From Chitinophagaceae bacterium (GTDB taxonomy: Bacteria; Bacteroidota; Bacteroidia; Chitinophagales; Chitinophagaceae): a stretch of DNA of 64,000 nucleotides. The position numbers were made by a program, and so were the translations under genes. The notes beneath the pieces are model-generated. The model saw only the letters and a program-made list of their open reading frames with translations. It was not told the DNA's origin and ran no database searches. This document shows positions 1-64,000 of this stretch, piece by piece (positions within the stretch are counted from its first letter, which is position 1; every line of letters starts with the position of its first letter). The stretch is taken from positions 62,001-126,000 of the forward strand of contig PMSV01000003.1 of assembly GCA_003168265.1 (NCBI GenBank), given 5' to 3'.

Positions 1-320
1 TGAAGCGGATTCAATTCTTCAGGTTTCATCAGTTTTAGTCCGCAGACTTCCGACATCTCTATTATGGCAATGCAATCCTTGCTGATTTGAATGGAAACAT
101 CCAGCTCCCTGCCCATGGGGTCACTTGCCTTCACGGCAATAATCTTTGCTCCAAGATGCATTGATAAAAGGCTGCCCGTTCCATCGCCCCCATCGCCCAC
201 CGGGAAAAGAGTTGCCGAAAAATCAAGCTTGCTTTGAGATAAACCCATGTAAATGCATTGGGCTGCTTCTGTAGCGCTCAGAGAATTTTTAAAAGCGTTA
301 GGGGCAATTAGCAGGTGCAT
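1..320 (-). CDS. glxK: Glycerate kinase, family 1 (N-terminal part, cut by window start)
   Basis: The minus strand encodes the first about 106 residues of a GlxK/GarK-type glycerate kinase, which phosphorylates glycerate with ATP in the cytoplasm. The N-terminus MHLLIAPNAFKNSLSA matches the usual IAP(D/N)xFKxSLSA opening of the family, and the phosphate-binding GDGGDGT follows at residues 42-48. The ATG at 320 is the only good start and lies 9 bases after the stop of the upstream GntP transporter gene, so the two form an operon for uptake and use of a sugar acid. The C-terminal two thirds lie outside the window. Confidence 0.9.
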   Translation of the reverse strand, partial: MHLLIAPNAFKNSLSATEAAQCIYMGLSQSKLDFSATLFPVGDGGDGTGSLLSMHLGAKIIAVKASDPMGRELDVSIQISKDCIAIIEMSEVCGLKLMKPEELNPL

Positions 321-329
321 GATCAGAAT

Positions 330-1667
330 TTAATGAAGCAGCCATAAAGACAACAGCCAGACAAGGCCGAATACAACAGTCCCCATAAATAAGGTAGCAA
401 GAGAATAGAACTTGAACATTGGACGGGTATCCAGGTCCGAGAAGCGGGCGATCACCCAAAAATAGGCATCATTGGCATGTGAGAGGATCATTGAGCCCGC
501 TCCCATTGATAAAACGCATAACAAGCGGCCATGATCCGAATCGAGGTGAAGGGCAGGCAACAAGGGATTGACCAGGGAAGCGGCCGTAATGATAGCTACC
601 GTGGAGGATCCCTGTGCCGTCTTTAACAGCGAAGTGATGAGGAAGGGAAATAGAATGCCCATGCGTTCGAGAGGCAGGCTCCCGCTGAATGCCTCCCCCA
701 AATGCATCGCCCCCAGAATTGCGCCGAAGGAACCGCCTGCACCGATGATGACCAGGATGCCCCCGGATTTTTCGGCTCCTTCTGAAAGCACCTTTTTTAT
801 ATTAGTCAGGTCCTTTCTACGGTAACTTAAAATAGCCAGAAGGATGCCGATGGAAAGGGCTGCGAGAGGATCCCCCATTACTCTTATCGAATTAGCCCAA
901 GGGCTATCTGAATTTTTTTCAAGAGTCATAAAGGAACGGATGGCCATCAGTAAAACCGGGACGAGGATCGGCAGGAGTGCCATTAGTAAAGAAACATGTT
1001 GCTGTCCCGGCACTTCCCAATCATGGCCAGGCATCTTAGATTCCTTCATCCTGGTCTTTCTGCCGGCATAAACTGCCCAGAAATAACCCGTAAGAGAAGC
1101 AGGTATAGCGAGTAAAAGCCCCACCAGTAAGATCTCACCGAAGTCAACATGCAATAAGGAAGCTGCGGCGGAAGCTCCGGGATGCGGAGGTATAAGACAA
1201 TGCACACTAAGCAGCCCCGTCGCAAGTGATACGCTGGTAATATAGGGAGAGATTCCTGATTTTTCATAGATGGATTTATTCAGATTGCTTAAGATGATAA
1301 ATCCGGAATCACAGAATATGGGCATTCCAACCACGAGTCCGATAATATTCATAGAAAGAACAATGAATTTTCTTCCGATCTTTCGAACAATGAAACCGGC
1401 AAGGACGGCAATGCTTCCATTATGTTCCAAAAGAGAACCAAGGGTAGTCCCGAGAACGATAAGTATTCCCAGGGATTTCATGATATTCCCAAATCCGTCG
1501 CGGATATGGCCGATTAGGTCATCAGCAGACATGCCCATCGCAATGCCAAGAATACAACTGATACTTAATAGCGCGAAAAATGCCGGCAGGCGCAGGCCGG
1601 CTGTCAAAAAAACGATCAGCGCGATAGCGACAAATAACCAGGATAACAGATAGGGGAAAGAATGCAT
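330..1667 (-). CDS. GntP-family gluconate/sugar-acid:H+ symporter
   Basis: A 445-residue polytopic inner-membrane protein with about 12 hydrophobic segments and the glycine-rich loops of the GntP family (gluconate, glycerate or related acids with protons). Length equals the family norm of about 440-450. The ATG at 1667 is followed at once by the first membrane segment. The glycerate kinase gene starts 9 bases after its stop, so glycerate or a precursor is a likely substrate; this is inference from context. A palindromic terminator at 1711-1734 separates it from the gene upstream. Confidence 0.88.
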   Translation of the reverse strand: MHSFPYLLSWLFVAIALIVFLTAGLRLPAFFALLSISCILGIAMGMSADDLIGHIRDGFGNIMKSLGILIVLGTTLGSLLEHNGSIAVLAGFIVRKIGRKFIVLSMNIIGLVVGMPIFCDSGFIILSNLNKSIYEKSGISPYITSVSLATGLLSVHCLIPPHPGASAAASLLHVDFGEILLVGLLLAIPASLTGYFWAVYAGRKTRMKESKMPGHDWEVPGQQHVSLLMALLPILVPVLLMAIRSFMTLEKNSDSPWANSIRVMGDPLAALSIGILLAILSYRRKDLTNIKKVLSEGAEKSGGILVIIGAGGSFGAILGAMHLGEAFSGSLPLERMGILFPFLITSLLKTAQGSSTVAIITAASLVNPLLPALHLDSDHGRLLCVLSMGAGSMILSHANDAYFWVIARFSDLDTRPMFKFYSLATLFMGTVVFGLVWLLSLWLLH

Positions 1668-1710
1668 TCAATTCCTGTTGATTGAACAATTTAAAGAAAA
1701 TCTATAATGC

Positions 1711-1734
1711 AAAAAGGCCCGATCGGGCCTTTTT
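1711..1734 (-). terminator. Rho-independent terminator, perfect 24-base palindrome
   Basis: A 12-base arm and its exact reverse complement (GGCCCGATCGGGCC core flanked by five A and five T) give a hairpin with a T run on either strand. It lies 20 bases after the stop of the minus-strand gene at 1754-2206 and before the GntP gene, so it ends the upstream transcript. Confidence 0.85.
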
Positions 1735-1753
1735 AATCTTATCGAACAGTATC

Positions 1754-2206
1754 TTAGTCTTTCTTTATCCTTTTCTGAATCTCCCAATGCTTGTTGGAAT
1801 CGCTTTTGAGCACAATTTTCTGATCGGCATTTTCGAGGATAATTACATAATAGGGTTGATGATGATCAGAAACCTGGTAGAGATCGGTGATCCAATAATC
1901 GGAATAATTAGACTTAACGGAATTCTTCAGGTCCTGTGGAAGTATATCGGAAAGAACAGGATGTGCAATTGCCATAAAACTGGCGTCATCGGAATAATAA
2001 GCAAAGAACCGGGTGCCAGCCATGAGGAAGCTCACTAAATAATAGTCAGGTTCTTTGTCCCAACTGATTTGGCGGGCATTGATATAATGCGCGCTGAAAT
2101 TTTCCTGAAGATCAGCAGGAACGGAAGGGTCATTTGGTTTTTTTGCAAATAAAGTCGTGGCGGTCAGGAAACAGGCGGCCAGGATCAGGGTGATTTTCTT
2201 TTTCAT
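1754..2206 (-). CDS. Secreted PepSY-like small protein
   Basis: 150 residues with a clear signal peptide (MKKKITLILAACFLTATTLFA, cut near residue 21). The mature part has the pattern of the PepSY-like/DUF2874 proteins frequent in Bacteroidota: a short helix, then strands with tyrosine-rich YYLVSF and YYVIIL segments and helices around LPQDLKNSVKSNY. Such proteins are periplasmic or exported and of unknown role. It stands alone, with a strong terminator downstream. The family assignment rests on pattern only. Confidence 0.6.
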   Translation of the reverse strand: MKKKITLILAACFLTATTLFAKKPNDPSVPADLQENFSAHYINARQISWDKEPDYYLVSFLMAGTRFFAYYSDDASFMAIAHPVLSDILPQDLKNSVKSNYSDYWITDLYQVSDHHQPYYVIILENADQKIVLKSDSNKHWEIQKRIKKD

Positions 2207-2327
2207 GATTATTTTATGATTGTTGTTTTAAACCTTTAACGACACAAAAATAATCAGGGAATTCAGGATTTAGGGTCAAATGAGACGAGCGCCGGAATAG
2301 TTGCGACGAAAGGCATAGTTTGGAAAG

Positions 2328-2357
2328 AAAAACCCTTTTTCAATCTATTGAAAAAGG
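2328..2357 (-). terminator. Rho-independent terminator after the tiny lipoprotein gene
   Basis: Arms CCTTTTTCAAT (2334-2344) and ATTGAAAAAGG (2347-2357) are exact inverted repeats with a 2-base loop centre. Read on the minus strand the stem is followed by GTTTTT. It lies 33 bases after the stop of the 36-residue ORF at 2390-2500, which supports that ORF as a transcribed gene. Confidence 0.7.
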
Positions 2358-2389
2358 CCTTAGAATAATAAATAATAAGGAAACCCCTA

Positions 2390-2500
2390 TTAACGATAAT
2401 GATAATAATGCGGATGATAACAACGACGGCAATAACAGCCGCTCAATGCAACCGATATTGTCAACAGGGCAATTGAGAAGGCCAGGAGCTTACGTTTCAT
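2390..2500 (-). CDS. Tiny putative lipoprotein, 36 residues, His/Tyr/Cys-rich
   Basis: An ATG at 2500 opens a 36-codon frame ending TAA at 2390. Residues 1-21 form a textbook lipoprotein signal (MKRKLLAFSIALLTISVALS) ending in lipobox LSGC with Cys22. The mature peptide is only 15 residues, CYCRRCYHPHYYHYR, with three Cys, three His and four Tyr, which could bind metal. A terminator follows 33 bases downstream. Such very short lipoproteins are usually missed by gene callers. No known family is recognised; a metal-binding outer-membrane peptide is speculation. Confidence 0.6.
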   Translation of the reverse strand: MKRKLLAFSIALLTISVALSGCYCRRCYHPHYYHYR

Positions 2501-2593
2501 GATTTTAAGTTTTTGATGATGGATATAAGAATCAAAAACTCAACCTTAAGTTTACTAAGGAAATGTGACTTAATGTAAAGCATCCGTTAATAC

Positions 2594-3025
2594 TTACAGG
2601 CTCGCTGCCGCAGCCATCAGCTTATCGGCTTCTGTCTGCTGAAAATTGGTAACGGCTCCGTCATTGCAATTCAACACATACCAGGTACCCTGTCTTTTGA
2701 CATCCACCCGTTTAATGGAATAATCCTTGTACTTGGCCATATCTCCATTATTACCACTCTTCAATGCGGCCAGACCTTTCTGAAAATATTTCAGTTGGTC
2801 TGCACTGCCGAACTTAAATGTGGTCATGATGACATCGTCCAGATAATGCTGGTCACGGAAGAGCAATACATAACTGGTGTCCGAATCCCTTGTTACCCGC
2901 TGCAGGGTAATTGGCCAGGTGCCTTCCCTAAGTTCCACCAGGTTGCTGACAGAATTGTTGACGATTTTGAACTGCGCCCTGGAAAGAAGGGGCAATAGCA
3001 ATGCAATAAATAAGACTTTTTTCAT
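2594..3025 (-). CDS. Secreted protein of unknown function, paralogue A
   Basis: 143 residues, signal peptide MKKVLFIALLLPLLSRAQ cut near residue 17. The mature part shares a clear pattern with the next gene (3098-3511): an (E/R)xGxWPI motif, FRDQ, a Q-KY-Q helix with AL-AALK(S/T)G, GDxAK(Y/F)KDYSIKR, and a C-terminal TNFxQxEAD. The two are a tandem duplication on the same strand 72 bases apart. The function is unknown; neither known enzyme motifs nor membrane segments are seen. Confidence 0.75.
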   Translation of the reverse strand: MKKVLFIALLLPLLSRAQFKIVNNSVSNLVELREGTWPITLQRVTRDSDTSYVLLFRDQHYLDDVIMTTFKFGSADQLKYFQKGLAALKSGNNGDMAKYKDYSIKRVDVKRQGTWYVLNCNDGAVTNFQQTEADKLMAAAASL

Positions 3026-3097
3026 GTCGGATTTTTTAATTTTTGGCTTTAGTTTAGAAACGGGTAAAGTTTGTTCAGACGTCAGGTATTATAAGGT

Positions 3098-3511
3098 TTA
3101 CAAATTTCGGATGGAATTTATGAGGATATCCGCCTCGGCTTGTTTAAAATTGGTCAGTCCCCACTTATACCTTAACAGATAGCAATGATCTTTCCTGGTC
3201 GAATCAGTTCTTTTGATGGAATAGTCCTTGAATTTGGCGATATCCCCGCTATGCCCTGTTTTTAGTGCGGAAAGAGCCTGGCCAAGATATTTGACTTGCT
3301 GGATATTGGCAAGCGGAAGGGTATCCAGAACCACCCCTGTTAAGACTTGTTGGTCTCTGAACTCAAGAAAATATTCCTGTTGGGGGTTTTCACGGTCATA
3401 CGCCAGGCTGATTGGCCATTCTCCGGACCTGACCTCAACGATCCTTTCAGAGAATGGAAAATTAGTACTAGCCAAGGGAAAGCCGACAAAACAAAGAATG
3501 AGTTTTTTCAT
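3098..3511 (-). CDS. Secreted protein of unknown function, paralogue B
   Basis: 137 residues if started at the ATG at 3511, which begins a signal peptide (MKKLILCFVGFPLASTNF). The frame stays open 22 codons further upstream, but that extension is rich in Tyr, Cys and Ser and would bury the signal, so I reject it. The mature part is homologous to the protein at 2594-3025 (GEWPI, FRDQQ, ALSALKTGHSGDIAKFKDYS, TNFKQAEAD). Role unknown. Confidence 0.75.
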   Translation of the reverse strand: MKKLILCFVGFPLASTNFPFSERIVEVRSGEWPISLAYDRENPQQEYFLEFRDQQVLTGVVLDTLPLANIQQVKYLGQALSALKTGHSGDIAKFKDYSIKRTDSTRKDHCYLLRYKWGLTNFKQAEADILINSIRNL

Positions 3512-3682
3512 ACAATGGTTGGTTTTCCAATATAAAAACATAAATGAATATATGCAAGACCGGGACTCATATATCATGGACTTTAACGGCTGAATCTCTC
3601 GTTATTATCTAGATGAATTGTTAAAAAAACCTTTTTTATTACCTGCCAACTGCATTAATTTTATTTTGAAAAGGTTTGTGCA

Positions 3683-5668
3683 ATGGACCCCCACTTCAAG
3701 AAAGTTACTTCTGCAGGTTTGCTGATTGCCTTAGGCATAATTTATGGGGATATCGGAACCTCCCCCCTTTATACTTTTCAGACCATCATCTCTGATGGAG
3801 GAAAGGTTGATAATGAACTGATATTCGGAGCCCTTTCCTGCGTTTTCTGGACACTCACCCTGCAGACCACGTTCAAATATGTAGTGATCACGCTGAATGC
3901 GGATAACCATGGCGAAGGAGGCGTTTTTTCCCTCTATGCGCTGGTGCGACGATATGGAAAGAACCTCGTCTACCCTGCCATTATCGGAGCCGGGACCTTA
4001 CTGGCTGATGGCATCATCACTCCTCCCATTTCAGTCACTTCGGCCATCGAAGGACTTACCATGGTTAAGGGCTTTGAGAAGATCATCGTTCCCGGAAATC
4101 ATCTCGTGATGGAAATCGTTCTCGTAATTCTCCTGCTCCTATTCCTATTCCAACGATTTGGAACAAAGGTTGTGGGAGGCTCTTTCGGACCGATCATGCT
4201 AATCTGGTTTACCATGCTTGGAGTATTGGGTACCGGCCAGATTTTGCATAACCCGGTTATTTTCAAGGCACTCAATCCGATTTACGGGTTCAGGTTATTG
4301 ACCCATCATCCTCGTGGATTTTGGCTGCTCGGTGCGGTTTTCCTCTGTACGACCGGGGCCGAGGCTCTTTATTCGGATCTGGGGCATTGCGGGAAAAGCA
4401 ATATCCGCGTTAGCTGGGTCTTTGTAAAGACCACACTTGTGCTCAATTACCTGGGACAAGGAGCATGGGCACTTGCCCATGCCAAGGATAACCTGAATGG
4501 CATCAATCCTTTTTTTGCGATCGTTCCGGACTGGTTCCTGCTTCCCTGTATATTGATTGCCACGCTGGCTTCCATCATTGCAAGCCAATCCCTGATCAGC
4601 GGTTCCTTCACCCTGATCAGTGAAGCCATCAGCCTGGGATTCTGGCCGAGGATCAAGACCAAGTACCCAACCGATATCAGGGGGCAGATCTATATTCCAA
4701 GCATCAACTGGATCCTTTTTATCGGCTGCGTGCTTGTAGTGCTTTATTTCAGGACAAGCGAAGCGATGACGGCCGCCTATGGCTTTTCTATTACTGTAGC
4801 CATGCTCATGACGACCCTGCTCATGTACTATTTCCTCCGCTATGTCAAACATTATCCGATATGGCTCGTGACGACCATCCTCGTTGTATTCTTATGCGTT
4901 GAGACAAGCTTTTTTGTCGCTAATGCAGTGAAGCTCCTGAAACGGCTCTTCTTCCTGGTATTTGAATTCGGACTGATCACTACAATGTATATATGGTACA
5001 ATGCCAGGAAGATCACTTTGAAGATGCTCCATTTTGTGCCCATAAAGGATTATTTGCCTTCCATTGAGAAACTAATCGAAGACGAGGCTGTTCCCCGTTA
5101 TGCCACCCATGTAGTTTACCTCACCAAAATGCAAAGCCATAGCCAGGTGGAAAAAAGGATCATGGACTCCATTTTCGCCAACCCCGTCAAAAAAGCCGAT
5201 GTCTACTGGCTGATCAATTTCAACCGCCCCGATGATCCCTATACGGCAGAATATGATGTGGAGGAGATCGTAAAAGACAAGATTATTCGTGTGGATTTTT
5301 CTCTGGGATTCAGGATACAGCCGAGGATCGGGATCATGCTTAAGAAAGTCGCCGAAGAAATGATTAGTAAAAAGGAAATAGCTATCAACAGCCATTTCTC
5401 CTATATCAATACTCATGGCCTGAAGGATTTTAAATTCATCATATTGGAAAGATTTCTTTCCTATGACAATGTATTTTCCAACAGAGAGAGCTTTATATTG
5501 AACAGTTATTTTTCCCTGCTAAAATTCGCCCGCTCCGACAGTGAGGCTTACGGGATCGATATCGATCAGGCGGTATTCGAACATGTGCCGCTGGTCGTTA
5601 CGCCGATCACCACCCTTGTTTTGAAAAGAAGCTCTTATAAAGTGGATAAGAAGGAAGATTTTTTATAG
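3683..5668 (+). CDS. kup: Kup-type low-affinity potassium uptake transporter
   Basis: 661 residues, the normal length for Kup. The N-terminus carries the family signature IYGDIGTSPLYTF (residues 20-32), followed by about 12 membrane segments and a C-terminal cytosolic region of about 200 residues. It imports potassium, probably with protons, across the inner membrane. The ATG at 3683 directly precedes the first membrane helix. The last 6 bases overlap the end of a convergent pseudogene at 5663-6073. Confidence 0.95.
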   Translation: MDPHFKKVTSAGLLIALGIIYGDIGTSPLYTFQTIISDGGKVDNELIFGALSCVFWTLTLQTTFKYVVITLNADNHGEGGVFSLYALVRRYGKNLVYPAIIGAGTLLADGIITPPISVTSAIEGLTMVKGFEKIIVPGNHLVMEIVLVILLLLFLFQRFGTKVVGGSFGPIMLIWFTMLGVLGTGQILHNPVIFKALNPIYGFRLLTHHPRGFWLLGAVFLCTTGAEALYSDLGHCGKSNIRVSWVFVKTTLVLNYLGQGAWALAHAKDNLNGINPFFAIVPDWFLLPCILIATLASIIASQSLISGSFTLISEAISLGFWPRIKTKYPTDIRGQIYIPSINWILFIGCVLVVLYFRTSEAMTAAYGFSITVAMLMTTLLMYYFLRYVKHYPIWLVTTILVVFLCVETSFFVANAVKLLKRLFFLVFEFGLITTMYIWYNARKITLKMLHFVPIKDYLPSIEKLIEDEAVPRYATHVVYLTKMQSHSQVEKRIMDSIFANPVKKADVYWLINFNRPDDPYTAEYDVEEIVKDKIIRVDFSLGFRIQPRIGIMLKKVAEEMISKKEIAINSHFSYINTHGLKDFKFIILERFLSYDNVFSNRESFILNSYFSLLKFARSDSEAYGIDIDQAVFEHVPLVVTPITTLVLKRSSYKVDKKEDFL

Positions 5669-6073
5669 GATCTGGTTGAATTCCAGCCTTTCTCCGTCGG
5701 GACCGGTTATGTTGAAGTACTTGCAGCCATTTTTCCAGAAAGGGAGGAACACGGGCGCTTTTTCAATTAAACGGAAACCTCCGTCTTTTAGCTCGCGGTA
5801 AGCCTGGTCAATATCGTCCATGTCAAAGACGAAATGGTCGATATGCCCGTTGCCCCTTTGCCTTATCTCATTTTAAGGCTGGATCAGGGAATTGATATAA
5901 TTCGAGAATCACTTCTCCCTTTTTATAATGGATGACTTTACCTTTCCTCCTTCGTGATCGAAAAGGGAATCCATAACTCCTTTGAACCCTAGCTTTTCAT
6001 AGAATTACCTGGACCGGACGAGATCGGTTACCGGCATGCCAATATGTTGTAACTGTTCAAATCTGAATTTTAT
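5663..6073 (-). pseudogene. Broken VOC/glyoxalase-family gene
   Basis: Read on the minus strand, three frame pieces together encode a complete VOC-fold protein: HIGMPVTDLVRS then FYEKLGFKGVMDSLFDHEG, then IHYKKGEVILELYQFPDPAL, then GNGHIDHFVFDMDDIDQAY to FNITGPDGERLEFNQIL. The defects are an in-frame TAA after VRSR, a frameshift after GGKV, a stop plus second frameshift after DPALK, and loss of the start codon. At the expected start the sequence is ATAA, where a 4-base ATGA overlap with the upstream hydrolase would be normal. With at least four lesions confined to one gene, this is real decay rather than sequencing error. Confidence 0.85.
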
Positions 6074-6981
6074 GGTTGTTTTGTAGGCCTAAGAAAAGGG
6101 GAAGTTTCAAGGAATAAGCGAAAATTATCGGGATTAAATATAATGTCATTATGCTCCCGTTTGCTATGTATGAAAATAGTCTTGTTTGCGATTAATGTCT
6201 TCCCGTTGAGCTCATCTTCCTCAGTTTGTATCATCGGAACCTGCTCCTGTTCTAAATCCTTGATCATTCCAATTGACACTTCGTCCGTACCCCCTTTGTT
6301 GGTGTACATATTAATAAAGCGATGATTGGTGTCCATTTTCATCCAGGCCATGAACTTGTCCTTTTCCGAATACAGTGCATCGAATAACTCAACTTCCTGA
6401 ACCTGTACGCCTCCATTTTGAAGGATATAGGCAATTACCCGATAGGCCCCGCTATGGCCTGCCAGCAGAACATTGCCCGCACCGCATTGCCGGGGAATCC
6501 TCTTGTTTCTCACCAGGGCGGAAAGGACATCATTCACCAATTCGCTGAATTGTCCTGATTGCTCGAGTTTTCCTCCATAGGAATCTGCCGCATTTTTAGC
6601 CGCTTCTGCAAGGACCAGGACCGCATTCTTGTGTGAAGCGATGAACTGGGAATCCAGATGATAATATCGAAGGGCAGTATCTATATTGTTGTGCCAGCCG
6701 TGAAACCAAAAGATGAGATCGGCCCTTCCGTTTTCGGCATGGAATCCTGCCGGAACCACCAATAATACCGAACTGTCAGTGTAATGATTTTGAAAATCAA
6801 AGAATTGCTGGTCGTTAGTATAGCCGTTAATCCGGTTCAGTTCAGGAAAGCAAGTATGCGCGGAGGAGATACGGTAAATCGTTGCCGGATTGTTTGGCTC
6901 CTGCCCATTTGAAAGCGCGGAGACCATCATCAAAACAATGATTGGGACTATTGATCGCCAACGGGATCGTCGTACTGCCAT
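6070..6981 (-). CDS. Exported alpha/beta-hydrolase-fold protein
   Basis: 303 residues with an N-terminal signal segment (residues 10-26). An HGW motif at 94-96 suits the oxyanion loop, GHSGAY at 175-180 gives the nucleophile elbow with Ser177, and a late histidine (HSKREHND region) could complete the triad. It is thus a secreted or periplasmic esterase- or peptidase-like hydrolase of unknown substrate. It starts 3 bases after the START-like gene and once probably overlapped the now broken VOC gene by 4 bases, forming a three-gene operon. Confidence 0.65.
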   Translation of the reverse strand: MAVRRSRWRSIVPIIVLMMVSALSNGQEPNNPATIYRISSAHTCFPELNRINGYTNDQQFFDFQNHYTDSSVLLVVPAGFHAENGRADLIFWFHGWHNNIDTALRYYHLDSQFIASHKNAVLVLAEAAKNAADSYGGKLEQSGQFSELVNDVLSALVRNKRIPRQCGAGNVLLAGHSGAYRVIAYILQNGGVQVQEVELFDALYSEKDKFMAWMKMDTNHRFINMYTNKGGTDEVSIGMIKDLEQEQVPMIQTEEDELNGKTLIANKTIFIHSKREHNDIIFNPDNFRLFLETSPFLRPTKQP

Positions 6982-6984
6982 GGT

Positions 6985-7608
6985 TCAATGGTTTAGCGAA
7001 GCCATTTTTTTCTGAAGCAGGGTAAAGGACTTGTAAGGGCCCTTGGTCACAAACATATTAGCGATCCAGGCCGGGATACTCCCACCAGGGTTCCAGTCCA
7101 GTATATATTCGATACGAATCCGGGAAGCTCCGATCAGGGTGGCCACCCATTCGGCCCTTAGGAAAGGGACGCGGACGAGATGGTCCTTGTCTTTATATTT
7201 GCCAGCAAGGTTGCAGGAGGAAACGAATAGCTTTTTTCCTAACGAATCAAGCCTGGCCTTGATCCGGCTGTAAAAATCCCGGTTCTCAAGGGGCCAGGGG
7301 GCAGTGACTTCCGAATAATAGGTCAGCTCCCCGTCGCCTTTTTTCTCAACGAGATTACTGGATTTGCTGGCGTATACCCAATCCTTGTAATGGTCCACAT
7401 CGAGTAATATGGAACGCAATTGTTCCAGGGTCCCATGCACTTCCATATTCACTTTCAATTCATTGAATTTGGAATCAGAGGCTTCCCGGGTATAAATGAA
7501 AATGCTGTCCTCATCCTTTTTTAACTCCCAGGGTGATTGGGCGCGAACCGGTAATCGGGCCAGGCAGCATCCGGAAAGCAGGACCAAAAGGATAAGATTA
7601 TTATTCAT
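6985..7608 (-). CDS. START/SRPBCC-like lipid-binding protein, exported
   Basis: 207 residues. The N-terminus is hydrophobic (MNNNLILLVLLSGCC) and could be cleaved as a lipoprotein at Cys14 or after VRA at residue 23. The body fits the START/SRPBCC fold: strands around WELKKDEDSIFIYTRE, the LDVDHYKDWVYASK helix, TYYSEVTAPWPLENRDFY, and a C-terminal amphipathic helix GPYKSFTLLQKKMASL. Such proteins hold hydrophobic ligands in a groove. First gene of the operon with the hydrolase at 6070-6981. Confidence 0.7.
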   Translation of the reverse strand: MNNNLILLVLLSGCCLARLPVRAQSPWELKKDEDSIFIYTREASDSKFNELKVNMEVHGTLEQLRSILLDVDHYKDWVYASKSSNLVEKKGDGELTYYSEVTAPWPLENRDFYSRIKARLDSLGKKLFVSSCNLAGKYKDKDHLVRVPFLRAEWVATLIGASRIRIEYILDWNPGGSIPAWIANMFVTKGPYKSFTLLQKKMASLNH

Positions 7609-7752
7609 AATTGCAAGTAATATAGATTATGCCCGTTTACCCGCAAATAACGCAAATGGGTGAAAAATTAGTTCTTTAAAAGGAGATTGTTTGTCCACAT
7701 TCGAAAAATTTAGTTTCTGTTTAACGATGCTTTATTTTTGTTCTTTTTTTCT

Positions 7753-8523
7753 ATGATCCACGAAATACAAAACGGGCATGTCAGGGTCGAAACGCATAAT
7801 TCCGTTACGACTATCGAATTTTATCATCCACAGAGCAATTCTTTACCGGGCAGGTTGCTTGAGGAATTAACCACAGAGATCCATGGAGCCGGAAATAATT
7901 CAGATACTAAGGTGATTTTACTGAGGTCCGCCGGAACCAGGGCTTTCTGCGCGGGGGCTTCTTTTGATGAATTGGCCCTTATTGGAAATAAGGACGAGGG
8001 ACAGCATTTTTTCAGCGGGTTCGCACACCTGATCAATGCCATGCGAAAATGCCCGAAATTCATCGTGGCCAGGGTCCATGGAAGATGCGTAGGGGGAGGA
8101 GTGGGGCTGGTCGCTGCCGCCGACTATGCCATTGCCGTAGAGGGGTCGGATGTGAAACTGAGTGAACTGGCCATCGGAATTGGCCCCTTTGTGGTAGGAC
8201 CTGTAGTGGAAAGAAAGATCGGATTTTCGGCTTTCACTCAACTGTCGATTGACGCCAATCTTTGGAGGAACGCAGATTGGGCCAGGAAAAAAGGGCTTTA
8301 TGCAGAATTGCATCCTGATATCACAGGAATGGACGAATCGATCCAGCGTCTGACAGAGACACTGGCCCATAGTAGCCCGGAAGCAATGGTGGAAATGAAG
8401 AAAATATTCTGGCAGGGCACGGAGCATTGGGACAAATTGCTTGCAGAAAGGGCAGCCATCAGCGGCAGACTCATCACGACTGATTTTTCAAGAAAGGCAG
8501 TCCAAAAGGCTAAGAGTAAATAG
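7753..8523 (+). CDS. Enoyl-CoA hydratase/isomerase family protein
   Basis: 256 residues from the ATG at 7753 (an upstream TTG at 7738 would add only a Phe-rich stub). Crotonase-fold landmarks: the first oxyanion-hole segment AFCAGASFDEL, the second GRCVGGGVGLVAAADYAIA, and LSELAIGIGPF, which carries the usual catalytic glutamate position. It would act on a CoA thioester, in fatty-acid or amino-acid breakdown. A possible TAnnTTTG promoter box (TATTTTTG, 7733-7740) would put the transcript start only a few bases before the ATG. It converges with the carbonic anhydrase gene. Confidence 0.85.
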   Translation: MIHEIQNGHVRVETHNSVTTIEFYHPQSNSLPGRLLEELTTEIHGAGNNSDTKVILLRSAGTRAFCAGASFDELALIGNKDEGQHFFSGFAHLINAMRKCPKFIVARVHGRCVGGGVGLVAAADYAIAVEGSDVKLSELAIGIGPFVVGPVVERKIGFSAFTQLSIDANLWRNADWARKKGLYAELHPDITGMDESIQRLTETLAHSSPEAMVEMKKIFWQGTEHWDKLLAERAAISGRLITTDFSRKAVQKAKSK

Positions 8524-8530
8524 ATTCAGG

Positions 8531-9166
8531 CTAAATATCATCGTATTGATAGAGGGAATCGATTGGTGAACCTGCATTCATCAGGAAAACCGGCTTGATA
8601 ATGCCGTCCTTCAAACCGTAAACCCAGCCGTGCAAATGGGGCCTTTGCTCGTGATTCCAAGCCTTCTGAATAATAGAGGTTTTCGACAGGTGCAGGACCT
8701 GCTCCCTTACATTCAGTTCAGTCAGGCGATCAGCTCTTTTTTCCAGATCCCCGATAGCTTCCAGTTCTTCCCGGTGGAGACGGTAAACATCTTTAATATG
8801 CCTGAGCCACATATTCAGGACCTGCTTATAGTCATGATTGGTCATGGCTGCGCGAATTCCACCACATCCATAATGACCGCAAATGATCACATGTTTTACG
8901 CGCAGGTGGACAACGGCAAATTCGAGAACGCTGAGCAGATTGACATCGGTATGTATAACGAGGTTCGCGATATTGCGGTGAACAAAGATCTCACCTGGCT
9001 GAGTTCCCGTGATCTCATTGGCGGGAACCCGGCTGTCGCTGCAACCTATCCAAAGGAATTCGGGACTCTGCAAATGGGCAAGCTTTTCAAAATATTCCGG
9101 GTCCAGCCTAAGCTGTCCGGCTGCCCATTCCTTATTGTCATTTAAAAGTTTATAAATTGATTCCAA
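8531..9166 (-). CDS. can: Beta-class carbonic anhydrase
   Basis: 211 residues. All zinc and active-site residues of the beta class are present: CSDSR with Cys42, Asp44 and Arg46, then HYGCGG with His98 and Cys101. It interconverts CO2 and bicarbonate in the cytoplasm, supplying bicarbonate for carboxylases. The start is a TTG at 9166; no ATG or GTG occurs between the upstream in-frame stop and the conserved N-terminal helix. It follows fabG by 9 bases and may be cotranscribed. Confidence 0.93.
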   Translation of the reverse strand: MESIYKLLNDNKEWAAGQLRLDPEYFEKLAHLQSPEFLWIGCSDSRVPANEITGTQPGEIFVHRNIANLVIHTDVNLLSVLEFAVVHLRVKHVIICGHYGCGGIRAAMTNHDYKQVLNMWLRHIKDVYRLHREELEAIGDLEKRADRLTELNVREQVLHLSKTSIIQKAWNHEQRPHLHGWVYGLKDGIIKPVFLMNAGSPIDSLYQYDDI

Positions 9167-9175
9167 AGTCAGAAT

Positions 9176-9925
9176 TTAAATATTCAAACCGCCGCAGGCG
9201 CTTATCACCTGGCCGGTAACATAAGAACTCAGATCACTGGCCAGATAGAGGGCGGTATTGGCAATTTCTTCCACCTGCCCGAAGCGGCCCAGCGGAATAT
9301 TTTCCAGGAAGGCTTTCGCGGCATCTCCCTCATTCAAATAATGGGTCATATCGGTCTCGATAAATCCGGGTGCAATGGCATTGCATCTTACATTACGGCT
9401 TCCCAGCTCCTGTGCGATCGATTTTGTGAATCCGATGATACCTGCTTTAGAAGCGGCATAACTGCTCTGGCCTGCATTTCCCTTGATCCCGACGATTGAA
9501 CTCATATTGATGATACTGCCATTACGCGCTTTCATCATCGGGCGGATGACCTGCCTGGTAATATTATAGACACTCTTTAAATTGGTATTGATCACATCGT
9601 CCCATTGATCCGGAGTCAAACGCAACAAAAGATTGTCTTTTGAGATCCCGGCATTATTGACGCAGATATCGACTGTTCCAAAATGTTTGACCACTTCATT
9701 GATAAAGGTTTCGCAATCCTGATAAATGGAGGCATTGCTCTTCCATGCCCTGGCTTCAATCCCGAATTCCTTGAGGCGTTTTTCCAGGGATTGTGCTTTT
9801 TCCTCACTGCTGAGGTAGGTGAAGGCAATGGCTGCCCCGTGTTCCGCCAGTTTCATTGCAATGGCTTCACCGATGCCTCTGCTGGCTCCGGTTACTACAG
9901 CAATCTTGTTTTCTAGCAATTTCAT
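9176..9925 (-). CDS. fabG: 3-oxoacyl-[ACP] reductase FabG (SDR family)
   Basis: 249 residues, the normal FabG length. The Rossmann motif TGASRGIG is at 12-19, NNAG at 90-93, and the catalytic Ser143, Tyr156 and Lys160 are in order (SSIVG, SYAASK). It reduces beta-ketoacyl-ACP with NADPH in fatty-acid elongation; other SDR substrates cannot be excluded. The ATG at 9925 directly follows a member of the leader-repeat family described at 9926-10000. Confidence 0.88.
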   Translation of the reverse strand: MKLLENKIAVVTGASRGIGEAIAMKLAEHGAAIAFTYLSSEEKAQSLEKRLKEFGIEARAWKSNASIYQDCETFINEVVKHFGTVDICVNNAGISKDNLLLRLTPDQWDDVINTNLKSVYNITRQVIRPMMKARNGSIINMSSIVGIKGNAGQSSYAASKAGIIGFTKSIAQELGSRNVRCNAIAPGFIETDMTHYLNEGDAAKAFLENIPLGRFGQVEEIANTALYLASDLSSYVTGQVISACGGLNI

Positions 9926-10000
9926 CTGAATATATTAAGCTTTTCTGATTGCCAAATATAACCTCGCATATTCATTTCCCCTTGTGCGACAAAATACTCA
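9926..10000 (-). repeat. Leader repeat, copy 1, immediately before fabG
   Basis: On the minus strand this 75-base stretch reads, in blocks, ATTTTGTCGC, then AAATGAATATGCGAGGTT, then TTTGGCAATCAGA, then ATATATTCAG and the ATG of fabG. The same blocks in the same order lie before the GH3 gene (13999-14080) and, without a gene, at 10017-10097; shorter relatives precede the genes starting at 28572 and 48175. The ATTTTG block resembles the -7 promoter element, so the repeat may include promoter and 5' leader. Confidence 0.7.
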
Positions 10001-10016
10001 TGTTCGTTTTCCGTTA

Positions 10017-10097
10017 CTGAAATTTAATTGTTTTCTCTGCCCGCCAGATACAACCTTTCCCTTTCGATGATTTCCCTTTTTGGCGGCAAAATGAACC
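10017..10097 (-). repeat. Leader repeat, copy 2, orphan upstream copy
   Basis: A second copy lies just upstream of copy 1. Minus-strand blocks: CATTTTGCCGCC, AAAAAGGGAAATCATCGAAA, GGTTGTATCTGGCGGGCAGA, GAAAAC and AAATTTCAG. After the closing CAG the sequence is TAACGG instead of ATG, so no gene starts here. The rest of the 246-base gap between fabG and the PhyH-like gene shows nothing else recognisable. Confidence 0.65.
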
Positions 10098-10171
10098 GTC
10101 CCGGTTTTACATTCTGAAGGTTTGCAGGGTTTTGCTTTTTGCTGCAATATAGATAAAGAATTGCGATGGCA

Positions 10172-11137
10172 TCATTCGGCCATCAAAGAAGGCCGCTCTG
10201 TGATCTCATGATATTTTATGACCCCTTTTGCAAAATAGTGAATGACCATGCTTTTCCGGGTAAGGACCGGATTTCTTACTGCCAGGCCTCCGTGAATGAG
10301 ATTGGCATGCCAGATCAGTAAATCCCCTTTCCGGGCAATAAAGACCTTTCTCTCCAGTTGCTTTTCTGCTATTAAATGTTCGATGGCATCCTCATAATCG
10401 GTATAGTCTTTTTTGCCCAGGGTAAGGAGGCTTCCCCCCTCATTAAAATCATGGTTGAGCAGGTAGGGAAGACGGTGGCTTCCCGGATAATAAAATAGAG
10501 GTCCATTATCAGGATTGGTATCCTCCAGCGCAATCCAGGCTGCAATCAAATAGCCCAATGGATAGGTCGTCATATGAATGCTGTCCGAATGAGCTCTTTG
10601 CTGACTTCCCCGAAGGAAATTCAGGGTTTGGAATGGGGATACTTCCCGGTCCAGGATAAAGGATAACAGACCTGTAATGGCCCTATTCTTTGTCAGGCCA
10701 TCGATCAGATCCGAATGCCGGTTAGCTTCCAAATATTTGTGATCGTGAGTGAGCGGAAGCCGTCCCTTATTGATGAGGTTCTCTATCTCTATGTTTATTT
10801 GGCTAACCTGCGCTTCATCGAGAAATTTCGGGATGATCAGATAACCATTAGAAGACCAGGTTAAAAGTTGCTGCCGGATTTCTGAAGAGAATTCTATGAA
10901 TCCGGGTTTTTGGGGAGCCAGTATTCCCGAATCACCGCGATCGAGCCATGCTCCCGGTTCCTGGTCGGGAAAATCCCTGCTTGATATGGAAGCGGTTAAG
11001 GATTTGTTGATCCGGTATTTTTCATAGGCGGATCTATTGTGTAAAAGGCGATTGTAATGAAACAGGTTATAAGCCCAATGAATGAATTTGAATTTTTTTA
11101 GACGGCCGGTCAATGACATAAGCGGGTTTTTCAACAT
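10172..11137 (-). CDS. Phytanoyl-CoA dioxygenase (PhyH)-family protein
   Basis: 321 residues from the ATG at 11137 (a TTG at 11149 would add four residues). The double-stranded beta-helix core shows the Fe(II) motif HSD at 183-185 and the distal His in WHANLIHGG near 282, with a basic residue about a dozen positions later for 2-oxoglutarate. This is the 2-OG/Fe(II) oxygenase arrangement of the PhyH family. The substrate is unknown. The N-terminal 80 residues are not part of the usual domain. It is transcribed divergently from the membrane protein at 11219. Confidence 0.78.
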   Translation of the reverse strand: MLKNPLMSLTGRLKKFKFIHWAYNLFHYNRLLHNRSAYEKYRINKSLTASISSRDFPDQEPGAWLDRGDSGILAPQKPGFIEFSSEIRQQLLTWSSNGYLIIPKFLDEAQVSQINIEIENLINKGRLPLTHDHKYLEANRHSDLIDGLTKNRAITGLLSFILDREVSPFQTLNFLRGSQQRAHSDSIHMTTYPLGYLIAAWIALEDTNPDNGPLFYYPGSHRLPYLLNHDFNEGGSLLTLGKKDYTDYEDAIEHLIAEKQLERKVFIARKGDLLIWHANLIHGGLAVRNPVLTRKSMVIHYFAKGVIKYHEITERPSLMAE

Positions 11138-11165
11138 GAAGTTCGTCAAATTCTATAAGTTATAA

Positions 11166-11197
11166 TTGGTTATGTTGTATTTAGCTCCATAGTTTTG
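11166..11197 (+). promoter_or_regulatory. Bacteroidota-type promoter for the 11219 gene
   Basis: TAGTTTTG at 11190-11197 fits the -7 consensus TAnnTTTG, with ATTG ending at 11168, 21 bases upstream, as a -33 element. The transcript would start near 11204, 15 bases before the ATG at 11219. Confidence 0.4.
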
Positions 11198-11218
11198 CCT
11201 CCTGCATATGAGCTTAGT

Positions 11219-12487
11219 ATGAAACAAATGAAAAAGGCGGTTCGTTTTAGCAGTCTTTGGCTACCAGGGTTCATCCTTTTGGAAATACTTTGCCTGACCT
11301 ACCTTCTTAAATTCAAACAACTGGCTTCCCTTGTCTCCCTGGTCTATTTTTTATGCGGCATTGCTATTTCGGCCTCTATCATTTTTCTTCCCCCCCTTTC
11401 TTTCAATAAGAAAGGTTCGGCCTTTCGATCACCCTTCAATCGATGGGTGGTCGGATTATTCCTGATTGGAGGTTCTGTTGTTATTTGTTATATCGCCTTG
11501 CAGGTGCTCAATGAAAACCCGATCGACTATCATAATGCCGACATGCTGCCAGTTATCCAAACCATGGGGAGTCGCTTTGTTCATGGTCATTGGGACCAGG
11601 TCTATGACAATATCCCCGAGATCTGGAATGGGAGCGTACCGGTCTATCTGCCTGCGATGTGGCTTCCCTTCACGCCTCTTGTATGGTTTCACCTCGATAT
11701 CAGATGGATTACAATAGCGGTACTCGTTTTTTTGTTCGCATTCAGCCTCTATTTCACAGCGATCAGGAGCAGGTCCGCAATTCCACTGCTGATTTCCATT
11801 TTGCTTTTGTTTGCCTGGATCCTGTTTGAAAACGATACCCATGGGTTTTTGAGTTTTTCGGAGGAGGGGGTCGTAGTTATCTATTATTTTTTCGTGGTCT
11901 TCGCCCTTGCATCAAAGAACATCTATGCGATTAGTATTGGTATTTGCCTTTGTCTGCTAAGCAGGTACGCCCTTATTGGCTGGGTTCCCGCTTATTTTAT
12001 CTATCTGCTGCTGAAAGGGAGATTCAGAAATGTACTTGTTCTCAGTGGGGTAAACCTCCTTGGGCTGTTTTTATTGCTGATCATTCCCTTTGGTTGGAAT
12101 AATTTCATCAGGCTGCTTAAGTTGCCTGCTTCCTATATCTCATTCTCCAAAAGGGTTTGGCAGGACAGCCCGGACACATTCAGGGATTATCTCGGATTTG
12201 CACGTTATTTTATCCCGGCCAGAATGGAAGCCTTGCATTTATTACTAATCGTCATGAGTTTCATTGTCCCGCTCTTGTTTGTCCTGGTCTGCCATTTTAT
12301 GAGCAGGAAATGGGAATTATCCAATATTCCGATCGCGGCTTTGAAAATTTCCATCGTGATCTTCTATAATTTAATGATGGTCCCCTATCTCTATTTGTTT
12401 TTTACTTCTTCCTTTGTAAGCATAGCGATCGGTATTTTATACCTGCGATCGGGTGTGGGGGAAAGGACTCAGGCCAGAAAGGAATGA
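11219..12487 (+). CDS. Polytopic membrane protein, probably a DUF2029/GT87-like glycosyltransferase
   Basis: 422 residues from ATG 11219 (a TTG at 11195 overlaps the proposed promoter box). About 10-12 hydrophobic helices, with a long loop after helix 3 carrying DYHNADMLPVIQT and WDQVYDNIPEIWNG, a layout like integral-membrane GT-C glycosyltransferases of the DUF2029/GT87 group, which use polyprenyl-phosphate sugars. The acidic DYHNAD patch could be the catalytic loop. The assignment is tentative. Its 3' end overlaps the convergent GH3 gene by 19 bases. Confidence 0.55.
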   Translation: MKQMKKAVRFSSLWLPGFILLEILCLTYLLKFKQLASLVSLVYFLCGIAISASIIFLPPLSFNKKGSAFRSPFNRWVVGLFLIGGSVVICYIALQVLNENPIDYHNADMLPVIQTMGSRFVHGHWDQVYDNIPEIWNGSVPVYLPAMWLPFTPLVWFHLDIRWITIAVLVFLFAFSLYFTAIRSRSAIPLLISILLLFAWILFENDTHGFLSFSEEGVVVIYYFFVVFALASKNIYAISIGICLCLLSRYALIGWVPAYFIYLLLKGRFRNVLVLSGVNLLGLFLLLIIPFGWNNFIRLLKLPASYISFSKRVWQDSPDTFRDYLGFARYFIPARMEALHLLLIVMSFIVPLLFVLVCHFMSRKWELSNIPIAALKISIVIFYNLMMVPYLYLFFTSSFVSIAIGILYLRSGVGERTQARKE

Positions 12488-13998
12488 TGTTGAATGAGCA
12501 ATAAAATGATCTCATCGATATATGACCGGCCATTGGAAAGCCTGGGTACCTTGTGCTGGCCGCCCAATTTTCCTTTACTGCGCAGCCATTCACTGAAAAT
12601 GCCCTTGGGCAGGATCTTAACAGAAGGCATTCGCAATGCAATATCCTTATGCCTCTTGGCTTCATAATCGCTGTTTATATTCTTTAAAGCCGAATCCAAT
12701 TCATATATAAAACGATGCAGATTTTCAGGCTCTTTTTCGAATTCAATCAGCCATTCATGCGACCCATTGCTGTGATCGCTGAAATAGACCGGCGCAGCCG
12801 TATAATCATTGACGATAGCCCCTGTTTTTTCGCTGGCAATTGAAATGGCCTTGTCGGTATTGTCGACGATGACTTCCTCGCCGAAGGCATTCATGAAATG
12901 CTTTAACCTTCCGCTTACTTTGATCCGGTAGGGATCTCTTGTCACAAACTGGATGGTATCGCCCAGCAAATAGCGCCAGAGCCCCCCATTGGTATTGATA
13001 ACCAATGCATAATTCTTACCAATTTCAACATCCTTCAATCCGATGGTTTCGGGGGAATCCTTCCCGTATTCTTCCACCGGCATGAATTCCATGAAGATAC
13101 CATGGTCCAGGAAAAGCAGCATTCCATCGTCCATCGGGTTGGACTGGGCGGCAAAAAAGCCTTCGCTTGCATTATACATTTCGAGGAAATTGATATTACG
13201 GCCCATCAAACGAGAAAATTGTTCCCTGTAGGGTACAAAAGACACCCCCCCATGGATATAGAGTTCTATGGAAGGCCAGACATCAGTCAGGCAGGTTTTT
13301 CCAGTGATCTCCAGAATGCGTTTGATCAGCACCAGGGTCCAGGTAGGCACCCCTGAAATTGAAGTCACATTTTCAATGATTGTGCTCTGAGCGAGCTTTT
13401 CAATCTTATCCTCCCACTCGTCCAGTAAGGCGATATTCAGTTCTGGTGTTCTGATCCAAGTAGACCAAAAAGGGGAGTTCTGTAACAGGAGCGCACTGAG
13501 ATCTCCATAATGGGCATCTTCGTTGAGCTGGTTAATGGTATGGCTGCCACCGATTACCAGGCCTTTACCTGTAAGAAGGTCGGATTCCGGATTGAACATG
13601 TAATACATGGTCAGCACGTCCTTGGCCCCCTTATAATGACAATCTTCCAGGCTTTCCTTGCTTACCGGAATGAATTTGCTTTTATCGCTGGTGGTGCCGC
13701 TGCTCTTCGCGAACCAGTTGATCGGGGTATTCCAAAGCACATTCTGCTCGCCGTTCATGATCCGCTGGATATAGGGCTTCAGGTCATCGTATTCGTGGAT
13801 GGGAACCCTTTTTTTGAATTCCTTTATGGAGAAAATTTTTGAAAAATCATATTTCCGTCCGAATTCTGTGTATTGGGCTGATGTGACCAAATGCTGAAGT
13901 ACTTCCCGCTGTATATCAACTGGATTTTGCACCCATTGCTCCATTTGCCAGAGCCTGAGACGTGCCAACCGGGATATTGCGGGGCTAAGTAATTTCAT
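12469..13998 (-). CDS. GH3 auxin-responsive promoter family protein (acyl-adenylating ligase)
   Basis: 509 residues from the ATG at 13998, giving the family-typical opening MKLLSPAISRLARLRLWQ. The frame is open a further 17 codons, but those codons lie within the leader repeat shared with other genes, so the longer start is rejected. Family landmarks include YTEFGRKYDF, WFAKSSGTTSDKSKFIPVS (ATP-binding loop), ASEGFFAAQ, and the YLLGDTIQF segment. Plant GH3 enzymes adenylate acyl acids and join them to amino acids; the bacterial substrate is unknown. It is distinct from bacterial ANL ligases in motif order. Confidence 0.85.
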   Translation of the reverse strand: MKLLSPAISRLARLRLWQMEQWVQNPVDIQREVLQHLVTSAQYTEFGRKYDFSKIFSIKEFKKRVPIHEYDDLKPYIQRIMNGEQNVLWNTPINWFAKSSGTTSDKSKFIPVSKESLEDCHYKGAKDVLTMYYMFNPESDLLTGKGLVIGGSHTINQLNEDAHYGDLSALLLQNSPFWSTWIRTPELNIALLDEWEDKIEKLAQSTIIENVTSISGVPTWTLVLIKRILEITGKTCLTDVWPSIELYIHGGVSFVPYREQFSRLMGRNINFLEMYNASEGFFAAQSNPMDDGMLLFLDHGIFMEFMPVEEYGKDSPETIGLKDVEIGKNYALVINTNGGLWRYLLGDTIQFVTRDPYRIKVSGRLKHFMNAFGEEVIVDNTDKAISIASEKTGAIVNDYTAAPVYFSDHSNGSHEWLIEFEKEPENLHRFIYELDSALKNINSDYEAKRHKDIALRMPSVKILPKGIFSEWLRSKGKLGGQHKVPRLSNGRSYIDEIILLLIQHHSFLA

Positions 13999-14080
13999 CT
14001 GAATATCTGATGTTTTCTCTGCTTGCCAGACGGAATCTCGCCTATTCATTCGCCCGCATTAATTGCGGTAAAATGCTCCT
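13999..14080 (-). repeat. Leader repeat, copy 3, immediately before the GH3 gene
   Basis: Minus-strand blocks: GAGCATTTTACCGC, GCGAATGAATAGGCGAGATT, CCGTCTGGCAAGCAGAGAAA, AC, and GATATTCAG directly followed by the ATG at 13998. It matches copy 1 (fabG) and copy 2 block by block over about 80 bases, though the genes downstream are unrelated. Confidence 0.7.
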
Positions 14081-14176
14081 TCCTGGTTTCATCTACAGCA
14101 AAATAGGGAATCATTACCACATAAAAAAGAAGGGATCAGCGGGACCTGGATTCCCGGTGAATGCGGATGAGCCATA

Positions 14177-14956
14177 TCAGGGATTGGATGCACGATCTCC
14201 CCGTGCTTCCTCGTGCAGGTAATCTTTACGTTTCAACTCAAAGTTTCTGCCTAAATAGAGGCGGCGAACCTGGGCATCATTAGCCAGTTCTTCAGCCGTA
14301 CCGTGTTTGAAGATCTTCCCTTCAATCAGCAGGTAGGCACGGTCGCAAATGGAGAGGGTTTCGTTGACATTGTGATCGGTGATCAAGATGCCGATATTCT
14401 TGTATTTTAATTTGGCTACAACGGTTTGGATATCTTCCACAGCGATGGGATCGACACCTGCAAAGGGCTCATCTAAGAGGATGAATTTCGGATCCACGGC
14501 CAGTGCGCGGGCGATTTCGGTTCTTCTGCGCTCGCCTCCGCTAAGGGAATCGCCATTGTTTTTACGCACTTGATTCAGGCCGAACTCTTCTAACAAGCCC
14601 TCTAATTTTTCTTTTTGCTCCTTTTTGGGAATCTTCCTCATTTCCAGTATTGCCCTGATATTGTCTTCCACGCTCAGTTTCCTGAAAACAGAGGCTTCCT
14701 GTGGCAGGTAGCCGATCCCCATCTGTGCCCTCTTGTACATGGGCAGCCGCGTGATATCGGTATCATTCAGGCATACATAACCCTCATCCGGTTTGATCAG
14801 ACCCACAACCATATAAAAAGTAGTTGTCTTTCCCGCTCCATTTGGTCCAAGCAAGCCAACGATCTCGCCCTGTTTCACGTTTACCGAAACATGGTTGACC
14901 ACAGTGCGGCTGCTATAGGTCTTAACCAGGTCCTTTGTGTGAATCTTCAGGCTCAA
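14177..14956 (-). CDS. lptB: LPS export ABC transporter ATP-binding protein LptB
   Basis: 259 residues. Walker [10 protein letters not shown] at 37-45, Q-loop at Gln86, signature LSGGERRR at 138-145, Walker B ILLDEP at 159-164 followed by [13 protein letters not shown], and the H-loop in [10 protein letters not shown]. [13 protein letters not shown] is characteristic of LptB, the ATPase that drives lipopolysaccharide extraction from the inner membrane. The start is a TTG at 14956; no better start fits. A lptC gene occurs separately at 29440-30024. Confidence 0.92.
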
Positions 14957-14970
14957 TGAAAAAATTTTCG

Positions 14971-14978
14971 CAAAAATA
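14971..14978 (-). promoter_or_regulatory. Probable -7 box of the lptB promoter
   Basis: On the minus strand TATTTTTG fits TAnnTTTG and lies 15 bases before the TTG start of lptB, implying a leader of only about 8 bases. No convincing -33 TTTG is seen at the right distance. Confidence 0.35.
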
Positions 14979-15036
14979 GATGAACAAAACCGAATCTGGC
15001 GAAACTAATGGTTCGCATATAATTGTTTAACACGAA

Positions 15037-15067
15037 TTTGCGTTCTTTGTGCTATTATTTAAGTTTG
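15037..15067 (+). promoter_or_regulatory. Promoter of metF, perfect Bacteroidota consensus
   Basis: TTTG at 15037-15040, a spacer of exactly 19 bases, then TAAGTTTG at 15060-15067 matching TAnnTTTG. The transcript would start near 15074, giving a leader of about 60 bases before the ATG at 15137. This is the best promoter match in the window and supports the choice of the downstream metF start. Confidence 0.7.
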
Positions 15068-15136
15068 CAGTTTGTGCTTATAAGCCGTGTTGTTTCTATA
15101 CCGCACAAACCGTTGATCAACATCATTTTAAAAACC

Positions 15137-16090
15137 ATGAAGGTTATTGACCATATCAGACAGGTGAAAAGCACCGTGGTTTCCTTTGAGATTCTTCCTC
15201 CGCTTAAAGGTAAAACCATCAATTCCATCTATGACCATTTGAACCCCATGATGGAGTTCAAACCAGCTTTCATCAATGTCACCTACCACCGGAGTGAGAC
15301 CATGTTTAAGAAACAGGCGGACAGCAGTTTTCTCAAGGTGGAGGTTCGCAAGCGACCGGGTACGGTCGGAATATGTGCTGCCATCATGAACCATTACCGG
15401 GTGGATGCTGTACCGCACCTGATATGCGGAGGCTTTGCCAAAAGGGAGACCGAGGATGCGCTGATAGATCTGAATTTTCTAGGAATTGACAATGTTTTGG
15501 TTTTGAGGGGCGATGCCGCAAAAAATGAATCCTCCTTTGAACCGGAACCTGATGGTCATGCCTATGCAATTGACTTGTTGAAGCAGGTCGTTAACCTGAA
15601 TCATGGAATATATATCGAAGAGGATATCAAGAACGGAAGCAAGACTGATTTCTGCATCGGAGTAGCCGGGTACCCCGAAAAACATTTTGAAGCTCCCAAC
15701 ATGGATACCGATCTCATGCATCTGAAGGCGAAAGTGAATGCAGGGGCTGAATACATCACGACGCAAATGTTCTTCGACAACCAGAAATTCTTCGAATTTG
15801 TCAAATCGTGCCGCTCAGCCGGCATTGAAGTGCCGATAATCCCAGGCCTGAAGCCGATTACCAGCAAAAAGCAATTGAGTATACTTCCAAAAATTTTTCA
15901 TGTGGATATTCCAACGGATCTCTGCAATGAAATCCTGAAATGCCGGACCGATGCTGAAGTGGAAGTGGTGGGGACCGAGTGGCTGATCCAGCAGAGTAAG
16001 GAATTGAAGAAAAACGCTATTCCTGTCCTCCATTATTATACACTGGGAAAACCACATGTGATCTGTAACGCGGTGAAAGAAATCTTCTAA
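15137..16090 (+). CDS. metF: Methylenetetrahydrofolate reductase
   Basis: 317 residues from the ATG at 15137 (MKVIDHIRQVKSTVVSFEILPP). The frame is open another 38 codons upstream, but these cover the promoter and have no family similarity. The TIM-barrel landmarks are FEILPP near the N-terminus, FINVTYH, IDNVLVLRGD for the flavin and substrate site, and IPGLKPI near the end. It reduces 5,10-methylene-THF to 5-methyl-THF for methionine synthesis. The 3' end lies 12 bases from the convergent foldase gene. Confidence 0.93.
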   Translation: MKVIDHIRQVKSTVVSFEILPPLKGKTINSIYDHLNPMMEFKPAFINVTYHRSETMFKKQADSSFLKVEVRKRPGTVGICAAIMNHYRVDAVPHLICGGFAKRETEDALIDLNFLGIDNVLVLRGDAAKNESSFEPEPDGHAYAIDLLKQVVNLNHGIYIEEDIKNGSKTDFCIGVAGYPEKHFEAPNMDTDLMHLKAKVNAGAEYITTQMFFDNQKFFEFVKSCRSAGIEVPIIPGLKPITSKKQLSILPKIFHVDIPTDLCNEILKCRTDAEVEVVGTEWLIQQSKELKKNAIPVLHYYTLGKPHVICNAVKEIF

Positions 16091-16102
16091 GACAGGGCCC
16101 TT

Positions 16103-18046
16103 TTATTTTGGCAATTTGCTTACAACCGCTTCGTTAATTTTGACAGGATATTTTAATTTCAGTTGAGCAATCCACTGATCTTCCATAAAATTCTGAAAAT
16201 CGTTGATCACAAAACCACGGGCTTCCAGGTAACTGCGAGGAGATTTTTCAGGGTAGGTCTTAATGACATAAGTGAAACTCACAGTGTTGTCTGGAACGGT
16301 CTGTGTCATAGAGCTAAACTGGCCGGCTTCGAGCTTATTATCTGATTTTGGTAACTGCGCTTGTTCGAATCTGCCTGAATCTGCCTGTATTGAACCATGC
16401 AGGCTATCTGCGATATTCCTCCAGTTGGAGAAGTTGCCAGTTAAAAGGCTCTTAAGATTATCGGCTGACTTTTCATTGTTACAGGTGAACAGGATGGCAT
16501 CTGCGCCCGGCTGCCACCAGTATTTATCTTTATGCTCATTATAATATTTCTTAAGGCCCGCACTGTCCAAAGATGCTTTGTCCCAAATCTTTTTTTGCAT
16601 GACCTCAAAAAGCAGGTTTCCCTCCTTAAATTCTTTCAGTTGATAGGCAAATTCGTTATTATAGGATTCCAAATTCTCCCTGTAATAAGTAAAGGCCCTT
16701 GTCTCGATGAATTTTTCCAGTCCTTCAGGTACGGATCTGCGCCCGCGCATGGCGGAGAGATTTCTGGTATTTTTGGCATAATCGATCCATTGCTTTACGG
16801 TAAACTCCTTATTTCCCATCGTGAACAGAACAGTCTTTTCATTCAGGCCCGGAAAAGGAGGGGCCGCCTTATGTTGTAATATGCTATCGGTATATATGGA
16901 AAACTGGTCCATATTCACCGGGCTGCGCTTGAAATGGGTCTGCGCATAGATCATTTTAAGGAACTTATTGGTCGCCACACTTATCCGGCTATCCGTACTC
17001 ACCCGGGTCTTCAATTCCGTCAAAGCTTCTTTTGTCCTGGGCGGGACGGGTTTTCTTGCAATTCTTTTTATGATATGATAACCAAAACTGGTAAGTACGG
17101 GTTTGCTGATCTCCCCATCCTGGCTTAGAGCAAATGCTGCTGATTCGAAGGCAGAATCAAATTTTCCTACTCCGAAATCAGCAAGCTCGCCTCCGGTTTG
17201 ATAGGAGAGGTTGTCACCGCTGTACTTCTTTGCTAATTCCGCGAATTTGGCCCCATTCATCAGGGCGGTATATATGGAGTCTGCTTTCTGTTTGGCTATT
17301 GCTTTTACGGAATCAGATGCTCCCGGAGGAATCGGGATCAGGATCTGGGCGGCTTTTATTTTTCCAATGGCATCTCTTTGCGCCAGATTTTCAAAGACGT
17401 GAAATCCGCTCCTGCTGCGGTATATAGCGGAATATTGTCCGGCAGGCACAGCGTAGGCGAGGTTTTCCAGCTCATAGGGAAGGCTGAATACGGTTATCCA
17501 ACCGATTTTACCTCCGTCGTTGCGGGAAGAATTATCTTCAGAATATTCAGCAGCCACTGGCCCGAATTCCCTCCCTTTTTTCAGGGCGTCGAAAGCTTCA
17601 GTGACCTTTTGATAGGCCTTGAAGGTATCGGCGGGACTGGCATTCGGCGGAGCGGCAATATAGATATGAGCCAGCAGGATATCCTTCGTGCTTCTTTCAT
17701 AAGCCTCATTCACGAGGCTGTCGATGCAATGTTCATCTGTCATATAGCCATCGGCTACCTGGTTCTTAAAATTCTTTAGTTCTGTCTTTTGGGAAGCGAC
17801 GGTATCCATTCTCAGGTCATATGCAGCCTGCACTTTCAGTTTGTACCGTATATATAAATTCAGGTAATCCCTGTAGGACTTATCGGTGGGGTTTGCTTCG
17901 GTATTGTTCTTCGAGTATGCTTTAAGGAATTCGTCCTTACTGACTTTATTTTCCCCATAGGTAAACAAAGTTTGTGCGTCAAGCGGTGAATCTAAAAAAA
18001 ACATCAGGAAAATCAGGGTCAGCAGGCAGGCATTGAGTTGTCTCAT
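16103..18046 (-). CDS. Exported peptidylprolyl isomerase with two parvulin domains (PpiC/SurA-like)
   Basis: 647 residues with a signal peptide ending near residue 24. Residues about 128-230 and 230-335 are two parvulin modules, each with the GGKIGW or GGELADFG strand and a closing YRSRSGFHVF or LTSFGYHIIKR. The C-terminal 300 residues include a further SurA-N-like helical region and a mixed tail. Such periplasmic foldases assist outer-membrane protein assembly. It follows the TlpA-like gene by 7 bases, so the two form an envelope-folding operon. Confidence 0.85.
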   Translation of the reverse strand: MRQLNACLLTLIFLMFFLDSPLDAQTLFTYGENKVSKDEFLKAYSKNNTEANPTDKSYRDYLNLYIRYKLKVQAAYDLRMDTVASQKTELKNFKNQVADGYMTDEHCIDSLVNEAYERSTKDILLAHIYIAAPPNASPADTFKAYQKVTEAFDALKKGREFGPVAAEYSEDNSSRNDGGKIGWITVFSLPYELENLAYAVPAGQYSAIYRSRSGFHVFENLAQRDAIGKIKAAQILIPIPPGASDSVKAIAKQKADSIYTALMNGAKFAELAKKYSGDNLSYQTGGELADFGVGKFDSAFESAAFALSQDGEISKPVLTSFGYHIIKRIARKPVPPRTKEALTELKTRVSTDSRISVATNKFLKMIYAQTHFKRSPVNMDQFSIYTDSILQHKAAPPFPGLNEKTVLFTMGNKEFTVKQWIDYAKNTRNLSAMRGRRSVPEGLEKFIETRAFTYYRENLESYNNEFAYQLKEFKEGNLLFEVMQKKIWDKASLDSAGLKKYYNEHKDKYWWQPGADAILFTCNNEKSADNLKSLLTGNFSNWRNIADSLHGSIQADSGRFEQAQLPKSDNKLEAGQFSSMTQTVPDNTVSFTYVIKTYPEKSPRSYLEARGFVINDFQNFMEDQWIAQLKLKYPVKINEAVVSKLPK

Positions 18047-18053
18047 GTCAGTT

Positions 18054-19496
18054 TTATTTTTCCTTCTTCAGCTTTAGGTCTATGATATGGTCGAATTGCT
18101 GATAATTTAACTTTTTCGCAATAATGCGCTTGTTCTTATCCAACAGAAAGAGAGTGGGTGTTTGGTAAACATCGTATAACTGTTTGTAACCCGGCCTGTT
18201 GGCTGCTTCGTCAGCGTCGGCTTTGTCTTTGGGCTGGTAAACGTTTATCCAATCTTTCAAATTGTGGTCCCTGATAAATTTCCTCCAGTTATCCTGTCCT
18301 CCATCCACCATTACCCCGTATATCTTCACGCCTTCATTTTTCCATTTCGCTTCATAGATGGAGTCCAGTTCCGGCACTTCTTCTTTACAGTGGCTGCAAG
18401 TCGGGTCCCAAAAACAGACTAAGATGAATTTGGCTTCAATCCCTAAAAGAGGGACGGGTTTGCCCGAACTGTCCACCATGTCAAGGTTAGCGGCCGACTG
18501 GCCGATCTGGTTAGCCATCAGACTATAAGCCCGGTCATTGATGATCTTCCGGTATTTTTCGGTAAAGAAATCTGCCTCTCCCGTATTGATGAATTTTTCG
18601 AAAATATGGAGGAAGACGGCGTCCTGCCCCATGTATTCCGGATTTATGTATTTCTGCACGAAATGAACCATCAGATACCGATACATTTCCTTGGCAGTGC
18701 GGGAATAAAGCAGCATCCAGTCCACCTCCCGTATAATGGAATCGGGTACGGGCGAAACGGTTTCCTTGAAATACTTATCCAGTTTATTATCAAAGAACGG
18801 AGTCCTCACCAGCCTGTCATCCATAAAGGAAACCCCATCCCAATAATGTGTTTTATAGTACCTGTAGGCATACATGGTATCGTATTTGCCTCCGGGTTGT
18901 TGGGAAGCCGGGGGAACCACCGGTTCTTTCATTGCGCTCAGTAAGGCAGAAAGAAAGGAATCAGGGTTTTTGGTAATGACATCATTGCGGTAATTCTGTA
19001 TTTCCTGGTTCATAGCCAAGATCTTTTCGCGGATCTTAAGCGAATCAGATCTGTTATGAGCCGTTAAATATTCTTTCTGAATATTGCCGATGGACTGGCC
19101 ATATTTTGCCATCGTTCGCGTATATGTGAAAAATGCCGAATTTAACGGGGACCCTTCGAATTTCAGGTTTTGTTCGATATTATTTGTATCGGCCGTCATG
19201 GAAAAATGCTGTTCCTTATCGATCAGCAGTTCAAAAAGTATCTCTTTCCTGGGGGAAACAACGAAATAAATCCCGCCAGGCAAATTATCCTTTCCGCTGA
19301 AAGTGGTAGTGCTGTTCTCATCCAGGTTGGCCGAATCTGCAATTGCCTTTACCTTACCATAATAATAGGCCAGGTAAACCTGGCTATGGGTATAAGGCTT
19401 CAGTGTTAATTTTATCCTATAACCCGCCTGATCCTGGGCTGACAACGAGGCCGAAATAAATAACAAAAAAATGAATCCGATTTTGCCGGAGCGCAT
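18054..19496 (-). CDS. Periplasmic thioredoxin-like (TlpA/AhpC-TSA) protein with Bacteroidota N-terminal domains
   Basis: 480 residues with a signal peptide (residues 1-20). The C-terminal third is a thioredoxin fold with the redox pair in DPTCSHCKEEVPEL, the IYGVMVDGG strand, and the cis-Pro region QTPTLFLLD. The N-terminal two thirds resemble the beta (DUF4369-like) and helical (DUF5106-like) domains that usually precede such thioredoxins in Bacteroidota. It probably reduces or oxidises disulfides of envelope proteins. First gene of the operon with the foldase at 16103-18046. Confidence 0.82.
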   Translation of the reverse strand: MRSGKIGFIFLLFISASLSAQDQAGYRIKLTLKPYTHSQVYLAYYYGKVKAIADSANLDENSTTTFSGKDNLPGGIYFVVSPRKEILFELLIDKEQHFSMTADTNNIEQNLKFEGSPLNSAFFTYTRTMAKYGQSIGNIQKEYLTAHNRSDSLKIREKILAMNQEIQNYRNDVITKNPDSFLSALLSAMKEPVVPPASQQPGGKYDTMYAYRYYKTHYWDGVSFMDDRLVRTPFFDNKLDKYFKETVSPVPDSIIREVDWMLLYSRTAKEMYRYLMVHFVQKYINPEYMGQDAVFLHIFEKFINTGEADFFTEKYRKIINDRAYSLMANQIGQSAANLDMVDSSGKPVPLLGIEAKFILVCFWDPTCSHCKEEVPELDSIYEAKWKNEGVKIYGVMVDGGQDNWRKFIRDHNLKDWINVYQPKDKADADEAANRPGYKQLYDVYQTPTLFLLDKNKRIIAKKLNYQQFDHIIDLKLKKEK

Positions 19497-19641
19497 ATCC
19501 TATTTTATTTTAACGAAGTTAATTGGTTTCAAACTATGAGACAAAGTACGGGGATTCAAGATCTGCTTCTTAGGCAAACAGTCATCTTGGTGCGGCCCAA
19601 GAACGTAAAACCTGTAAGGCTTAGTATTCTATATTTACATC

Positions 19642-21066
19642 GTGAAAAGAAAGAATAAGAACATAACGCTGGAAAATCTCCTGGTGGAGGAATATGCGGC
19701 AGAAGGCAAGTCCCTGGCACATTCTGAAGGCAAGGTAATTTTTATCGAACAGGCCGTGCCCGGTGACCGCGTTGACGTGAGGCTCATACGGAACAAAAAG
19801 GACTGGGCCGATGGCCATATATTGCGCTTTAATGAATTTTCTGCTCAACGGGTAGATCCTTTTTGCAGTCATTTTGGGGTTTGCGGAGGCTGTCAGTGGC
19901 AAATGCTTCCCTACGAATTGCAGCTTAAGTATAAACAAAAACAGGTCGAAGACAATTTGCGCAGGATCGGAAAAATTGAATTACCCGGGATATCTCCGAT
20001 CATCGGCGCCAGGCAGGAGGATACTACAGGCTACCGAAACAAGATTGAATATACTTTCAGCAACAGGCGTTTTCTTTTGACAGAAGAGTTCAGAGATGCC
20101 GGTATCACTCCCTATCAGGATGTGGCCGGTTTTCATGCTAAAGGCATTTTCGACAAGATCATTGATATCAGGACCTGTTATTTACAGGAGGAGCCATCAA
20201 ACCAAATCCGAATTGCTATCAAAGAATTCGCTATCCGCAATCAGTTTTCCTTTTATGACATAAAAGCCCATAAAGGATTTTTAAGGAACCTGCAGTTGAG
20301 GATCTGTAAAACAGGCGAGATCATGGTAAATATCGTGTTTGGTTACGAGGATCAGCCAAAAAGAACCTCCCTGCTAGACTTTCTCCAGAAAGAACTCCCA
20401 GCTATTACGACCCTGCTCTATACCATCAACGAAAAATGGAATGACAGCCTTCATGGTTTGACTCCTGAAATCTATAGCGGACCCGGTTTTGTTATTGAAA
20501 AATTGGGAGATTTCAGATTCAAGATCGGCCCCAAATCCTTTTTTCAAACCAATACAGGGCAGGCGGAAGTCCTTTATGATGTCACTAAAACCTTTGCCGG
20601 GCTGAGTGGAAAGGAAACGGTTTATGACCTTTACTGCGGAACAGGGAGCATTGGCATTTATGCCAGCCGGGAAGCCGGAAAAATAATCGGGGTGGAATCC
20701 ATTGGGGAAACTGTTGAGGACGCCAGGGAAAATGCCCGAATCAACCAAATCGGCCATGCCCATTTCTTCGAAGGCGATGTGATCGATATCTGTAATGAGA
20801 AATTCTTTTCGGAACATGGCCGACCCGATGTGATCATTACAGATCCTCCGAGAGCCGGTATGCATGAAAAATTAGTTAAAATGCTGCTGCAACTGGAATC
20901 CCCGGTCATTGTTTATGTAAGCTGCAACCCAGCCACCCAGGCCAGGGACTTGAAGCTTTTAGACGAAAAATACAGGGTCACCGGGGTACAGCCTGTCGAT
21001 ATGTTTCCCCATACGCAGCATATCGAAAATGTGGTCCGGCTCGTCCTGAAAAATGCAGTCAACTGA
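19642..21066 (+). CDS. rlmD: 23S rRNA (uracil-5-)-methyltransferase RlmD/RumA family
   Basis: 474 residues from a GTG at 19642. An N-terminal TRAM domain (about 8-65) is followed by iron-sulfur cysteines Cys75, Cys81 and Cys84 in CSHFGVCGGC, with a fourth in DIRTCY. The methyltransferase half has YDLYCGTGSIGIY for SAM, ITDPPRAGMH, and the catalytic cysteine in VSCNPATQARDL. It methylates uridine in 23S rRNA using SAM. It stands alone between divergent and co-directional genes. Confidence 0.93.
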   Translation: MKRKNKNITLENLLVEEYAAEGKSLAHSEGKVIFIEQAVPGDRVDVRLIRNKKDWADGHILRFNEFSAQRVDPFCSHFGVCGGCQWQMLPYELQLKYKQKQVEDNLRRIGKIELPGISPIIGARQEDTTGYRNKIEYTFSNRRFLLTEEFRDAGITPYQDVAGFHAKGIFDKIIDIRTCYLQEEPSNQIRIAIKEFAIRNQFSFYDIKAHKGFLRNLQLRICKTGEIMVNIVFGYEDQPKRTSLLDFLQKELPAITTLLYTINEKWNDSLHGLTPEIYSGPGFVIEKLGDFRFKIGPKSFFQTNTGQAEVLYDVTKTFAGLSGKETVYDLYCGTGSIGIYASREAGKIIGVESIGETVEDARENARINQIGHAHFFEGDVIDICNEKFFSEHGRPDVIITDPPRAGMHEKLVKMLLQLESPVIVYVSCNPATQARDLKLLDEKYRVTGVQPVDMFPHTQHIENVVRLVLKNAVN

Positions 21067-21126
21067 AAATCAATGAATACTTAGTCTGAATCAAAAACGT
21101 AATTTGCAGGCACACAATAACGTACT

Positions 21127-21888
21127 ATGACAGAATTTCGCCCGGGCGGTTTTCAGATGATCCCGCCGGTTATAAAGAACCTGATTATTGCTAATGTCCT
21201 CGTATTCTTCGCGCAGAATGTTTTTGAACACAATCCGTATTTCGATTTTGACAACCTTTTTGCCCTCCATGATATTCATTCCGAATATTTCAGGCCCCAT
21301 CAGCTAATTACTCATCTGTTCATGCATGGCGGGATTGGTCATATTTTTTTCAACATGTTTGCGCTTTGGATGTTCGGGAGCATATTGGAAAATGTCTGGG
21401 GTGGAAAGAGGTTCCTGACTTATTATATACTTTGCGGACTTGGTTCCGCGGTGCTTCACCTCGCTGTCCTTTATTATACAAATGGACATATGCTCCATGC
21501 CCTACAGGCGCTTAATCCTGCCTCACCGGATTTTCAGCAGGATGAGATCAATTTTATCACCAAATACGGGGGCTCTTATGGCAGCATTTCTCCGGTTGAT
21601 ATTGCCGCAGCCCGGGTAAATGAAGCCACTCTCGGAGCATCTGGCGCGGTATTCGGCTGCCTGGCAGCTTTTGGCTATCTTTTCCCCAATAGCCTGATCT
21701 ACTTGTATTTCTTCTTCCCCATCAAAGCAAAATGGTTCGTGCTTTTCTATGCAGCCATGGAGCTCTACCTCGGAGTCCAGAATTCAGCCGGGGATAATGT
21801 TGCCCACTGGGCCCATCTTGGGGGAGCACTGGTCGGAATCCTGTTGGTTATTTACTGGAACAGAACTAACCGCCGAAATTTCTATTGA
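21127..21888 (+). CDS. Rhomboid intramembrane serine protease (active type)
   Basis: 253 residues, six or more membrane helices. The catalytic serine lies in GASGAVFG (Ser172) and the histidine in AHLGG (His230); the L1-loop and helix-2 pattern HGGIGHIFFNMFALWMFG (67-84) is also intact. It cleaves substrates within the membrane. It is followed by an inactive paralogue (21991) and an EEP phosphatase (22940), an arrangement that suggests a functional unit. Confidence 0.9.
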   Translation: MTEFRPGGFQMIPPVIKNLIIANVLVFFAQNVFEHNPYFDFDNLFALHDIHSEYFRPHQLITHLFMHGGIGHIFFNMFALWMFGSILENVWGGKRFLTYYILCGLGSAVLHLAVLYYTNGHMLHALQALNPASPDFQQDEINFITKYGGSYGSISPVDIAAARVNEATLGASGAVFGCLAAFGYLFPNSLIYLYFFFPIKAKWFVLFYAAMELYLGVQNSAGDNVAHWAHLGGALVGILLVIYWNRTNRRNFY

Positions 21889-21933
21889 ACTGCTGGCGGC
21901 TTTAAAAGTTAATTATAAACTATTACTTGATTT

Positions 21934-21957
21934 GGGCCGTTAAAGCCCTGTTTTTTT
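21934..21957 (+). terminator. Weak terminator-like hairpin after the active rhomboid
   Basis: GGGC (21934-21937) can pair with GCCC (21945-21948), followed by TG and seven T. The stem is only four base pairs, so termination would be partial and read-through to the next rhomboid gene is likely. Confidence 0.3.
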
Positions 21958-21990
21958 GTAATTTCACGGTTGAAGCACAATTGAAGCAAT

Positions 21991-22926
21991 ATGCAGCCAA
22001 TGCAGGAAAGCTACCGCAGGAAAATCGGCCTTGGTGACGATGGCAATTCCCTGATACATTTAATCGTTCTCAATGCGGTTCTATTCGCTACACTTCTTTT
22101 TATCTTCACGATTTACAAACTTGGTTCTTCCCCGAATTATATTGAAAATTATTATAAGGACATTTTTAACTGGTTTGTTTTATCAGCTGATAAAATGAAA
22201 TTGGGAAGCCGACCCTGGACCATTCTGACCTATATGTTCTGCGACGATAAGATCTTCCGCTTCATCGCGAATATGATCTGGCTTTGGGGTTTTGGTTATA
22301 TCCTTCAGGAACTTACAGGCACCCGGCATATTATTCCTATTTACCTTTACGGAGGTTTTGCCGGAGCGTTTTTGTTTTTATCCTTTTTTATGATCTTTCC
22401 GCATTTCGAGCCCGCAGGAAATGATGCCTTTCTGGTGGGATCCACTCCCCCAGTCATGGCCGTTGCCATTGCGACTACCACCATTGCTCCGAATTATCGC
22501 ATATTTCCACTTATCAACGGAGGTATTCCCTTATGGGTCCTTACCCTGGCCTTCGTCCTGATCAATGTGGCCGGTATTTCTCATGGGAATGCAGGTATTT
22601 ATGTAGCGGAGATCGGTGCCGCAGGAGTGGGTTATATTTTTATCAGCCTGGTCCGTAAGGGCAGGGACCCCGGTCTTTGGATCAACCAGTTTTTTGATTG
22701 GGTTTCGGGCCTCTTTGATCCGGCGAACAAATTTGAAAAAGACAAGAACCCCAGAGAACGCTTTTATTATAATGTTTCAGGGACACAGCCTTACAGGAAG
22801 ATTCCGAATATCACCCAAAAGCGCATCGACGAGATCCTGGATAAAATCAATCAACAAGGCTTCCGTTTACTGACTGAAGAGGAAAAAGAAATCCTCAAAA
22901 GAGCAGCAGACAAGGAAGATTTGTAA
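21991..22926 (+). CDS. Rhomboid-fold protein lacking catalytic residues
   Basis: 311 residues with a rhomboid-like membrane topology. Where the active paralogue has GASG, this protein has GSTP (150-153), so the nucleophile is Thr152 and the last Gly is Pro; where it has AHLGG, this has AEIGA, replacing the His by Glu207. It therefore cannot be a serine protease by the known mechanism. A cytosolic C-terminal tail of about 90 charged residues (from GRDPGLWIN on) follows. It may regulate or chaperone, like eukaryotic pseudo-rhomboids, but that is analogy. Confidence 0.75.
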   Translation: MQPMQESYRRKIGLGDDGNSLIHLIVLNAVLFATLLFIFTIYKLGSSPNYIENYYKDIFNWFVLSADKMKLGSRPWTILTYMFCDDKIFRFIANMIWLWGFGYILQELTGTRHIIPIYLYGGFAGAFLFLSFFMIFPHFEPAGNDAFLVGSTPPVMAVAIATTTIAPNYRIFPLINGGIPLWVLTLAFVLINVAGISHGNAGIYVAEIGAAGVGYIFISLVRKGRDPGLWINQFFDWVSGLFDPANKFEKDKNPRERFYYNVSGTQPYRKIPNITQKRIDEILDKINQQGFRLLTEEEKEILKRAADKEDL

Positions 22927-22939
22927 CTTACGCGAGAGC

Positions 22940-24082
22940 ATGCCCACACTGCGAAATTTCACCAAGCGGTTCATCGTATTTTCAAATTTTTTCATTTGCC
23001 TGCTTTTCCTGCTGGCATGCTGCAATCCTTTTCTTCATCCGGCCAGGTGGTGGTTTATTTCATTGTTGGGAATTGTTTTTCCCTTTCTTTTATTGGGGGT
23101 CTTCTGTTTTTTTATTTTCTGGCTGTTTTTCTCCTCCCGCAAATGGGCCCTGATTTCCCTGCTCACTTTGTTAATTGGCTGGAAGGACATACATGCATTG
23201 TTAGGATTTCATATCGGGGCGGCTTTCAAAAATGAGAAAGCCGCCGGAAGCATTCGGATACTGACCTGGAATGTTCATGAATGGGATGAATTCAGTTCAC
23301 CCAAATCCAATCTGGATCACTGGGAGAAAATGACCGAATTTTTAAAAGAGCAAAATGCGGACATAATGTGCTTTCAGGAATTTTTTGAGTGCCATAATGC
23401 AAGGATCCTTCCGGATAATATTGAATATATATGTAAAGAACTGAATTACCCGTATTACTATTTTTCCCAGGACTACCACCATTATAGCTGGGTATATGAA
23501 ACGGGCGTCATTATCTTTTCCAGGTTTCCTATCAAGGATACTTTGCAGGTAAAGTTCAGGAAGGAGAGCAATATCAGAGCTACTGAGAGCCTGATCGCCG
23601 CAGACCTTGATATAAATGGAAAACCCCTGCGGATCTTCACGACCCATCTTCAGTCCGTCTTATTTCATAACCGGGACTACCACAATATCGATATCATCCG
23701 AAATGCAGACGACAGCATGCTGATGGCTTCCAAATCGATCATTAAGAAATTGAGAAAGGCTTATGGCTTCAGGGGGGAACAGGCTGACCTGGTCAGGAGC
23801 GCAATTGACAGTTGTCAGGTCCCACATATTATATGCGGTGATTTCAACGACCTACCTGGCTCCTATACCTATTCGACGATCCGGGGAAATATGCAGGATG
23901 CTTTTACAAGCAAAGGCTTTGGGATCGGTCGCACTTATGTCAATCTCTCGCCGACCTTAAGAATTGACTATATTTTGTGCTCCCCCGAAACTCAAGTGCT
24001 TCAATGTTTGAATTTCAAACCTCCGTATTCGGACCATCATCCTGTAATTGCGGATATCCGGCTTCCGGATGGGGGTATATGA
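22940..24082 (+). CDS. Membrane-anchored endonuclease/exonuclease/phosphatase (EEP) family protein
   Basis: 380 residues. Three hydrophobic helices in the first 95 residues anchor a C-terminal EEP domain: TWNVHEW, MCFQEF with the metal-binding Glu, TTHLQS, GDFNDLPGS, and the closing SDHHPVIADI. EEP enzymes hydrolyse phosphodiester or phosphate-ester bonds (DNA, lipids or nucleotides); the substrate here is unknown. It starts 13 bases after the second rhomboid gene. Its 3' end is repeated twice in the following 190 bases. Confidence 0.87.
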   Translation: MPTLRNFTKRFIVFSNFFICLLFLLACCNPFLHPARWWFISLLGIVFPFLLLGVFCFFIFWLFFSSRKWALISLLTLLIGWKDIHALLGFHIGAAFKNEKAAGSIRILTWNVHEWDEFSSPKSNLDHWEKMTEFLKEQNADIMCFQEFFECHNARILPDNIEYICKELNYPYYYFSQDYHHYSWVYETGVIIFSRFPIKDTLQVKFRKESNIRATESLIAADLDINGKPLRIFTTHLQSVLFHNRDYHNIDIIRNADDSMLMASKSIIKKLRKAYGFRGEQADLVRSAIDSCQVPHIICGDFNDLPGSYTYSTIRGNMQDAFTSKGFGIGRTYVNLSPTLRIDYILCSPETQVLQCLNFKPPYSDHHPVIADIRLPDGGI

Positions 24083-24263
24083 ATTTGTTTGAATTTCAAA
24101 CCTCCAATTCCGGATTGGGGAAATGAATTTGTGGAAATCGGGAGGCGTTAATTAAGCAATATTCTACTTAAAAAAGGTTTTTGCGATTTTTGAATTTCAA
24201 ACCTCCGCTTCGGTTTAGTGCCATCACCCAGTTATTGCGGATATCCGGCTTCCGGATGGGGGG
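24007..24263 (+). repeat. Two decayed copies of the EEP gene 3' end
   Basis: The gene end at 24007-24075 recurs as a short copy at 24087-24120 (TTTGAATTTCAAACCTCC, then a piece like CCGGATGGGG) and a longer one at 24189-24263. The longer copy contains an identical GCGGATATCCGGCTTCCGGA block and in frame encodes CHHPVIADIRLPDGGK plus stop, i.e. the EEP C-terminus again with a changed first residue. This is the remnant of a duplicated gene or of repeated slippage. The rest of the gap up to cysS holds only an unconvincing 54-codon ORF at 24294. Confidence 0.75.
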
Positions 24264-24444
24264 AAATAACTCTCCTATACCAGTTTCGATAAAATGAATA
24301 TCTTTACAAAGTGGCTTATTTATCTTACCGTATTTGTCAAAACTGTTGGCCCGGCGCTATTCCTCTTTGCAGGAGGTAACGTAATTTTAACGGCCCGGAA
24401 AAATGCACCATCTCCAGCCAGGAACAACTACCATAAAATCAACC

Positions 24445-25935
24445 ATGAGCGAGCTTACAATTTATAATACCTATTCGAGGCAGAAGGAATTATTTGTTCC
24501 CCTGACCCAGGACCATGTGGGCATGTACGTTTGCGGACCAACGGTCAGCGGAGAGAGCCATCTGGGCCATGCCAGGCCTTTTATCACTTTTGATGTCATC
24601 TACCGTTATCTGCTTCATTTGGGATACAAGGTGCGCTATGTCCGAAATATCACAGATGCGGGGCATTTTGAAGAGGAGGGAAGGGAGGCTGAGGATAAGA
24701 TCTCAAAAAAGGCTGTGATCGAAAAACTTGAGCCTATGGAATTGGTTCAGAAATACACCAATCTTTTTCATTGGGCAATGCTTCAGTTTAATAACCTCGA
24801 GCCGAGTATCGAACCCACGGCAACCGGCCATATCGTAGAGCAGATCGAAATGATCAAAAAAATTATGGAAGATGGATATGCTTATGAAACCAATGGTTCG
24901 GTTTATTTCGATGTCAAAAAATATGCGGACAAATATCCATACGGGAAATTGAGCGGCAGGGTTCTGGATGATTTGATTGAAACAACCCGTGACCTGGAAA
25001 ACCAGGAAGAAAAAAGAAACAAACAGGATTTTGCGCTTTGGAAATCTGCTCCCCCCGAACATATCATGCGGTGGAGCAGTCCCTGGGGAGAAGGATTTCC
25101 CGGATGGCATATCGAGTGCTCCGCAATGAGCACAAAATACCTCGGCGATCGGTTCGATATCCATGGGGGCGGCATGGATCTCATATTCCCCCATCATGAA
25201 AGCGAGATCGCGCAAAGCACCGTTTGTAATCATGAGATGCCAGCCCATTATTGGGTTCACAACAATATGATCACGATCAATGGCAAGAAAATGGGAAAGA
25301 GCTATAATAATGTTATCCGCCTGACCGAATTGTTCAGTGGCCGAAACCCGCTGCTGACCCAGGCCTATTCTTCGATGACTATCCGCTTTTTCATTCTTCA
25401 AACCCATTACCGAAGTACCCTGGATTTCAGCAATGAAGCCCTGCAGGCTGCGGAAAAAGGATTGCACAGGCTTTGGTGCGCTTACTTGGATCTGAAGAAC
25501 CTGGTCTACGAGCCTTCCAAAAAAAGAGAAGAGGCATTGGAGCGGCAATTTTATGATTCCTGCCGGGAAATGGATGATTTCATGAATGATGATTTCAATA
25601 CGGCTAAGGTGCTGGCCAACCTTTTCACCCTGGTAAATCCTATCAATTCATTTAAGAGCGGGGACCTCGAAAAGAGCACGATTTCGCAGGAATGCCTGGA
25701 TTTTACAAAGACCTATTTCCGAAACTATATAGAGCATATTTTAGGCCTGAGGGATGAAAATGATCCGCAAAATGACCGCCTGAAGGGAGTCATGGAGCTG
25801 CTGATGGATATTCGAAGGGATGCAAGGGGGAAAAAGGATTTTGTCACTTCGGATAAGATCCGAAATCAGCTAGCAAGACTTGGCATACTTGTTAAAGATG
25901 AAAAAGATGGAAAAGTTAGCTATAATTTTGAATAA
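24445..25935 (+). CDS. cysS: Cysteinyl-tRNA synthetase
   Basis: 496 residues from the ATG at 24445 ([20 protein letters not shown]); an ATG at 24403 is possible but adds unconserved sequence. Class I motifs: MYVCGPTV with a zinc-binding Cys, HLGHAR (HIGH), the WHIECSAM zinc site, and KMGKS (KMSKS variant). It charges tRNA-Cys. Full length for the family. Confidence 0.96.
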
Positions 25936-26032
25936 TTAATTTCATTTTCAATCGTTTAGGAGACAACCTGGTCCGAGGTTTATCGGTACAAGTGTTGGGA
26001 AGCCCGATCCGGAGAAACCAAATTGCAAGTAA

Positions 26033-27073
26033 ATGGAAAAGCGTCTGAAAAAACTGCAAATCGAAAAGAAAATATTATTTATTTCCTGTTGTATTGCCTT
26101 TGCCCAGATTGCTTGTGTAAAGAACATGTCTACGCAGCCTCTCACGCCATCGACCAGCACCATTGGGCAGATCATTCAACAGGGAACAAATCTGAGCATT
26201 TTGGACAGTGCGATGTCTAAATCAGGATTATTGGCTACGCTTGACAGCACCAATTCAGGCGGAGCGCCCTTCACGCTTTTTGCCCCGGTCAACACGGCTT
26301 TCATGAATGCCGGGATATATGATTCAAATATCGCTAAGGATTCGGTTTCCTATCTCAGAAGATTGATGGCCTACCATCTATATGCTGGTAATGCCAATAC
26401 CGTGGCAGACTGGTATGGCCTGATCGGGAACATGCGAAACTACCCTATCCAGTCAGCTAGCGGGGATTATTTTTACCTCACTATTGATTCAACAGGTTTC
26501 TATGTAAATGGATATGCGGTTACTCAAACTGATGTAATTGCGAAAAATGGAGTGATCCAGGCTCTTTCCGGGGTTTTGATTCCACCTAACGGCAGTATTT
26601 ACCAGACCCTTGTTAGCCTCAGCACTTCATCCGATACTTCTCTTAGCTTTATTGTTGCAGCCATACAGCGTGCAAGCCAGGGATTCAACCAGATAAATTT
26701 AACTTCCTTACTATCCAGTAGTGGCCAATATATTGACAGCACCTATACTTTTTTTGCGCCGACCAATGCCGCATTTATGGCAATTGGAGATTCCTCGATC
26801 GCTGCAATTCAACAAATTCCAATTGATTCTCTCAACAGGCTTTTGTTGACTAATATAATACCTGGCCAGGTATTTTCCAGCGATTTTCCCCTGGACAGTG
26901 TGCGCTTTTCCTATGCAGGGGATTCCCTGTTTTTCAGCACCATATTAGGGAATACGATAACAAGTGTAGGTGATTCTAGTATTTCGGCTTCCATCATCCA
27001 GACAAATATTCTGGCCACCAATGGTCTGATTCATATCGTCAACCAGATTCTTTATCCCTATTCTCCGTTTTAA
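26033..27073 (+). CDS. Fasciclin (FAS1)-domain lipoprotein, two domains
   Basis: 346 residues. The signal segment ends with lipobox AQIAC. Two FAS1 modules follow (about 45-185 and 190-345), each with the H1 motif FTLFAPVNTAFM or YTFFAPTNAAFM and a closing NGVIQALSGVLIPP or NGLIHIVNQILYP. Such surface lipoproteins are linked to adhesion or gliding in Bacteroidota. The last 35 bases overlap the end of the convergent mnmD gene. Confidence 0.9.
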   Translation: MEKRLKKLQIEKKILFISCCIAFAQIACVKNMSTQPLTPSTSTIGQIIQQGTNLSILDSAMSKSGLLATLDSTNSGGAPFTLFAPVNTAFMNAGIYDSNIAKDSVSYLRRLMAYHLYAGNANTVADWYGLIGNMRNYPIQSASGDYFYLTIDSTGFYVNGYAVTQTDVIAKNGVIQALSGVLIPPNGSIYQTLVSLSTSSDTSLSFIVAAIQRASQGFNQINLTSLLSSSGQYIDSTYTFFAPTNAAFMAIGDSSIAAIQQIPIDSLNRLLLTNIIPGQVFSSDFPLDSVRFSYAGDSLFFSTILGNTITSVGDSSISASIIQTNILATNGLIHIVNQILYPYSPF

Positions 27074-27725
27074 TAGCGCAGGTGATCTCCCGCTTTCCGG
27101 GCGGCCCCATTAATTTTTCCACCTTAAAACCGGCTCCGCTCATAGCTCTGCGGACATCTCCTTTTGCGGAATAGGTCATCAATATACCACCAAGATATAA
27201 ATGCCTTTCGATTTTCTCAAAGATCCCCGGGGTCCAGAGTGCGGGTTGCGAAGCGGGGCCGAAAGCATCGTAATAAATCAGGTGGAAATTATCTTCGAAG
27301 GCATAGTCATTAAAGTCGATAAGGAGCTTTCTCAGGAAAAAATGGGGGCTAATTGCTGCAGCTTCCCACTCATGCATTAGGAGGAATTTGTCCTGCAGAT
27401 CCATTCTTTTCAATTGTCCGCAATAATTGAGTCTGGCAGCCATTTCAAGAGAAAGGGGGAATTGCTCCACTGTTTCATAGTAGATATCCAAGCCGAGCTT
27501 TTCGGCTTCGATCAGGGTCAATAAGGTATTCAATCCGGTCCCAAAACCCATTTCAAAAACCCTAATCCTCTTTAATCCGCTTTCTGATAGCTTCAATAAT
27601 CCAGGCCTGATAAAAACATGCATCGACTCCTGGATAGCGCCAAACCTGGAATGGTAGGTCTGGTGACTGCCAGCCAATTCAATACTGTGTGACCCATCTT
27701 CAGTAAGGATAATATCTCTTTCCAT
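27039..27725 (-). CDS. mnmD: tRNA 5-methylaminomethyl-2-thiouridine methyltransferase (MnmD-like)
   Basis: 228 residues from the ATG at 27725 (a TTG at 27740 would add five residues). The Rossmann methyltransferase motif FEMGFGTGLNTL and the MnmD-characteristic YYDAFGPASQPALW segment are present, as is YSAKGDVRRAM. It would make the last methylation of the wobble uridine modification as a stand-alone enzyme, without the FAD oxidase half of proteobacterial MnmC. It overlaps the fasciclin gene by 35 bases at the 3' end. Confidence 0.85.
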   Translation of the reverse strand: MERDIILTEDGSHSIELAGSHQTYHSRFGAIQESMHVFIRPGLLKLSESGLKRIRVFEMGFGTGLNTLLTLIEAEKLGLDIYYETVEQFPLSLEMAARLNYCGQLKRMDLQDKFLLMHEWEAAAISPHFFLRKLLIDFNDYAFEDNFHLIYYDAFGPASQPALWTPGIFEKIERHLYLGGILMTYSAKGDVRRAMSGAGFKVEKLMGPPGKREITCAIKTENRDKESG

Positions 27726-27819
27726 CCCGCAAAACCTCAAATTATCAATAAAATTGAAAAAGCTGCAAATAGAACTGACCGACCGCTATCAGCGAAATTT
27801 CAAAAAATGGCTCCGGACA

Positions 27820-28047
27820 TTAGCTGTTCGCTATTATTTTGCTTTCAGCGACCCATTCGAGGATGTCCCCCGGTTGGCAGTCTAAAGCTTTGCAGATTGC
27901 CTCCAGAGTACTAAAGCGGACAGCTTTCGCCTTACCTGTTTTTAATATCGAAAGGTTAGCCAAGGTTAGATCCACTTTAACGGAAAGTTCATTTAGTGAC
28001 ATCTTTCTCCTGGCCATCATGACGTCTAAATTTACTACTATCGCCAT
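27820..28047 (-). CDS. YozG-like XRE-family regulator
   Basis: 75 residues, a single helix-turn-helix of the Cro/CI type (MSLNELSVKVDLTLANLSILK), ending in the ALDCQPGDILEW motif typical of the small YozG-like regulators. It starts 3 bases after the DUF2975 gene; this pair is common in bacteria and the regulator probably controls its own operon. Confidence 0.87.
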   Translation of the reverse strand: MAIVVNLDVMMARRKMSLNELSVKVDLTLANLSILKTGKAKAVRFSTLEAICKALDCQPGDILEWVAESKIIANS

Positions 28048-28050
28048 GGT

Positions 28051-28572
28051 TTATACAGTTAATTCATTTTCAGATTGAATTTCTACTCCTCTCTTAAACA
28101 TTTGAGCGAGTATATACACTATGCCGGCGAGGAAAATGGAATCTCCGGATATGTATGTTGCCACAAGACCATAACTCTTTTCGAGTATGCCAACATGTAT
28201 GTCGTAGGCCATAGCAACCAGCCAGACTAACAAAATCGAATAGCTTATCCTTTGCATTAATTTTACTACATCAGCATTAAATGGCCTGGCAATATTTAAT
28301 TTGCTTAACAGACTTGTCATTAAAAAAGCAATATAGGCTTGTATTATGTACCATATTACTTTATAGCCCACCACGAAGGTATACTGCAGCAAACTGTGCC
28401 GCCTGTAAGCATACAGGTCCAATCCTTTGTAAAGATCTTTTGCAGCCAGTGCATTTCCTATACTTACAAACCAGGAAATGATGATGGCTCCGGCAATAGT
28501 CGCTAAACCTATAAATACAATCCATGCAAGAATATGTATCACTGTAAGGAAATTCTCTGCTTTTGATTTCAT
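28051..28572 (-). CDS. DUF2975 membrane protein
   Basis: 173 residues from the ATG at 28572 (MKSKAENFLTVIHILAW). The open frame extends 25 codons further upstream, but those codons lie inside the leader repeat shared by unrelated genes, so the shorter start is preferred. Four membrane helices and a charged loop with ARPFNADVVKLM, the DUF2975 signature region. Function unknown; it forms an operon with the XRE regulator 3 bases downstream. Confidence 0.8.
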   Translation of the reverse strand: MKSKAENFLTVIHILAWIVFIGLATIAGAIIISWFVSIGNALAAKDLYKGLDLYAYRRHSLLQYTFVVGYKVIWYIIQAYIAFLMTSLLSKLNIARPFNADVVKLMQRISYSILLVWLVAMAYDIHVGILEKSYGLVATYISGDSIFLAGIVYILAQMFKRGVEIQSENELTV

Positions 28573-28640
28573 CTTAAAAGTTTTAGTTTTTTTCTGTTTG
28601 CCAGATGGAACCTCGCTTATTCGAGCTCGGTTTTCATCCG
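28573..28640 (-). repeat. Leader repeat, copy 4, immediately before the DUF2975 gene
   Basis: Minus-strand blocks: GAATAAGCGAGGTTCCATCT, GGCAAACAGAAAAAAAC and TTTTAAG directly before ATG. The central part agrees closely with copies 1-3; the 5' part differs. A TAnnTTTG promoter lies just upstream, so this copy is a transcribed 5' leader. Confidence 0.65.
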
Positions 28641-28649
28641 ATTTCAATA

Positions 28650-28680
28650 CAAATATAGATAAATAATTATCAAATTACAA
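28650..28680 (-). promoter_or_regulatory. Promoter of the DUF2975-XRE operon
   Basis: On the minus strand TATATTTG (28657 to 28650) fits TAnnTTTG exactly, with TTG at 28680-28678 about 20 bases upstream. The start of transcription would be near 28643, so the leader repeat forms the first about 70 bases of the mRNA. Confidence 0.5.
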
Positions 28681-28837
28681 TAATAATATATCGTTATTAA
28701 ATAAATACTTATTATTGTAATATGAATAAGACGCAGATTTACTCTTTATTCTTGGGGTTTGCCTATAGTTAATTTTAGTCCGGAATTTCCGGAACATTAA
28801 TAATTTTAAAGATTTCTATAAGCAACAATATTCCCGC

Positions 28838-29443
28838 ATGCCATCCGACTATATCAACCATCTTTCTAAGGACAAGGTTCTGAAAAAACTGCTCAAGAGC
28901 CAAAAGGTATTCCGACTGAAAAAGCGAAAGGATGTTCACCTGCATCTCTGCGGATCTATCATGAGCCAGCAATTGTCTACTAAGGTCGCCGATATCATTC
29001 ATGCAAGATTTCTCGGCCTCTATGAAAACAGGGTTCCAAAACCAGATGAAATCTTAGCTACTCCCTTTGAAGCCCTTAGAGCAATTGGCCTTTCCAATGC
29101 CAAGACTCAATATATCCTGAATGTCGCCCGTTTTGCCATGGAAAAAGGCCTGGATCACAGGCATCTCAGCAAACTCTCAGAAGAGGAAATCATTGTTTAT
29201 TTGACTGGCATTAAAGGCGTGGGACGCTGGACTTCCGAAATGTTATTGATGTTTACGCTTGGAAGGGAGGATGTTTTCCCGGCAGATGACCTCGGTATCC
29301 AAAAAGCCATGATCAGCCTCTATGGGCTTGACTCCAAAAACAAGAAAAAACTCCGTGAACGAATGCAAAAGATCTCTGCCAACTGGAGCCCCTACCGGAC
29401 ATATGCCTGCCTGCATCTCTGGCGTTGGAAGGACAAAACCTAA
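28838..29443 (+). CDS. alkA: DNA-3-methyladenine glycosylase II, AlkA family
   Basis: 201 residues. The helix-hairpin-helix LTGIKGVGRWTSEM is followed by FPADDLGIQKA, whose second Asp is the catalytic residue of AlkA-type glycosylases. It removes alkylated bases from DNA. It lacks the extra N-terminal domain of E. coli AlkA, as short versions do. It overlaps the convergent lptC gene by 4 bases. Confidence 0.9.
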   Translation: MPSDYINHLSKDKVLKKLLKSQKVFRLKKRKDVHLHLCGSIMSQQLSTKVADIIHARFLGLYENRVPKPDEILATPFEALRAIGLSNAKTQYILNVARFAMEKGLDHRHLSKLSEEEIIVYLTGIKGVGRWTSEMLLMFTLGREDVFPADDLGIQKAMISLYGLDSKNKKKLRERMQKISANWSPYRTYACLHLWRWKDKT

Positions 29444-30024
29444 TTCGATAACCCATTGTCCCTGGTCATAATTGTTCCCGTGACTTTGCCGATCACATAC
29501 CAGCTAAAATCCTGACCGGCTTCCAGACCGGTCCCGAAAATGATCTTGTCCTTTGTATTGATCCTCACTTTCTTATCTGTATAGAATTTCTGGGTATTTT
29601 TGTCCCACCAAAGCTCATCGCAATGAAGGGTATCTCCTTTGAGAATATTTCTGACAACTACGCTGTCCTTCAGGAATACTTTCTGTTCCAATTCTCTGTA
29701 TTTGCCATAATGCGCATCCAATTTGCTTTCAATTTTCAATGAATCGTTGTAAAAATCCACGTGGAGGGTTTTAGGAAATTCAACATAGGTGGAATCGGTG
29801 ATATGCCTGAGCATATAGGGGGCAGTAAGGAGTGCCTTTACTCTTGCATCATTGCTATAATAGCTCAGGATATGAGTGCCCTCCTCAGTACTGGTCTGCT
29901 TTTTACCGACTGTGGGAATATCCTTTAAATTATTGGTGCAGGCTGATATGAAAAATAGCCAGCAGCCTGACAAGGCAAGGGCAATAACGCGAATTAGTTT
30001 ATCGATTGAAGACACTGATGGCAT
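29440..30024 (-). CDS. lptC: LPS export protein LptC, lipoprotein form
   Basis: 194 residues. The N-terminal signal ends in lipobox ISAC (Cys about residue 29), so this LptC is a lipoprotein rather than membrane-spanning, as in Bacteroidota. The body is the LptC/OstA-like beta-jellyroll: YVEFPKTLHVDFYND, ESKLDAHYGKYRELEQKVFL, FYTDKKVRINTKDK. It passes LPS from LptB2FG towards LptA. It overlaps the end of coaX by 26 bases, so the two are translationally linked. Confidence 0.82.
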   Translation of the reverse strand: MPSVSSIDKLIRVIALALSGCWLFFISACTNNLKDIPTVGKKQTSTEEGTHILSYYSNDARVKALLTAPYMLRHITDSTYVEFPKTLHVDFYNDSLKIESKLDAHYGKYRELEQKVFLKDSVVVRNILKGDTLHCDELWWDKNTQKFYTDKKVRINTKDKIIFGTGLEAGQDFSWYVIGKVTGTIMTRDNGLSN

Positions 30025-30724
30025 ATAGGCCCTTGTAGATTAGATAAGGATTTGCAAATATCTTGTTTTTAAGGTAGCGCATAAAATAACTGCTGTCCCC
30101 TCCGCTTAAAAGCACGTTAAAGTTCCCGTATTTCTCAGCATAGGCATCGATGGTTCCATCAATCTCCTTCGCCATGCCGATGATGACCCCGCTTAGTATA
30201 TTGGTTCGGGTATCATATCCGACCAAAGGAAAATTCCAATCCGCCTTTACGAGCGGCAATCTGGCCGTGAATTCATGAAGCGATTTGAATCGCATTTCCA
30301 TGCCCGGAGAAATGCCCCCACCCAGGAATTCATTGTATTTGTTTACAAAATTGTAAGTGACGGCCGAACCAAGCCCGATGACAAGATTGTTTTTCCCGGG
30401 AAACAGATCCACTGCGGCTGCTACCAGGGCTAAACGGTCGGCGCCGATCGTATCCGGTTTGCCTACCGGAGTCGTAACTGGAAATTTGGACAGATGATCT
30501 AATTTATGGAAGCTGGTCTTTTCCCGGAGAATTTCTTCCGTGCTTATTTGGTGATTGATCACCGAAGACAGGATCGAATAATCCGCATGATTTTGATCCG
30601 CGAGTTCCCGGATGGTTTGCGGGTCATCGTTCTCCAGGACGATTTCCCTGATAAATTTTCCATCCGAAAAAACTCCGCATTTTAACCGTGTATTACCGAA
30701 ATCCAAACACAAGGTAGTGGGCAT
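29999..30724 (-). CDS. coaX: Type III pantothenate kinase
   Basis: 241 residues from the ATG at 30724 (MPTTLCLDFGNTRLKCGVF); the frame is open 26 more codons upstream inside the end of the preceding gene, which I reject. Motifs: DFGNTRLK (ATP binding), PDTIGADRLA with the substrate-binding GxDR, GSAVTYNFV, and GGGISPGMEMR. It makes 4'-phosphopantothenate, the first step of CoA synthesis. Confidence 0.93.
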   Translation of the reverse strand: MPTTLCLDFGNTRLKCGVFSDGKFIREIVLENDDPQTIRELADQNHADYSILSSVINHQISTEEILREKTSFHKLDHLSKFPVTTPVGKPDTIGADRLALVAAAVDLFPGKNNLVIGLGSAVTYNFVNKYNEFLGGGISPGMEMRFKSLHEFTARLPLVKADWNFPLVGYDTRTNILSGVIIGMAKEIDGTIDAYAEKYGNFNVLLSGGDSSYFMRYLKNKIFANPYLIYKGLYAISVFNR

Positions 30725-30746
30725 CTGAAGAATTTTGTAATTCGAT

Positions 30747-31391
30747 TCATTCCTCGAACTGAAAGGAGGAAAGGTTTTTAAAATGCCCGTTAAGCTTAAC
30801 ACGCTTTTTCAACTTCTCCATTTCTGCGATCACGGGCAATACCCGGGTCAGGTGTCTTTTCAGGAATTCCTGGCGTTGCTCTTCAAGTGGCAGTTTCAGC
30901 AGTTCATATTCTTCATCCAGGGACAGGCCGGCATGATGGGCGATATCATATGCAGTTAACTTATCATCCGCCATCTGAAAATCCTTGGTGATCTTGAGAA
31001 GCTTATGCAATTCCCTCAGAGCAATCACCACCTTAATCATCAGATCGCGGTTCCCGCTGCCTGTATTCAGATCCTGGTGTTTCACAATGGCCCCGCTATA
31101 CAATTTATCCGGAACCGTGCGGATTGTTTCCAGGATTCTGAAAACATTGATTCCTTCGGTACGGATATCCATTTCCCCATTTTCCTGCTTATTCACGATT
31201 TCGAGGATTCGCACCAGGGTGCCCATTTCCTGCACTTCATTGTTGATGACACAAGGAATGCCAAAAGCCTTATTTTCCAACTGGCACTCATTTATCAGTT
31301 GAATATAACGGGGTTCAAATATATGAAGGTTGAGATTTTCACCAGGGTAAACCACAATGCTCAATGGAAATATCGCAATGAAATTCGTCAT
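30747..31391 (-). CDS. Lon N-terminal substrate-binding domain protein
   Basis: 214 residues. The first about 190 residues follow the Lon-N (LAN) domain: IFPLSIVVYPGENLNLHIFE, PRYIQLINEC, FGIPCV, MGTLVRI, and a helical C-terminal half. No ATPase or protease follows, so it is a stand-alone LAN protein, perhaps an adaptor. It starts the lonN-coaX-lptC gene row on the minus strand. Confidence 0.85.
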   Translation of the reverse strand: MTNFIAIFPLSIVVYPGENLNLHIFEPRYIQLINECQLENKAFGIPCVINNEVQEMGTLVRILEIVNKQENGEMDIRTEGINVFRILETIRTVPDKLYSGAIVKHQDLNTGSGNRDLMIKVVIALRELHKLLKITKDFQMADDKLTAYDIAHHAGLSLDEEYELLKLPLEEQRQEFLKRHLTRVLPVIAEMEKLKKRVKLNGHFKNLSSFQFEE

Positions 31392-31461
31392 GGCCGAATT
31401 TTGTAATAAACCTGCAATCTACTACATTGTCCATTAAAAAGTTCCGGTGAAGGGATTGGCA

Positions 31462-31469
31462 TAAATTTG
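31462..31469 (+). promoter_or_regulatory. Probable -7 box for the GT9 gene
   Basis: TAAATTTG fits TAnnTTTG and lies 22 bases before the TTG start at 31492. No matching -33 TTTG is seen, so confidence is modest. Confidence 0.4.
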
Positions 31470-31491
31470 CGGTTTCTTATCTAAAAAATTA

Positions 31492-32523
31492 TTGTTTACA
31501 ACAGGGAAAAATATTATCCTAAGCAGGACGGATAACATTGGAGATGTGTTACTCACGCTGCCCATGGCGGCCGTCCTAAAAAATAATCTGGAAGACTGCC
31601 GGATCGGCTTCCTGGGAAAATCCTATACCAGGCCCCTTATAGAAGCATGCGGGCATGTGGATGAATTCATAGACATTGAAAATTTCCTGAGTCAGGACCA
31701 TGCACTGATCTGCGGTAAATCAACGGATTCCATCATCCACGTATTTCCCGTGAAAGCCATCGCTCGTCATGCCCGAAATATCGGTATACCGGAACGCATA
31801 GGTACGACAAACCGGATTTATCACTGGTTGAACTGCAACCGCCTGGTCCGGCTAGGCCGAAAGAACTCCCTGTTGCATGAGGCCCAATTGAACCTGAAAC
31901 TACTGGCTCCCTTGGGCATACAAGATGACTATTCGCTTGAAGAGATTGGAAAACTATTTGGGCTAAAGCGATTCGTCGAATTGCCTGATGAATTCAAAAG
32001 CCTGCCTGACCGGAGCAGATATAACCTCATCCTGCATCCCAAATCACAGGGGAGCGCCAGGGAATGGGGGATCGATCATTTTATTCAATTGATCTTATCC
32101 CTGGACCCAAAGCAATATAATCTCTTTGTTTCCGGAACTGAAAAGGAAAGGGAATCATTAGGGCCATTGATCCAGGCAGGTAAAGGTAGAATAACTGACC
32201 TCACCGGGAGAATGAACCTGGCCCAATTCATTTCCTTCATCAATCTCTGTGACGGTCTGGTGGCCGCCAGTACAGGCCCATTGCATATCTCCGCCGCCCT
32301 TGGCAAGGATGCATTCGGCATTTACCCGCCCATCAGGCCCATGCACCCCGGCAGATGGGCCCCGCTAGGTCCCGGCGCCCGTGTTTTCGTGATAGAGAAA
32401 AATTGTAATAATTGCTCGGACAAACAAATGCCATGCGCATGCATGCAAGCCGTCCCTCCTGATTGGATCAGGCAATCCATCGAAGAGGCAGCAGAAAAAA
32501 AAATGCAAATCGACCCTATTTGA
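31492..32523 (+). CDS. Glycosyltransferase family 9 (heptosyltransferase-like)
   Basis: 343 residues from a TTG at 31492; the conserved opening IILSRTDNIGDVLLTLPM begins eight residues later, so a downstream ATG would truncate it. Family landmarks: GDVLLTLP, the LHPKSQGSAREW donor-binding loop, and CDGLVAASTGPLHISAALG. GT9 enzymes add heptose or similar sugars to the LPS core. It converges with, and overlaps by 8 bases, a gene that starts with a second GT9 domain. Confidence 0.85.
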   Translation: MFTTGKNIILSRTDNIGDVLLTLPMAAVLKNNLEDCRIGFLGKSYTRPLIEACGHVDEFIDIENFLSQDHALICGKSTDSIIHVFPVKAIARHARNIGIPERIGTTNRIYHWLNCNRLVRLGRKNSLLHEAQLNLKLLAPLGIQDDYSLEEIGKLFGLKRFVELPDEFKSLPDRSRYNLILHPKSQGSAREWGIDHFIQLILSLDPKQYNLFVSGTEKERESLGPLIQAGKGRITDLTGRMNLAQFISFINLCDGLVAASTGPLHISAALGKDAFGIYPPIRPMHPGRWAPLGPGARVFVIEKNCNNCSDKQMPCACMQAVPPDWIRQSIEEAAEKKMQIDPI

Positions 32524-34630
32524 CCTTGTAGAACATTTTCAGACAAAAAAGGACCCTTCTCATGTAGGAATATTTCTTAACGAAAAGGAGGGATTTCATA
32601 TGCCTGAAAAAAAAGAACATCCTTAGAAAATCATTCCTCAAGGAAAAGTCCCGGTAGCATTTCATCATGGATTTTAGAATTTCCTTTTCCTCCTTCATTT
32701 CGGGATGGCAGGAAGTATAAAAAATCTCAACCCTTTCCCTGATCTGGCTGATTTCCCTTCGGTTTCTTTCCTTCAGGCTTTCCTGCCGGTCCTTCCGGCT
32801 CCTTCCTCCCACGGCTCCGAAAACATTTGACGAATGCTGCCGGTAAAAAACAAGGGGCCGGTTCACATAAACAACGCTTCCTTTCAATGTTGCCTGAAAA
32901 GCGAGCCACCAGTCATGAGGGATGCAGCTAAGAAAAGGCCGGGCAGAGTCATAAAGCGATTTTCTGAAAAGGAGTGCATGACCATAGAGCCTGCAAAAAG
33001 CGGCTACCTGGATACAGTTTTCGATATTGGCATAATGTACTTTTTCGGATATAAGACCTTTTCTTTCTTCCAGTGTCTCATTGCAGATATAGGAATCACA
33101 GTAGGCCATCGGATGATCGCCAATAGCCTCCATCTCAGCCTGGATCTTTTCAGGGTGCCATCGATCGTCCTGATCGCAAAGCGCAATGAACTCACCTTTT
33201 GCCAGGGAGCAACCCAGATCGAAATTCCGGATATAACCCAGGTTGGATAGATTGGCCTGGATACGGATATTCGGGTATCTGGCGGCATATTCTTCCAGAA
33301 TGGAAACCGTTGCGTCTCTGCTTCCATCGTCCACACAGATGATCTCCCAATTGGGATAAGTCTGGGCAATAACAGAATCCAACTGATCGGAAAGATATTT
33401 CTCACCATTATAGGTCGCCAGTACGACGGAAACGAGTGGCAATGAGATTTGAACTGCAGGCATTATCTTTTCCCTGAATTCTTCCAGGACAGAAAAGACG
33501 GTCTTTGGCTGAATACCCGAAATATCTGCCGTCACCGCCGTATAATGCAGGGACCAGTCTCCATGCCTTTTCCTCCATTTGTTAAATACTTCGGGGTAGA
33601 TCGTACGGACCCCATTCAGGCCGGCCCTTTCATATTCTGTGAACCGGAGATAATTGTCTCCATTGGTAACGATAACTGTAGGTTTGTGCAAAGAAGCGGA
33701 TAGATGTGCGGCCATGGTATTATTTGAGACTACCGCCAAAGAGTTACTCAGCAAATTGACCGTTTCCAGCATCGATACCCTTCCAGCAAACTGCAATGCA
33801 CCGGTAGCCTGACAAATTTCTGCCCCCATGCTCTCTTCGGCCGCCCCTCCAGAAATCACGAGCTTCCATTCAGGATGCCGCTGCTTGACCAAATGGATAA
33901 AGTCTATCCAATTCGGTGCCGGCCAGCGCCTGCTATTGGTAGCAGCTCCGATAAAACATAAAATATATTCACCATCCACCAGTCTTTTTTCCTGAAAGGG
34001 CAGGTCGGGGTAATCTATCTGGTAATTTAAATCACAGCTCCAATTAGCGAAAAACCTGTTGAATAAGAACTCATGAATAAATGGATCCTCCGGCTGATAA
34101 AGGGATGTATAGAGCGAATCTGATAAACTATTCCATGAATGATGCCTGAATGTATTTTGAGAACCGATTCGGCTGGCCGCTCCCGTTGCTAGTGCGCAAA
34201 GATCATCGAGAAGCAGGGGACGCGTGCAAGAGGGGCATATCACTGCATCGAATCCTTTCTCATTTAATCCTTCCCAGATACCGAGGCGGTAATCTTCTTC
34301 CGCCAAATATTTTTTCTTATCAACAAACTGCACTTCATCCACCTGGTCCCGGTCAAAAGCCTCGAACAATTCTTTCCAGGCCTGGTTAGCCAAAAGATGA
34401 ACAGAATAACCTTTCCATTTTTCCGAGGCCTTATAGGCTCCGAGAAAATTCCTGAAAAGCAGGTAATCCCCGATATCGTCCAAACGGATGACCAGTAATT
34501 TTTTTTCTGTATGACTAACTGAAGCTGCAGATGGCAGTTTTCTTTTCCAATCATCGAAAGTTTTTAAAAGCCTTCTCTCGCTTTTAAAGGATTGGAAGCG
34601 CCGGATGAGAAGGGAAAGAAATCTTGACAT
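32516..34630 (-). CDS. GT9-GT2 fusion glycosyltransferase
   Basis: 704 residues from the ATG at 34630. Residues about 40-385 are a GT9 domain (LLVIRLDDIGDYLLFRNFL, then NSRRWPAPNWIDF, then AVVSNNTMAAHLSASL). Residues about 395-640 are a GT2 GT-A domain (VVLATYNGEKYLSDQLDSV, VDDGSRDAT, LCDQDDRWHPEK with the DxD-like site). The C-terminal 70 residues are basic and aromatic and may touch the membrane. One polypeptide would add two sugars in LPS or O-antigen synthesis. The fused order is uncommon. Confidence 0.85.
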   Translation of the reverse strand: MSRFLSLLIRRFQSFKSERRLLKTFDDWKRKLPSAASVSHTEKKLLVIRLDDIGDYLLFRNFLGAYKASEKWKGYSVHLLANQAWKELFEAFDRDQVDEVQFVDKKKYLAEEDYRLGIWEGLNEKGFDAVICPSCTRPLLLDDLCALATGAASRIGSQNTFRHHSWNSLSDSLYTSLYQPEDPFIHEFLFNRFFANWSCDLNYQIDYPDLPFQEKRLVDGEYILCFIGAATNSRRWPAPNWIDFIHLVKQRHPEWKLVISGGAAEESMGAEICQATGALQFAGRVSMLETVNLLSNSLAVVSNNTMAAHLSASLHKPTVIVTNGDNYLRFTEYERAGLNGVRTIYPEVFNKWRKRHGDWSLHYTAVTADISGIQPKTVFSVLEEFREKIMPAVQISLPLVSVVLATYNGEKYLSDQLDSVIAQTYPNWEIICVDDGSRDATVSILEEYAARYPNIRIQANLSNLGYIRNFDLGCSLAKGEFIALCDQDDRWHPEKIQAEMEAIGDHPMAYCDSYICNETLEERKGLISEKVHYANIENCIQVAAFCRLYGHALLFRKSLYDSARPFLSCIPHDWWLAFQATLKGSVVYVNRPLVFYRQHSSNVFGAVGGRSRKDRQESLKERNRREISQIRERVEIFYTSCHPEMKEEKEILKSMMKCYRDFSLRNDFLRMFFFFRHMKSLLFVKKYSYMRRVLFCLKMFYKVK

Positions 34631-34786
34631 GGTGAATTGAGAATTCAAAGATAGGTTTGGAGCAACAATATAATTTTGTTATTTCGCTCTTTACCTCAAT
34701 ATTCATTTCTTTTACATCTGATTTAAAGAAACCGCACCAGGGGTTCCCGGGAAGAGCCTGTGGAGTATCTCTCGTTAGAGAGTTCG

Positions 34787-35716
34787 ATGAAGCAGGAAGC
34801 TACTGTAATATTGCATAACATTGCAATTTGCATGCACAACCAAATCTATAAAATCAGAAAAGGAGATTTCCGCTCTTTGGCCCGGGCAATTTCTGTGGCA
34901 GAGAACGGGAATCTTGACTTCCTGAAAGAACTGGCTGAGACTCCACTCTCCGATGCGAAAATTATCGGCATCACCGGTCCGCCTGGTGCGGGAAAAAGCA
35001 CTTTGACCGATGCCCTCATCGAACTTTTGAGAAAAGAGGACAAAAAGATCGCCGTCTTATGCGTAGACCCTTCTTCACCATTTAGCGGAGGAGCCTTGCT
35101 TGGAGACCGGGTGCGCATGAGCCGATGGTATACCGATGAAGGAGTGTTCATCCGTTCATTTTCTTCCCGTGGCTCATTCGGGGGTCTTCATCCCCGCATG
35201 ATCGAAATCACAGAATTGATGCGGGTTGCCCCATTTGATTATATCATCGTGGAAACCGTTGGAGTCGGGCAAAGCGAGGTGGAAATTGCCTTCCTGGCAG
35301 ATACCACACTAGTAGTGCTTGTTCCCGAGTCGGGGGACGAGATCCAGGTGATGAAGGCCGGCCTGATGGAAATTGCCGATATTTTCGTCCTTAATAAGGC
35401 CGACCGGCCGGAAGCGGATTTCTTTCTGGCCGATCTACATCAACTCGATAGAAAAATCCGGATCTTGAAAACCGTGGCAACTGAGAAAAAAGGTATAAAA
35501 GAACTCCTCGAAGCCATACGGGCGGACTTGCTCACAAACAGGGAAGGCAAGTCAAAAAAGCTTGCTGAAAAGGCGGTTCAATTAATAGTTCAGGAGAAAA
35601 TGAGAAAAATTAACAGGAAGGAAATCGAAGAACTAATCCGGGAAGCAATGAAAGAACCGGGATTCAACCTGTTTCAATTCGTCAAATCCTATATCCAGGC
35701 TCACCTTCCCATATAA
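34787..35716 (+). CDS. meaB: Methylmalonyl-CoA mutase-associated GTPase MeaB
   Basis: 309 residues from ATG 34787; a GTG at 34760 and an ATG at 34832 are also open, and all keep the conserved core. G-protein motifs: GPPGAGKST (Walker A), CVDPSSPFSGGALLGDRVRM, ETVGVGQSE (switch region), and NKADRPEAD for guanine. MeaB guards and reloads B12-dependent methylmalonyl-CoA mutase. Its end overlaps the convergent recR by 16 bases. The mutase genes are not in the window. Confidence 0.92.
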   Translation: MKQEATVILHNIAICMHNQIYKIRKGDFRSLARAISVAENGNLDFLKELAETPLSDAKIIGITGPPGAGKSTLTDALIELLRKEDKKIAVLCVDPSSPFSGGALLGDRVRMSRWYTDEGVFIRSFSSRGSFGGLHPRMIEITELMRVAPFDYIIVETVGVGQSEVEIAFLADTTLVVLVPESGDEIQVMKAGLMEIADIFVLNKADRPEADFFLADLHQLDRKIRILKTVATEKKGIKELLEAIRADLLTNREGKSKKLAEKAVQLIVQEKMRKINRKEIEELIREAMKEPGFNLFQFVKSYIQAHLPI

Positions 35717-36318
35717 CTATCCACCGGCATCCTGTTTGTGATCGAGCGGGCCAGTGTCATTTCGTCCGCATATTCCAGTTCTCCACCAAAGGCGATGCCA
35801 CGGGCAATTGTAGTAATCTTCACCGGCACACCCTGCAGTTTCTTTTGTATATAGTAGATAGTGGTATCTCCCTGAATATTCGGGCTCAAGGCAAAAAGCA
35901 TCTCGCTGATCTGTTCTTTACCCACCCGATAGATCAGGCCTTCGATATTTAATTGTTCCGGACCGATTCCATCCAGGGGTGAAATCACTCCACCAAGTAC
36001 ATGGTAAACCCCATTGTATTGCTGTGTTGATTCAATGGCAATCACATCCCGCAGGTTCTCAACCACACAGACCAGATCCTGCTTTCTCATTGAATTGGAA
36101 CAGATGGAACAAATATCCGCATCCGATACATTGAAACAGCGCTGGCAGAATTTGATTTCTTTACGCATTTTGGAAATCTTCTCGCCAAAATCCCGGACCC
36201 TGTCCGGGCTTTGTTTAAGCAAATGAAGCACCATACGCAAGGCTGTTTTTTTACCTATTCCGGGCAGACTGGCAAATTCATTGACCGCATTTTCTATAAG
36301 TGAAGAGGAGAACTGCAT
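35701..36318 (-). CDS. recR: Recombination protein RecR
   Basis: 205 residues from the ATG at 36318 (MQFSSSLIENAVNEF), the normal RecR length; the open frame upstream is in the intergenic gap. The helix-hairpin-helix LASLPGIG-type element (FASLPGIGKKTALRM), the zinc finger CQRCFNVSDADICSIC and the Toprim core VVENLRDVIAIE with HVLGGVISPLDGIGP are all present. It acts with RecF/RecO in gap repair. Confidence 0.94.
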   Translation of the reverse strand: MQFSSSLIENAVNEFASLPGIGKKTALRMVLHLLKQSPDRVRDFGEKISKMRKEIKFCQRCFNVSDADICSICSNSMRKQDLVCVVENLRDVIAIESTQQYNGVYHVLGGVISPLDGIGPEQLNIEGLIYRVGKEQISEMLFALSPNIQGDTTIYYIQKKLQGVPVKITTIARGIAFGGELEYADEMTLARSITNRMPVDSYMGR

Positions 36319-36358
36319 GATGAGGCAAATATAAGCCGGAAACGGGCCTGAACGGACA

Positions 36359-37804
36359 CTACAGGTTGAATTCATATTCATTTTCCCAATTGGCCTTGAC
36401 GGTAAATACCCGCTTCCTATTCCTCATGGGGATGATAACCGGACTGACTTTTTCAGGTTGCCTGTGTTTTCCGAAAAACTCACCCGGATCCCAGACCCCG
36501 TTCCCATTATCGTCATAAAGAATACGCAGATCATAATCGCCTGGCGGGAATAATTGTTTCTCAAACTGGATCCCCTTCAATGGATAGGAAAATTTAATTT
36601 CCTTATTCTGGACAAACTGGAGGACGGGATGTTTCGAGATATCCAGGTTCTTGAAGCGCAGGAGCAGTGATCCATAATCCGATTCTTTTTTTGTCCTGAT
36701 CTTAATGGTATCGTCCTTCAGAAGCCTTCTGTCAGATGAGTCTTCTCCGAAACTCTTTTCCAAAATCAGGATATAGGGAGAATCCAGGGCCCATTTTGTG
36801 CTGATGGTCAATTTGGTATTGGTAGAATCCTTGACAAGTAGGTAAGATTTTATAGGCTGGAAACCTCCGTCAAGGAAATGCACCTTGGTTGAATCAAAAA
36901 CCTTCAGGCCATTCTTAAACTGTATTATCAGGTTTCCCAGCAAGTCCAACTGACCATTTTGAAGATTCACCGAAAGAACCAGCCTCTTTTCCTTATCCTC
37001 CTTCTTGGCTTCTTTCTTGGGCTGGATGCCCGTACTTGAGGTTGTCGATTTTTTCCCCACCTTTTCCTCCGAATAGGCAAATAATGTCACAGGTAAATTC
37101 CCCGACCCGACATTAATCGGGTGGTCATTAAAAGCGAAAAGGTCGGATTTTGATAAATATTTCCGGGAGCCGCTTTGGTCTTCCAATGCATAAATATTGT
37201 AAGTGCCAGGAGCCAGAAACCTGAAATGGAATTGACCAAGTGAATCCAACCGCGTTACATAGCGGGGCAGATCCTTTGCAACGGCTGAATCATCCAGGCT
37301 TTTATGCAGTATGACGATCAGAGTGGTGTCAATCTTACCCGTTTCGGCGACAAATACCTGACCACTCAAATCCATAGAGTCCAGATAGCTGCCAGTGGAA
37401 AATACATAACTGAAATGTTTGAGTATATTTCCTTCATTGATGTCCTTTATGGTATTGCCGAAATCGATAAAGTAAGTAGTATTATCTACCAGGGTATCCT
37501 TCAATTTAATTGTAACTGTCCTCAGATGATGATCTACAATTGGATTGCGTTTGGGAGGAGGGGAGATAATGATGTTTTGAAGAGCATTGTTTAGATCGAC
37601 AAATTCATCGAAAGTGAAAGTAATGAACTTGCTCTTGAAATGAAGCGCCGAATCCTTTGGAACCACCGTTATCAATCTTGGGGGAATAGTGTCCTTTGGC
37701 CCTCCGGAAGGAGGAATGATATTGGCACATCCGTAAAGGCTCAGAAATTGTTTGAAGATCAGCGCAGCGATTAAAAGAAAAGATAAATTTTTAAGCGATC
37801 TCAT
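36359..37804 (-). CDS. Ig-like (Big_5/SbsA type) domain lipoprotein
   Basis: 481 residues. Signal ending in lipobox LYGC; the mature part opens ANIIPPSGGPKDTIPPRL, typical of a Bacteroidota lipoprotein family with an SbsA Ig-like domain (about 30-130; FTFDEFVDLNN, TVTIKLKDTLVDNTTYFIDF). Beta-rich repeats follow and a C-terminal YDDNGNGVWDPGEF calcium-binding-like loop. Surface or periplasmic, function unknown. It ends 40 bases before recR on the same strand. Confidence 0.8.
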   Translation of the reverse strand: MRSLKNLSFLLIAALIFKQFLSLYGCANIIPPSGGPKDTIPPRLITVVPKDSALHFKSKFITFTFDEFVDLNNALQNIIISPPPKRNPIVDHHLRTVTIKLKDTLVDNTTYFIDFGNTIKDINEGNILKHFSYVFSTGSYLDSMDLSGQVFVAETGKIDTTLIVILHKSLDDSAVAKDLPRYVTRLDSLGQFHFRFLAPGTYNIYALEDQSGSRKYLSKSDLFAFNDHPINVGSGNLPVTLFAYSEEKVGKKSTTSSTGIQPKKEAKKEDKEKRLVLSVNLQNGQLDLLGNLIIQFKNGLKVFDSTKVHFLDGGFQPIKSYLLVKDSTNTKLTISTKWALDSPYILILEKSFGEDSSDRRLLKDDTIKIRTKKESDYGSLLLRFKNLDISKHPVLQFVQNKEIKFSYPLKGIQFEKQLFPPGDYDLRILYDDNGNGVWDPGEFFGKHRQPEKVSPVIIPMRNRKRVFTVKANWENEYEFNL

Positions 37805-37881
37805 TTTTTATGATTCCTCGGCCAATATCTGCAAACTTAGCGGCTTTGAAGTATTCCGGCTGCTAATTATATGATAATTCA

Positions 37882-40800
37882 TCAGGATTCAATATCATCT
37901 TCTTCGGGTTCATGCATGGCAATTGCCATATTATTCGTTTTTACAAAATTGCACCAATGGCAATCCTCTTTACCGCAACCCGTATAGAATTCCCGGTTCC
38001 TTATTTTTTGCCATGTCTCCACAATCTGCAGGGTAACGGTCTCTATATCTGCAGAAAAGATCTCAACCTTTTTTTTCCGGTATTCTTTTTTCTTATCCGG
38101 CTCAATAAAATCAAATTCAGCGCTTACAGCCTTCCAGTCTTTCTGTTTATAATGATCGACCAGGATCTTGTAAAATACGGCCTGACGCCAATAAGCCCCT
38201 CCCTGTGGATTCTTGTCATCCGGGCCCTTCAGCTTAATAGTCGCATTTTCGGGATCACCAGTCTTATAATCCACCACATTTACCTCCCTGCCATTGAATT
38301 CCAGCTTATCCAGTTTTCCTTTTATTGGAACTTCATTTATTACAATATTGCGGATACTGATTTCCGGAATAGCAATCTTAATCCAGGAATGCAGATATTT
38401 ATCATAATAATTTCCCAATATCTCAAAACCATATTCAAGTCTTCGTTCAAATGCTTCCCTGGTAAAACTTTCCCTGTGACGATGCATATACCAGTTGAAG
38501 TCCTGGATCATTATTTCCTTGGAAGGAAATGCCTGTCGGGAATCTGCCTTCATCTTCAGAAATAGCTGTTGAAGCGCGTAGTGCACGGCGGAGCCGAATT
38601 CTGAAGCCTCGTTCTTCGGAGAGGGAATCCGTATCAGGTTCCTGAAATAAAATTCCAGCGGACAGTTCAGATAATTATTCAGGGCGGTCACACTCAACAC
38701 GAATTTATCCAATATGCGGCTGATCAAATCCTCCTCAGCCCTCCCGATCTCAGGCTTCAGATCTCTGAACTGCATGGCCTCGAATTCCATCAGGACTTCT
38801 TTGCCAATGGCGATCTTCTCCACTTTAATATCCTGTTTTTCCCTGATTTCTTCTAAAAACCGGGAAGGTTCCATTTCTCTTCCATCATTTCTGAACCGGG
38901 CATAGGACATAAATAAATGTCTTTCGGCCCTTGTAATTGCCACATAGAATAACCTCCTCAGTTCCTCTTCATCAGCAGCACCTGTGGTCTGTGCCACTAC
39001 CGTATCCGGGAAGGAATAGCCCGGATGAGGAGTTCTTTTTTTCTCCCAAAAACCGGCATTGCAGCCTGCAAAAAATACATATTCGAATTCAAGGCCCTTT
39101 GCTCCATGGGTAGTAAGAAGGTTAACAGAATCCTCACTGCCGGAAATCTCCACGAGGGGCACCCTCAGGCCATGTTCCTCCATCAGTCTTACCATATGGA
39201 TGAATGAAGCGGCATCCAGCATCGGGTCCCGGGCCGTTTCAGATTTTACAAAATCGAAAAACCCGGTCAGTACTTGCAGAAGCCAGATCTTCTCAGAGCT
39301 TTCCATGATGAGGTTTAGAATACCAGTCCGCTTCACGATGCTATCTACAAGTGATTGCAAGGTCAGATTAGGTAATTCCCCTATCAAATGTTCCAGGGTT
39401 TCACAAGCCTGCTTCAATGCCCCGGGTATGGACTGATCGAACAAATCACGTTGAGGCAAATGGGCCCTTTCATTCAGAAGCCTTCGCATGGAGGTCCTTT
39501 CTTCCGAAAACTGTTTGTCCGCTACTTCCACGCTCAGTTTGGCAATTTCTATAGGTTCGATATGGAAAAAATCAAAATGCAGGATCTCGAATAAGAGCTC
39601 GTCCCCGCCATAGGGAATATCATGTTCGGCCGCCAAATATTCCAGGATGAATAATATCTTCCTCACAAGCGGAACCTCCAGCAAATTCAGATCCCTCTTA
39701 CTGTAAACCGCAATTCCCTTCGATGATAAATATTTCCGCAATTGTTCCCCGTATTGATGTTCCTTATAAATTACAGCAATCTTTCCCGTCCTGACCCCCT
39801 CATCGATCAATCCCCCGACCCTTATTGTGATATCAGCCATCTCCTCGCGCTGGCTACCGTATTCCATTATATGCGGAGAATGTTTCAGGTCTTTTACCTG
39901 CGCATTTGAAGAAATTAGATTCTTTGTAAGGTTCATCTCCGGTAAGCTATGAATCAGACGGGAGGCATTGTTGTCGATCAGGGCCTTTGCAATATCCAGG
40001 ATCGGTTGTGTCGAGCGGTAATTGTCCTCCAGCACGATAGTTGCCAATTCCGGGTACCTTTTCAGGAAGGCTTCCATATTCCTGATATTAGCACCTTGGA
40101 AACGATAGATGCTCTGATCGTCATCGCCGACTACAAAGACATTCGGGTTTTCCCAATAGTTAATGAGAAGCTCCACCAGCCTGTCCTGCGCCCCGCTAGT
40201 ATCCTGGTACTCATCGACCAGGATATACTGATAACGTTCCTGGTATCCGGCCAGCAATGCCTTGTTTTCATCGAAGGCCTTCAAGACCCAATTGATCATG
40301 TCCTCAAAATCGTATCGACCCCTTTTCTGTAAAAGCCGCTGGTAATTATCAAATTCATTTACGGCAGCTTTGAGCTTTAAAACCTTCCCCTTGGCTTCCT
40401 CGATCCAATCCAGCCTCAGATCCCCTTTCTTAAATTGCTTATAAGACTTCTTAGCGCGGAACTCTTCCCGCTCCGGCAGGCTTTCTATATATTCATCAAT
40501 TTTCCTGATAAGGAAAGCAGCGCTAAACCCCTCTTTTTTCATAGTGGAAAATAACTCCTGAAGTGGCTTCATTTCATAATAAACATCCCCCCTGTAGCGC
40601 TTAAGCAGATGGTTCCCGGGGAAGGCGTCGATCAACTCTTTGAGTATTTCTATCCTCTCCAACTCCGAAAGTGCATCCAGGTTGGTCTTCTCGAAAAGGG
40701 ACAGGTTCTCCTGGATGATTTCGTTGCAAAATCCATGGTAGGTGTAAATACCGACCTTATAGGCCTCGGTTCCAATAAAGGAGAGCAGCCGGCGGCGCAT

Positions 40801-41034
40801 CGCCACCACCCCTGCCTCTGTGTAGGTAAGGCAAAGAATGTTCTCCGGCATTGCATCCGTATCGAGGAGTATTTTCCCGATCCGGGCCGCCAGGATCTGG
40901 GTCTTGCCCGTCCCGGGCCCCGCTATGACCATCACAGGGCCCTCGATCTTATCCACGGCCTCTTGTTGCCTGGCATTCAGCCTTCCATATTCCTCAAGGA
41001 ATTTTTGATTGGTTCTTAATCTGGTAAAAGACAT
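37882..41034 (-). CDS. UvrD/Rep-type helicase fused to a PD-(D/E)XK nuclease with Fe-S-like cysteines
   Basis: 1050 residues. Superfamily 1 helicase motifs: Q-motif LNARQQEAV, Walker A AGPGTGKT (38-45), LVDEYQDTS (motif II), VGDDDQSIYRFQGA, and VNLLTTHGAKGLEFEYVF. The C-terminal quarter is a RecB-like nuclease: ALNNYLNCPLEFYF, FGSAVHYALQQLF, and NVVDYKTG, followed by Cys1020, Cys1025 and Cys1028. With the upstream Cys in LNCPLEF these four match the AddB-type iron-sulfur arrangement. It would unwind and trim DNA ends in repair. It is divergent from the response regulator at 41158. Confidence 0.87.
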   Translation of the reverse strand: MSFTRLRTNQKFLEEYGRLNARQQEAVDKIEGPVMVIAGPGTGKTQILAARIGKILLDTDAMPENILCLTYTEAGVVAMRRRLLSFIGTEAYKVGIYTYHGFCNEIIQENLSLFEKTNLDALSELERIEILKELIDAFPGNHLLKRYRGDVYYEMKPLQELFSTMKKEGFSAAFLIRKIDEYIESLPEREEFRAKKSYKQFKKGDLRLDWIEEAKGKVLKLKAAVNEFDNYQRLLQKRGRYDFEDMINWVLKAFDENKALLAGYQERYQYILVDEYQDTSGAQDRLVELLINYWENPNVFVVGDDDQSIYRFQGANIRNMEAFLKRYPELATIVLEDNYRSTQPILDIAKALIDNNASRLIHSLPEMNLTKNLISSNAQVKDLKHSPHIMEYGSQREEMADITIRVGGLIDEGVRTGKIAVIYKEHQYGEQLRKYLSSKGIAVYSKRDLNLLEVPLVRKILFILEYLAAEHDIPYGGDELLFEILHFDFFHIEPIEIAKLSVEVADKQFSEERTSMRRLLNERAHLPQRDLFDQSIPGALKQACETLEHLIGELPNLTLQSLVDSIVKRTGILNLIMESSEKIWLLQVLTGFFDFVKSETARDPMLDAASFIHMVRLMEEHGLRVPLVEISGSEDSVNLLTTHGAKGLEFEYVFFAGCNAGFWEKKRTPHPGYSFPDTVVAQTTGAADEEELRRLFYVAITRAERHLFMSYARFRNDGREMEPSRFLEEIREKQDIKVEKIAIGKEVLMEFEAMQFRDLKPEIGRAEEDLISRILDKFVLSVTALNNYLNCPLEFYFRNLIRIPSPKNEASEFGSAVHYALQQLFLKMKADSRQAFPSKEIMIQDFNWYMHRHRESFTREAFERRLEYGFEILGNYYDKYLHSWIKIAIPEISIRNIVINEVPIKGKLDKLEFNGREVNVVDYKTGDPENATIKLKGPDDKNPQGGAYWRQAVFYKILVDHYKQKDWKAVSAEFDFIEPDKKKEYRKKKVEIFSADIETVTLQIVETWQKIRNREFYTGCGKEDCHWCNFVKTNNMAIAMHEPEEDDIES

Positions 41035-41157
41035 CGGCCAAATATACGTTTTAAGCTCCTGGTCAGGATGGGCCCAAATTCGAAAAATTGGAAAAATTCT
41101 TTTTTCGGGAATATTTTTCTGATGGAATCTGCGTTATTAGCGATACAAATCCAATCA

Positions 41158-42519
41158 ATGAAAACCAACAATGCTTTCAAAGTCTTTATCTTGGAAGATG
41201 ATACCTGGTATGGCTCCATGTTGCAACATTATCTGTCTCTTAACCCTGAATATATTGTAAAAAGATTTGAATCACCCGGTGAATTTTTCACCCATCTGCA
41301 CGAAGTCCCCGATGTCATTACGCTCGATTTCTCCCTGCCGGACTGCGATGGAGGAGAAGTACTCAAAAGGATCAAACAGCATAACCCGGATCTTCGCGTG
41401 ATCGTGATATCCGGCCAGGAGGATGTCTCAACGGCTATTAACCTTCTTAAAAATGGCGCGTTTGATTATATTGTCAAGGACGATGACACAAAGGACAGGC
41501 TCTGGAACAGCATTAAAAACCTTCGGGAGATCAGCTCTCTCAAACAGGAAGTTGAGACCCTTAAAACACAGGTTGGAAAGAAGTACGATTTCTCCCAAAT
41601 GATCATTGGCAAAAGCGATGCAATCGAAAGAGTATTCGCACTGATCGAAAAAGCCTCCAAAACAAATATAACCGTCTCAATTACAGGAGAAACAGGGTCA
41701 GGAAAGGAAATGGTGGCCAAAGCCATTCATTATAATTCAGACAGGCATAAACAACCCTTTGTAGCAGTAAATGTCGCGGCCATTCCCAGGGACTTGCTCG
41801 AAAGCGAGCTTTTCGGCCATGAAAAAGGCTCCTTCACCGGCGCTGTAGCCCGTCGAATCGGAAAATTCGAAGAAGCTGATAAGGGAACACTTTTCCTGGA
41901 TGAAATTGGGGAGCTCGACATCAATCTGCAGGCAAAACTTCTCCGTGTGCTCCAGGAACGTGAAATTACGAGGGTCGGAAGCAATACACTCACTCCCATC
42001 AACGTGCGCATTGTCGTGGCCACGCATCGCAATCTGCTTGAAGAAGTGAAAAACAAGAACTTCAGGGAGGACCTTTATTATCGCCTGATCGGTCTCCCAA
42101 TACAAATACCTTCTCTGAGGGAAAGGGAAAATGATATTATCATCCTTGCGAAGCATTTTGTAGACGGTTTCTGCAAGGAGAATAAACTGGAAAAAAAGAA
42201 TATCAGTTCCGATGCGCAGCAAAAACTCCTGGATTATTCCTTCCCAGGCAATGTGCGTGAACTCAAATCCATTATGGAACTTGCTTCCGTCCTTTCTGAT
42301 GATAGCGATATCCAGGCCGCACATATTAATATGAATACCACTTCCAGCATCAGCAGCCTCCTCAATAAGGAATTAACACTAAAAGAATTAGAAACGCAGG
42401 TCATTCAGCATTACCTGGATAAATATGATCGCGACGTGCTCCTTGTCGCTAAAAAACTCGATGTGGGGAAATCCACTTTATACAGGATGATCCAGGCCGG
42501 CGAACTCAAAATAAAATAA
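41158..42519 (+). CDS. Sigma-54-dependent response regulator, NtrC family
   Basis: 453 residues from the ATG at 41158 (MKTNNAFKVFILEDD); an upstream open stretch of 30 codons is unconserved. REC domain with phospho-acceptor Asp57; AAA+ domain with Walker A GETGSGKE (177-184), the sigma-54 contact loop GSFTGA (224-229, Ser for the usual Ala) and Walker B GTLFLDE (243-249); C-terminal Fis-type HTH (VAKKLDVGKSTLYRMI). It activates RpoN promoters on phosphorylation. The REC-Hpt gene follows 15 bases downstream, suggesting a phosphorelay. Confidence 0.93.
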   Translation: MKTNNAFKVFILEDDTWYGSMLQHYLSLNPEYIVKRFESPGEFFTHLHEVPDVITLDFSLPDCDGGEVLKRIKQHNPDLRVIVISGQEDVSTAINLLKNGAFDYIVKDDDTKDRLWNSIKNLREISSLKQEVETLKTQVGKKYDFSQMIIGKSDAIERVFALIEKASKTNITVSITGETGSGKEMVAKAIHYNSDRHKQPFVAVNVAAIPRDLLESELFGHEKGSFTGAVARRIGKFEEADKGTLFLDEIGELDINLQAKLLRVLQEREITRVGSNTLTPINVRIVVATHRNLLEEVKNKNFREDLYYRLIGLPIQIPSLRERENDIIILAKHFVDGFCKENKLEKKNISSDAQQKLLDYSFPGNVRELKSIMELASVLSDDSDIQAAHINMNTTSSISSLLNKELTLKELETQVIQHYLDKYDRDVLLVAKKLDVGKSTLYRMIQAGELKIK

Positions 42520-42534
42520 CCTCCAATCTATTTA

Positions 42535-43341
42535 ATGGAAGGGAAATGCGACAATAAGAATCTGAAGAATAAAAGGATATTATTGGCTGAGGACGTTAAA
42601 CTCAATCAATATCTGGCTCAAAAACTGCTGGAATCCTGGGGTTGTGAAGTAATTCTAGCCAATAACGGTAAAGAAGCACTTTCAATGATCCTGTCCCGTG
42701 AAGTCGATTGTGTATTGATGGATGTGCAAATGCCTGAACTGGACGGAGTGGCCGCCACGGAACAAATCCGCAAACTTTCCGACTTGCAGAAGGCGAACAT
42801 ACCCATCATTGCTTTAACCGCGAATACACTTGGCGCTGATCTCGAAAAATACCTGAAGGCAGGCATGAATGATTGCATCGCAAAACCGGTAGACGAAGAA
42901 AAATTATATAAGGCACTTGAAAAAAACCTATTGACAATCAAAGAACCAACAGAAATGGAAAAAAAAATGCAGGTTTCTAAAGAAGCGCAAGGCAAAATAT
43001 ATGACCTTTCCATGATCATTTCGGTTTCAGGAGGTAGCAGTGAATTCATTCAAAAAATGGTATCTCTGTTCATAGAGACAGTTCCGGTAAATGTCCAGGA
43101 CCTGAAGCGTTTTGCGGCTGATAAAGACTGGGAACAAACTGCCAAAATAGCTCATAAGCTCAAATCGACTATCGACTCCATGGGTATCCGCTCACTTCAC
43201 CAATGCATTCGGGAAATAGAAAGTTATGCTAAACAAAAAGCGGAACTCGATGGCATTCCAGCCAAGATTGAAGTTGTGGAAGCAGTAATCGGTCAATGTG
43301 TACTTCAGCTAAGGGAAGAGATAGAAGAATCAGAGGACTAA
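42535..43341 (+). CDS. REC-Hpt phosphorelay protein
   Basis: 268 residues. N-terminal receiver domain with Asp63 (VLMDVQMPELDG), Thr in ALTANT and Lys in AKPVDEEK. Residues about 160-265 form an Hpt four-helix bundle with His207 in IAHKLKSTIDSMG. The combination lets it accept phosphate on Asp and pass it through His, typical of hybrid-kinase pathways. No histidine kinase gene lies nearby. It is cotranscribed with the NtrC-type regulator 15 bases upstream. Confidence 0.9.
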   Translation: MEGKCDNKNLKNKRILLAEDVKLNQYLAQKLLESWGCEVILANNGKEALSMILSREVDCVLMDVQMPELDGVAATEQIRKLSDLQKANIPIIALTANTLGADLEKYLKAGMNDCIAKPVDEEKLYKALEKNLLTIKEPTEMEKKMQVSKEAQGKIYDLSMIISVSGGSSEFIQKMVSLFIETVPVNVQDLKRFAADKDWEQTAKIAHKLKSTIDSMGIRSLHQCIREIESYAKQKAELDGIPAKIEVVEAVIGQCVLQLREEIEESED

Positions 43342-43356
43342 GGTTAGATCCGCGAG

Positions 43357-44007
43357 TTAACCGGGCATCCGGGAAATATATTTTTCGATCTGCTTTATCT
43401 GGTCCACCAATTGGGAAGTCGTAGGCTTCAAGCCCTTTGCTTTTCGGAAAAATTCTTTTGCCGCCCGGAACTCACGTTTGGTCATCATGATCGAACACAA
43501 TTGCAAATACGCAGCGGCCTGGTTCTCCTTATCCGGAAGACCCTTCCTCAAAGCCTGCCTTATATAGCTCTCTCCCTGGCGCAGGTCATTTTTCTGCATC
43601 TGCAGCATCCCCATCTGTAAAAGGCTCGCTCCTTCCGCTTCCGACATCGGCATTCCCAGGTCCAATCCCTTCTTCATATTTTTTTCCGCGCCATCATAAT
43701 CCTGTTTCATCATTGCAAGGTTGCCTTTCAGCGTATAATAAACGGAGCGGATCGGTTTATAAAGCAGGCCCGGAAATTTAATCGAATTAAGTATCTTTTC
43801 AGCTCCTTCGATATTCCCGCTCTCCATAGATTCCTGAATGAGCCGCAGAGGTCCAAAAAAGAAATGTCCAAAGACCAGTATCAATGCGACCAGATAGGGC
43901 AAAAATGCCGGCCAAAATCCCGAGAAAATATTGGTAACCACGGCTATAATAAGGAAGAGACCTGCGACCTGCAGACGGTACTTAATGAGAAGAGCATAGA
44001 ATTTCAT
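43357..44007 (-). CDS. TPR-like protein with two N-terminal membrane helices
   Basis: 216 residues from the ATG at 44007 (MKFYALLIKYRLQ). Two hydrophobic helices occupy about 15-55; the rest is helical with tetratricopeptide-like repeats (GNLAMMKQDYDGAEKNMKKG, ASLLQMGMLQMQKNDLRQ, AAYLQLCSIMMTKREFRAAK). It is probably a membrane-bound protein-interaction scaffold. It converges with the REC-Hpt gene. Last clear core gene before the island. Confidence 0.7.
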   Translation of the reverse strand: MKFYALLIKYRLQVAGLFLIIAVVTNIFSGFWPAFLPYLVALILVFGHFFFGPLRLIQESMESGNIEGAEKILNSIKFPGLLYKPIRSVYYTLKGNLAMMKQDYDGAEKNMKKGLDLGMPMSEAEGASLLQMGMLQMQKNDLRQGESYIRQALRKGLPDKENQAAAYLQLCSIMMTKREFRAAKEFFRKAKGLKPTTSQLVDQIKQIEKYISRMPG

Positions 44008-44073
44008 AACAGTCCCGATTAGGGAGTGCAAATATAACGTTATGCCTTCAAATCATTACATTTGTGCGCCTCC

Positions 44074-44145
44074 GGCCTCGTAGTACAATGGATAGTATAA
44101 GAGCCTCCGAAGCTCCAGATACAGGTTCGATTCCTGTCGAGGCTA
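44074..44145 (+). tRNA. tRNA-Arg (anticodon CCG)
   Basis: A 72-base cloverleaf: acceptor GGCCTCG/CGAGGCT (first pair G-U), D-stem GTAC/GTAT, anticodon stem AGAGC with loop CTCCGAA (anticodon CCG at 34-36), T-arm ACAGG TTCGATT CCTGT, discriminator A. CCA is not encoded. It reads Arg codon CGG. It sits at the left edge of the genomic island and is a likely integration target or boundary. Confidence 0.93.
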
Positions 44146-44149
44146 CTTC

Positions 44150-44192
44150 ACCGGAAAGGTGCAATTTTTTGCCGCCTTTCCGGTTTTTTATT
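44150..44192 (+). terminator. Terminator of tRNA-Arg
   Basis: ACCGGAAAGG (44150-44159) pairs with CCTTTCCGGT (44175-44184), ten base pairs, followed by TTTTTTATTT. It begins 4 bases after the tRNA. Confidence 0.85.
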
Positions 44193-44238
44193 TCGCTAAA
44201 ACTATCGCCCAGCGTGTATATCAACCGAACTGCTTCGT

Positions 44239-45663
44239 TCAATCTAGTGGTTCGATATTGAAATCCGTCAAAAACGAGCTTTTCGGGATATATCGAACCA
44301 ATGATTTGACGTTTCTGTGCAACTGTCCCCTCTTCATCAAAGTATCCAACCTGGATAGATTGCTGACCGTCTGATCTAACAACCCATCAATATTTCTTTC
44401 TGCCTGGGAAGAACCCGCCAGTTTTGCTTCCAGTATGGTAATTTTGTTGGTACAATCCAACTTCAATTCCCGGTAATCTTCCGGGTCAAGTTTCTGATCG
44501 GCGACCAACTCTCTTGCATTTCTTAGCCGGATACCCAGGTCGTCTATTTGCGAAATGATTTGCTTTCTATCACTTTGTTGGCTGCGGGTTTGTTCGTTGT
44601 AAGATTCTTTTAGTGTGACAACATATATGTCACTCATGCCCGGCTTAGGTACATATTTTCTTAGCTCCCGCACAAAAAGACTATTGGCATTTTCCGTCCT
44701 AAACCTGCAACCACAGGAAGAAACACAGTGATAATAATAGTAATGATTGTAGCGGCCTTTTGATGCACTACCGGTTAACATCCGGCCACATTTGGGACAA
44801 ATAAGAAAACCACGCAACGGCATCTGTTCATCTACTGTTATCTGTGTAGCGGGTCTCTCCTTTCTTTTTCTTCCCAACAAAACATCCTGCACTTCATAAA
44901 AAAGTGCTTCGGATATAATGGCTTCGTGTTGGCCTTGTACTGCGGTTGATTCTTCGTCTTTGTAAGAAGTAACAGGAATTTTTCCGCAATAAACCGGATT
45001 GCGGATAGCATTCCAGAAGTTACTGCGGCTGCATATTAATCCCCGGTTGTTCGCCTCTTTTCTTATCTGGTCAGCAGCGAAATGACCGTTCGCTAATTCC
45101 TGGAATGCCCACTTAATAATGGAGGCTTCCGGTTCTTTTGGCGCAATGTATTTGCGGCCATGGTCATCAGTTTTGTTGATATATCCTACCGGAGCTGTTC
45201 CCATCCAGCGACCTTCTTTCTTTGCCCGGCGCATACCAAAGAATACATTTAATGCCCTGCGGTCGTTCTCTACTTCAGGAGCAGCCAGATAAAATGCCAA
45301 CATCATTTTATTTTCGGGAATGGATAAATCCAGAGGCTGTTCGACTGCCTGCGGTTCTATGCCGAGTTTGCGAAGGGTATTAATCATCTGGTATGCATCA
45401 CCAGCGTTGCGGCTAAACCTATCCCATTTGGTGAAAAGCAAAAGCTCTGATTTTCCCCGCCTTTTCTTTAAATCCAACAACAGTTCATTCCACTTTGGGC
45501 GATTAAATGTCTTGGCAGAATGATCTTCGTAAATCACTCTCCGCACTTGAAGCCCATTGATCTGGCAATACTTCTGTAAAGTTTCTTCCTGGTTTCTTTG
45601 GGAATAGCCTTTATCTGCCTGTTCATCGGTACTTACCCGGATATATAAATCTGCTGTTTTCAT
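44239..45663 (-). CDS. Large serine recombinase / site-specific integrase
   Basis: 474 residues from the ATG at 45663 (MKTADLYIRVSTDEQ); ATG 45669 and TTG 45672 are alternatives. Resolvase domain with catalytic Ser11 in RVSTDEQ, KWDRFSRNAGDAY, then a Recombinase domain (about 155-270), a zinc ribbon (CPKCGRM then CVSSCGCRF) and a coiled-coil C-terminus. Such enzymes integrate and excise mobile elements without host factors. It is read towards the tRNA, so the left attachment site should lie between 44145 and 44239. Confidence 0.92.
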   Translation of the reverse strand: MKTADLYIRVSTDEQADKGYSQRNQEETLQKYCQINGLQVRRVIYEDHSAKTFNRPKWNELLLDLKKRRGKSELLLFTKWDRFSRNAGDAYQMINTLRKLGIEPQAVEQPLDLSIPENKMMLAFYLAAPEVENDRRALNVFFGMRRAKKEGRWMGTAPVGYINKTDDHGRKYIAPKEPEASIIKWAFQELANGHFAADQIRKEANNRGLICSRSNFWNAIRNPVYCGKIPVTSYKDEESTAVQGQHEAIISEALFYEVQDVLLGRKRKERPATQITVDEQMPLRGFLICPKCGRMLTGSASKGRYNHYYYYHCVSSCGCRFRTENANSLFVRELRKYVPKPGMSDIYVVTLKESYNEQTRSQQSDRKQIISQIDDLGIRLRNARELVADQKLDPEDYRELKLDCTNKITILEAKLAGSSQAERNIDGLLDQTVSNLSRLDTLMKRGQLHRNVKSLVRYIPKSSFLTDFNIEPLD

Positions 45664-45707
45664 CCGCATCAATTTTTATTTGATTTTGGCAAGACGAAGA
45701 ATCCACT

Positions 45708-45848
45708 TCATCTTTTCAAGTATTGAGCTACGGCAATATCTGCCAGTTTTCGCAAGAAAGCCAGTATTATTTTGGCCTGCTCCAATGTTACTTCCACACC
45801 CTGCTGGCGCAATATTTCCACTACCTTTTCAGGTTGAATCTTCTCCAT
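45708..45848 (-). CDS. Small helical protein (46 residues) upstream of the recombinase
   Basis: An ATG at 45848 opens a 46-codon frame ending TGA at 45708. The product (MEKIQPEKVVEILRQQGVEV, then TLEQAKIILAFLRKLADIAV, then AQYLKR) is amphipathic and all-helical with low-complexity-free sequence, and codon use is normal. It lies 44 bases before the recombinase on the same strand. I recall similar small frames near Bacteroidota recombinases and suspect a recombination directionality factor or regulator; this is inference. Confidence 0.65.
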   Translation of the reverse strand: MEKIQPEKVVEILRQQGVEVTLEQAKIILAFLRKLADIAVAQYLKR

Positions 45849-46023
45849 CTTACACCCTCCACATTTATTCATTACCTCACACACCCTGGTGTAAACTATT
45901 CGATTACTCCACTAATATACGAATTTTGCTATGCTAAAATAATATTTTGGCGTAACTTTATTAGAAATTTACCTTTTTGTCAATCAAATGAGGCAGGGAG
46001 TAATTTTACTTAATTTGACTGCA

Positions 46024-46055
46024 ATTGATTCACTTTATTGTTTAAAATATTTTTG
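46024..46055 (+). promoter_or_regulatory. Promoter of the 46082 gene
   Basis: TATTTTTG (46048-46055) fits TAnnTTTG; ATTG ending at 46027 is 20 bases upstream. Start of transcription would be near 46062, 20 bases before the ATG. The gap 45849-46081 also holds a short palindrome ACACC-CT-GGTGT at 45881-45892 near the recombinase operon start and nothing else recognisable. Confidence 0.45.
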
Positions 46056-46081
46056 CGCCAAATCAGGCTAAACAAGGACAA

Positions 46082-46792
46082 ATGGATAGAGGCAACAGAG
46101 AATATAAAGTCACCTATAAAACCTACTTTAATGAGCGGTTGAAGAAGAGCCAGTTTCATACAAAGCTTATGCACCCTTTGTATGTTCAGGTAATTTTTTA
46201 CCGTATACCCATTATTTTCAAGAGCTATTATTTTGACCTCTTTTCAAAACCGAAATATGCCATACGGGTTGCGGGTCAGGTTTTTACGCCAGATATAAAA
46301 GAAGTGATCCAGAAAGAGGAAACGCTTATAACATTTATCATTGAAAACAACCGAGCTGATTTTTCATTGGAACAGTTCAAAAAGGAATATGCTTTTTACT
46401 GCCGCGATCTACTGGATTTAATGGAAGATGGGTTCCAGGATTATTTATTTACTTTTTTGCACGATGAAGGCTTGTCTTCTTTAGCTGATACTATTAAGAA
46501 AGGAGCCTTAGATTGTAAGTCATACGATATTGTACAGGATATGAAAAGAGTATTTACTGAAAAGGTGTATAAGAAACTAATTGAGCATTCATTTTATTAT
46601 GCTCCACCCTATTTACCATTATATGCATTTGCGGAAAAGCCAAAGCGTACACCTCTTACCTGCTTTACGGTGATGGAGTGGGAGCAGCCGGGAACGAAAG
46701 ATGAATTTACAGACTTCTTTAAAAAGCATTTCCCCGAACATCGTATAGAGGATTGCATCCAGGAAATACAGAAAAGGATAAACAAAGATTAA
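46082..46792 (+). CDS. Hypothetical protein of the island
   Basis: 236 residues, soluble, rich in Tyr, Phe, Lys and Glu, with no signal peptide or membrane segment. Predicted alternating strands (residues 35-90) and helices (from NRADFSLEQFKKEYAFYCRD on). No family recognised. It is the only plus-strand gene in the left half of the island and has its own promoter, so it is not part of the recombinase operon. Confidence 0.65.
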   Translation: MDRGNREYKVTYKTYFNERLKKSQFHTKLMHPLYVQVIFYRIPIIFKSYYFDLFSKPKYAIRVAGQVFTPDIKEVIQKEETLITFIIENNRADFSLEQFKKEYAFYCRDLLDLMEDGFQDYLFTFLHDEGLSSLADTIKKGALDCKSYDIVQDMKRVFTEKVYKKLIEHSFYYAPPYLPLYAFAEKPKRTPLTCFTVMEWEQPGTKDEFTDFFKKHFPEHRIEDCIQEIQKRINKD

Positions 46793-46812
46793 TTTTTAAA
46801 AAGAAAAAAAGA

Positions 46813-46833
46813 GAAAAAAGAAAGCCTTCTTTC
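46813..46833 (-). terminator. Terminator for the XRE/HEPN transcript
   Basis: On the minus strand GAAAG, a 4-base loop and CTTTC (46833-46820) are followed by TTTTTT. The stem is short but the T run is good. It lies about 140 bases after the stop of the XRE gene. The stretch 46834-46974 holds nothing else I can name. Confidence 0.45.
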
Positions 46834-46974
46834 AACGGCCGGGCGTCAGCAAGACACCAAAAGGAAGCGGAATAAATGAGAGCATTTGTGGACAGGTTCT
46901 GTGTTTATGCCGACTCTTTTGGTTCGAGGGAGGCAGCCGTTATCTTTGCTTCGTTTTTTCGATCTTTTAATCCC

Positions 46975-47277
46975 TTAGGTTTTCTTCTTTGTAATAGCTA
47001 TACCATTACGAATTCTAAATTTCCCTTTGGTTGCTACATCAGTCAGTTTGATTTTATAGTACTTGCAAAGCATCACCAACGTCCCAAATCTACAATGAGG
47101 ACAAAGCCCTTGCTCGATTTTACTGAGCCTACTGGGAGAAATTTTTATTGCTTTTGCTACGGTGTTCAACGCTGCGTTACTGTTCATCCGCAAGGCATAC
47201 AGATTATCCCCGATAATATGCAGAAAATCGTCCAGTTTCTTTTCAAAAGCCTTTGATGGAGAATTATCTTTTTTCAT
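46975..47277 (-). CDS. XRE-family HTH regulator
   Basis: 100 residues from the ATG at 47277. Helix-turn-helix of the Cro/CI type at about 35-60 (AALNTVAKAIKISPSRLSKIEQG), followed by CPHCRFGTLVMLCKYYKI, where the usual helix carries a CPHC pair. It lies 28 bases after the HEPN gene on the same strand and may be its antitoxin or regulator. Confidence 0.75.
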   Translation of the reverse strand: MKKDNSPSKAFEKKLDDFLHIIGDNLYALRMNSNAALNTVAKAIKISPSRLSKIEQGLCPHCRFGTLVMLCKYYKIKLTDVATKGKFRIRNGIAITKKKT

Positions 47278-47305
47278 CGTATATAACAAAAAGTTTAAAA
47301 GGGAT

Positions 47306-48175
47306 TTAGGTGTTTACAACGCTGTTACGATGAAGCTTGGCTTTTCCAACATCCGATAATATTTCATGGATGCATCTCACCTTTTCCGTGAGGCATAAGA
47401 GATCGTCATTGCTAATTTTATAATCTTCTTTATACCGGGTGTCTATATATGCTTTTTGCAGAAGGTTAAAAAACCGCTTGTCTTCTTCTGTTTTTTGCGG
47501 GAAAATATCAGGTAGTTGATAAGATACCAGCCCTGCATAACGCAGTAGCCTGTCAATACTGTGGGTATTGGCATGGTAACCTGTACCCACTTTCAACAAA
47601 GTACGCAAAGCCTGCTCTGCCGATTGATGCAACATGAAGGCTGCCATGGAGTGTTGTTTTCTGATTCTATACAGTTCCGACCCGGCCAGGAACTCTTTCG
47701 CCTTTGTTAACCCTTCCGTCAAACACTTTTCAATTGTAATAATTGCAGCATCATGATTAGCAATTTGTGAAAGAGGTAAATTGTAATTACCGGAATTATA
47801 GATGACTACCGCCGATTGCTGTACGTTTATTGCAAATGGATTCCCTTCTCTCAGCCATTCTTCAAAAGTGCTTTTTTGTAATACGAGGGTAGTTACTGGT
47901 ATAAATGCTTTGCAATGGCTTTCTATCTTATCCTGCCACTCATGCAGTTCCTTATTGGCGAGACTCTCCATCAGGATCAACAGAAAATAATCCGCCATAT
48001 GCTGTGAAGCGGGAGCCGATTGTTGAAATATGCTTTCGCTTCTTCTCCGATATAAAGAAGCACCCAACAAAAAGATCATCTCTGGATTAGCCGCTTTTAC
48101 TATTATATCAACCAAGCGCTGCTGATTTGACAAATAGGCATCCTTGCTAAAATGGTATATCGTAAACGGGTTCAT
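47306..48175 (-). CDS. HEPN-domain protein with degenerate nucleotidyltransferase-like N-terminus
   Basis: 289 residues. The C-terminal half is a HEPN domain (QHSMAAFMLHQSAEQALRTL, HSIDRLLRYAG, AYIDTRYKEDYKI). The N-terminal half follows an MNT-like order: a helix, FLLGASLYRR in place of GSxARG, and ADYFLLILM in place of the DxD strand, with the second Asp missing. The usual HEPN RX4-6H motif is not seen in the last helix. MNT-HEPN pairs are toxin-antitoxin or defence modules; this fused, partly degenerate form may be regulatory. Preceded by leader repeat copy 5. Confidence 0.65.
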   Translation of the reverse strand: MNPFTIYHFSKDAYLSNQQRLVDIIVKAANPEMIFLLGASLYRRRSESIFQQSAPASQHMADYFLLILMESLANKELHEWQDKIESHCKAFIPVTTLVLQKSTFEEWLREGNPFAINVQQSAVVIYNSGNYNLPLSQIANHDAAIITIEKCLTEGLTKAKEFLAGSELYRIRKQHSMAAFMLHQSAEQALRTLLKVGTGYHANTHSIDRLLRYAGLVSYQLPDIFPQKTEEDKRFFNLLQKAYIDTRYKEDYKISNDDLLCLTEKVRCIHEILSDVGKAKLHRNSVVNT

Positions 48176-48230
48176 CTGTAGTTTTTTATTTTTTATTGGT
48201 CAGATGGAATTCGCTGCGCACTTATTTTAA
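48176..48230 (-). repeat. Leader repeat, copy 5, before the HEPN gene
   Basis: Minus-strand blocks: AATAAGTGCGCAGCGAATTC, CATCTGACCAATAAAAAATA and AAAAACTACAG directly before ATG. It shares GCGA-TTCCATCTG-CCA-A and the closing CAG-ATG with copies 1-4 but is the most divergent. Confidence 0.5.
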
Positions 48231-48249
48231 ATAAACAGGACAGCCCATT

Positions 48250-48573
48250 TCATATCTCCTCCTTTTTTGATAGTTTACGCCGCGGCTTTCTGAACCATTT
48301 CTTGAAAAAGTAGGTATGATGTTTATCCCGCCAGTCTGCATATAAGTCTATCAACTTCATTTTGCCGTTTGTGGGAAATAGTGAACCCAATGCATCCATT
48401 TCTTTAAACATTTGCCTAATGTCTTCTTCGCTGTAGTGATGCTGACCATATCCGTGAGCGATAAAGTAATTAACCAGGTGTTCTTTAGCCTGGTCTCTTC
48501 TTTCCCGCTTCCAGCTACCGCAGGATAAATTGTCGGCAAAATCTCTGATGATGTCTTCCGGTATTTTATCCAC
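48250..48573 (-). CDS. Island hypothetical protein; true start uncertain
   Basis: From the GTG at 48573 the product is 107 residues, basic, with DFADNLSCGSWKRERRDQAK, YGQHHYSEEDIRQMFKEMDA and a C-terminal KKWFRKPRRKLSKKEE. The reading frame stays open upstream to 48747 and the extra 58 codons look protein-coding (KSALKWQTGEYERHAEFKFI, then LPYQFLLLCRL), yet contain no ATG, GTG or TTG. Either translation starts at an ATT or CTG, or the 5' end has been lost, or a frameshift is used. Function unknown. Confidence 0.6.
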   Translation of the reverse strand: MDKIPEDIIRDFADNLSCGSWKRERRDQAKEHLVNYFIAHGYGQHHYSEEDIRQMFKEMDALGSLFPTNGKMKLIDLYADWRDKHHTYFFKKWFRKPRRKLSKKEEI

Positions 48574-48767
48574 TAATCTGCACAGCAGCAGGAATTGATA
48601 AGGAAGAATGAACTTGAATTCGGCGTGGCGTTCATATTCTCCGGTTTGCCATTTTAGGGCAGACTTGGGTTTTCTGATTCTTTCCCTTTTGTTGGGGGTG
48701 GTTGCGGTCTTTTTCCGGTAATCCCTTTTAAAGTGGAGAATGTATTGTTAGACCAACCACCAGGCAC

Positions 48768-48843
48768 AAAAAAGAGACGTGGGTTAGTCCTTATCGATTC
48801 TGAGGGTTACGACACCCTGATCTCGAATAAGAACGCCCACGCC
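48768..48843 (-). ncRNA. Candidate structured RNA A with terminator-like end
   Basis: On the minus strand GGCGTGGG (48843-48836) pairs with CCCACGTC (48783-48776), an 8-pair stem followed by TC and six T. Inside are CTTAT/ATAAG, CGA/TCG flanking an internal loop GATC/CAGAA, AGGGT/ACCCT, and apical loop GTCGTA. A TATATTTA box at 48858-48851 resembles the -7 element and would start transcription right at the stem. Three blocks (CGAGATC, GTCGTAA, TCAGAATCG) recur in the same order on the other strand in element B. Confidence 0.5.
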
Positions 48844-48871
48844 TTGACCTTAAATATAATAAGGAAAACGT

Positions 48872-48947
48872 GAGCGATTTACCCTATCCTCCCGAGATCG
48901 ATGAAGAGTCGTAATTTCAGAATCGGGAATAAAGCAAATTCGCTTTA
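48872..48947 (+). ncRNA. Candidate structured RNA B, inverted relative of A
   Basis: On the plus strand CGAGATC (48893-48899), GTCGTAA (48908-48914) and TCAGAATCG (48917-48925) repeat the core blocks of element A. CCCGA/TCGGG closes the same GATC/CAGAA internal loop. An outer stem GAGCGATTT with AAATTCGCTTT (48936-48946) competes with a local hairpin TAAAGC-AAATTC-GCTTTA (48930-48947), so two folds are possible. It points towards the XRE controller and the type I operon. Confidence 0.45.
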
Positions 48948-49013
48948 GATATTTTATGCAGCGGGTTATCTATGAAGAATTGAAATTCATAATGTTGACT
49001 TTATTGATAATAA

Positions 49014-49080
49014 ATATACCCAAATGTATATACTTTCTATCCTTTTTATCATATTTTAGTACCTTTTTTTTATACTTTCT
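49014..49080 (+). promoter_or_regulatory. Operator-like repeats before the XRE controller gene
   Basis: An inverted repeat ATATAC-CCAAAT-GTATAT (49014-49031) is followed by two copies of TATACTTTCT at 49029-49038 and 49071-49080, exactly 42 bases apart, about four helical turns. They lie in an AT-rich stretch directly upstream of the small HTH gene at 49107, as expected for an autoregulated controller. The protein-site pairing is inferred. Confidence 0.5.
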
Positions 49081-49106
49081 TACATTTCCTTTCTAAAGCA
49101 AGGGAA

Positions 49107-49328
49107 ATGACCAAGTTAGGGGAGTATTTAGCTGTTAAATCTGTCAATAAATCTGAGGTTGCCAGAAGAACCGGCTTAAGCAAAGCAAGAGTCAATCAAT
49201 TGACTTTAAATTCTACTACCAAACTGAGGGCTGATGAGCTTTACCTTATTGCCATGGCAATTGATGTGGATCCAGGTGAACTATTAGAGTTTGTGTGCAG
49301 TGAATTGAAGTTGAAAAAGCAGAAGTAG
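49107..49328 (+). CDS. XRE-family controller-like regulator
   Basis: 73 residues, essentially one helix-turn-helix domain (NKSEVARRTGLSKARVNQLT) with a C-terminal DVDPGELLEFVCSEL. The size and place, 58 bases before hsdM on the same strand with operator-like repeats upstream, resemble controller proteins that delay restriction after entry of an R-M system. C proteins are best known for type II systems; here the role is inferred from position. Confidence 0.8.
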   Translation: MTKLGEYLAVKSVNKSEVARRTGLSKARVNQLTLNSTTKLRADELYLIAMAIDVDPGELLEFVCSELKLKKQK

Positions 49329-49386
49329 CTATATGCTGAATAAAGTTTATTAAAGTAATAGTTTATAAGAATATCACAATATACAA

Positions 49387-51852
49387 ATGGCCATCAAAAA
49401 ATCTGAACTCTATTCCACCATCTGGGCAAGCTGCGACAAACTTCGGGGAGGCATGGACGCCAGCCAGTACAAAGATTATGTGCTGGTAATGCTGTTCCTC
49501 AAATATGTTTCCGATAAATATGCCGGTAAGAAAAATGCAGTAATTACTGTTCCTGAAGGTTCCTCTTTTCAGGATATGATAAAGCTGAAAGGCAAAAAAG
49601 ATATTGGCGATAAAATCAATAAACATATCATCAAGCCAATTGCTATTGAAAATGGCTTGTCAGGCATTATTGACGTAACAGATTTTGATGATGATGAAAA
49701 ATTAGGGAAGGGTAATGAAAAAGTGGATAAGCTTTCGGATTTGGTAGCCATCTTTGAAAACCCGAATTTAGATTTCACTAAAAACAGAGCTGATGGTGAC
49801 GATATTCTCGGCGATGCGTATGAATATCTCATGCGCCACTTTGCAACACAATCCGGGAAAAGCAAAGGGCAATTTTATACTCCGGCTGAAGTAAGCCGGA
49901 TACTGTCAAAAATTATTGGCATTACGGAAAAAAATTCCACTCCGCAAACCTCGGCGTATGACCCCACTTGTGGCAGTGGAAGTTTGCTTTTGAAAATTGC
50001 CGATGAAGCGGGTAAAAGCATTTCTCTTTTCGGTCAGGAAAAAGATGTGGCCACCGCAGGTTTGGCTAAAATGAATATGATTCTGCACAACAACCCCACC
50101 GCAGAAATAGCAAAAGGACAAAGTACACTATCTAACCCTGCCTGGGTTTTGAACAATAATCTAAAGCAGTTTGACTACGCCGTTTCTAACCCGCCATTTT
50201 CCAGTAAAAACTGGATGGACGGGTTTAAGCCGCATGATGATTTATACAACCGGTTTACAGGTTATGGTGTGCCGCCACCAAAGAATGGCGACTATGCTTT
50301 CCTGTTGCACATCATCCGCTCTTTAAAAGCAAAAGGCAAAGGGGCGGTTATATTACCGCATGGGGTGTTGTTCCGCGGTAATGCTGAAGCAGAAATTAGA
50401 ACCAGCATCATCCGAAAAGGATATATCAAAGGAATTATTGGGTTGCCGCCCAATTTATTTTACGGCACCGGCATACCCGCTTGCATTATTGTAATTGATA
50501 AAGAAAATACCGAAAGTCGTAAAGGCATTTTTATGATTGATGCCGGAACTGGCTTTGTAAAAGACGGCAACAAAAACCGTTTACGGGAGCAGGACATCCA
50601 TAAAATTGTGGATGTATTCAACAAACAGATACCGGTTGACAAATACAGCCGCATGGTACCGCTTGCGGAAATTGAAGCCAACGAATTCAACCTTAATATT
50701 CCCCGTTATATTGACAGCCAGGAGGCAGAAGACATACAGGATATAGAAGCCCACCTGCTGGGTGATTTATCTAATGCAGATATTGAAGCCCTGCAACCGT
50801 ATTGGGATGTATATCCTTCCCTGAAAAAAGAATTATTTGCCACCAGCAAGCGCAGTAATAAATACAGTATGCTGAAAACGGAAAATAAATTCATCCGCAC
50901 TACTATTTTCAGCAACGCAGAATTTATCAGCTATGCCAAAAGCATTGATAGTTTATTTAACCGCTGGAAGCAAAAAAACATACCGCTGCTGCAGGCAATA
51001 AAAACTGGCGACAAGCCAAAGAAAATCATTCATCAGTTATCAGAAGATTTGCTGGCAGCTTTTGCCGGTAAAAAACTAATTGACAATTACTCTATTTACC
51101 AGCACCTGATGACTTACTGGAATGATATTGCCATGCAGGATGATGTGTATATACTGGTAACAGATGGTTGGAAAGCAGGCAACGAAATTGAAACAGACAA
51201 AAAGAAAAAAGAATGGGAAGGCAAACTCATTCCCAAACAAATCATCACCAATAAATACTTTCCCAAAGAAAAAAAGCAACTGCAAGAATTGGAAGCCAGC
51301 CGTGATACTATAACGAGGCAGTTGGAAGAATTGGAAGAAGAACACAGCGGCGAAGACGGCTTATTGGCAGAAGCGCTGAATGATAAAGGCAAACCCACCA
51401 AGGCGCTCATTCAAAAGAGAATAAAGCAAATAGAAAAAGAGGAAACCGCTGAAATGCTTACAATGGCTGCCGAACCCGAAGCGCCTTATGGCGAACCGGA
51501 AGAAGATGAACTAACTGTATTGAAGAAGTATTTGAGGCTAACAGAAGAAGAAAGCATTGCCGTTAAAAAAATAAAAGATGCAGAAACCGCTTTGGAAAAA
51601 CAGGTGCTGACGCAATACCCCAAGCTAAGCACCGCAGAAATAAAAATATTGGTGGTAGAAAATAAATGGATGAACAGCCTGCAAATGGAAGTGCAGAACG
51701 AAATGGACCGGATCAGCCACCGCCTGGCACAGCGCATAAAAGAACTGGCAGAACGCTACGAAACGACCCTGCCGCAATTAGCTTACGAAACAGAAGATTT
51801 AACTGCCAAAGTAAATACTCACCTTAAAAAAATGGGATTTACATGGAAGTAA
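49387..51852 (+). CDS. hsdM: Type I restriction-modification DNA methyltransferase subunit HsdM, long form
   Basis: 821 residues. HsdM_N helical domain (about 5-130), then the N6-adenine methylase with GQFYTP (161-166), SAM motif DPTCGSGSLL (192-201) and catalytic NPPF (268-271). The catalytic part ends near residue 500; the extra about 320 residues are charged and helical with coiled-coil stretches (KKQLQELEASRDTITRQLEE). Standard HsdM is about 500 residues, so this is the long variant. It methylates adenine at the site chosen by HsdS. Its last 10 bases overlap hsdS. Confidence 0.93.
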   Translation: MAIKKSELYSTIWASCDKLRGGMDASQYKDYVLVMLFLKYVSDKYAGKKNAVITVPEGSSFQDMIKLKGKKDIGDKINKHIIKPIAIENGLSGIIDVTDFDDDEKLGKGNEKVDKLSDLVAIFENPNLDFTKNRADGDDILGDAYEYLMRHFATQSGKSKGQFYTPAEVSRILSKIIGITEKNSTPQTSAYDPTCGSGSLLLKIADEAGKSISLFGQEKDVATAGLAKMNMILHNNPTAEIAKGQSTLSNPAWVLNNNLKQFDYAVSNPPFSSKNWMDGFKPHDDLYNRFTGYGVPPPKNGDYAFLLHIIRSLKAKGKGAVILPHGVLFRGNAEAEIRTSIIRKGYIKGIIGLPPNLFYGTGIPACIIVIDKENTESRKGIFMIDAGTGFVKDGNKNRLREQDIHKIVDVFNKQIPVDKYSRMVPLAEIEANEFNLNIPRYIDSQEAEDIQDIEAHLLGDLSNADIEALQPYWDVYPSLKKELFATSKRSNKYSMLKTENKFIRTTIFSNAEFISYAKSIDSLFNRWKQKNIPLLQAIKTGDKPKKIIHQLSEDLLAAFAGKKLIDNYSIYQHLMTYWNDIAMQDDVYILVTDGWKAGNEIETDKKKKEWEGKLIPKQIITNKYFPKEKKQLQELEASRDTITRQLEELEEEHSGEDGLLAEALNDKGKPTKALIQKRIKQIEKEETAEMLTMAAEPEAPYGEPEEDELTVLKKYLRLTEEESIAVKKIKDAETALEKQVLTQYPKLSTAEIKILVVENKWMNSLQMEVQNEMDRISHRLAQRIKELAERYETTLPQLAYETEDLTAKVNTHLKKMGFTWK

Positions 51853-53117
51853 AGAAAGGATATAAGCAGACTGAGATTGGAGTGATTCCTAGTGATTGGG
51901 AAGTAAAAAGATTAGGAGAGCTTGGAAAGTTTTCCAAAGGGCAGGGAATTAGAAAAGACGAAGCGCAGTCTGGTAATATTCCCTGCATACGATATGGTGA
52001 AATATACACCAAGCATGATAATGTCATTAAAGAGTTCTATTCATTTATTTCTCCTTCAGTAGCAAAAACAGCAAAGAAAATTAAGCAAGGCGATATATTG
52101 TTTGCTGGCTCTGGTGAAACAAAAGAAGAAATCGGCAAGTGTGTCGCTAATCTCATAAGTGAAGAAGCTTATGCTGGTGGCGATATTGTAATTCTATCTC
52201 CATTTAATGCAGACTCCTTACTATTGGGTTATTTACTGAACTCTCCGCCGATTGTAAAACAAAAATCTTCCAAAGGACAAGGCGATGCTGTTGTTCATAT
52301 TTCGGCAAAGGGTTTAAAAGGCGTGGTTATTTCTTTACCGAAAACCAAATCAGAACAATCAGCTATTGCAGCAGTGCTTAGCGAAACTGATAGTTTGATT
52401 ACTAGCCTTGAAAAACTAATTGCCAAAAAAGAGGCGATTAAGAAAGGAACCATGCAGGCATTGCTTACCGGCAAAAAAAGATTGCCGGGGTTTAATAGCA
52501 AATGGCAAAAGAAAAAAATAAAAAGGCTCTTTAAATTTCTTTCAACAGCTAACAACTCTCGTTCTGAATTATCTGATGAAGGAGAAATCGGCTACATACA
52601 TTATGGAGACATTCATACAAAATGGAGCGAGTTTTTAGATGTTTCAACAGAAAGTATTCCGTTTATAAAAAAATACAAGATTAAAGATGTTCCATTTTTA
52701 GAGAATGGGGATTTACTTATTGCAGATGCTTCTGAAGATTATGAAGGACTTTGTGCCTGTATTGAATTAAAGAATGTTAACCATCGTGAAATTGTAGGCG
52801 GCTTGCATACGCTGTTGTTGAGAGGAAACAAAGATGAAATTGCTGATGGATTTAAAGGTTATCTGCTGCATTTAAAAGGTTTCAAAGAAGCAGTTATCAG
52901 AGCTGCGACCGGTATTTCAGTCTATGGCGTTTCTAAAAAAAATCTTGGTGAGATAGAAATAATAATTCCTGATACTAATGAGCAATCTTCAATTGCTGCT
53001 GTAATTTCCGATATGACTACAGAAATAAAACAACTTGAAGAGAAATTGCAGAAGTATAAAGTGATTAAGCAAGGCATGATGCAAAACTTACTCACCGGAA
53101 AAATAAGGTTAGTATGA
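51843..53117 (+). CDS. hsdS: Type I restriction-modification specificity subunit HsdS
   Basis: 424 residues with two target-recognition domains. TRD1 opens KQTEIGVIPSDWEVKRLGEL; the central conserved region is AIAAVLSETDSLITSLEKLI with MQALLTGKKRL; TRD2 follows, and the C-terminal conserved region repeats the pattern (SIAAVISDMTTEIKQLEEKL, MMQNLLTGKIRLV). Each TRD reads one half of a split DNA site. Start overlaps hsdM by 10 bases and end overlaps hsdR by 4, so the three are translationally coupled. Confidence 0.94.
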   Translation: MEVKKGYKQTEIGVIPSDWEVKRLGELGKFSKGQGIRKDEAQSGNIPCIRYGEIYTKHDNVIKEFYSFISPSVAKTAKKIKQGDILFAGSGETKEEIGKCVANLISEEAYAGGDIVILSPFNADSLLLGYLLNSPPIVKQKSSKGQGDAVVHISAKGLKGVVISLPKTKSEQSAIAAVLSETDSLITSLEKLIAKKEAIKKGTMQALLTGKKRLPGFNSKWQKKKIKRLFKFLSTANNSRSELSDEGEIGYIHYGDIHTKWSEFLDVSTESIPFIKKYKIKDVPFLENGDLLIADASEDYEGLCACIELKNVNHREIVGGLHTLLLRGNKDEIADGFKGYLLHLKGFKEAVIRAATGISVYGVSKKNLGEIEIIIPDTNEQSSIAAVISDMTTEIKQLEEKLQKYKVIKQGMMQNLLTGKIRLV

Positions 53118-56100
53118 ATTCCATTGGTCAAATAGAACGGGCTACACAAAACCGGGTAGTGCAGTTGTTTAAAACACAATTACAGTACCGCTATTTGGGT
53201 AATTGGGAAGAAAGGGGCGGTAGCAATATTGAAGAAGATTTGTTGCGCAGCTACTTGCTTCAACACTATGATGCAACTTTGGTGGACAAAGCCATTTATG
53301 AACTTACAAAAACTGCCGGCGACCAGAGCAAAACCCTCTACGAGGTAAACAAAGCGGTATATGGCTTATTACGTTACGGCGTAAAAATTAAACCAGAAGC
53401 CGGAGCCAATACCGAAACCATTGAACTGATTAACTGGAAAGAATGGGTTAAAAATGATTTTTCCGTTGCGGAAGAAGTAACCGTAAAAGGCGAAAACACC
53501 AAACGTCCCGATATTGTTTTATACATCAATGGAATTGCCATTAGTGTTTTGGAATTAAAACGCAGCACCATCTCTATTTCAGAAGGTATCCGTCAGAATT
53601 TGGATAACCAGTCTCCAAAATTTATTGAACGTTTTTTTACAACCGTTCAGTTAGTAATGGCAGGCAATGATACCGAAGGGTTGAAATACGGCTGTATTGA
53701 AACCAAAGAGAAATATTACCTGCAATGGAAAGAGGACAGTGAAGAAGAAAATGTATTAAATAAAGGCGTCGTGCATTTATGCAACAAGCAACACCTGCTT
53801 GAAATGGTTTATGACTTTATTGTATTTGACAGAGGACAGAAAAAATATTGCAGGCACAACCAGTACTTCGGTTGCAAAGCCGCACAGGAACATATACGTA
53901 AAAGAGAAGGCGGCATCATCTGGCATACACAAGGCAGCGGAAAAAGCCTTACGATGGTCTGGCTCACCCGCTGGATAAAAGAAAATATTACCGGCAGCCG
54001 TGTTTTGATTATTACTGACCGGGAGGAACTAGACGGACAGATTGAGAAAGTATATAACGGTGTAGGTGAAAAAATTGTACGCACCACCAGCGGAAAAGAC
54101 TTGATTGAAAAACTCAATGCCACTACGCCCTGGTTGTTGTGTTCTCTTATTCACAAGTTTGGCAGAAAGGAAGAAGGTGATGTGGAGGAATATGTGCAGC
54201 AGATACGACAAAGCTTGCCATCAGATTTTAAAGCTAAAGGGGATATTTATGTGTTTGTGGACGAGTGTCACCGAACCCAAAGCGGCAAGCTCCACACAGC
54301 CATGAAAAAGATTTTACCAAATGCTTTATTTATTGGCTTTACCGGCACTCCATTGTTGAAAAAAGATAAGGAAAGCAGCATGGAAGTATTTGGCAAGTAT
54401 ATTCATACCTACAAGTTTGATGAAGCGGTAAAAGATAAGGTGGTGCTTGACCTCAGATATGAAGCCCGTAATGTTGATCAACAAATCAATTCTCAGGAAG
54501 GCATTGACAGGTGGTTTAATGCAAAGACAAAAGGACTGAGTGATTTTGCAATCACTGAATTAAAAAAACGCTGGGGAACGCTGCAAAAAGTATTAAGTAG
54601 TCGTACCAGGATAGCAAGAATTGTAGCAGATATATTGCTGGATATGGAGGAAAGGGAAAGGCTGCAAAACGGCCGGGGCAATGCCATATTAGTGGCGGGC
54701 AGTATTTTCCAGGCATGCAGGTATTATGAACTCTTCCAGGAAGCTGGCTTTACCAAATGTGCGATCATTACTTCATACAATCCATCCATTTCAGATATAA
54801 AAGGCGAAACCGTGGTGGAAGAAGCTGACACAGAAAATGTTTTCAAGTACGACACCTACCTAAAAATGCTCAATGGCAAAAAACCGGAGGATTTTGAAGA
54901 GGAAGTAAAGAAAAAATTTGTGGATGAACCGGCGCAAATGAAGCTGCTGATTGTGGTGGATAAACTGCTTACCGGTTTCGATGCACCTCCGGCCACTTAC
55001 CTATACATTGACAGCAGTATGCAGGACCACGGTTTGTTTCAGGCAATATGCAGAGTAAACCGTTTGGATGGTGATGATAAGGAATACGGCTATATCGTTG
55101 ACTATAAGGATTTGTTTAAGAGAATGGAAAAAGCAGTGGATGATTATACTTCCGGCGCTTTCGATGGCTATGAACAGGAAGATGTACAGGGCTTAATGAA
55201 TGACCGCTTGCAAAAAGGAAAAGAAAGATTAGATGAATGTTTGGAAAGCATCAAGGCTTTGGTAGAATCTATCAGTAATGTAAAAGATTCATTTACCTGC
55301 ATCCGCTATTTCTGCGGCAACCCTGAAAATGCAGATGACCTGAAAGAAACAGAGCAAAAGCGGATTGCTTTATACAAACATACTGTTGCATTGATAAGGG
55401 CTTACGCCAATATTGCCAATGAAATGGAAGAAGCAGGTTATTCCAAAACAGAAATCGAACAAATAAAAGATGATGTAAAGTTTTTTGAAAATCTACGGCA
55501 GGAAATAAAAATTGCCAGTCGGGATTATATTGACCTGAAACAGTATGAACCTGCAATGCGGCATTTGATTGATACTTACATCAGTGCGGGAGAAAGTAAA
55601 GTGGTTTCAGCTTTCGACGATTTCACCTTGTTGGAACTGATTGTTGAGAGCGGCCTTGAAAAGGCAACAGAAAATTTACCTGATGGCATCCGAAGGAATA
55701 AAGAAGCAATGGCAGAAACCATTGAAAACAATATCCGCCGGTTGATTATAGATGAAATGCCTACCAATCCAAAGTATTATGAAAAAATGTCTGTATTGCT
55801 GGGTGAGTTAATACAATCAAGAAAAGAAGAAGCAAAAGAATACAAGAAGTATTTGGACAAGCTAGTTGACCTAATAAAAAGAGTAATTAAGCCAGAAACG
55901 TCAAAAGATTATCCCAAAACATTGAACACAAAAGCCAAAAGGGCTTTGTTTGATAACCTGAAGCGCAATGAACAATTAGCCCTGGAAATTGATGCAGCTA
56001 TTATCGCGGTTAAAAAAGATGATTGGCGGGGTAATAAGCAAAAGGAAAGAGAAATAAAAATTGCAATTGTTGAACTGATAGAAGATGAAGCATTGGCAGC

Positions 56101-56143
56101 AACAATTTTTGATATTGTGGAAAAGCAAACACAGGACTATTGA
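53114..56143 (+). CDS. hsdR: Type I restriction endonuclease subunit HsdR
   Basis: 1009 residues. The N-terminal nuclease has RPDIVLYI (131-138) and LELK (146-149), the PD-(D/E)XK residues; the SF2 translocase has Walker A QGSGKS (273-278), DECH (383-386) and GFTGTPLL, followed by DKLLTGFDAP and ICRVNRLDGDDKEYG. The C-terminal helical region binds the methylase core. It translocates and cuts unmodified DNA. All motifs are intact, so the system appears functional. The protease gene begins 1 base after its stop. Confidence 0.95.
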   Translation: MNSIGQIERATQNRVVQLFKTQLQYRYLGNWEERGGSNIEEDLLRSYLLQHYDATLVDKAIYELTKTAGDQSKTLYEVNKAVYGLLRYGVKIKPEAGANTETIELINWKEWVKNDFSVAEEVTVKGENTKRPDIVLYINGIAISVLELKRSTISISEGIRQNLDNQSPKFIERFFTTVQLVMAGNDTEGLKYGCIETKEKYYLQWKEDSEEENVLNKGVVHLCNKQHLLEMVYDFIVFDRGQKKYCRHNQYFGCKAAQEHIRKREGGIIWHTQGSGKSLTMVWLTRWIKENITGSRVLIITDREELDGQIEKVYNGVGEKIVRTTSGKDLIEKLNATTPWLLCSLIHKFGRKEEGDVEEYVQQIRQSLPSDFKAKGDIYVFVDECHRTQSGKLHTAMKKILPNALFIGFTGTPLLKKDKESSMEVFGKYIHTYKFDEAVKDKVVLDLRYEARNVDQQINSQEGIDRWFNAKTKGLSDFAITELKKRWGTLQKVLSSRTRIARIVADILLDMEERERLQNGRGNAILVAGSIFQACRYYELFQEAGFTKCAIITSYNPSISDIKGETVVEEADTENVFKYDTYLKMLNGKKPEDFEEEVKKKFVDEPAQMKLLIVVDKLLTGFDAPPATYLYIDSSMQDHGLFQAICRVNRLDGDDKEYGYIVDYKDLFKRMEKAVDDYTSGAFDGYEQEDVQGLMNDRLQKGKERLDECLESIKALVESISNVKDSFTCIRYFCGNPENADDLKETEQKRIALYKHTVALIRAYANIANEMEEAGYSKTEIEQIKDDVKFFENLRQEIKIASRDYIDLKQYEPAMRHLIDTYISAGESKVVSAFDDFTLLELIVESGLEKATENLPDGIRRNKEAMAETIENNIRRLIIDEMPTNPKYYEKMSVLLGELIQSRKEEAKEYKKYLDKLVDLIKRVIKPETSKDYPKTLNTKAKRALFDNLKRNEQLALEIDAAIIAVKKDDWRGNKQKEREIKIAIVELIEDEALAATIFDIVEKQTQDY

Positions 56144-56144
56144 A

Positions 56145-56858
56145 ATGAGGCAAATAACTGTAAGCAATATTGAAATTGATGTGGAAAAGAAGGCGATAAA
56201 AAATCTTCACTTGGGCGTGTACCCACCCAACGGCAGGGTACGCATTGCTGCACCATTGAGAGTAAATGATGAATCAATACGTTTATTTGCTATTTCAAAA
56301 CTAAGCTGGATAAAAAAACAGCAACGCAGTTTTGCAGCACAGGAAAGAGAGACAGAGAGGGAGTTTATTTCAGGCGAAAGCCATTACTTCAATGGCAGGC
56401 GTTATTTAATGAATATTATTCCCACCACTGGTAAAGCAACAGTTGTATTGCGGTATAAGTATATTGACCTATATGTAAAGCCCGGCAGCAGCCGAAAACA
56501 TAAAGCATCAGTAGTTGCAAAATTTTACAGGAATTATCTGAACGAACAAATACCTCCTTTGCTTGCGAAGTGGGAAAAGAAAATGAAGGTGAAAGTTAAT
56601 GAATATTGGATAAAGCAGATGAAGACTAAATGGGGTACTTGCAATATTGAGGTTAAACGAATTTGGGTAAATCTTGAATTGGCTAAAAAACCTTTACCGT
56701 GTTTGGAATACATTGTGGTGCATGAAATGGTTCACTTGTTAGAGAGACATCATAACGACACGTTTGTAGCTTACATAGATAAATTCTTACCTCGATGGAA
56801 AACACTGAAAAGTGAGCTAAATAAATCACCTGTTAGCCACGTTGATTGGGAGTATTGA
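56145..56858 (+). CDS. YgjP/M48-like zinc metallopeptidase of the R-M operon
   Basis: 237 residues from the ATG at 56145, 1 base after the hsdR stop. The zincin motif HEMVH (193-197) with a downstream His in RHHND and the KTKWGTCN segment (160-167) define the YgjP-like (DUF45) family. These cytosolic putative proteases are often found beside type I hsdR genes. It may control levels of the restriction subunit, as ClpXP does in E. coli, but that is inference. Confidence 0.87.
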   Translation: MRQITVSNIEIDVEKKAIKNLHLGVYPPNGRVRIAAPLRVNDESIRLFAISKLSWIKKQQRSFAAQERETEREFISGESHYFNGRRYLMNIIPTTGKATVVLRYKYIDLYVKPGSSRKHKASVVAKFYRNYLNEQIPPLLAKWEKKMKVKVNEYWIKQMKTKWGTCNIEVKRIWVNLELAKKPLPCLEYIVVHEMVHLLERHHNDTFVAYIDKFLPRWKTLKSELNKSPVSHVDWEY

Positions 56859-56969
56859 TTCAAAACCATATTCCGCGGGAAAACAGAAAGAAAATAATGA
56901 TTTCCAAATCCTCTCTGGAAGCGCCGTACAGGTGATGGAAGTTGCAAAAAGTAAAATAAACCAAAGCCA

Positions 56970-57209
56970 ATGCAAGAAAAAAAGAAAATACGGGCAGTAT
57001 TCAAAGAAGAACTACAAAATCTTTTGTTGTCTTTAAATGAAATTGAACCTATTAATAATGGAGAGAGAATGTGTATTGTCTGTTCTAAAGTTATCACCTT
57101 GGAAAATATTCAATTGCTAATTCCTCGTTCTGGAAATAGTATCGAATATGTATGCGACAGTCCAACTTGCGTTGAAGCATACAATCGCAAAAAAGAGACT
57201 AAACCATGA
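56970..57209 (+). CDS. Small zinc-finger-like protein, partner of the membrane S1-array protein
   Basis: 79 residues: a basic N-terminal helix (MQEKKKIRAVFKEELQNLLL), then CIVC (Cys35, Cys38) and CDSPTC (Cys62, Cys67), a four-cysteine zinc knuckle. No family recognised. Its stop overlaps the start of the 850-residue gene by 4 bases, so the two are translated as a unit. The preceding 111 bases (56859-56969) have no gene and may hold its promoter. Confidence 0.7.
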   Translation: MQEKKKIRAVFKEELQNLLLSLNEIEPINNGERMCIVCSKVITLENIQLLIPRSGNSIEYVCDSPTCVEAYNRKKETKP

Positions 57210-59758
57210 ATAAATTAGTTGAAACAATTCTTATTTACATTCCCTTATCTCTACTTCTAATTTTAGCAGGTATTTTTTTAGGCGGAGAAGTATGGGCAAA
57301 AGGAAAAACTGTATTAGGTGACATTCTGAAATTTTTTGGATGGGCTGGAAAAAGTGTAAGAAAATTAAGTGTAAAAAGCGAATATGAAGGAACAATTAAT
57401 TCAATTATTCAGGATTATAATAAAAACTTTGAAAGCCCGATTCTACACTCTTGCAAAATAGAATGGGTCACTTCTGGCAATCAGCAAAATATATTAAAAG
57501 AAAATGAGGCGATAATATGTTTAAGTTTTGACAAAAAAGACCATAACCTTAACTTTTATAATGCTATTTTGAATTTTGTTCAAACCGCTGTAATTGCGAA
57601 AGCAAAAGACTACTTAGCCAAGCATTCCTCAAAGGCAATTGATCTTCTTACTACCCATATTATTCTTAGGAATAACAGAAAGGAGGTTCTTACAACATTT
57701 AGAAAAAAGCTGCTTGATTTTGACGATGCAACAAAACGAGAGTTTGAAGAACTTGCTCCAACAAACGATAGAGGGTTATTCTTGCATATTCTACTGCCTG
57801 AATTTCACTATTATGGAGAACTTATTGATACTCTTCCTCCAAATTCGGAGTATAATACTGAGGCAAATGGATTGCTGCATTGGTTTAAAGAATTGGCAAC
57901 AAGGGAATTTGATGAAAGAACAAATCTTAAGTATGTAACAAAGAATTTAAAGGTTGGGGTTATACTTGTTGGAAAAGATGAAACTTGGGATACACAAGGT
58001 GCAGCAGCTTATACCAAATGGGCCGATTATTATTCAACCGAAAATTATAATTCTGTTTATGTTCTGGCTAGGGGAAGTAATGGTTATGAGAGGGCAACAA
58101 TCGTAACAAAAATTCTGACGCATTCAAAGGGGTTTGACCAGATAAATAAAAATCCGAAAATAAAATGTGTTTCAGTAGATGGCAAAGAATACGTTGTAAC
58201 CTGTTACTCATTACGACCAAACAAAGCAACTATAGCATACTTGGCTTGGGAAAATTTGAAGGAGTGTTACACGGAAAGCAAAGTTGTTCCAGCAATTGTT
58301 GATAGTGTTCAAAAGGAAAATATCGTTGTCAATGCTTTCGGATTAAAATTTGAAATGCCCAATAGTTTGCTTTCTGAAATTGAAATTTCCGATGCGAGAA
58401 GGATTTTTAAATCGGAAGATGAACTATATCTGAATATAACTGAGTTTGATAGTGACAGACAGCATCTAGTTCTTAGTAATCAGGGCACAGTTTCCGATCC
58501 TAAACATTATGTAGATGCCATTTTAAAAAGTAATAAGGTTTATTCTTGTTTTGTTGAAAAAATACAGACAGATAGATACGGTTGGCAACATGGTTTGAAA
58601 GTGTCAAATCCTGAATTAAAATCGTGGATATACATTCCTAAGTCCAATCTAACTGCAAGCCGATTTTTAGACCTAAATACAAAGTATCCTAAAGGAACTG
58701 AACTTAATGTGGTCATAGAAAAATATAATTCAAGTGCTGCAAATTTTGTCGGTTCGTTGGAATTGTTAGTAAATCCTTGGGAGACAGATTTAGCCAAACG
58801 ATTGCAAGCAGGAGATTCGATGACTGTAGTAGTTAAACAGATTAATGAGTTTTCGGTTATATGCGAAATAGAAGAAGGCTTAGAGTGTGGTTTTGCACGT
58901 CAGGAAATTTCTTGGAAACCGGAAGATTGTAACACTTCTAAGTTTAAGGTTGACGACGAAGTAGATGTTAAAATCCTATCAGTTGATATTGATAGAAGAA
59001 GGATTGATGTTTCAATTAAGCGATTGAATAAAACTCCTGAACTTGAATATTACGATGCTAATTTCAACAAAATCGCAGATGTGGAAATAGCATGGGTGGT
59101 ACCAGATAAGGGCATTGCTGTTAGATATCCAGGAAGCAAAAATACTGGATTCATTCATTGGTTTGAAATAGTTTGGGGTTCTGTTGGAAGATTTGAATTA
59201 CTATATAAGCCCGGAGATAAAATAAAGGCACTTGTTTCAGAATTTGACGCTGAAAAAAATACTGTTAAATTCAGCATTAAAAGAAGATATATTCATCAAT
59301 TTGAAAACTGGTCAGCAGTAATTGATGAAAACGATCCCATAGAAGGCAAAGTGATTGGCTATTTTGAAAATAGTGTGCAGATTGAGCTATCGAAGAATGG
59401 ATATACAGTGCAAGCATTTATCCTAAGAAAACATATTTCTAATTATGCGTTTATTGAAAAGGATGATTTGACATTTTATTTACCAATAGGTGAATATTTC
59501 CATTTTTATATTTTAGAAATAAATGAAGACAGGAAAACTGTTTCTTTAACAAGAACGGAATATTTGGAGGCACAAGAAGCACCGGAATATGGTGATAAGG
59601 TTGGAGTTGTGTATGTTAAAGAAAACAGCCATAAGGGATATTTTTATTCTAATGAATTAGAAGGCTGGACAAATGTCCCAGAGAAAAATATCCATCTTGG
59701 TTCGAGAATAGAAGTCATTTCTGTTTCACACTCTACAGGGGAGTATGAAATAATTTAA
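57206..59758 (+). CDS. Membrane-anchored protein with an array of S1/OB-like repeats
   Basis: 850 residues. One membrane helix at 7-28, a cytosolic domain at about 60-350 of no recognised fold, then five or six consecutive S1/OB-like modules: about 360-425, 440-520, 523-607 (the clearest, LAKRLQAGDSMTVVVKQINE to VDVKILSVDIDRRRIDVSIK), 620-693, 699-785 and 795-845. Ribosomal protein S1 has a similar array but no membrane anchor. It may hold or sense RNA or ribosomes at the inner membrane. The gene is AT-rich (18 of 60 bases G+C in the line at 57541), suggesting transfer. Function unknown; defence is likely from context. Confidence 0.6.
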   Translation: MNKLVETILIYIPLSLLLILAGIFLGGEVWAKGKTVLGDILKFFGWAGKSVRKLSVKSEYEGTINSIIQDYNKNFESPILHSCKIEWVTSGNQQNILKENEAIICLSFDKKDHNLNFYNAILNFVQTAVIAKAKDYLAKHSSKAIDLLTTHIILRNNRKEVLTTFRKKLLDFDDATKREFEELAPTNDRGLFLHILLPEFHYYGELIDTLPPNSEYNTEANGLLHWFKELATREFDERTNLKYVTKNLKVGVILVGKDETWDTQGAAAYTKWADYYSTENYNSVYVLARGSNGYERATIVTKILTHSKGFDQINKNPKIKCVSVDGKEYVVTCYSLRPNKATIAYLAWENLKECYTESKVVPAIVDSVQKENIVVNAFGLKFEMPNSLLSEIEISDARRIFKSEDELYLNITEFDSDRQHLVLSNQGTVSDPKHYVDAILKSNKVYSCFVEKIQTDRYGWQHGLKVSNPELKSWIYIPKSNLTASRFLDLNTKYPKGTELNVVIEKYNSSAANFVGSLELLVNPWETDLAKRLQAGDSMTVVVKQINEFSVICEIEEGLECGFARQEISWKPEDCNTSKFKVDDEVDVKILSVDIDRRRIDVSIKRLNKTPELEYYDANFNKIADVEIAWVVPDKGIAVRYPGSKNTGFIHWFEIVWGSVGRFELLYKPGDKIKALVSEFDAEKNTVKFSIKRRYIHQFENWSAVIDENDPIEGKVIGYFENSVQIELSKNGYTVQAFILRKHISNYAFIEKDDLTFYLPIGEYFHFYILEINEDRKTVSLTRTEYLEAQEAPEYGDKVGVVYVKENSHKGYFYSNELEGWTNVPEKNIHLGSRIEVISVSHSTGEYEII

Positions 59759-59857
59759 TATTCATTTACCCCCTTTGGAAGCCTTCAGGAAATACGCAGG
59801 GGCATCCAGGCATAGGAAGAAGAAACAAAAGGCATGATTGAAAAAATTATCGAATAA
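59759..59857 (+). pseudogene. 3' relic of a second type I hsdM
   Basis: The frame ending TAA at 59855-59857 reads TPFGSLQEIRRGIQA, stop, EEETKGMIEKIIE, stop. Apart from the TAG this matches the usual C-terminus of HsdM proteins (a proline-rich turn, then EIRxxIxALEEETxGLLxEI). It abuts the AlbA_2 gene as TAAATG, the coupling expected in operons that carry such a gene between hsdM and hsdS. Only about 33 codons remain, so this is the scar of a replaced R-M system. Confidence 0.6.
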
Positions 59858-61342
59858 ATGAGCCTTCCCGTAAATATCGAACAAATCCTAAACGGCCAAA
59901 CGGTTGAATGGGAACGTATTGAATGTAAGCAGGGCTGGAATCCTGAAGATGTAATACATACCATTGGCGCTTTTGCAAACGATATCAACAATTGGGGAGG
60001 TGGTTATATTTTTATTGGTGTAGCAGAAAAGGATGGTATAGCCCAATTGCCTCCTGTTGGCTTACATGCAGGAAGCCTTGACGGGATTCAAAAAGAACTT
60101 TTAAACCTGGGCCATAAAATACAACCCTATTATGCCTCGGTTTATCAACCCTATATATTTGCCGGTAAACATATTTTAGTCATATGGGTTCCCGGCGGCG
60201 ATAACCGACCTTATAAAGTCCCGTCAACATTAGGGGCTAAAGGGCAACACAGGTATTATGTAAGGCGTGGCTCAAGTTCTGTAATAGCTAACCAGCAGGA
60301 AGAGCTTTTATTGCTTGAAATGGCAAAACGAATTCCTTTTGATGACCGGGTTAATCATCATTCAAAAATAGAGGACTTAAGCTTTGGGTTGATCAGATCT
60401 TTTCTTGAAGAAATAAAAAGTGACTTGGCAAAAGAAGCCGCCCACATGCCGTTAAGTGAATTGGCACAACAAATGCGCATTGCCGGTGGACCGCCTGAAG
60501 CCCTGTTGCCATTGAATGTGGGGCTGTTGTTTTTTTCTGAAAAGCCGAATAAATTCTTCCCAGGTGCTAAAACAGATATTGTTATTCACCAGGACAAGTC
60601 AGGCACTGTGTTCTCGGAAAAAATACTTACCGGGCCTATTCAGCAGCAGTTGAGAAATGCGCTGTCATTTATTCAAACCAATGTCATCAAAGAAAAAGTC
60701 ATTAAAGTATCTGCAAGGGTTGAAGCAGAAAGAGTGTACAATTTTCCATTAGCTGCCGTAGAGGAAGTAATAGCCAATGCTTTTTATCACCGGAGCTATG
60801 AGCAGGACAGTCCCATAGAAATAAATTGTTTTCCTGATCGAATTGAGGTGCTAAGTTTTCCGGGCCCGTTGCCTCCTGTTACAAAGGCTATTCTTAAAAA
60901 AGAAAAAAGAATTGTGGCGAGGAAATACCGTAATCGCAGGGTGGGTGATTTTTTAAAAGAACTGAGGCTTACCGAAGGAAGAGCAACCGGTTTTCCCACC
61001 ATTTATAATAGTATGCAGCAAAACGGTTCGCCCAAGCCGATATTTGACACGGATGATGAGTACACTTACTTTTTAGCTGTATTACCTGTACATCCTGCAT
61101 TTATAGTAAATGCTGAAGAGCCTACGGAAAAAGAACTTCAGGTTTTATTGTATTGTATAAAACCCAAAAAGCGGACAGCCATTTTGAAAAAAATCGGGCT
61201 GAGCAATCATGCAAAAAATTACCAGAAGTATATAGTGCCGTTGATTGAAAAGGGTTGGCTGGCTTATACCCTACCGGATATCCCTACCAGCCCTAACCAG
61301 CAATATGTAACCACCGAGAAAGGGAGGCAGGTATTAGGATAG
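59858..61342 (+). CDS. AlbA_2/Schlafen-type ATP-binding regulator
   Basis: 494 residues. The N-terminal AlbA_2 domain (about 10-150) has VEWERIECKQGW and the AFANDINNWGGGYIFIGV core; a HATPase_c_4-like domain follows (VEEVIANAFYHRSYEQDSPI, EVLSFPGPLP, RAVGDFLKEL-like NRRVGDFLKELRL, GRATGFPTI), and a winged-helix tail (RTAILKKIGLSNHAKNYQKY). Such proteins often sit inside type I R-M operons and may bind DNA or RNA and ATP. It starts right after a relic of hsdM, which supports an R-M origin. Confidence 0.85.
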   Translation: MSLPVNIEQILNGQTVEWERIECKQGWNPEDVIHTIGAFANDINNWGGGYIFIGVAEKDGIAQLPPVGLHAGSLDGIQKELLNLGHKIQPYYASVYQPYIFAGKHILVIWVPGGDNRPYKVPSTLGAKGQHRYYVRRGSSSVIANQQEELLLLEMAKRIPFDDRVNHHSKIEDLSFGLIRSFLEEIKSDLAKEAAHMPLSELAQQMRIAGGPPEALLPLNVGLLFFSEKPNKFFPGAKTDIVIHQDKSGTVFSEKILTGPIQQQLRNALSFIQTNVIKEKVIKVSARVEAERVYNFPLAAVEEVIANAFYHRSYEQDSPIEINCFPDRIEVLSFPGPLPPVTKAILKKEKRIVARKYRNRRVGDFLKELRLTEGRATGFPTIYNSMQQNGSPKPIFDTDDEYTYFLAVLPVHPAFIVNAEEPTEKELQVLLYCIKPKKRTAILKKIGLSNHAKNYQKYIVPLIEKGWLAYTLPDIPTSPNQQYVTTEKGRQVLG

Positions 61343-61345
61343 CAG

Positions 61346-61455
61346 CTTGTGCACAAACGAGTGTACAAGCAGTGGGTAAGCTAAGAGATTAAACTTGAAC
61401 TGAATTATTGGAAAAATTGGTTACTTATTAACTTATACACCAGCGAGTGTATAAG
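61346..61455. repeat. Two related inverted repeats 86 bases apart
   Basis: Copy 1 (61346-61369): CTTGTGCAC, 6 bases, GTGTACAAG, one mismatch. Copy 2 (61432-61455): CTTATACAC, 6 bases, GTGTATAAG, perfect. Loops end CGA in both and both are followed by CAGTG; a further half-site GTGTACAAG follows copy 2. They lie between the AlbA_2 and Mrr genes and look like operator sites. The rest of the gap 61343-61504 shows nothing else. Confidence 0.6.
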
Positions 61456-61504
61456 CAGTGTACAAGTAAAAAAATAAAATTGCCATAGATTAAAATACAC
61501 CTTA

Positions 61505-62425
61505 ATGCCTATACCAGATTATCAAACCATCATGCTCCCACTTTTGCAATTATTAGCGGATAAAAAGGAGTATTTATTTAAAGACATAGTAACCCTTTTG
61601 GGAAAACAGTTCAGATTAACAGACCAGGAGTTAAGCGAATTATTACCCAGTGGTCAATCATTGCTATTTGCCAACCGAGTTGGATGGGCCAGAACTTATT
61701 TGAAAAAAGCGGGTTTGTTAGATGCTCCCAAAAGAGGAATGGTCAGCATTACCGAACGAGGTTTAAACGTTCTAAAAAAGAAACCAAAGAAAGTAGACAA
61801 TAACTTGTTGAAGCAGTTTCCTGAATTCCTGGAATTTCAGAACATTAAAAAAGAGGGCGTTGAAATCTCCGGGCATTCTGATAATGCACAAACTGAGAAG
61901 CAAACACCGGAAGAAACAATAGACCTGGCTTATCAAAATATCCGCCAGTCATTAGCGCAGGAATTGATTGATACTGTTCGCCGCCTCAGTCCGACGTTCT
62001 TTGAGCGCCTGGTAGTAGAATTATTGGTAAAAATGGGATATGGAGGTTCCATAAAAGATGCAGGAAGAGCTATTGGCAAAACTGGTGATGAGGGTATAGA
62101 CGGAACCATAAAAGAAGATAAATTAGGGCTGGACATCATTTACATTCAGGCAAAGCTATGGCAGGCTGGCAACATTGTCGGCAGACCGGAATTACACAAA
62201 TTTGTTGGAGCACTGGCCGGACAGGGTGCAAAGAAAGGTATTTTTATTACTACTTTTTCCTTTTCGAAAGATGCACTCAATTATGCTCCTAAAAATGAAA
62301 CCAAGATAGTGCTGATAGATGGCGTTCAGTTAGCGCAGTTGATGATTGATTATAATCTTGGTGTGTCTGTACAGAGGGCCTATGAAATTAAGAGACTCGA
62401 TAATGATTATTTTGAGGAAGCGTAA
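61505..62425 (+). CDS. Mrr-family (type IV-like) restriction endonuclease
   Basis: 306 residues. Mrr_N winged-helix domain (about 5-92; VGWARTYLKKAGLLDAPKRG) and Mrr_cat nuclease domain (about 160-290) with GDEGIDGTI (Asp199) and IYIQAK (Gln215, Lys217), the D-QxK nuclease residues. Mrr enzymes cut foreign methylated DNA. It may conflict with or complement the resident HsdM methylation. Stand-alone gene within the island. Confidence 0.92.
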   Translation: MPIPDYQTIMLPLLQLLADKKEYLFKDIVTLLGKQFRLTDQELSELLPSGQSLLFANRVGWARTYLKKAGLLDAPKRGMVSITERGLNVLKKKPKKVDNNLLKQFPEFLEFQNIKKEGVEISGHSDNAQTEKQTPEETIDLAYQNIRQSLAQELIDTVRRLSPTFFERLVVELLVKMGYGGSIKDAGRAIGKTGDEGIDGTIKEDKLGLDIIYIQAKLWQAGNIVGRPELHKFVGALAGQGAKKGIFITTFSFSKDALNYAPKNETKIVLIDGVQLAQLMIDYNLGVSVQRAYEIKRLDNDYFEEA

Positions 62426-62478
62426 GCACTTTTGTCATAAAGGGCTCAAACAATAGTATTTGTCAGCAAGGAAATGTT

Positions 62479-63618
62479 ATGGATCAAGTTATTTTATCTC
62501 GAAAAGAGTTATATGAATTGGTTTGGAAAGAATCTATGTTGTCTCTTTCAAAGCGGTTTGACATATCAGATGTAGGACTCCGAAAGATTTGCCTTAGAAT
62601 GGAAATACCCGTTCCGCCCGCAGGTTATTGGGCAAAAGTTCAATTTGGAAAGAAGGTTAAGCAAGCCAGACTTTCCGCACAGCATAAAGGAGAAGAAACT
62701 GTTCAACTGCAATTTAGAGATGAAAATAGTGCTACTTCAAAAAGCAATTCAGCCAGATCAACCAAAATTTTTGAAGTAGAAAATGACAGTAAACTTATCC
62801 TTCAGGTTCCTGAGAAATTGGTAAAGCCGGACCCACTTGTTTTGTCATCAAAAGGTATTCTTTCTAAACAGAAACCAGATACTTACAACTACATAGGAAC
62901 TGTTTCCAGCAGCTATGAGGCGCTGGATGTCAGGGTCGCTCAGGATAATATAGAACGAGCACTCATCTTCTTTGATACATTAATCAAGAGTCTTAAAGCC
63001 CGGGGACATTCTGTAGAAATCAAAAATCGGAAGACTTTGGCGATTGTTAAAGGACATGATTTTGAAATGTTTCTCCGGGAAAAGATGAGAAAAGAATCTG
63101 TGCAAGATGGAAACTGGAACAGACAGGTGTTTTATCCAAAAGGGATATTTGCTTTGCAGATTGGGGGATGGTATGGACGAGAATATAAAGATGGAAGTTT
63201 GAAATTGGAGGAACAATTGGCAAAAATTATTGCTGGCCTTGAATTGTCTGCCGAGCAACGTACTCAACAGCAGTTAGAATTTGAAAAAGCCGCAGCGGAA
63301 CGTAAAGAGCGGGAGCGGCTTGCGAAAGAACTGGAAGAAAGAAAGCAGCAAGACCTTCTAAATTTCAGAAAATTATTGACCGACTCAGAAAGATGGCATA
63401 AGGCTGAAAACCTACGCAGGTATATACAAGAGCTGGAAAATAGGGCAGAAAAAAATCAATCGCTATCTGCCGAAAACTTTGAATGGATAGAATGGGCAAA
63501 ACGAAAGGCAGATTGGTATGACCCATTTATAGAAAGCCCAGACGAACTTTTAACGGATGTTAATCGAAACACGTTAGAGCTTCCAAAAAGACCCTATGGT
63601 TATGGGTGGGATTATTAG
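62479..63618 (+). CDS. HTH and coiled-coil protein of unknown function
   Basis: 379 residues. The N-terminus (LSRKELYELVWKESMLSLSK, then RFDISDVGLRKICLRMEIPV, then PPAGYWAK) is a distinctive conserved block I recognise from many unnamed bacterial proteins, with an HTH-like core and a PPxGYWAK turn. The middle (about 130-255) is mixed; residues 255-300 form a charged coiled coil (ERKERERLAKELEERKQQ). It lies 33 bases before the TOTE-like gene on the same strand and is probably its partner. Confidence 0.65.
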   Translation: MDQVILSRKELYELVWKESMLSLSKRFDISDVGLRKICLRMEIPVPPAGYWAKVQFGKKVKQARLSAQHKGEETVQLQFRDENSATSKSNSARSTKIFEVENDSKLILQVPEKLVKPDPLVLSSKGILSKQKPDTYNYIGTVSSSYEALDVRVAQDNIERALIFFDTLIKSLKARGHSVEIKNRKTLAIVKGHDFEMFLREKMRKESVQDGNWNRQVFYPKGIFALQIGGWYGREYKDGSLKLEEQLAKIIAGLELSAEQRTQQQLEFEKAAAERKERERLAKELEERKQQDLLNFRKLLTDSERWHKAENLRRYIQELENRAEKNQSLSAENFEWIEWAKRKADWYDPFIESPDELLTDVNRNTLELPKRPYGYGWDY

Positions 63619-63651
63619 TTGTAGTTGAATGCTCATTAAAAACAAAAACTA

Positions 63652-64000
63652 TTGTCAGCGTTAAGCATTGATAGAAAATTACAGCTATTCCGCTCCCTTT
63701 TCAAAGGTCGGGAGGATGTATTTGCAACCCGTTGGGAAATACCCGCCAAATCTCCAGGAGGGGAAGGAAAGAGTGGTTATATGCCTGCTTATTTGTATGA
63801 CCCTTACCGATATAAGGCGCATAAAATGAAAGGAGGGACTTTTCAATCATACACTGACAAAAAGTATTTGCCGTTTACAGATGACCAGCTTATAAAACAT
63901 TTGAACGGTGAGCAGCTTATAGGAGTATATCCCTTACTGCTAAACAATACATCATGGTTTATTGCTGCGGATTTTGATGAACAGAAGTGGATAGAAGATA
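63652..64000 (+). CDS. TOTE-type primase-helicase protein, N-terminus (cut by window end)
   Basis: The frame is open from 63640; the first usable start is a TTG at 63652. It encodes LQLFRSLFKGREDVFATRWE, SGYMPAYLYDP, LPFTDDQLIKHLNGEQLIGV, YPLL and WFIAADFDEQKWIED, the pattern of the archaeo-eukaryotic primase domain of TOTE conflict systems, with the metal-binding DFD. In full-length members this domain is followed by a helicase and often a nuclease. The true N-terminus could be slightly shorter. Confidence 0.75.
   Translation, partial: MSALSIDRKLQLFRSLFKGREDVFATRWEIPAKSPGGEGKSGYMPAYLYDPYRYKAHKMKGGTFQSYTDKKYLPFTDDQLIKHLNGEQLIGVYPLLLNNTSWFIAADFDEQKWIED

Follow-up and report, generated by a model that had tools for sequence, protein, structure and literature searches.

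A rare gene pair encoding a small C4 protein and a predicted membrane-anchored protein, here with a bS1-like tail

What could be the role of a protein that appears to join a membrane helix to a tail resembling ribosomal protein bS1, and of the small cysteine protein encoded directly in front of it? This question is raised by two ORFs in the window, i.e. the whole stretch of 64,000 nucleotides that was analysed. The first-pass annotation had described a 79-residue four-cysteine ORF and an 850-residue ORF that overlap by 4 bases in AT-rich DNA. Both were found in place: the small gene (79 aa) lies at 56970-57209 (+) and the large gene (850 aa) at 57206-59758 (+), with a 4-base overlap and a GC content of ~0.34 at the pair, whereas the window's left half has ~0.45. 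Large and small protein have counterparts in Bacteroides sp. 519 (locus L004), with 66% identity across 849 aa, free of gaps, and 64% identity, respectively. Ka between the two loci was 0.25 for the large and 0.27 for the small gene, and synonymous sites were saturated (Ks 2.3 in the S1 part; Nei-Gojobori in all cases). Because of the conservation in L004 and of a low Ka combined with synonymous saturation, both ORFs behave as real genes. Our best reading of the sequence data is that they form a rare two-gene unit which moves horizontally and carries, in this genome, a bS1-like tail.

Relatives of the pair

The pair was found at seven distinct loci: the window, L004 (genome G1004), L008 (G740), L014 (G863), L015 (G871), L034 (G1022) and the phage Marinitoga camini virus 1 (MCV1). 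L004 was the single relative returned by a scan of the GTDB r220 contigs, a search that is sensitive to close relatives only. The distant members came from profiles grown stepwise across whole genomes, in genome samples that overlap. A single-sequence query matched one of 396 genomes in the order of the window, namely its own. In its phylum, presumably Bacteroidota, two of 395 genomes matched with profile A2 and three of 395 with profile A7, one of the latter being false; in the class of G740, profile A6 matched five of 294 genomes (three real, two false). Matches were further obtained in two of 98 genomes in the order of G863, in two of 287 in the class of the window and, out of 111 genomes from the family of G1004, in G1004 alone, the carrier of L004. 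Weak profile matches in G779, G864 and G512 (E 1.9e-4 to 7.7e-4) were rejected as false; by eye, they overlap MurG-like, CHAD-like and HisG-like genes.

Only one of 50,697 phage records matched, MCV1, and it did so with three queries (E 2e-6 for the window, 1e-5 for L014 and 1e-3 for L015); the L008 domain gave no match to these records. No relative emerged from six scans of viral_contigs or from plasmid searches with the conserved domain. The whole 850-aa query returned 23 plasmid records, and the best 20 of the 23 were all covered over the S1 part only.

The distant members share 14-20% identity with the window's domain, so that kinship rests on profile and BLAST E-values and on the shared partner gene. 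A small gene not conserved beside the large one had been named beforehand as a point that would refute the first-pass annotation, and this was not observed: in 7/7 members the small gene lies directly upstream of the large one on the same strand, at distances from an 11-base overlap to a 10-base gap. Among 98 ORFs of at least 250 aa, a C4-type neighbour stood in front of the seven members and of none of the other 91; for this check, which covered the window, L004, L007, L008, L014, L015, L023, L024, L034 and L035, the pattern was drawn up after the family had been seen and the ORFs include non-genes. In the six genomes or records checked (all except G1022), each gene was present once, with the exception of a weak domain match in G740 (E 0.02). 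The module thus spans Bacteroides, other genomes of the window's phylum and a Thermotogota phage, with its own zinc partner each time.

Anatomy of the two proteins

The small protein had been annotated as a zinc knuckle. Zinc knuckles are of the CCHC type, C-x2-C-x4-H-x4-C. The protein in the window carries C35, C38, C62 and C67 in the pattern C-x2-C-x23-C-x4-C; the four cysteines and L19 are invariant in 7/7 members. The small protein is therefore not a zinc knuckle, and we describe it as a C4 zinc-binding-type protein and conserved partner. C-x2-C and a second cysteine pair were present in every member, in proteins of 70-103 aa whose length varies with the start codon chosen. Against the PDB, the profile of the small proteins (6 rows) matched eL24 best, at an E of only 0.1, which bears on a TRASH/eL24-like treble clef. 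No match to a DNA-binding family was found for the small proteins, the best being zinc-finger DUF3268 for L014 (E 0.009, below cut-off).

The large proteins measure 336-850 aa. In the window, the hydropathy profile points to a membrane-anchored protein. Hydropathy and charge predict a single transmembrane helix, residues 8-26 (57227-57283, +), with the N-terminus outside and the C-terminus inside, as the earlier claim of one N-terminal membrane helix had it. The top 19-residue hydropathy was 2.59 and no second segment exceeded 1.6. A single hydrophobic segment near the N-terminus, followed by 25 residues of net positive charge, recurs in each of the seven large proteins; from this charge, the C-terminal part is predicted to be cytoplasmic.

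The helix is followed by a conserved domain with no recognised fold, residues 31-343 (57296-58234, +), and the two together define the family. N116, G190, E199, E219 and Y285, besides M1, are invariant in 7/7 large proteins. Comparison of the window with L004 shows stronger constraint on the N-terminal part than on the S1 part, with a Ka of 0.15 for residues 1-340 vs 0.32 for residues 341-849. Residues 31-343 gave nothing above cut-off in Pfam, NCBIfam or PADLOC, and PHROGs returned chance-level matches only for the seven proteins scanned, which came from loci other than L014, L015 and L034. The domain, at ~310 residues, thus had no convincing family match, in agreement with its first description as one that could not be placed. 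When the domains of six members (all except L034) were compared to PADLOC, only HerA appeared, in 1/6 and with an E of 0.019; this hint was set aside as weak and isolated. The same was decided for MafB19 deaminase with the L014 domain (E 0.04, below cut-off), and for BsuBI/PstI with the L004 domain (E 0.05) and ribosomal S6 with the conserved-domain profile (E 0.025), both of which were below cut-off or isolated. AlphaFold2 modelling of the N-terminal part from a two-sequence alignment (window and L004) reached a pLDDT of 44, and Foldseek with the conserved domain in this model gave no match at E <= 0.001, so that neither gives firm guidance on the fold. The top viral Foldseek match of the N-terminal model was a 346-aa uncharacterised phage protein, A0A8S5TTG3 (E 0.044, 18% over 354 columns).

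For the remainder of the protein, five to six S1/OB modules had been proposed. Pfam S1 matched the whole large protein with an E of 1.1e-25 in three stretches; the genome search put three modules above the cut-off of 22 bits, of which one scored 21.9 bits by itself and passed only in combination with the adjacent modules. In a single phmmer alignment, residues 344-790 ran end to end with residues 91-526 of E. coli bS1, that is D2-D6 (E ~1e-28). The arrays of the window and L004 were each split into six segments, and every segment was scored, next to shuffled controls, against the single domains of bS1 from E. coli and from the host. M1 (residues 344-432; 58235-58501, +) aligned best with D2 in 4/4 comparisons, with z values of 8.8-11.8. 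M3 (524-611; 58775-59038, +) gave the best Pfam S1 match and was also supported by the genome search and pairwise z, as was, by these latter two, M4 (612-697; 59039-59296, +). M5 (698-790; 59297-59575, +) fitted best with D6 in 3/4 comparisons. M2 (440-523; 58523-58774, +) is a divergent, probable S1-like module by its collinear position and low-confidence predicted strands; no S1 likeness was seen for it in the pairwise tests (z <= 1.8), nor for the C-terminal segment M6 (791-850; 59576-59755, +; z <= 3.6), which, with a low-confidence model, is not demonstrably S1. The register M1-M5 = D2-D6 had the highest mean z in 3/4 comparisons; for the window against the host bS1 it came third, with 5.2, behind the registers shifted back by one (5.6) and forward by one (5.27). 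A fair statement would be that the array consists of four firm modules (M1, M3, M4 and M5) and one likely module (M2), mostly in bS1 order and lacking D1; of the proposed number, only the sixth module found no S1 support.

A low-confidence model of residues 340-850 (pLDDT 43) was strand-rich up to about residue 740, and its best Foldseek match in the PDB was bS1 (9gut; E 2.4e-13 over 440 columns). The TM-score of this match was only 0.23, so the model does not match the whole bS1 arrangement. The S1/OB fold, named beforehand as a point on which the first-pass annotation could fail, has the support of Pfam, of the phmmer alignment with bS1 from E. coli and, on this low-confidence model, of Foldseek. 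The residues that form the surface of RNA-binding S1 domains appeared by eye degenerate in M1, M2 and M5 and partly kept in M3 and M4.

S1 modules occur in three of the seven members only (window, L004 and L008). The other four stop after the conserved domain, with no further Pfam domain above cut-off. The core of the family is therefore the zinc partner with the membrane-anchored domain, and the S1 array is an add-on to it, since 4/7 members end after the domain and the N-terminal part is the more constrained one.

Genomic settings

To the left, the window is conserved in a genome of the same genus (G1360) up to position 44031. Right of a tRNA-Arg (44074-44146), no gene of the G1360 stretch was matched within the 97.8 kb compared. 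The island starts at this tRNA-Arg and a serine recombinase (44239-45672, -), after which come a HEPN protein, a type I R-M system, a YgjP-like metallopeptidase, the pair, an AlbA_2 Schlafen-like gene, Mrr, a TOTE primase-helicase and a MobA relaxase (67406-68404, -), the latter beyond the window. No second, att-like copy of 14-mers from the tRNA-Arg region was detected within 97.8 kb. The neighbours had been named correctly as type I R-M, AlbA_2, Mrr and TOTE genes, but the YgjP-like gene (56085-56858) separates hsdR from the pair and the TOTE gene (63652-66663) extends past the window end.

In L004 the GC content falls to ~0.32 at the pair, which lies between conjugative-transposon tra-like genes and a ParB-like gene, with two tyrosine-integrase-like genes beyond; all of these neighbours were recognised by eye from translations. 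L008 has an integron integrase upstream (TIGR02249, 422.5 bits vs a cut-off of 265) and its contig ends 58 bases past the large gene. A search for attC by eye found two palindrome-like stretches with the same starting 12-mer, at L008:4169 and 4566. The consensus RYYYAAC was not enriched (18 matches vs 13.6 expected), and the DNA fold of 4540-4775, which covers the second stretch only, was no better than shuffles (z -0.83). In L014, a type II methylase and an MvaI/BcnI-type nuclease are directly upstream and an AAA_13 protein downstream corresponds to the PADLOC candidate PDC-S06 (E 4.8e-88). The pair adjoins a WD40-GTPase-cyclase protein in L015 and is near a contig end in L034.

MCV1, whose host genus belongs to the Thermotogota and which is treated in passages of a review (PMC10970483), carries the pair ahead of its terminase genes, at a spot whose content varies. 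MCV2 and MPV1 have the same flanks, with 98.1% identity across 82% of the stretch in MCV2 and 78.5% across 76% in MPV1. At the same spot, MPV1 has genes annotated as putative toxin and putative antitoxin, of which one is MqsR-like (Pfam E 2.8e-4, below cut-off) and the other SocA/Panacea antitoxin-like. In MCV2 the spot is taken by a 276-aa protein without a Pfam match, for which no similarity could be detected with either the large protein of MCV1 or the antitoxin of MPV1. Since the flanks are shared and the content differs, the pair is cargo that can be exchanged in these phages. In a raw count, with no background rate, five of the seven settings are mobile or defence-related (window, L004, L008, L014 and MCV1); L015 and L034 are not clearly mobile. 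Apart from these two ambiguous cases, the settings speak for the mobile cassette that had been suggested for the window; homologues sitting mostly in core loci, named beforehand as a second point of failure, were not observed.

Known systems and possible roles

Neither protein of the window matched any of the PADLOC-DB 2.0.0 families. The large protein resembles bS1 in that residues 344-790 follow the order D2-D6 of the E. coli protein. It differs in that the match starts at E. coli residue 91, D1 being replaced by the predicted helix 8-26 and the unplaced domain, in its score of 116 bits vs the NCBIfam rpsA cut-off of 577, and in that a separate bS1 gene is present in the same genome. An identity with bS1 was rejected on account of the missing D1, the rpsA score and the predicted anchor, although the protein may work partly like bS1. 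Membrane tethering of a bS1-like array would make for an unusual design.

The effector domains listed for VMAP/vWA conflict systems in passages of PMC7159879 include S1-like OB RNA-binding domains, and zinc ribbons and TM segments recur in the GTPase-centric systems treated there. The pair shares these elements; unlike those systems, however, its proteins in the window match no ATPase, GTPase, vWA or peptidase family. With MqsRA/Panacea toxin-antitoxin loci it has in common the mobile settings, the equivalent phage spot in MPV1 and the small gene in first position, but it has no family match to either and its large partner is predicted to be membrane-anchored. RexAB-like exclusion couples a sensor to a membrane effector. 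It likewise pairs a soluble partner with a membrane protein and is phage-borne, but its membrane protein has multiple helices vs the single N-terminal helix here. Among the literature matches listed, none described the pair or a membrane-tethered bS1-like array; passages of an S1 census (PMC11641769) did not describe such an array either, and the word transmembrane is absent from its main text. We file the pair under no known system, the nearest descriptions being those of PMC7159879 and of this census. Mobile two-gene modules with a membrane-associated partner are known as a kind; here, no described family in the libraries covered was matched by either gene.

The role of the pair probably lies in conflict with phages or rival elements. 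Counting together the explanation that we prefer and the toxin-antitoxin and exclusion alternatives below, some role in conflict seems very likely. The observations, the phage setting among them, would suit a toxin-antitoxin-like or an exclusion role as well. The preferred explanation, to which we give somewhat less than an even chance, is that of a mobile conflict module of two genes, with an effector bound to the membrane and a zinc protein as regulator or trigger; S1 modules, where present, would tie it to mRNA or the 30S subunit. The conserved domain would act as effector at the inner face of the cytoplasmic membrane, with the co-translated zinc protein as its cognate regulator or trigger partner. 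In bS1, D1 anchors the protein to the ribosome by 30S binding. The most suggestive detail for a mechanism is that D1 appears replaced by the membrane-anchored domain: the S1 array, where present, would be anchored to the membrane in place of the ribosome. Upon expression of a phage or rival element, the effector and captured mRNA or 30S subunits would meet at the membrane, and either the cell or the incoming element would be shut down. As 4/7 members are devoid of S1, the RNA or ribosome part cannot be general; the membrane-tethered RNA or ribosome sensor of the first-pass annotation may apply to the S1-bearing subset only. The lack of a PADLOC match and of a recognised effector fold, the partly degenerate S1 surfaces and the settings of L015 and L034 count against the preferred explanation. 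A bolder version would be a new class of mobile immunity, in which a membrane-anchored effector domain whose fold is new requires its zinc partner. An S1 graft in some lineages would bring mRNA under active translation or 30S subunits to the effector and make it a membrane-tethered translation sensor; this version appears unlikely to us at present.

A toxin-antitoxin-like unit, in which the small zinc protein neutralises a large protein harmful to membrane or translation and which stabilises mobile elements rather than senses phage, is the alternative that survives best, though doubtful. The small gene comes first at close spacing (11-base overlap to 10-base gap), the carriers are mobile, the MPV1 spot equivalent to that of MCV1 holds the MqsR-like and SocA/Panacea antitoxin-like genes, and the L014 domain has the below-cut-off match to the deaminase toxin family MafB19 (E 0.04). 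Yet 336-850 aa is large for a type II toxin, Pfam and NCBIfam gave no toxin or antitoxin family above cut-off, and the small proteins have no DNA-binding family match (DUF3268 with L014, E 0.009, staying below cut-off). Superinfection exclusion or counter-defence, with the module serving its carrier phage or conjugative element by blocking rivals at the membrane, would differ from the preferred explanation mainly in the beneficiary. The pair's place before the terminase genes of MCV1 and in the conjugative-element-like locus L004 agrees with it, but its position among restriction-modification genes in the window and in L014 does not, and we consider it quite improbable.

A membrane-anchored translation or mRNA-localisation factor outside conflict, derived from a duplicated bS1 that gained an anchor, would explain the alignment with D2-D6; it is made very improbable by the four members devoid of S1, the rarity of the pair and its mobile settings, the faster evolution of the S1 part (Ka 0.32 vs 0.15 for the N-terminal part) and the ordinary bS1 gene elsewhere in the same genome. 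Mobile elements carry many unrelated cargo genes, and L015 and L034 have no clear defence setting, but an accessory function such as envelope stress or element maintenance, drifting on these elements, is the least probable of all in view of the defence genes beside the pair in the window and L014 and of the toxin-antitoxin spot in MCV1. The natural variation among the seven members, of which three carry S1 and four do not, offers a way to separate the activity of the core domain from the contribution of the tail.

The island around the pair

The left edge of the island that holds the pair in the window is marked by a tRNA-Arg gene with a serine recombinase gene directly after it on the opposite strand (window 44074-45672). 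Inside the island lies a gene for a HEPN-domain protein (window 47306-48175; Pfam E 8e-14), for which PADLOC returned no match at E 0.01. The R-M operon and the pair are separated by a YgjP-like metallopeptidase gene (window 56085-56858), which overlaps the end of hsdR. The gene immediately ahead of the TOTE primase-helicase encodes a 379-aa protein (window 62479-63618) that had no hit above the Pfam cut-off and no match in PADLOC or NCBIfam; it is possibly an unrecognised TOTE partner.

Neighbours of the pair in bacterial relatives

In locus L008, an integron integrase is followed by two palindrome-like stretches and then by the pair in its S1-bearing version (L008:3064-5010). The two stretches, at 4169 and 4566, have a 12-mer in common, and the pair is possibly an integron cassette here. 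In Bacteroides sp. 519 (L004), a 315-aa gene directly downstream of the pair (L004:12608-13555) gave nothing above the Pfam cut-off and had no hit in PADLOC. In genome G871, the gene immediately upstream of the pair (L015:9324-12494) codes for a 1056-aa WD40-GTPase-cyclase fusion, which resembles signalling conflict proteins.

A variable spot in Marinitoga phages

Three related Marinitoga phages share a cargo spot bordered on one side by a gene annotated as sigma factor in MPV1, the MCV1 counterpart of which falls below the Pfam cut-off, and on the other side by the terminase genes. This spot is occupied by the pair in MCV1 (L007:3660-6309), by an unrelated gene of 276 aa in MCV2 (L053:4439-6759), and by an MqsR/SocA-like toxin-antitoxin locus in MPV1 (L054:4424-7219).

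The top viral fold match of the low-confidence model of the large protein's N-terminal part was A0A8S5TTG3 (BFVD), an uncharacterised phage protein of 346 aa (E 0.044, 18% over 354 columns). It may be a second phage member of the family.
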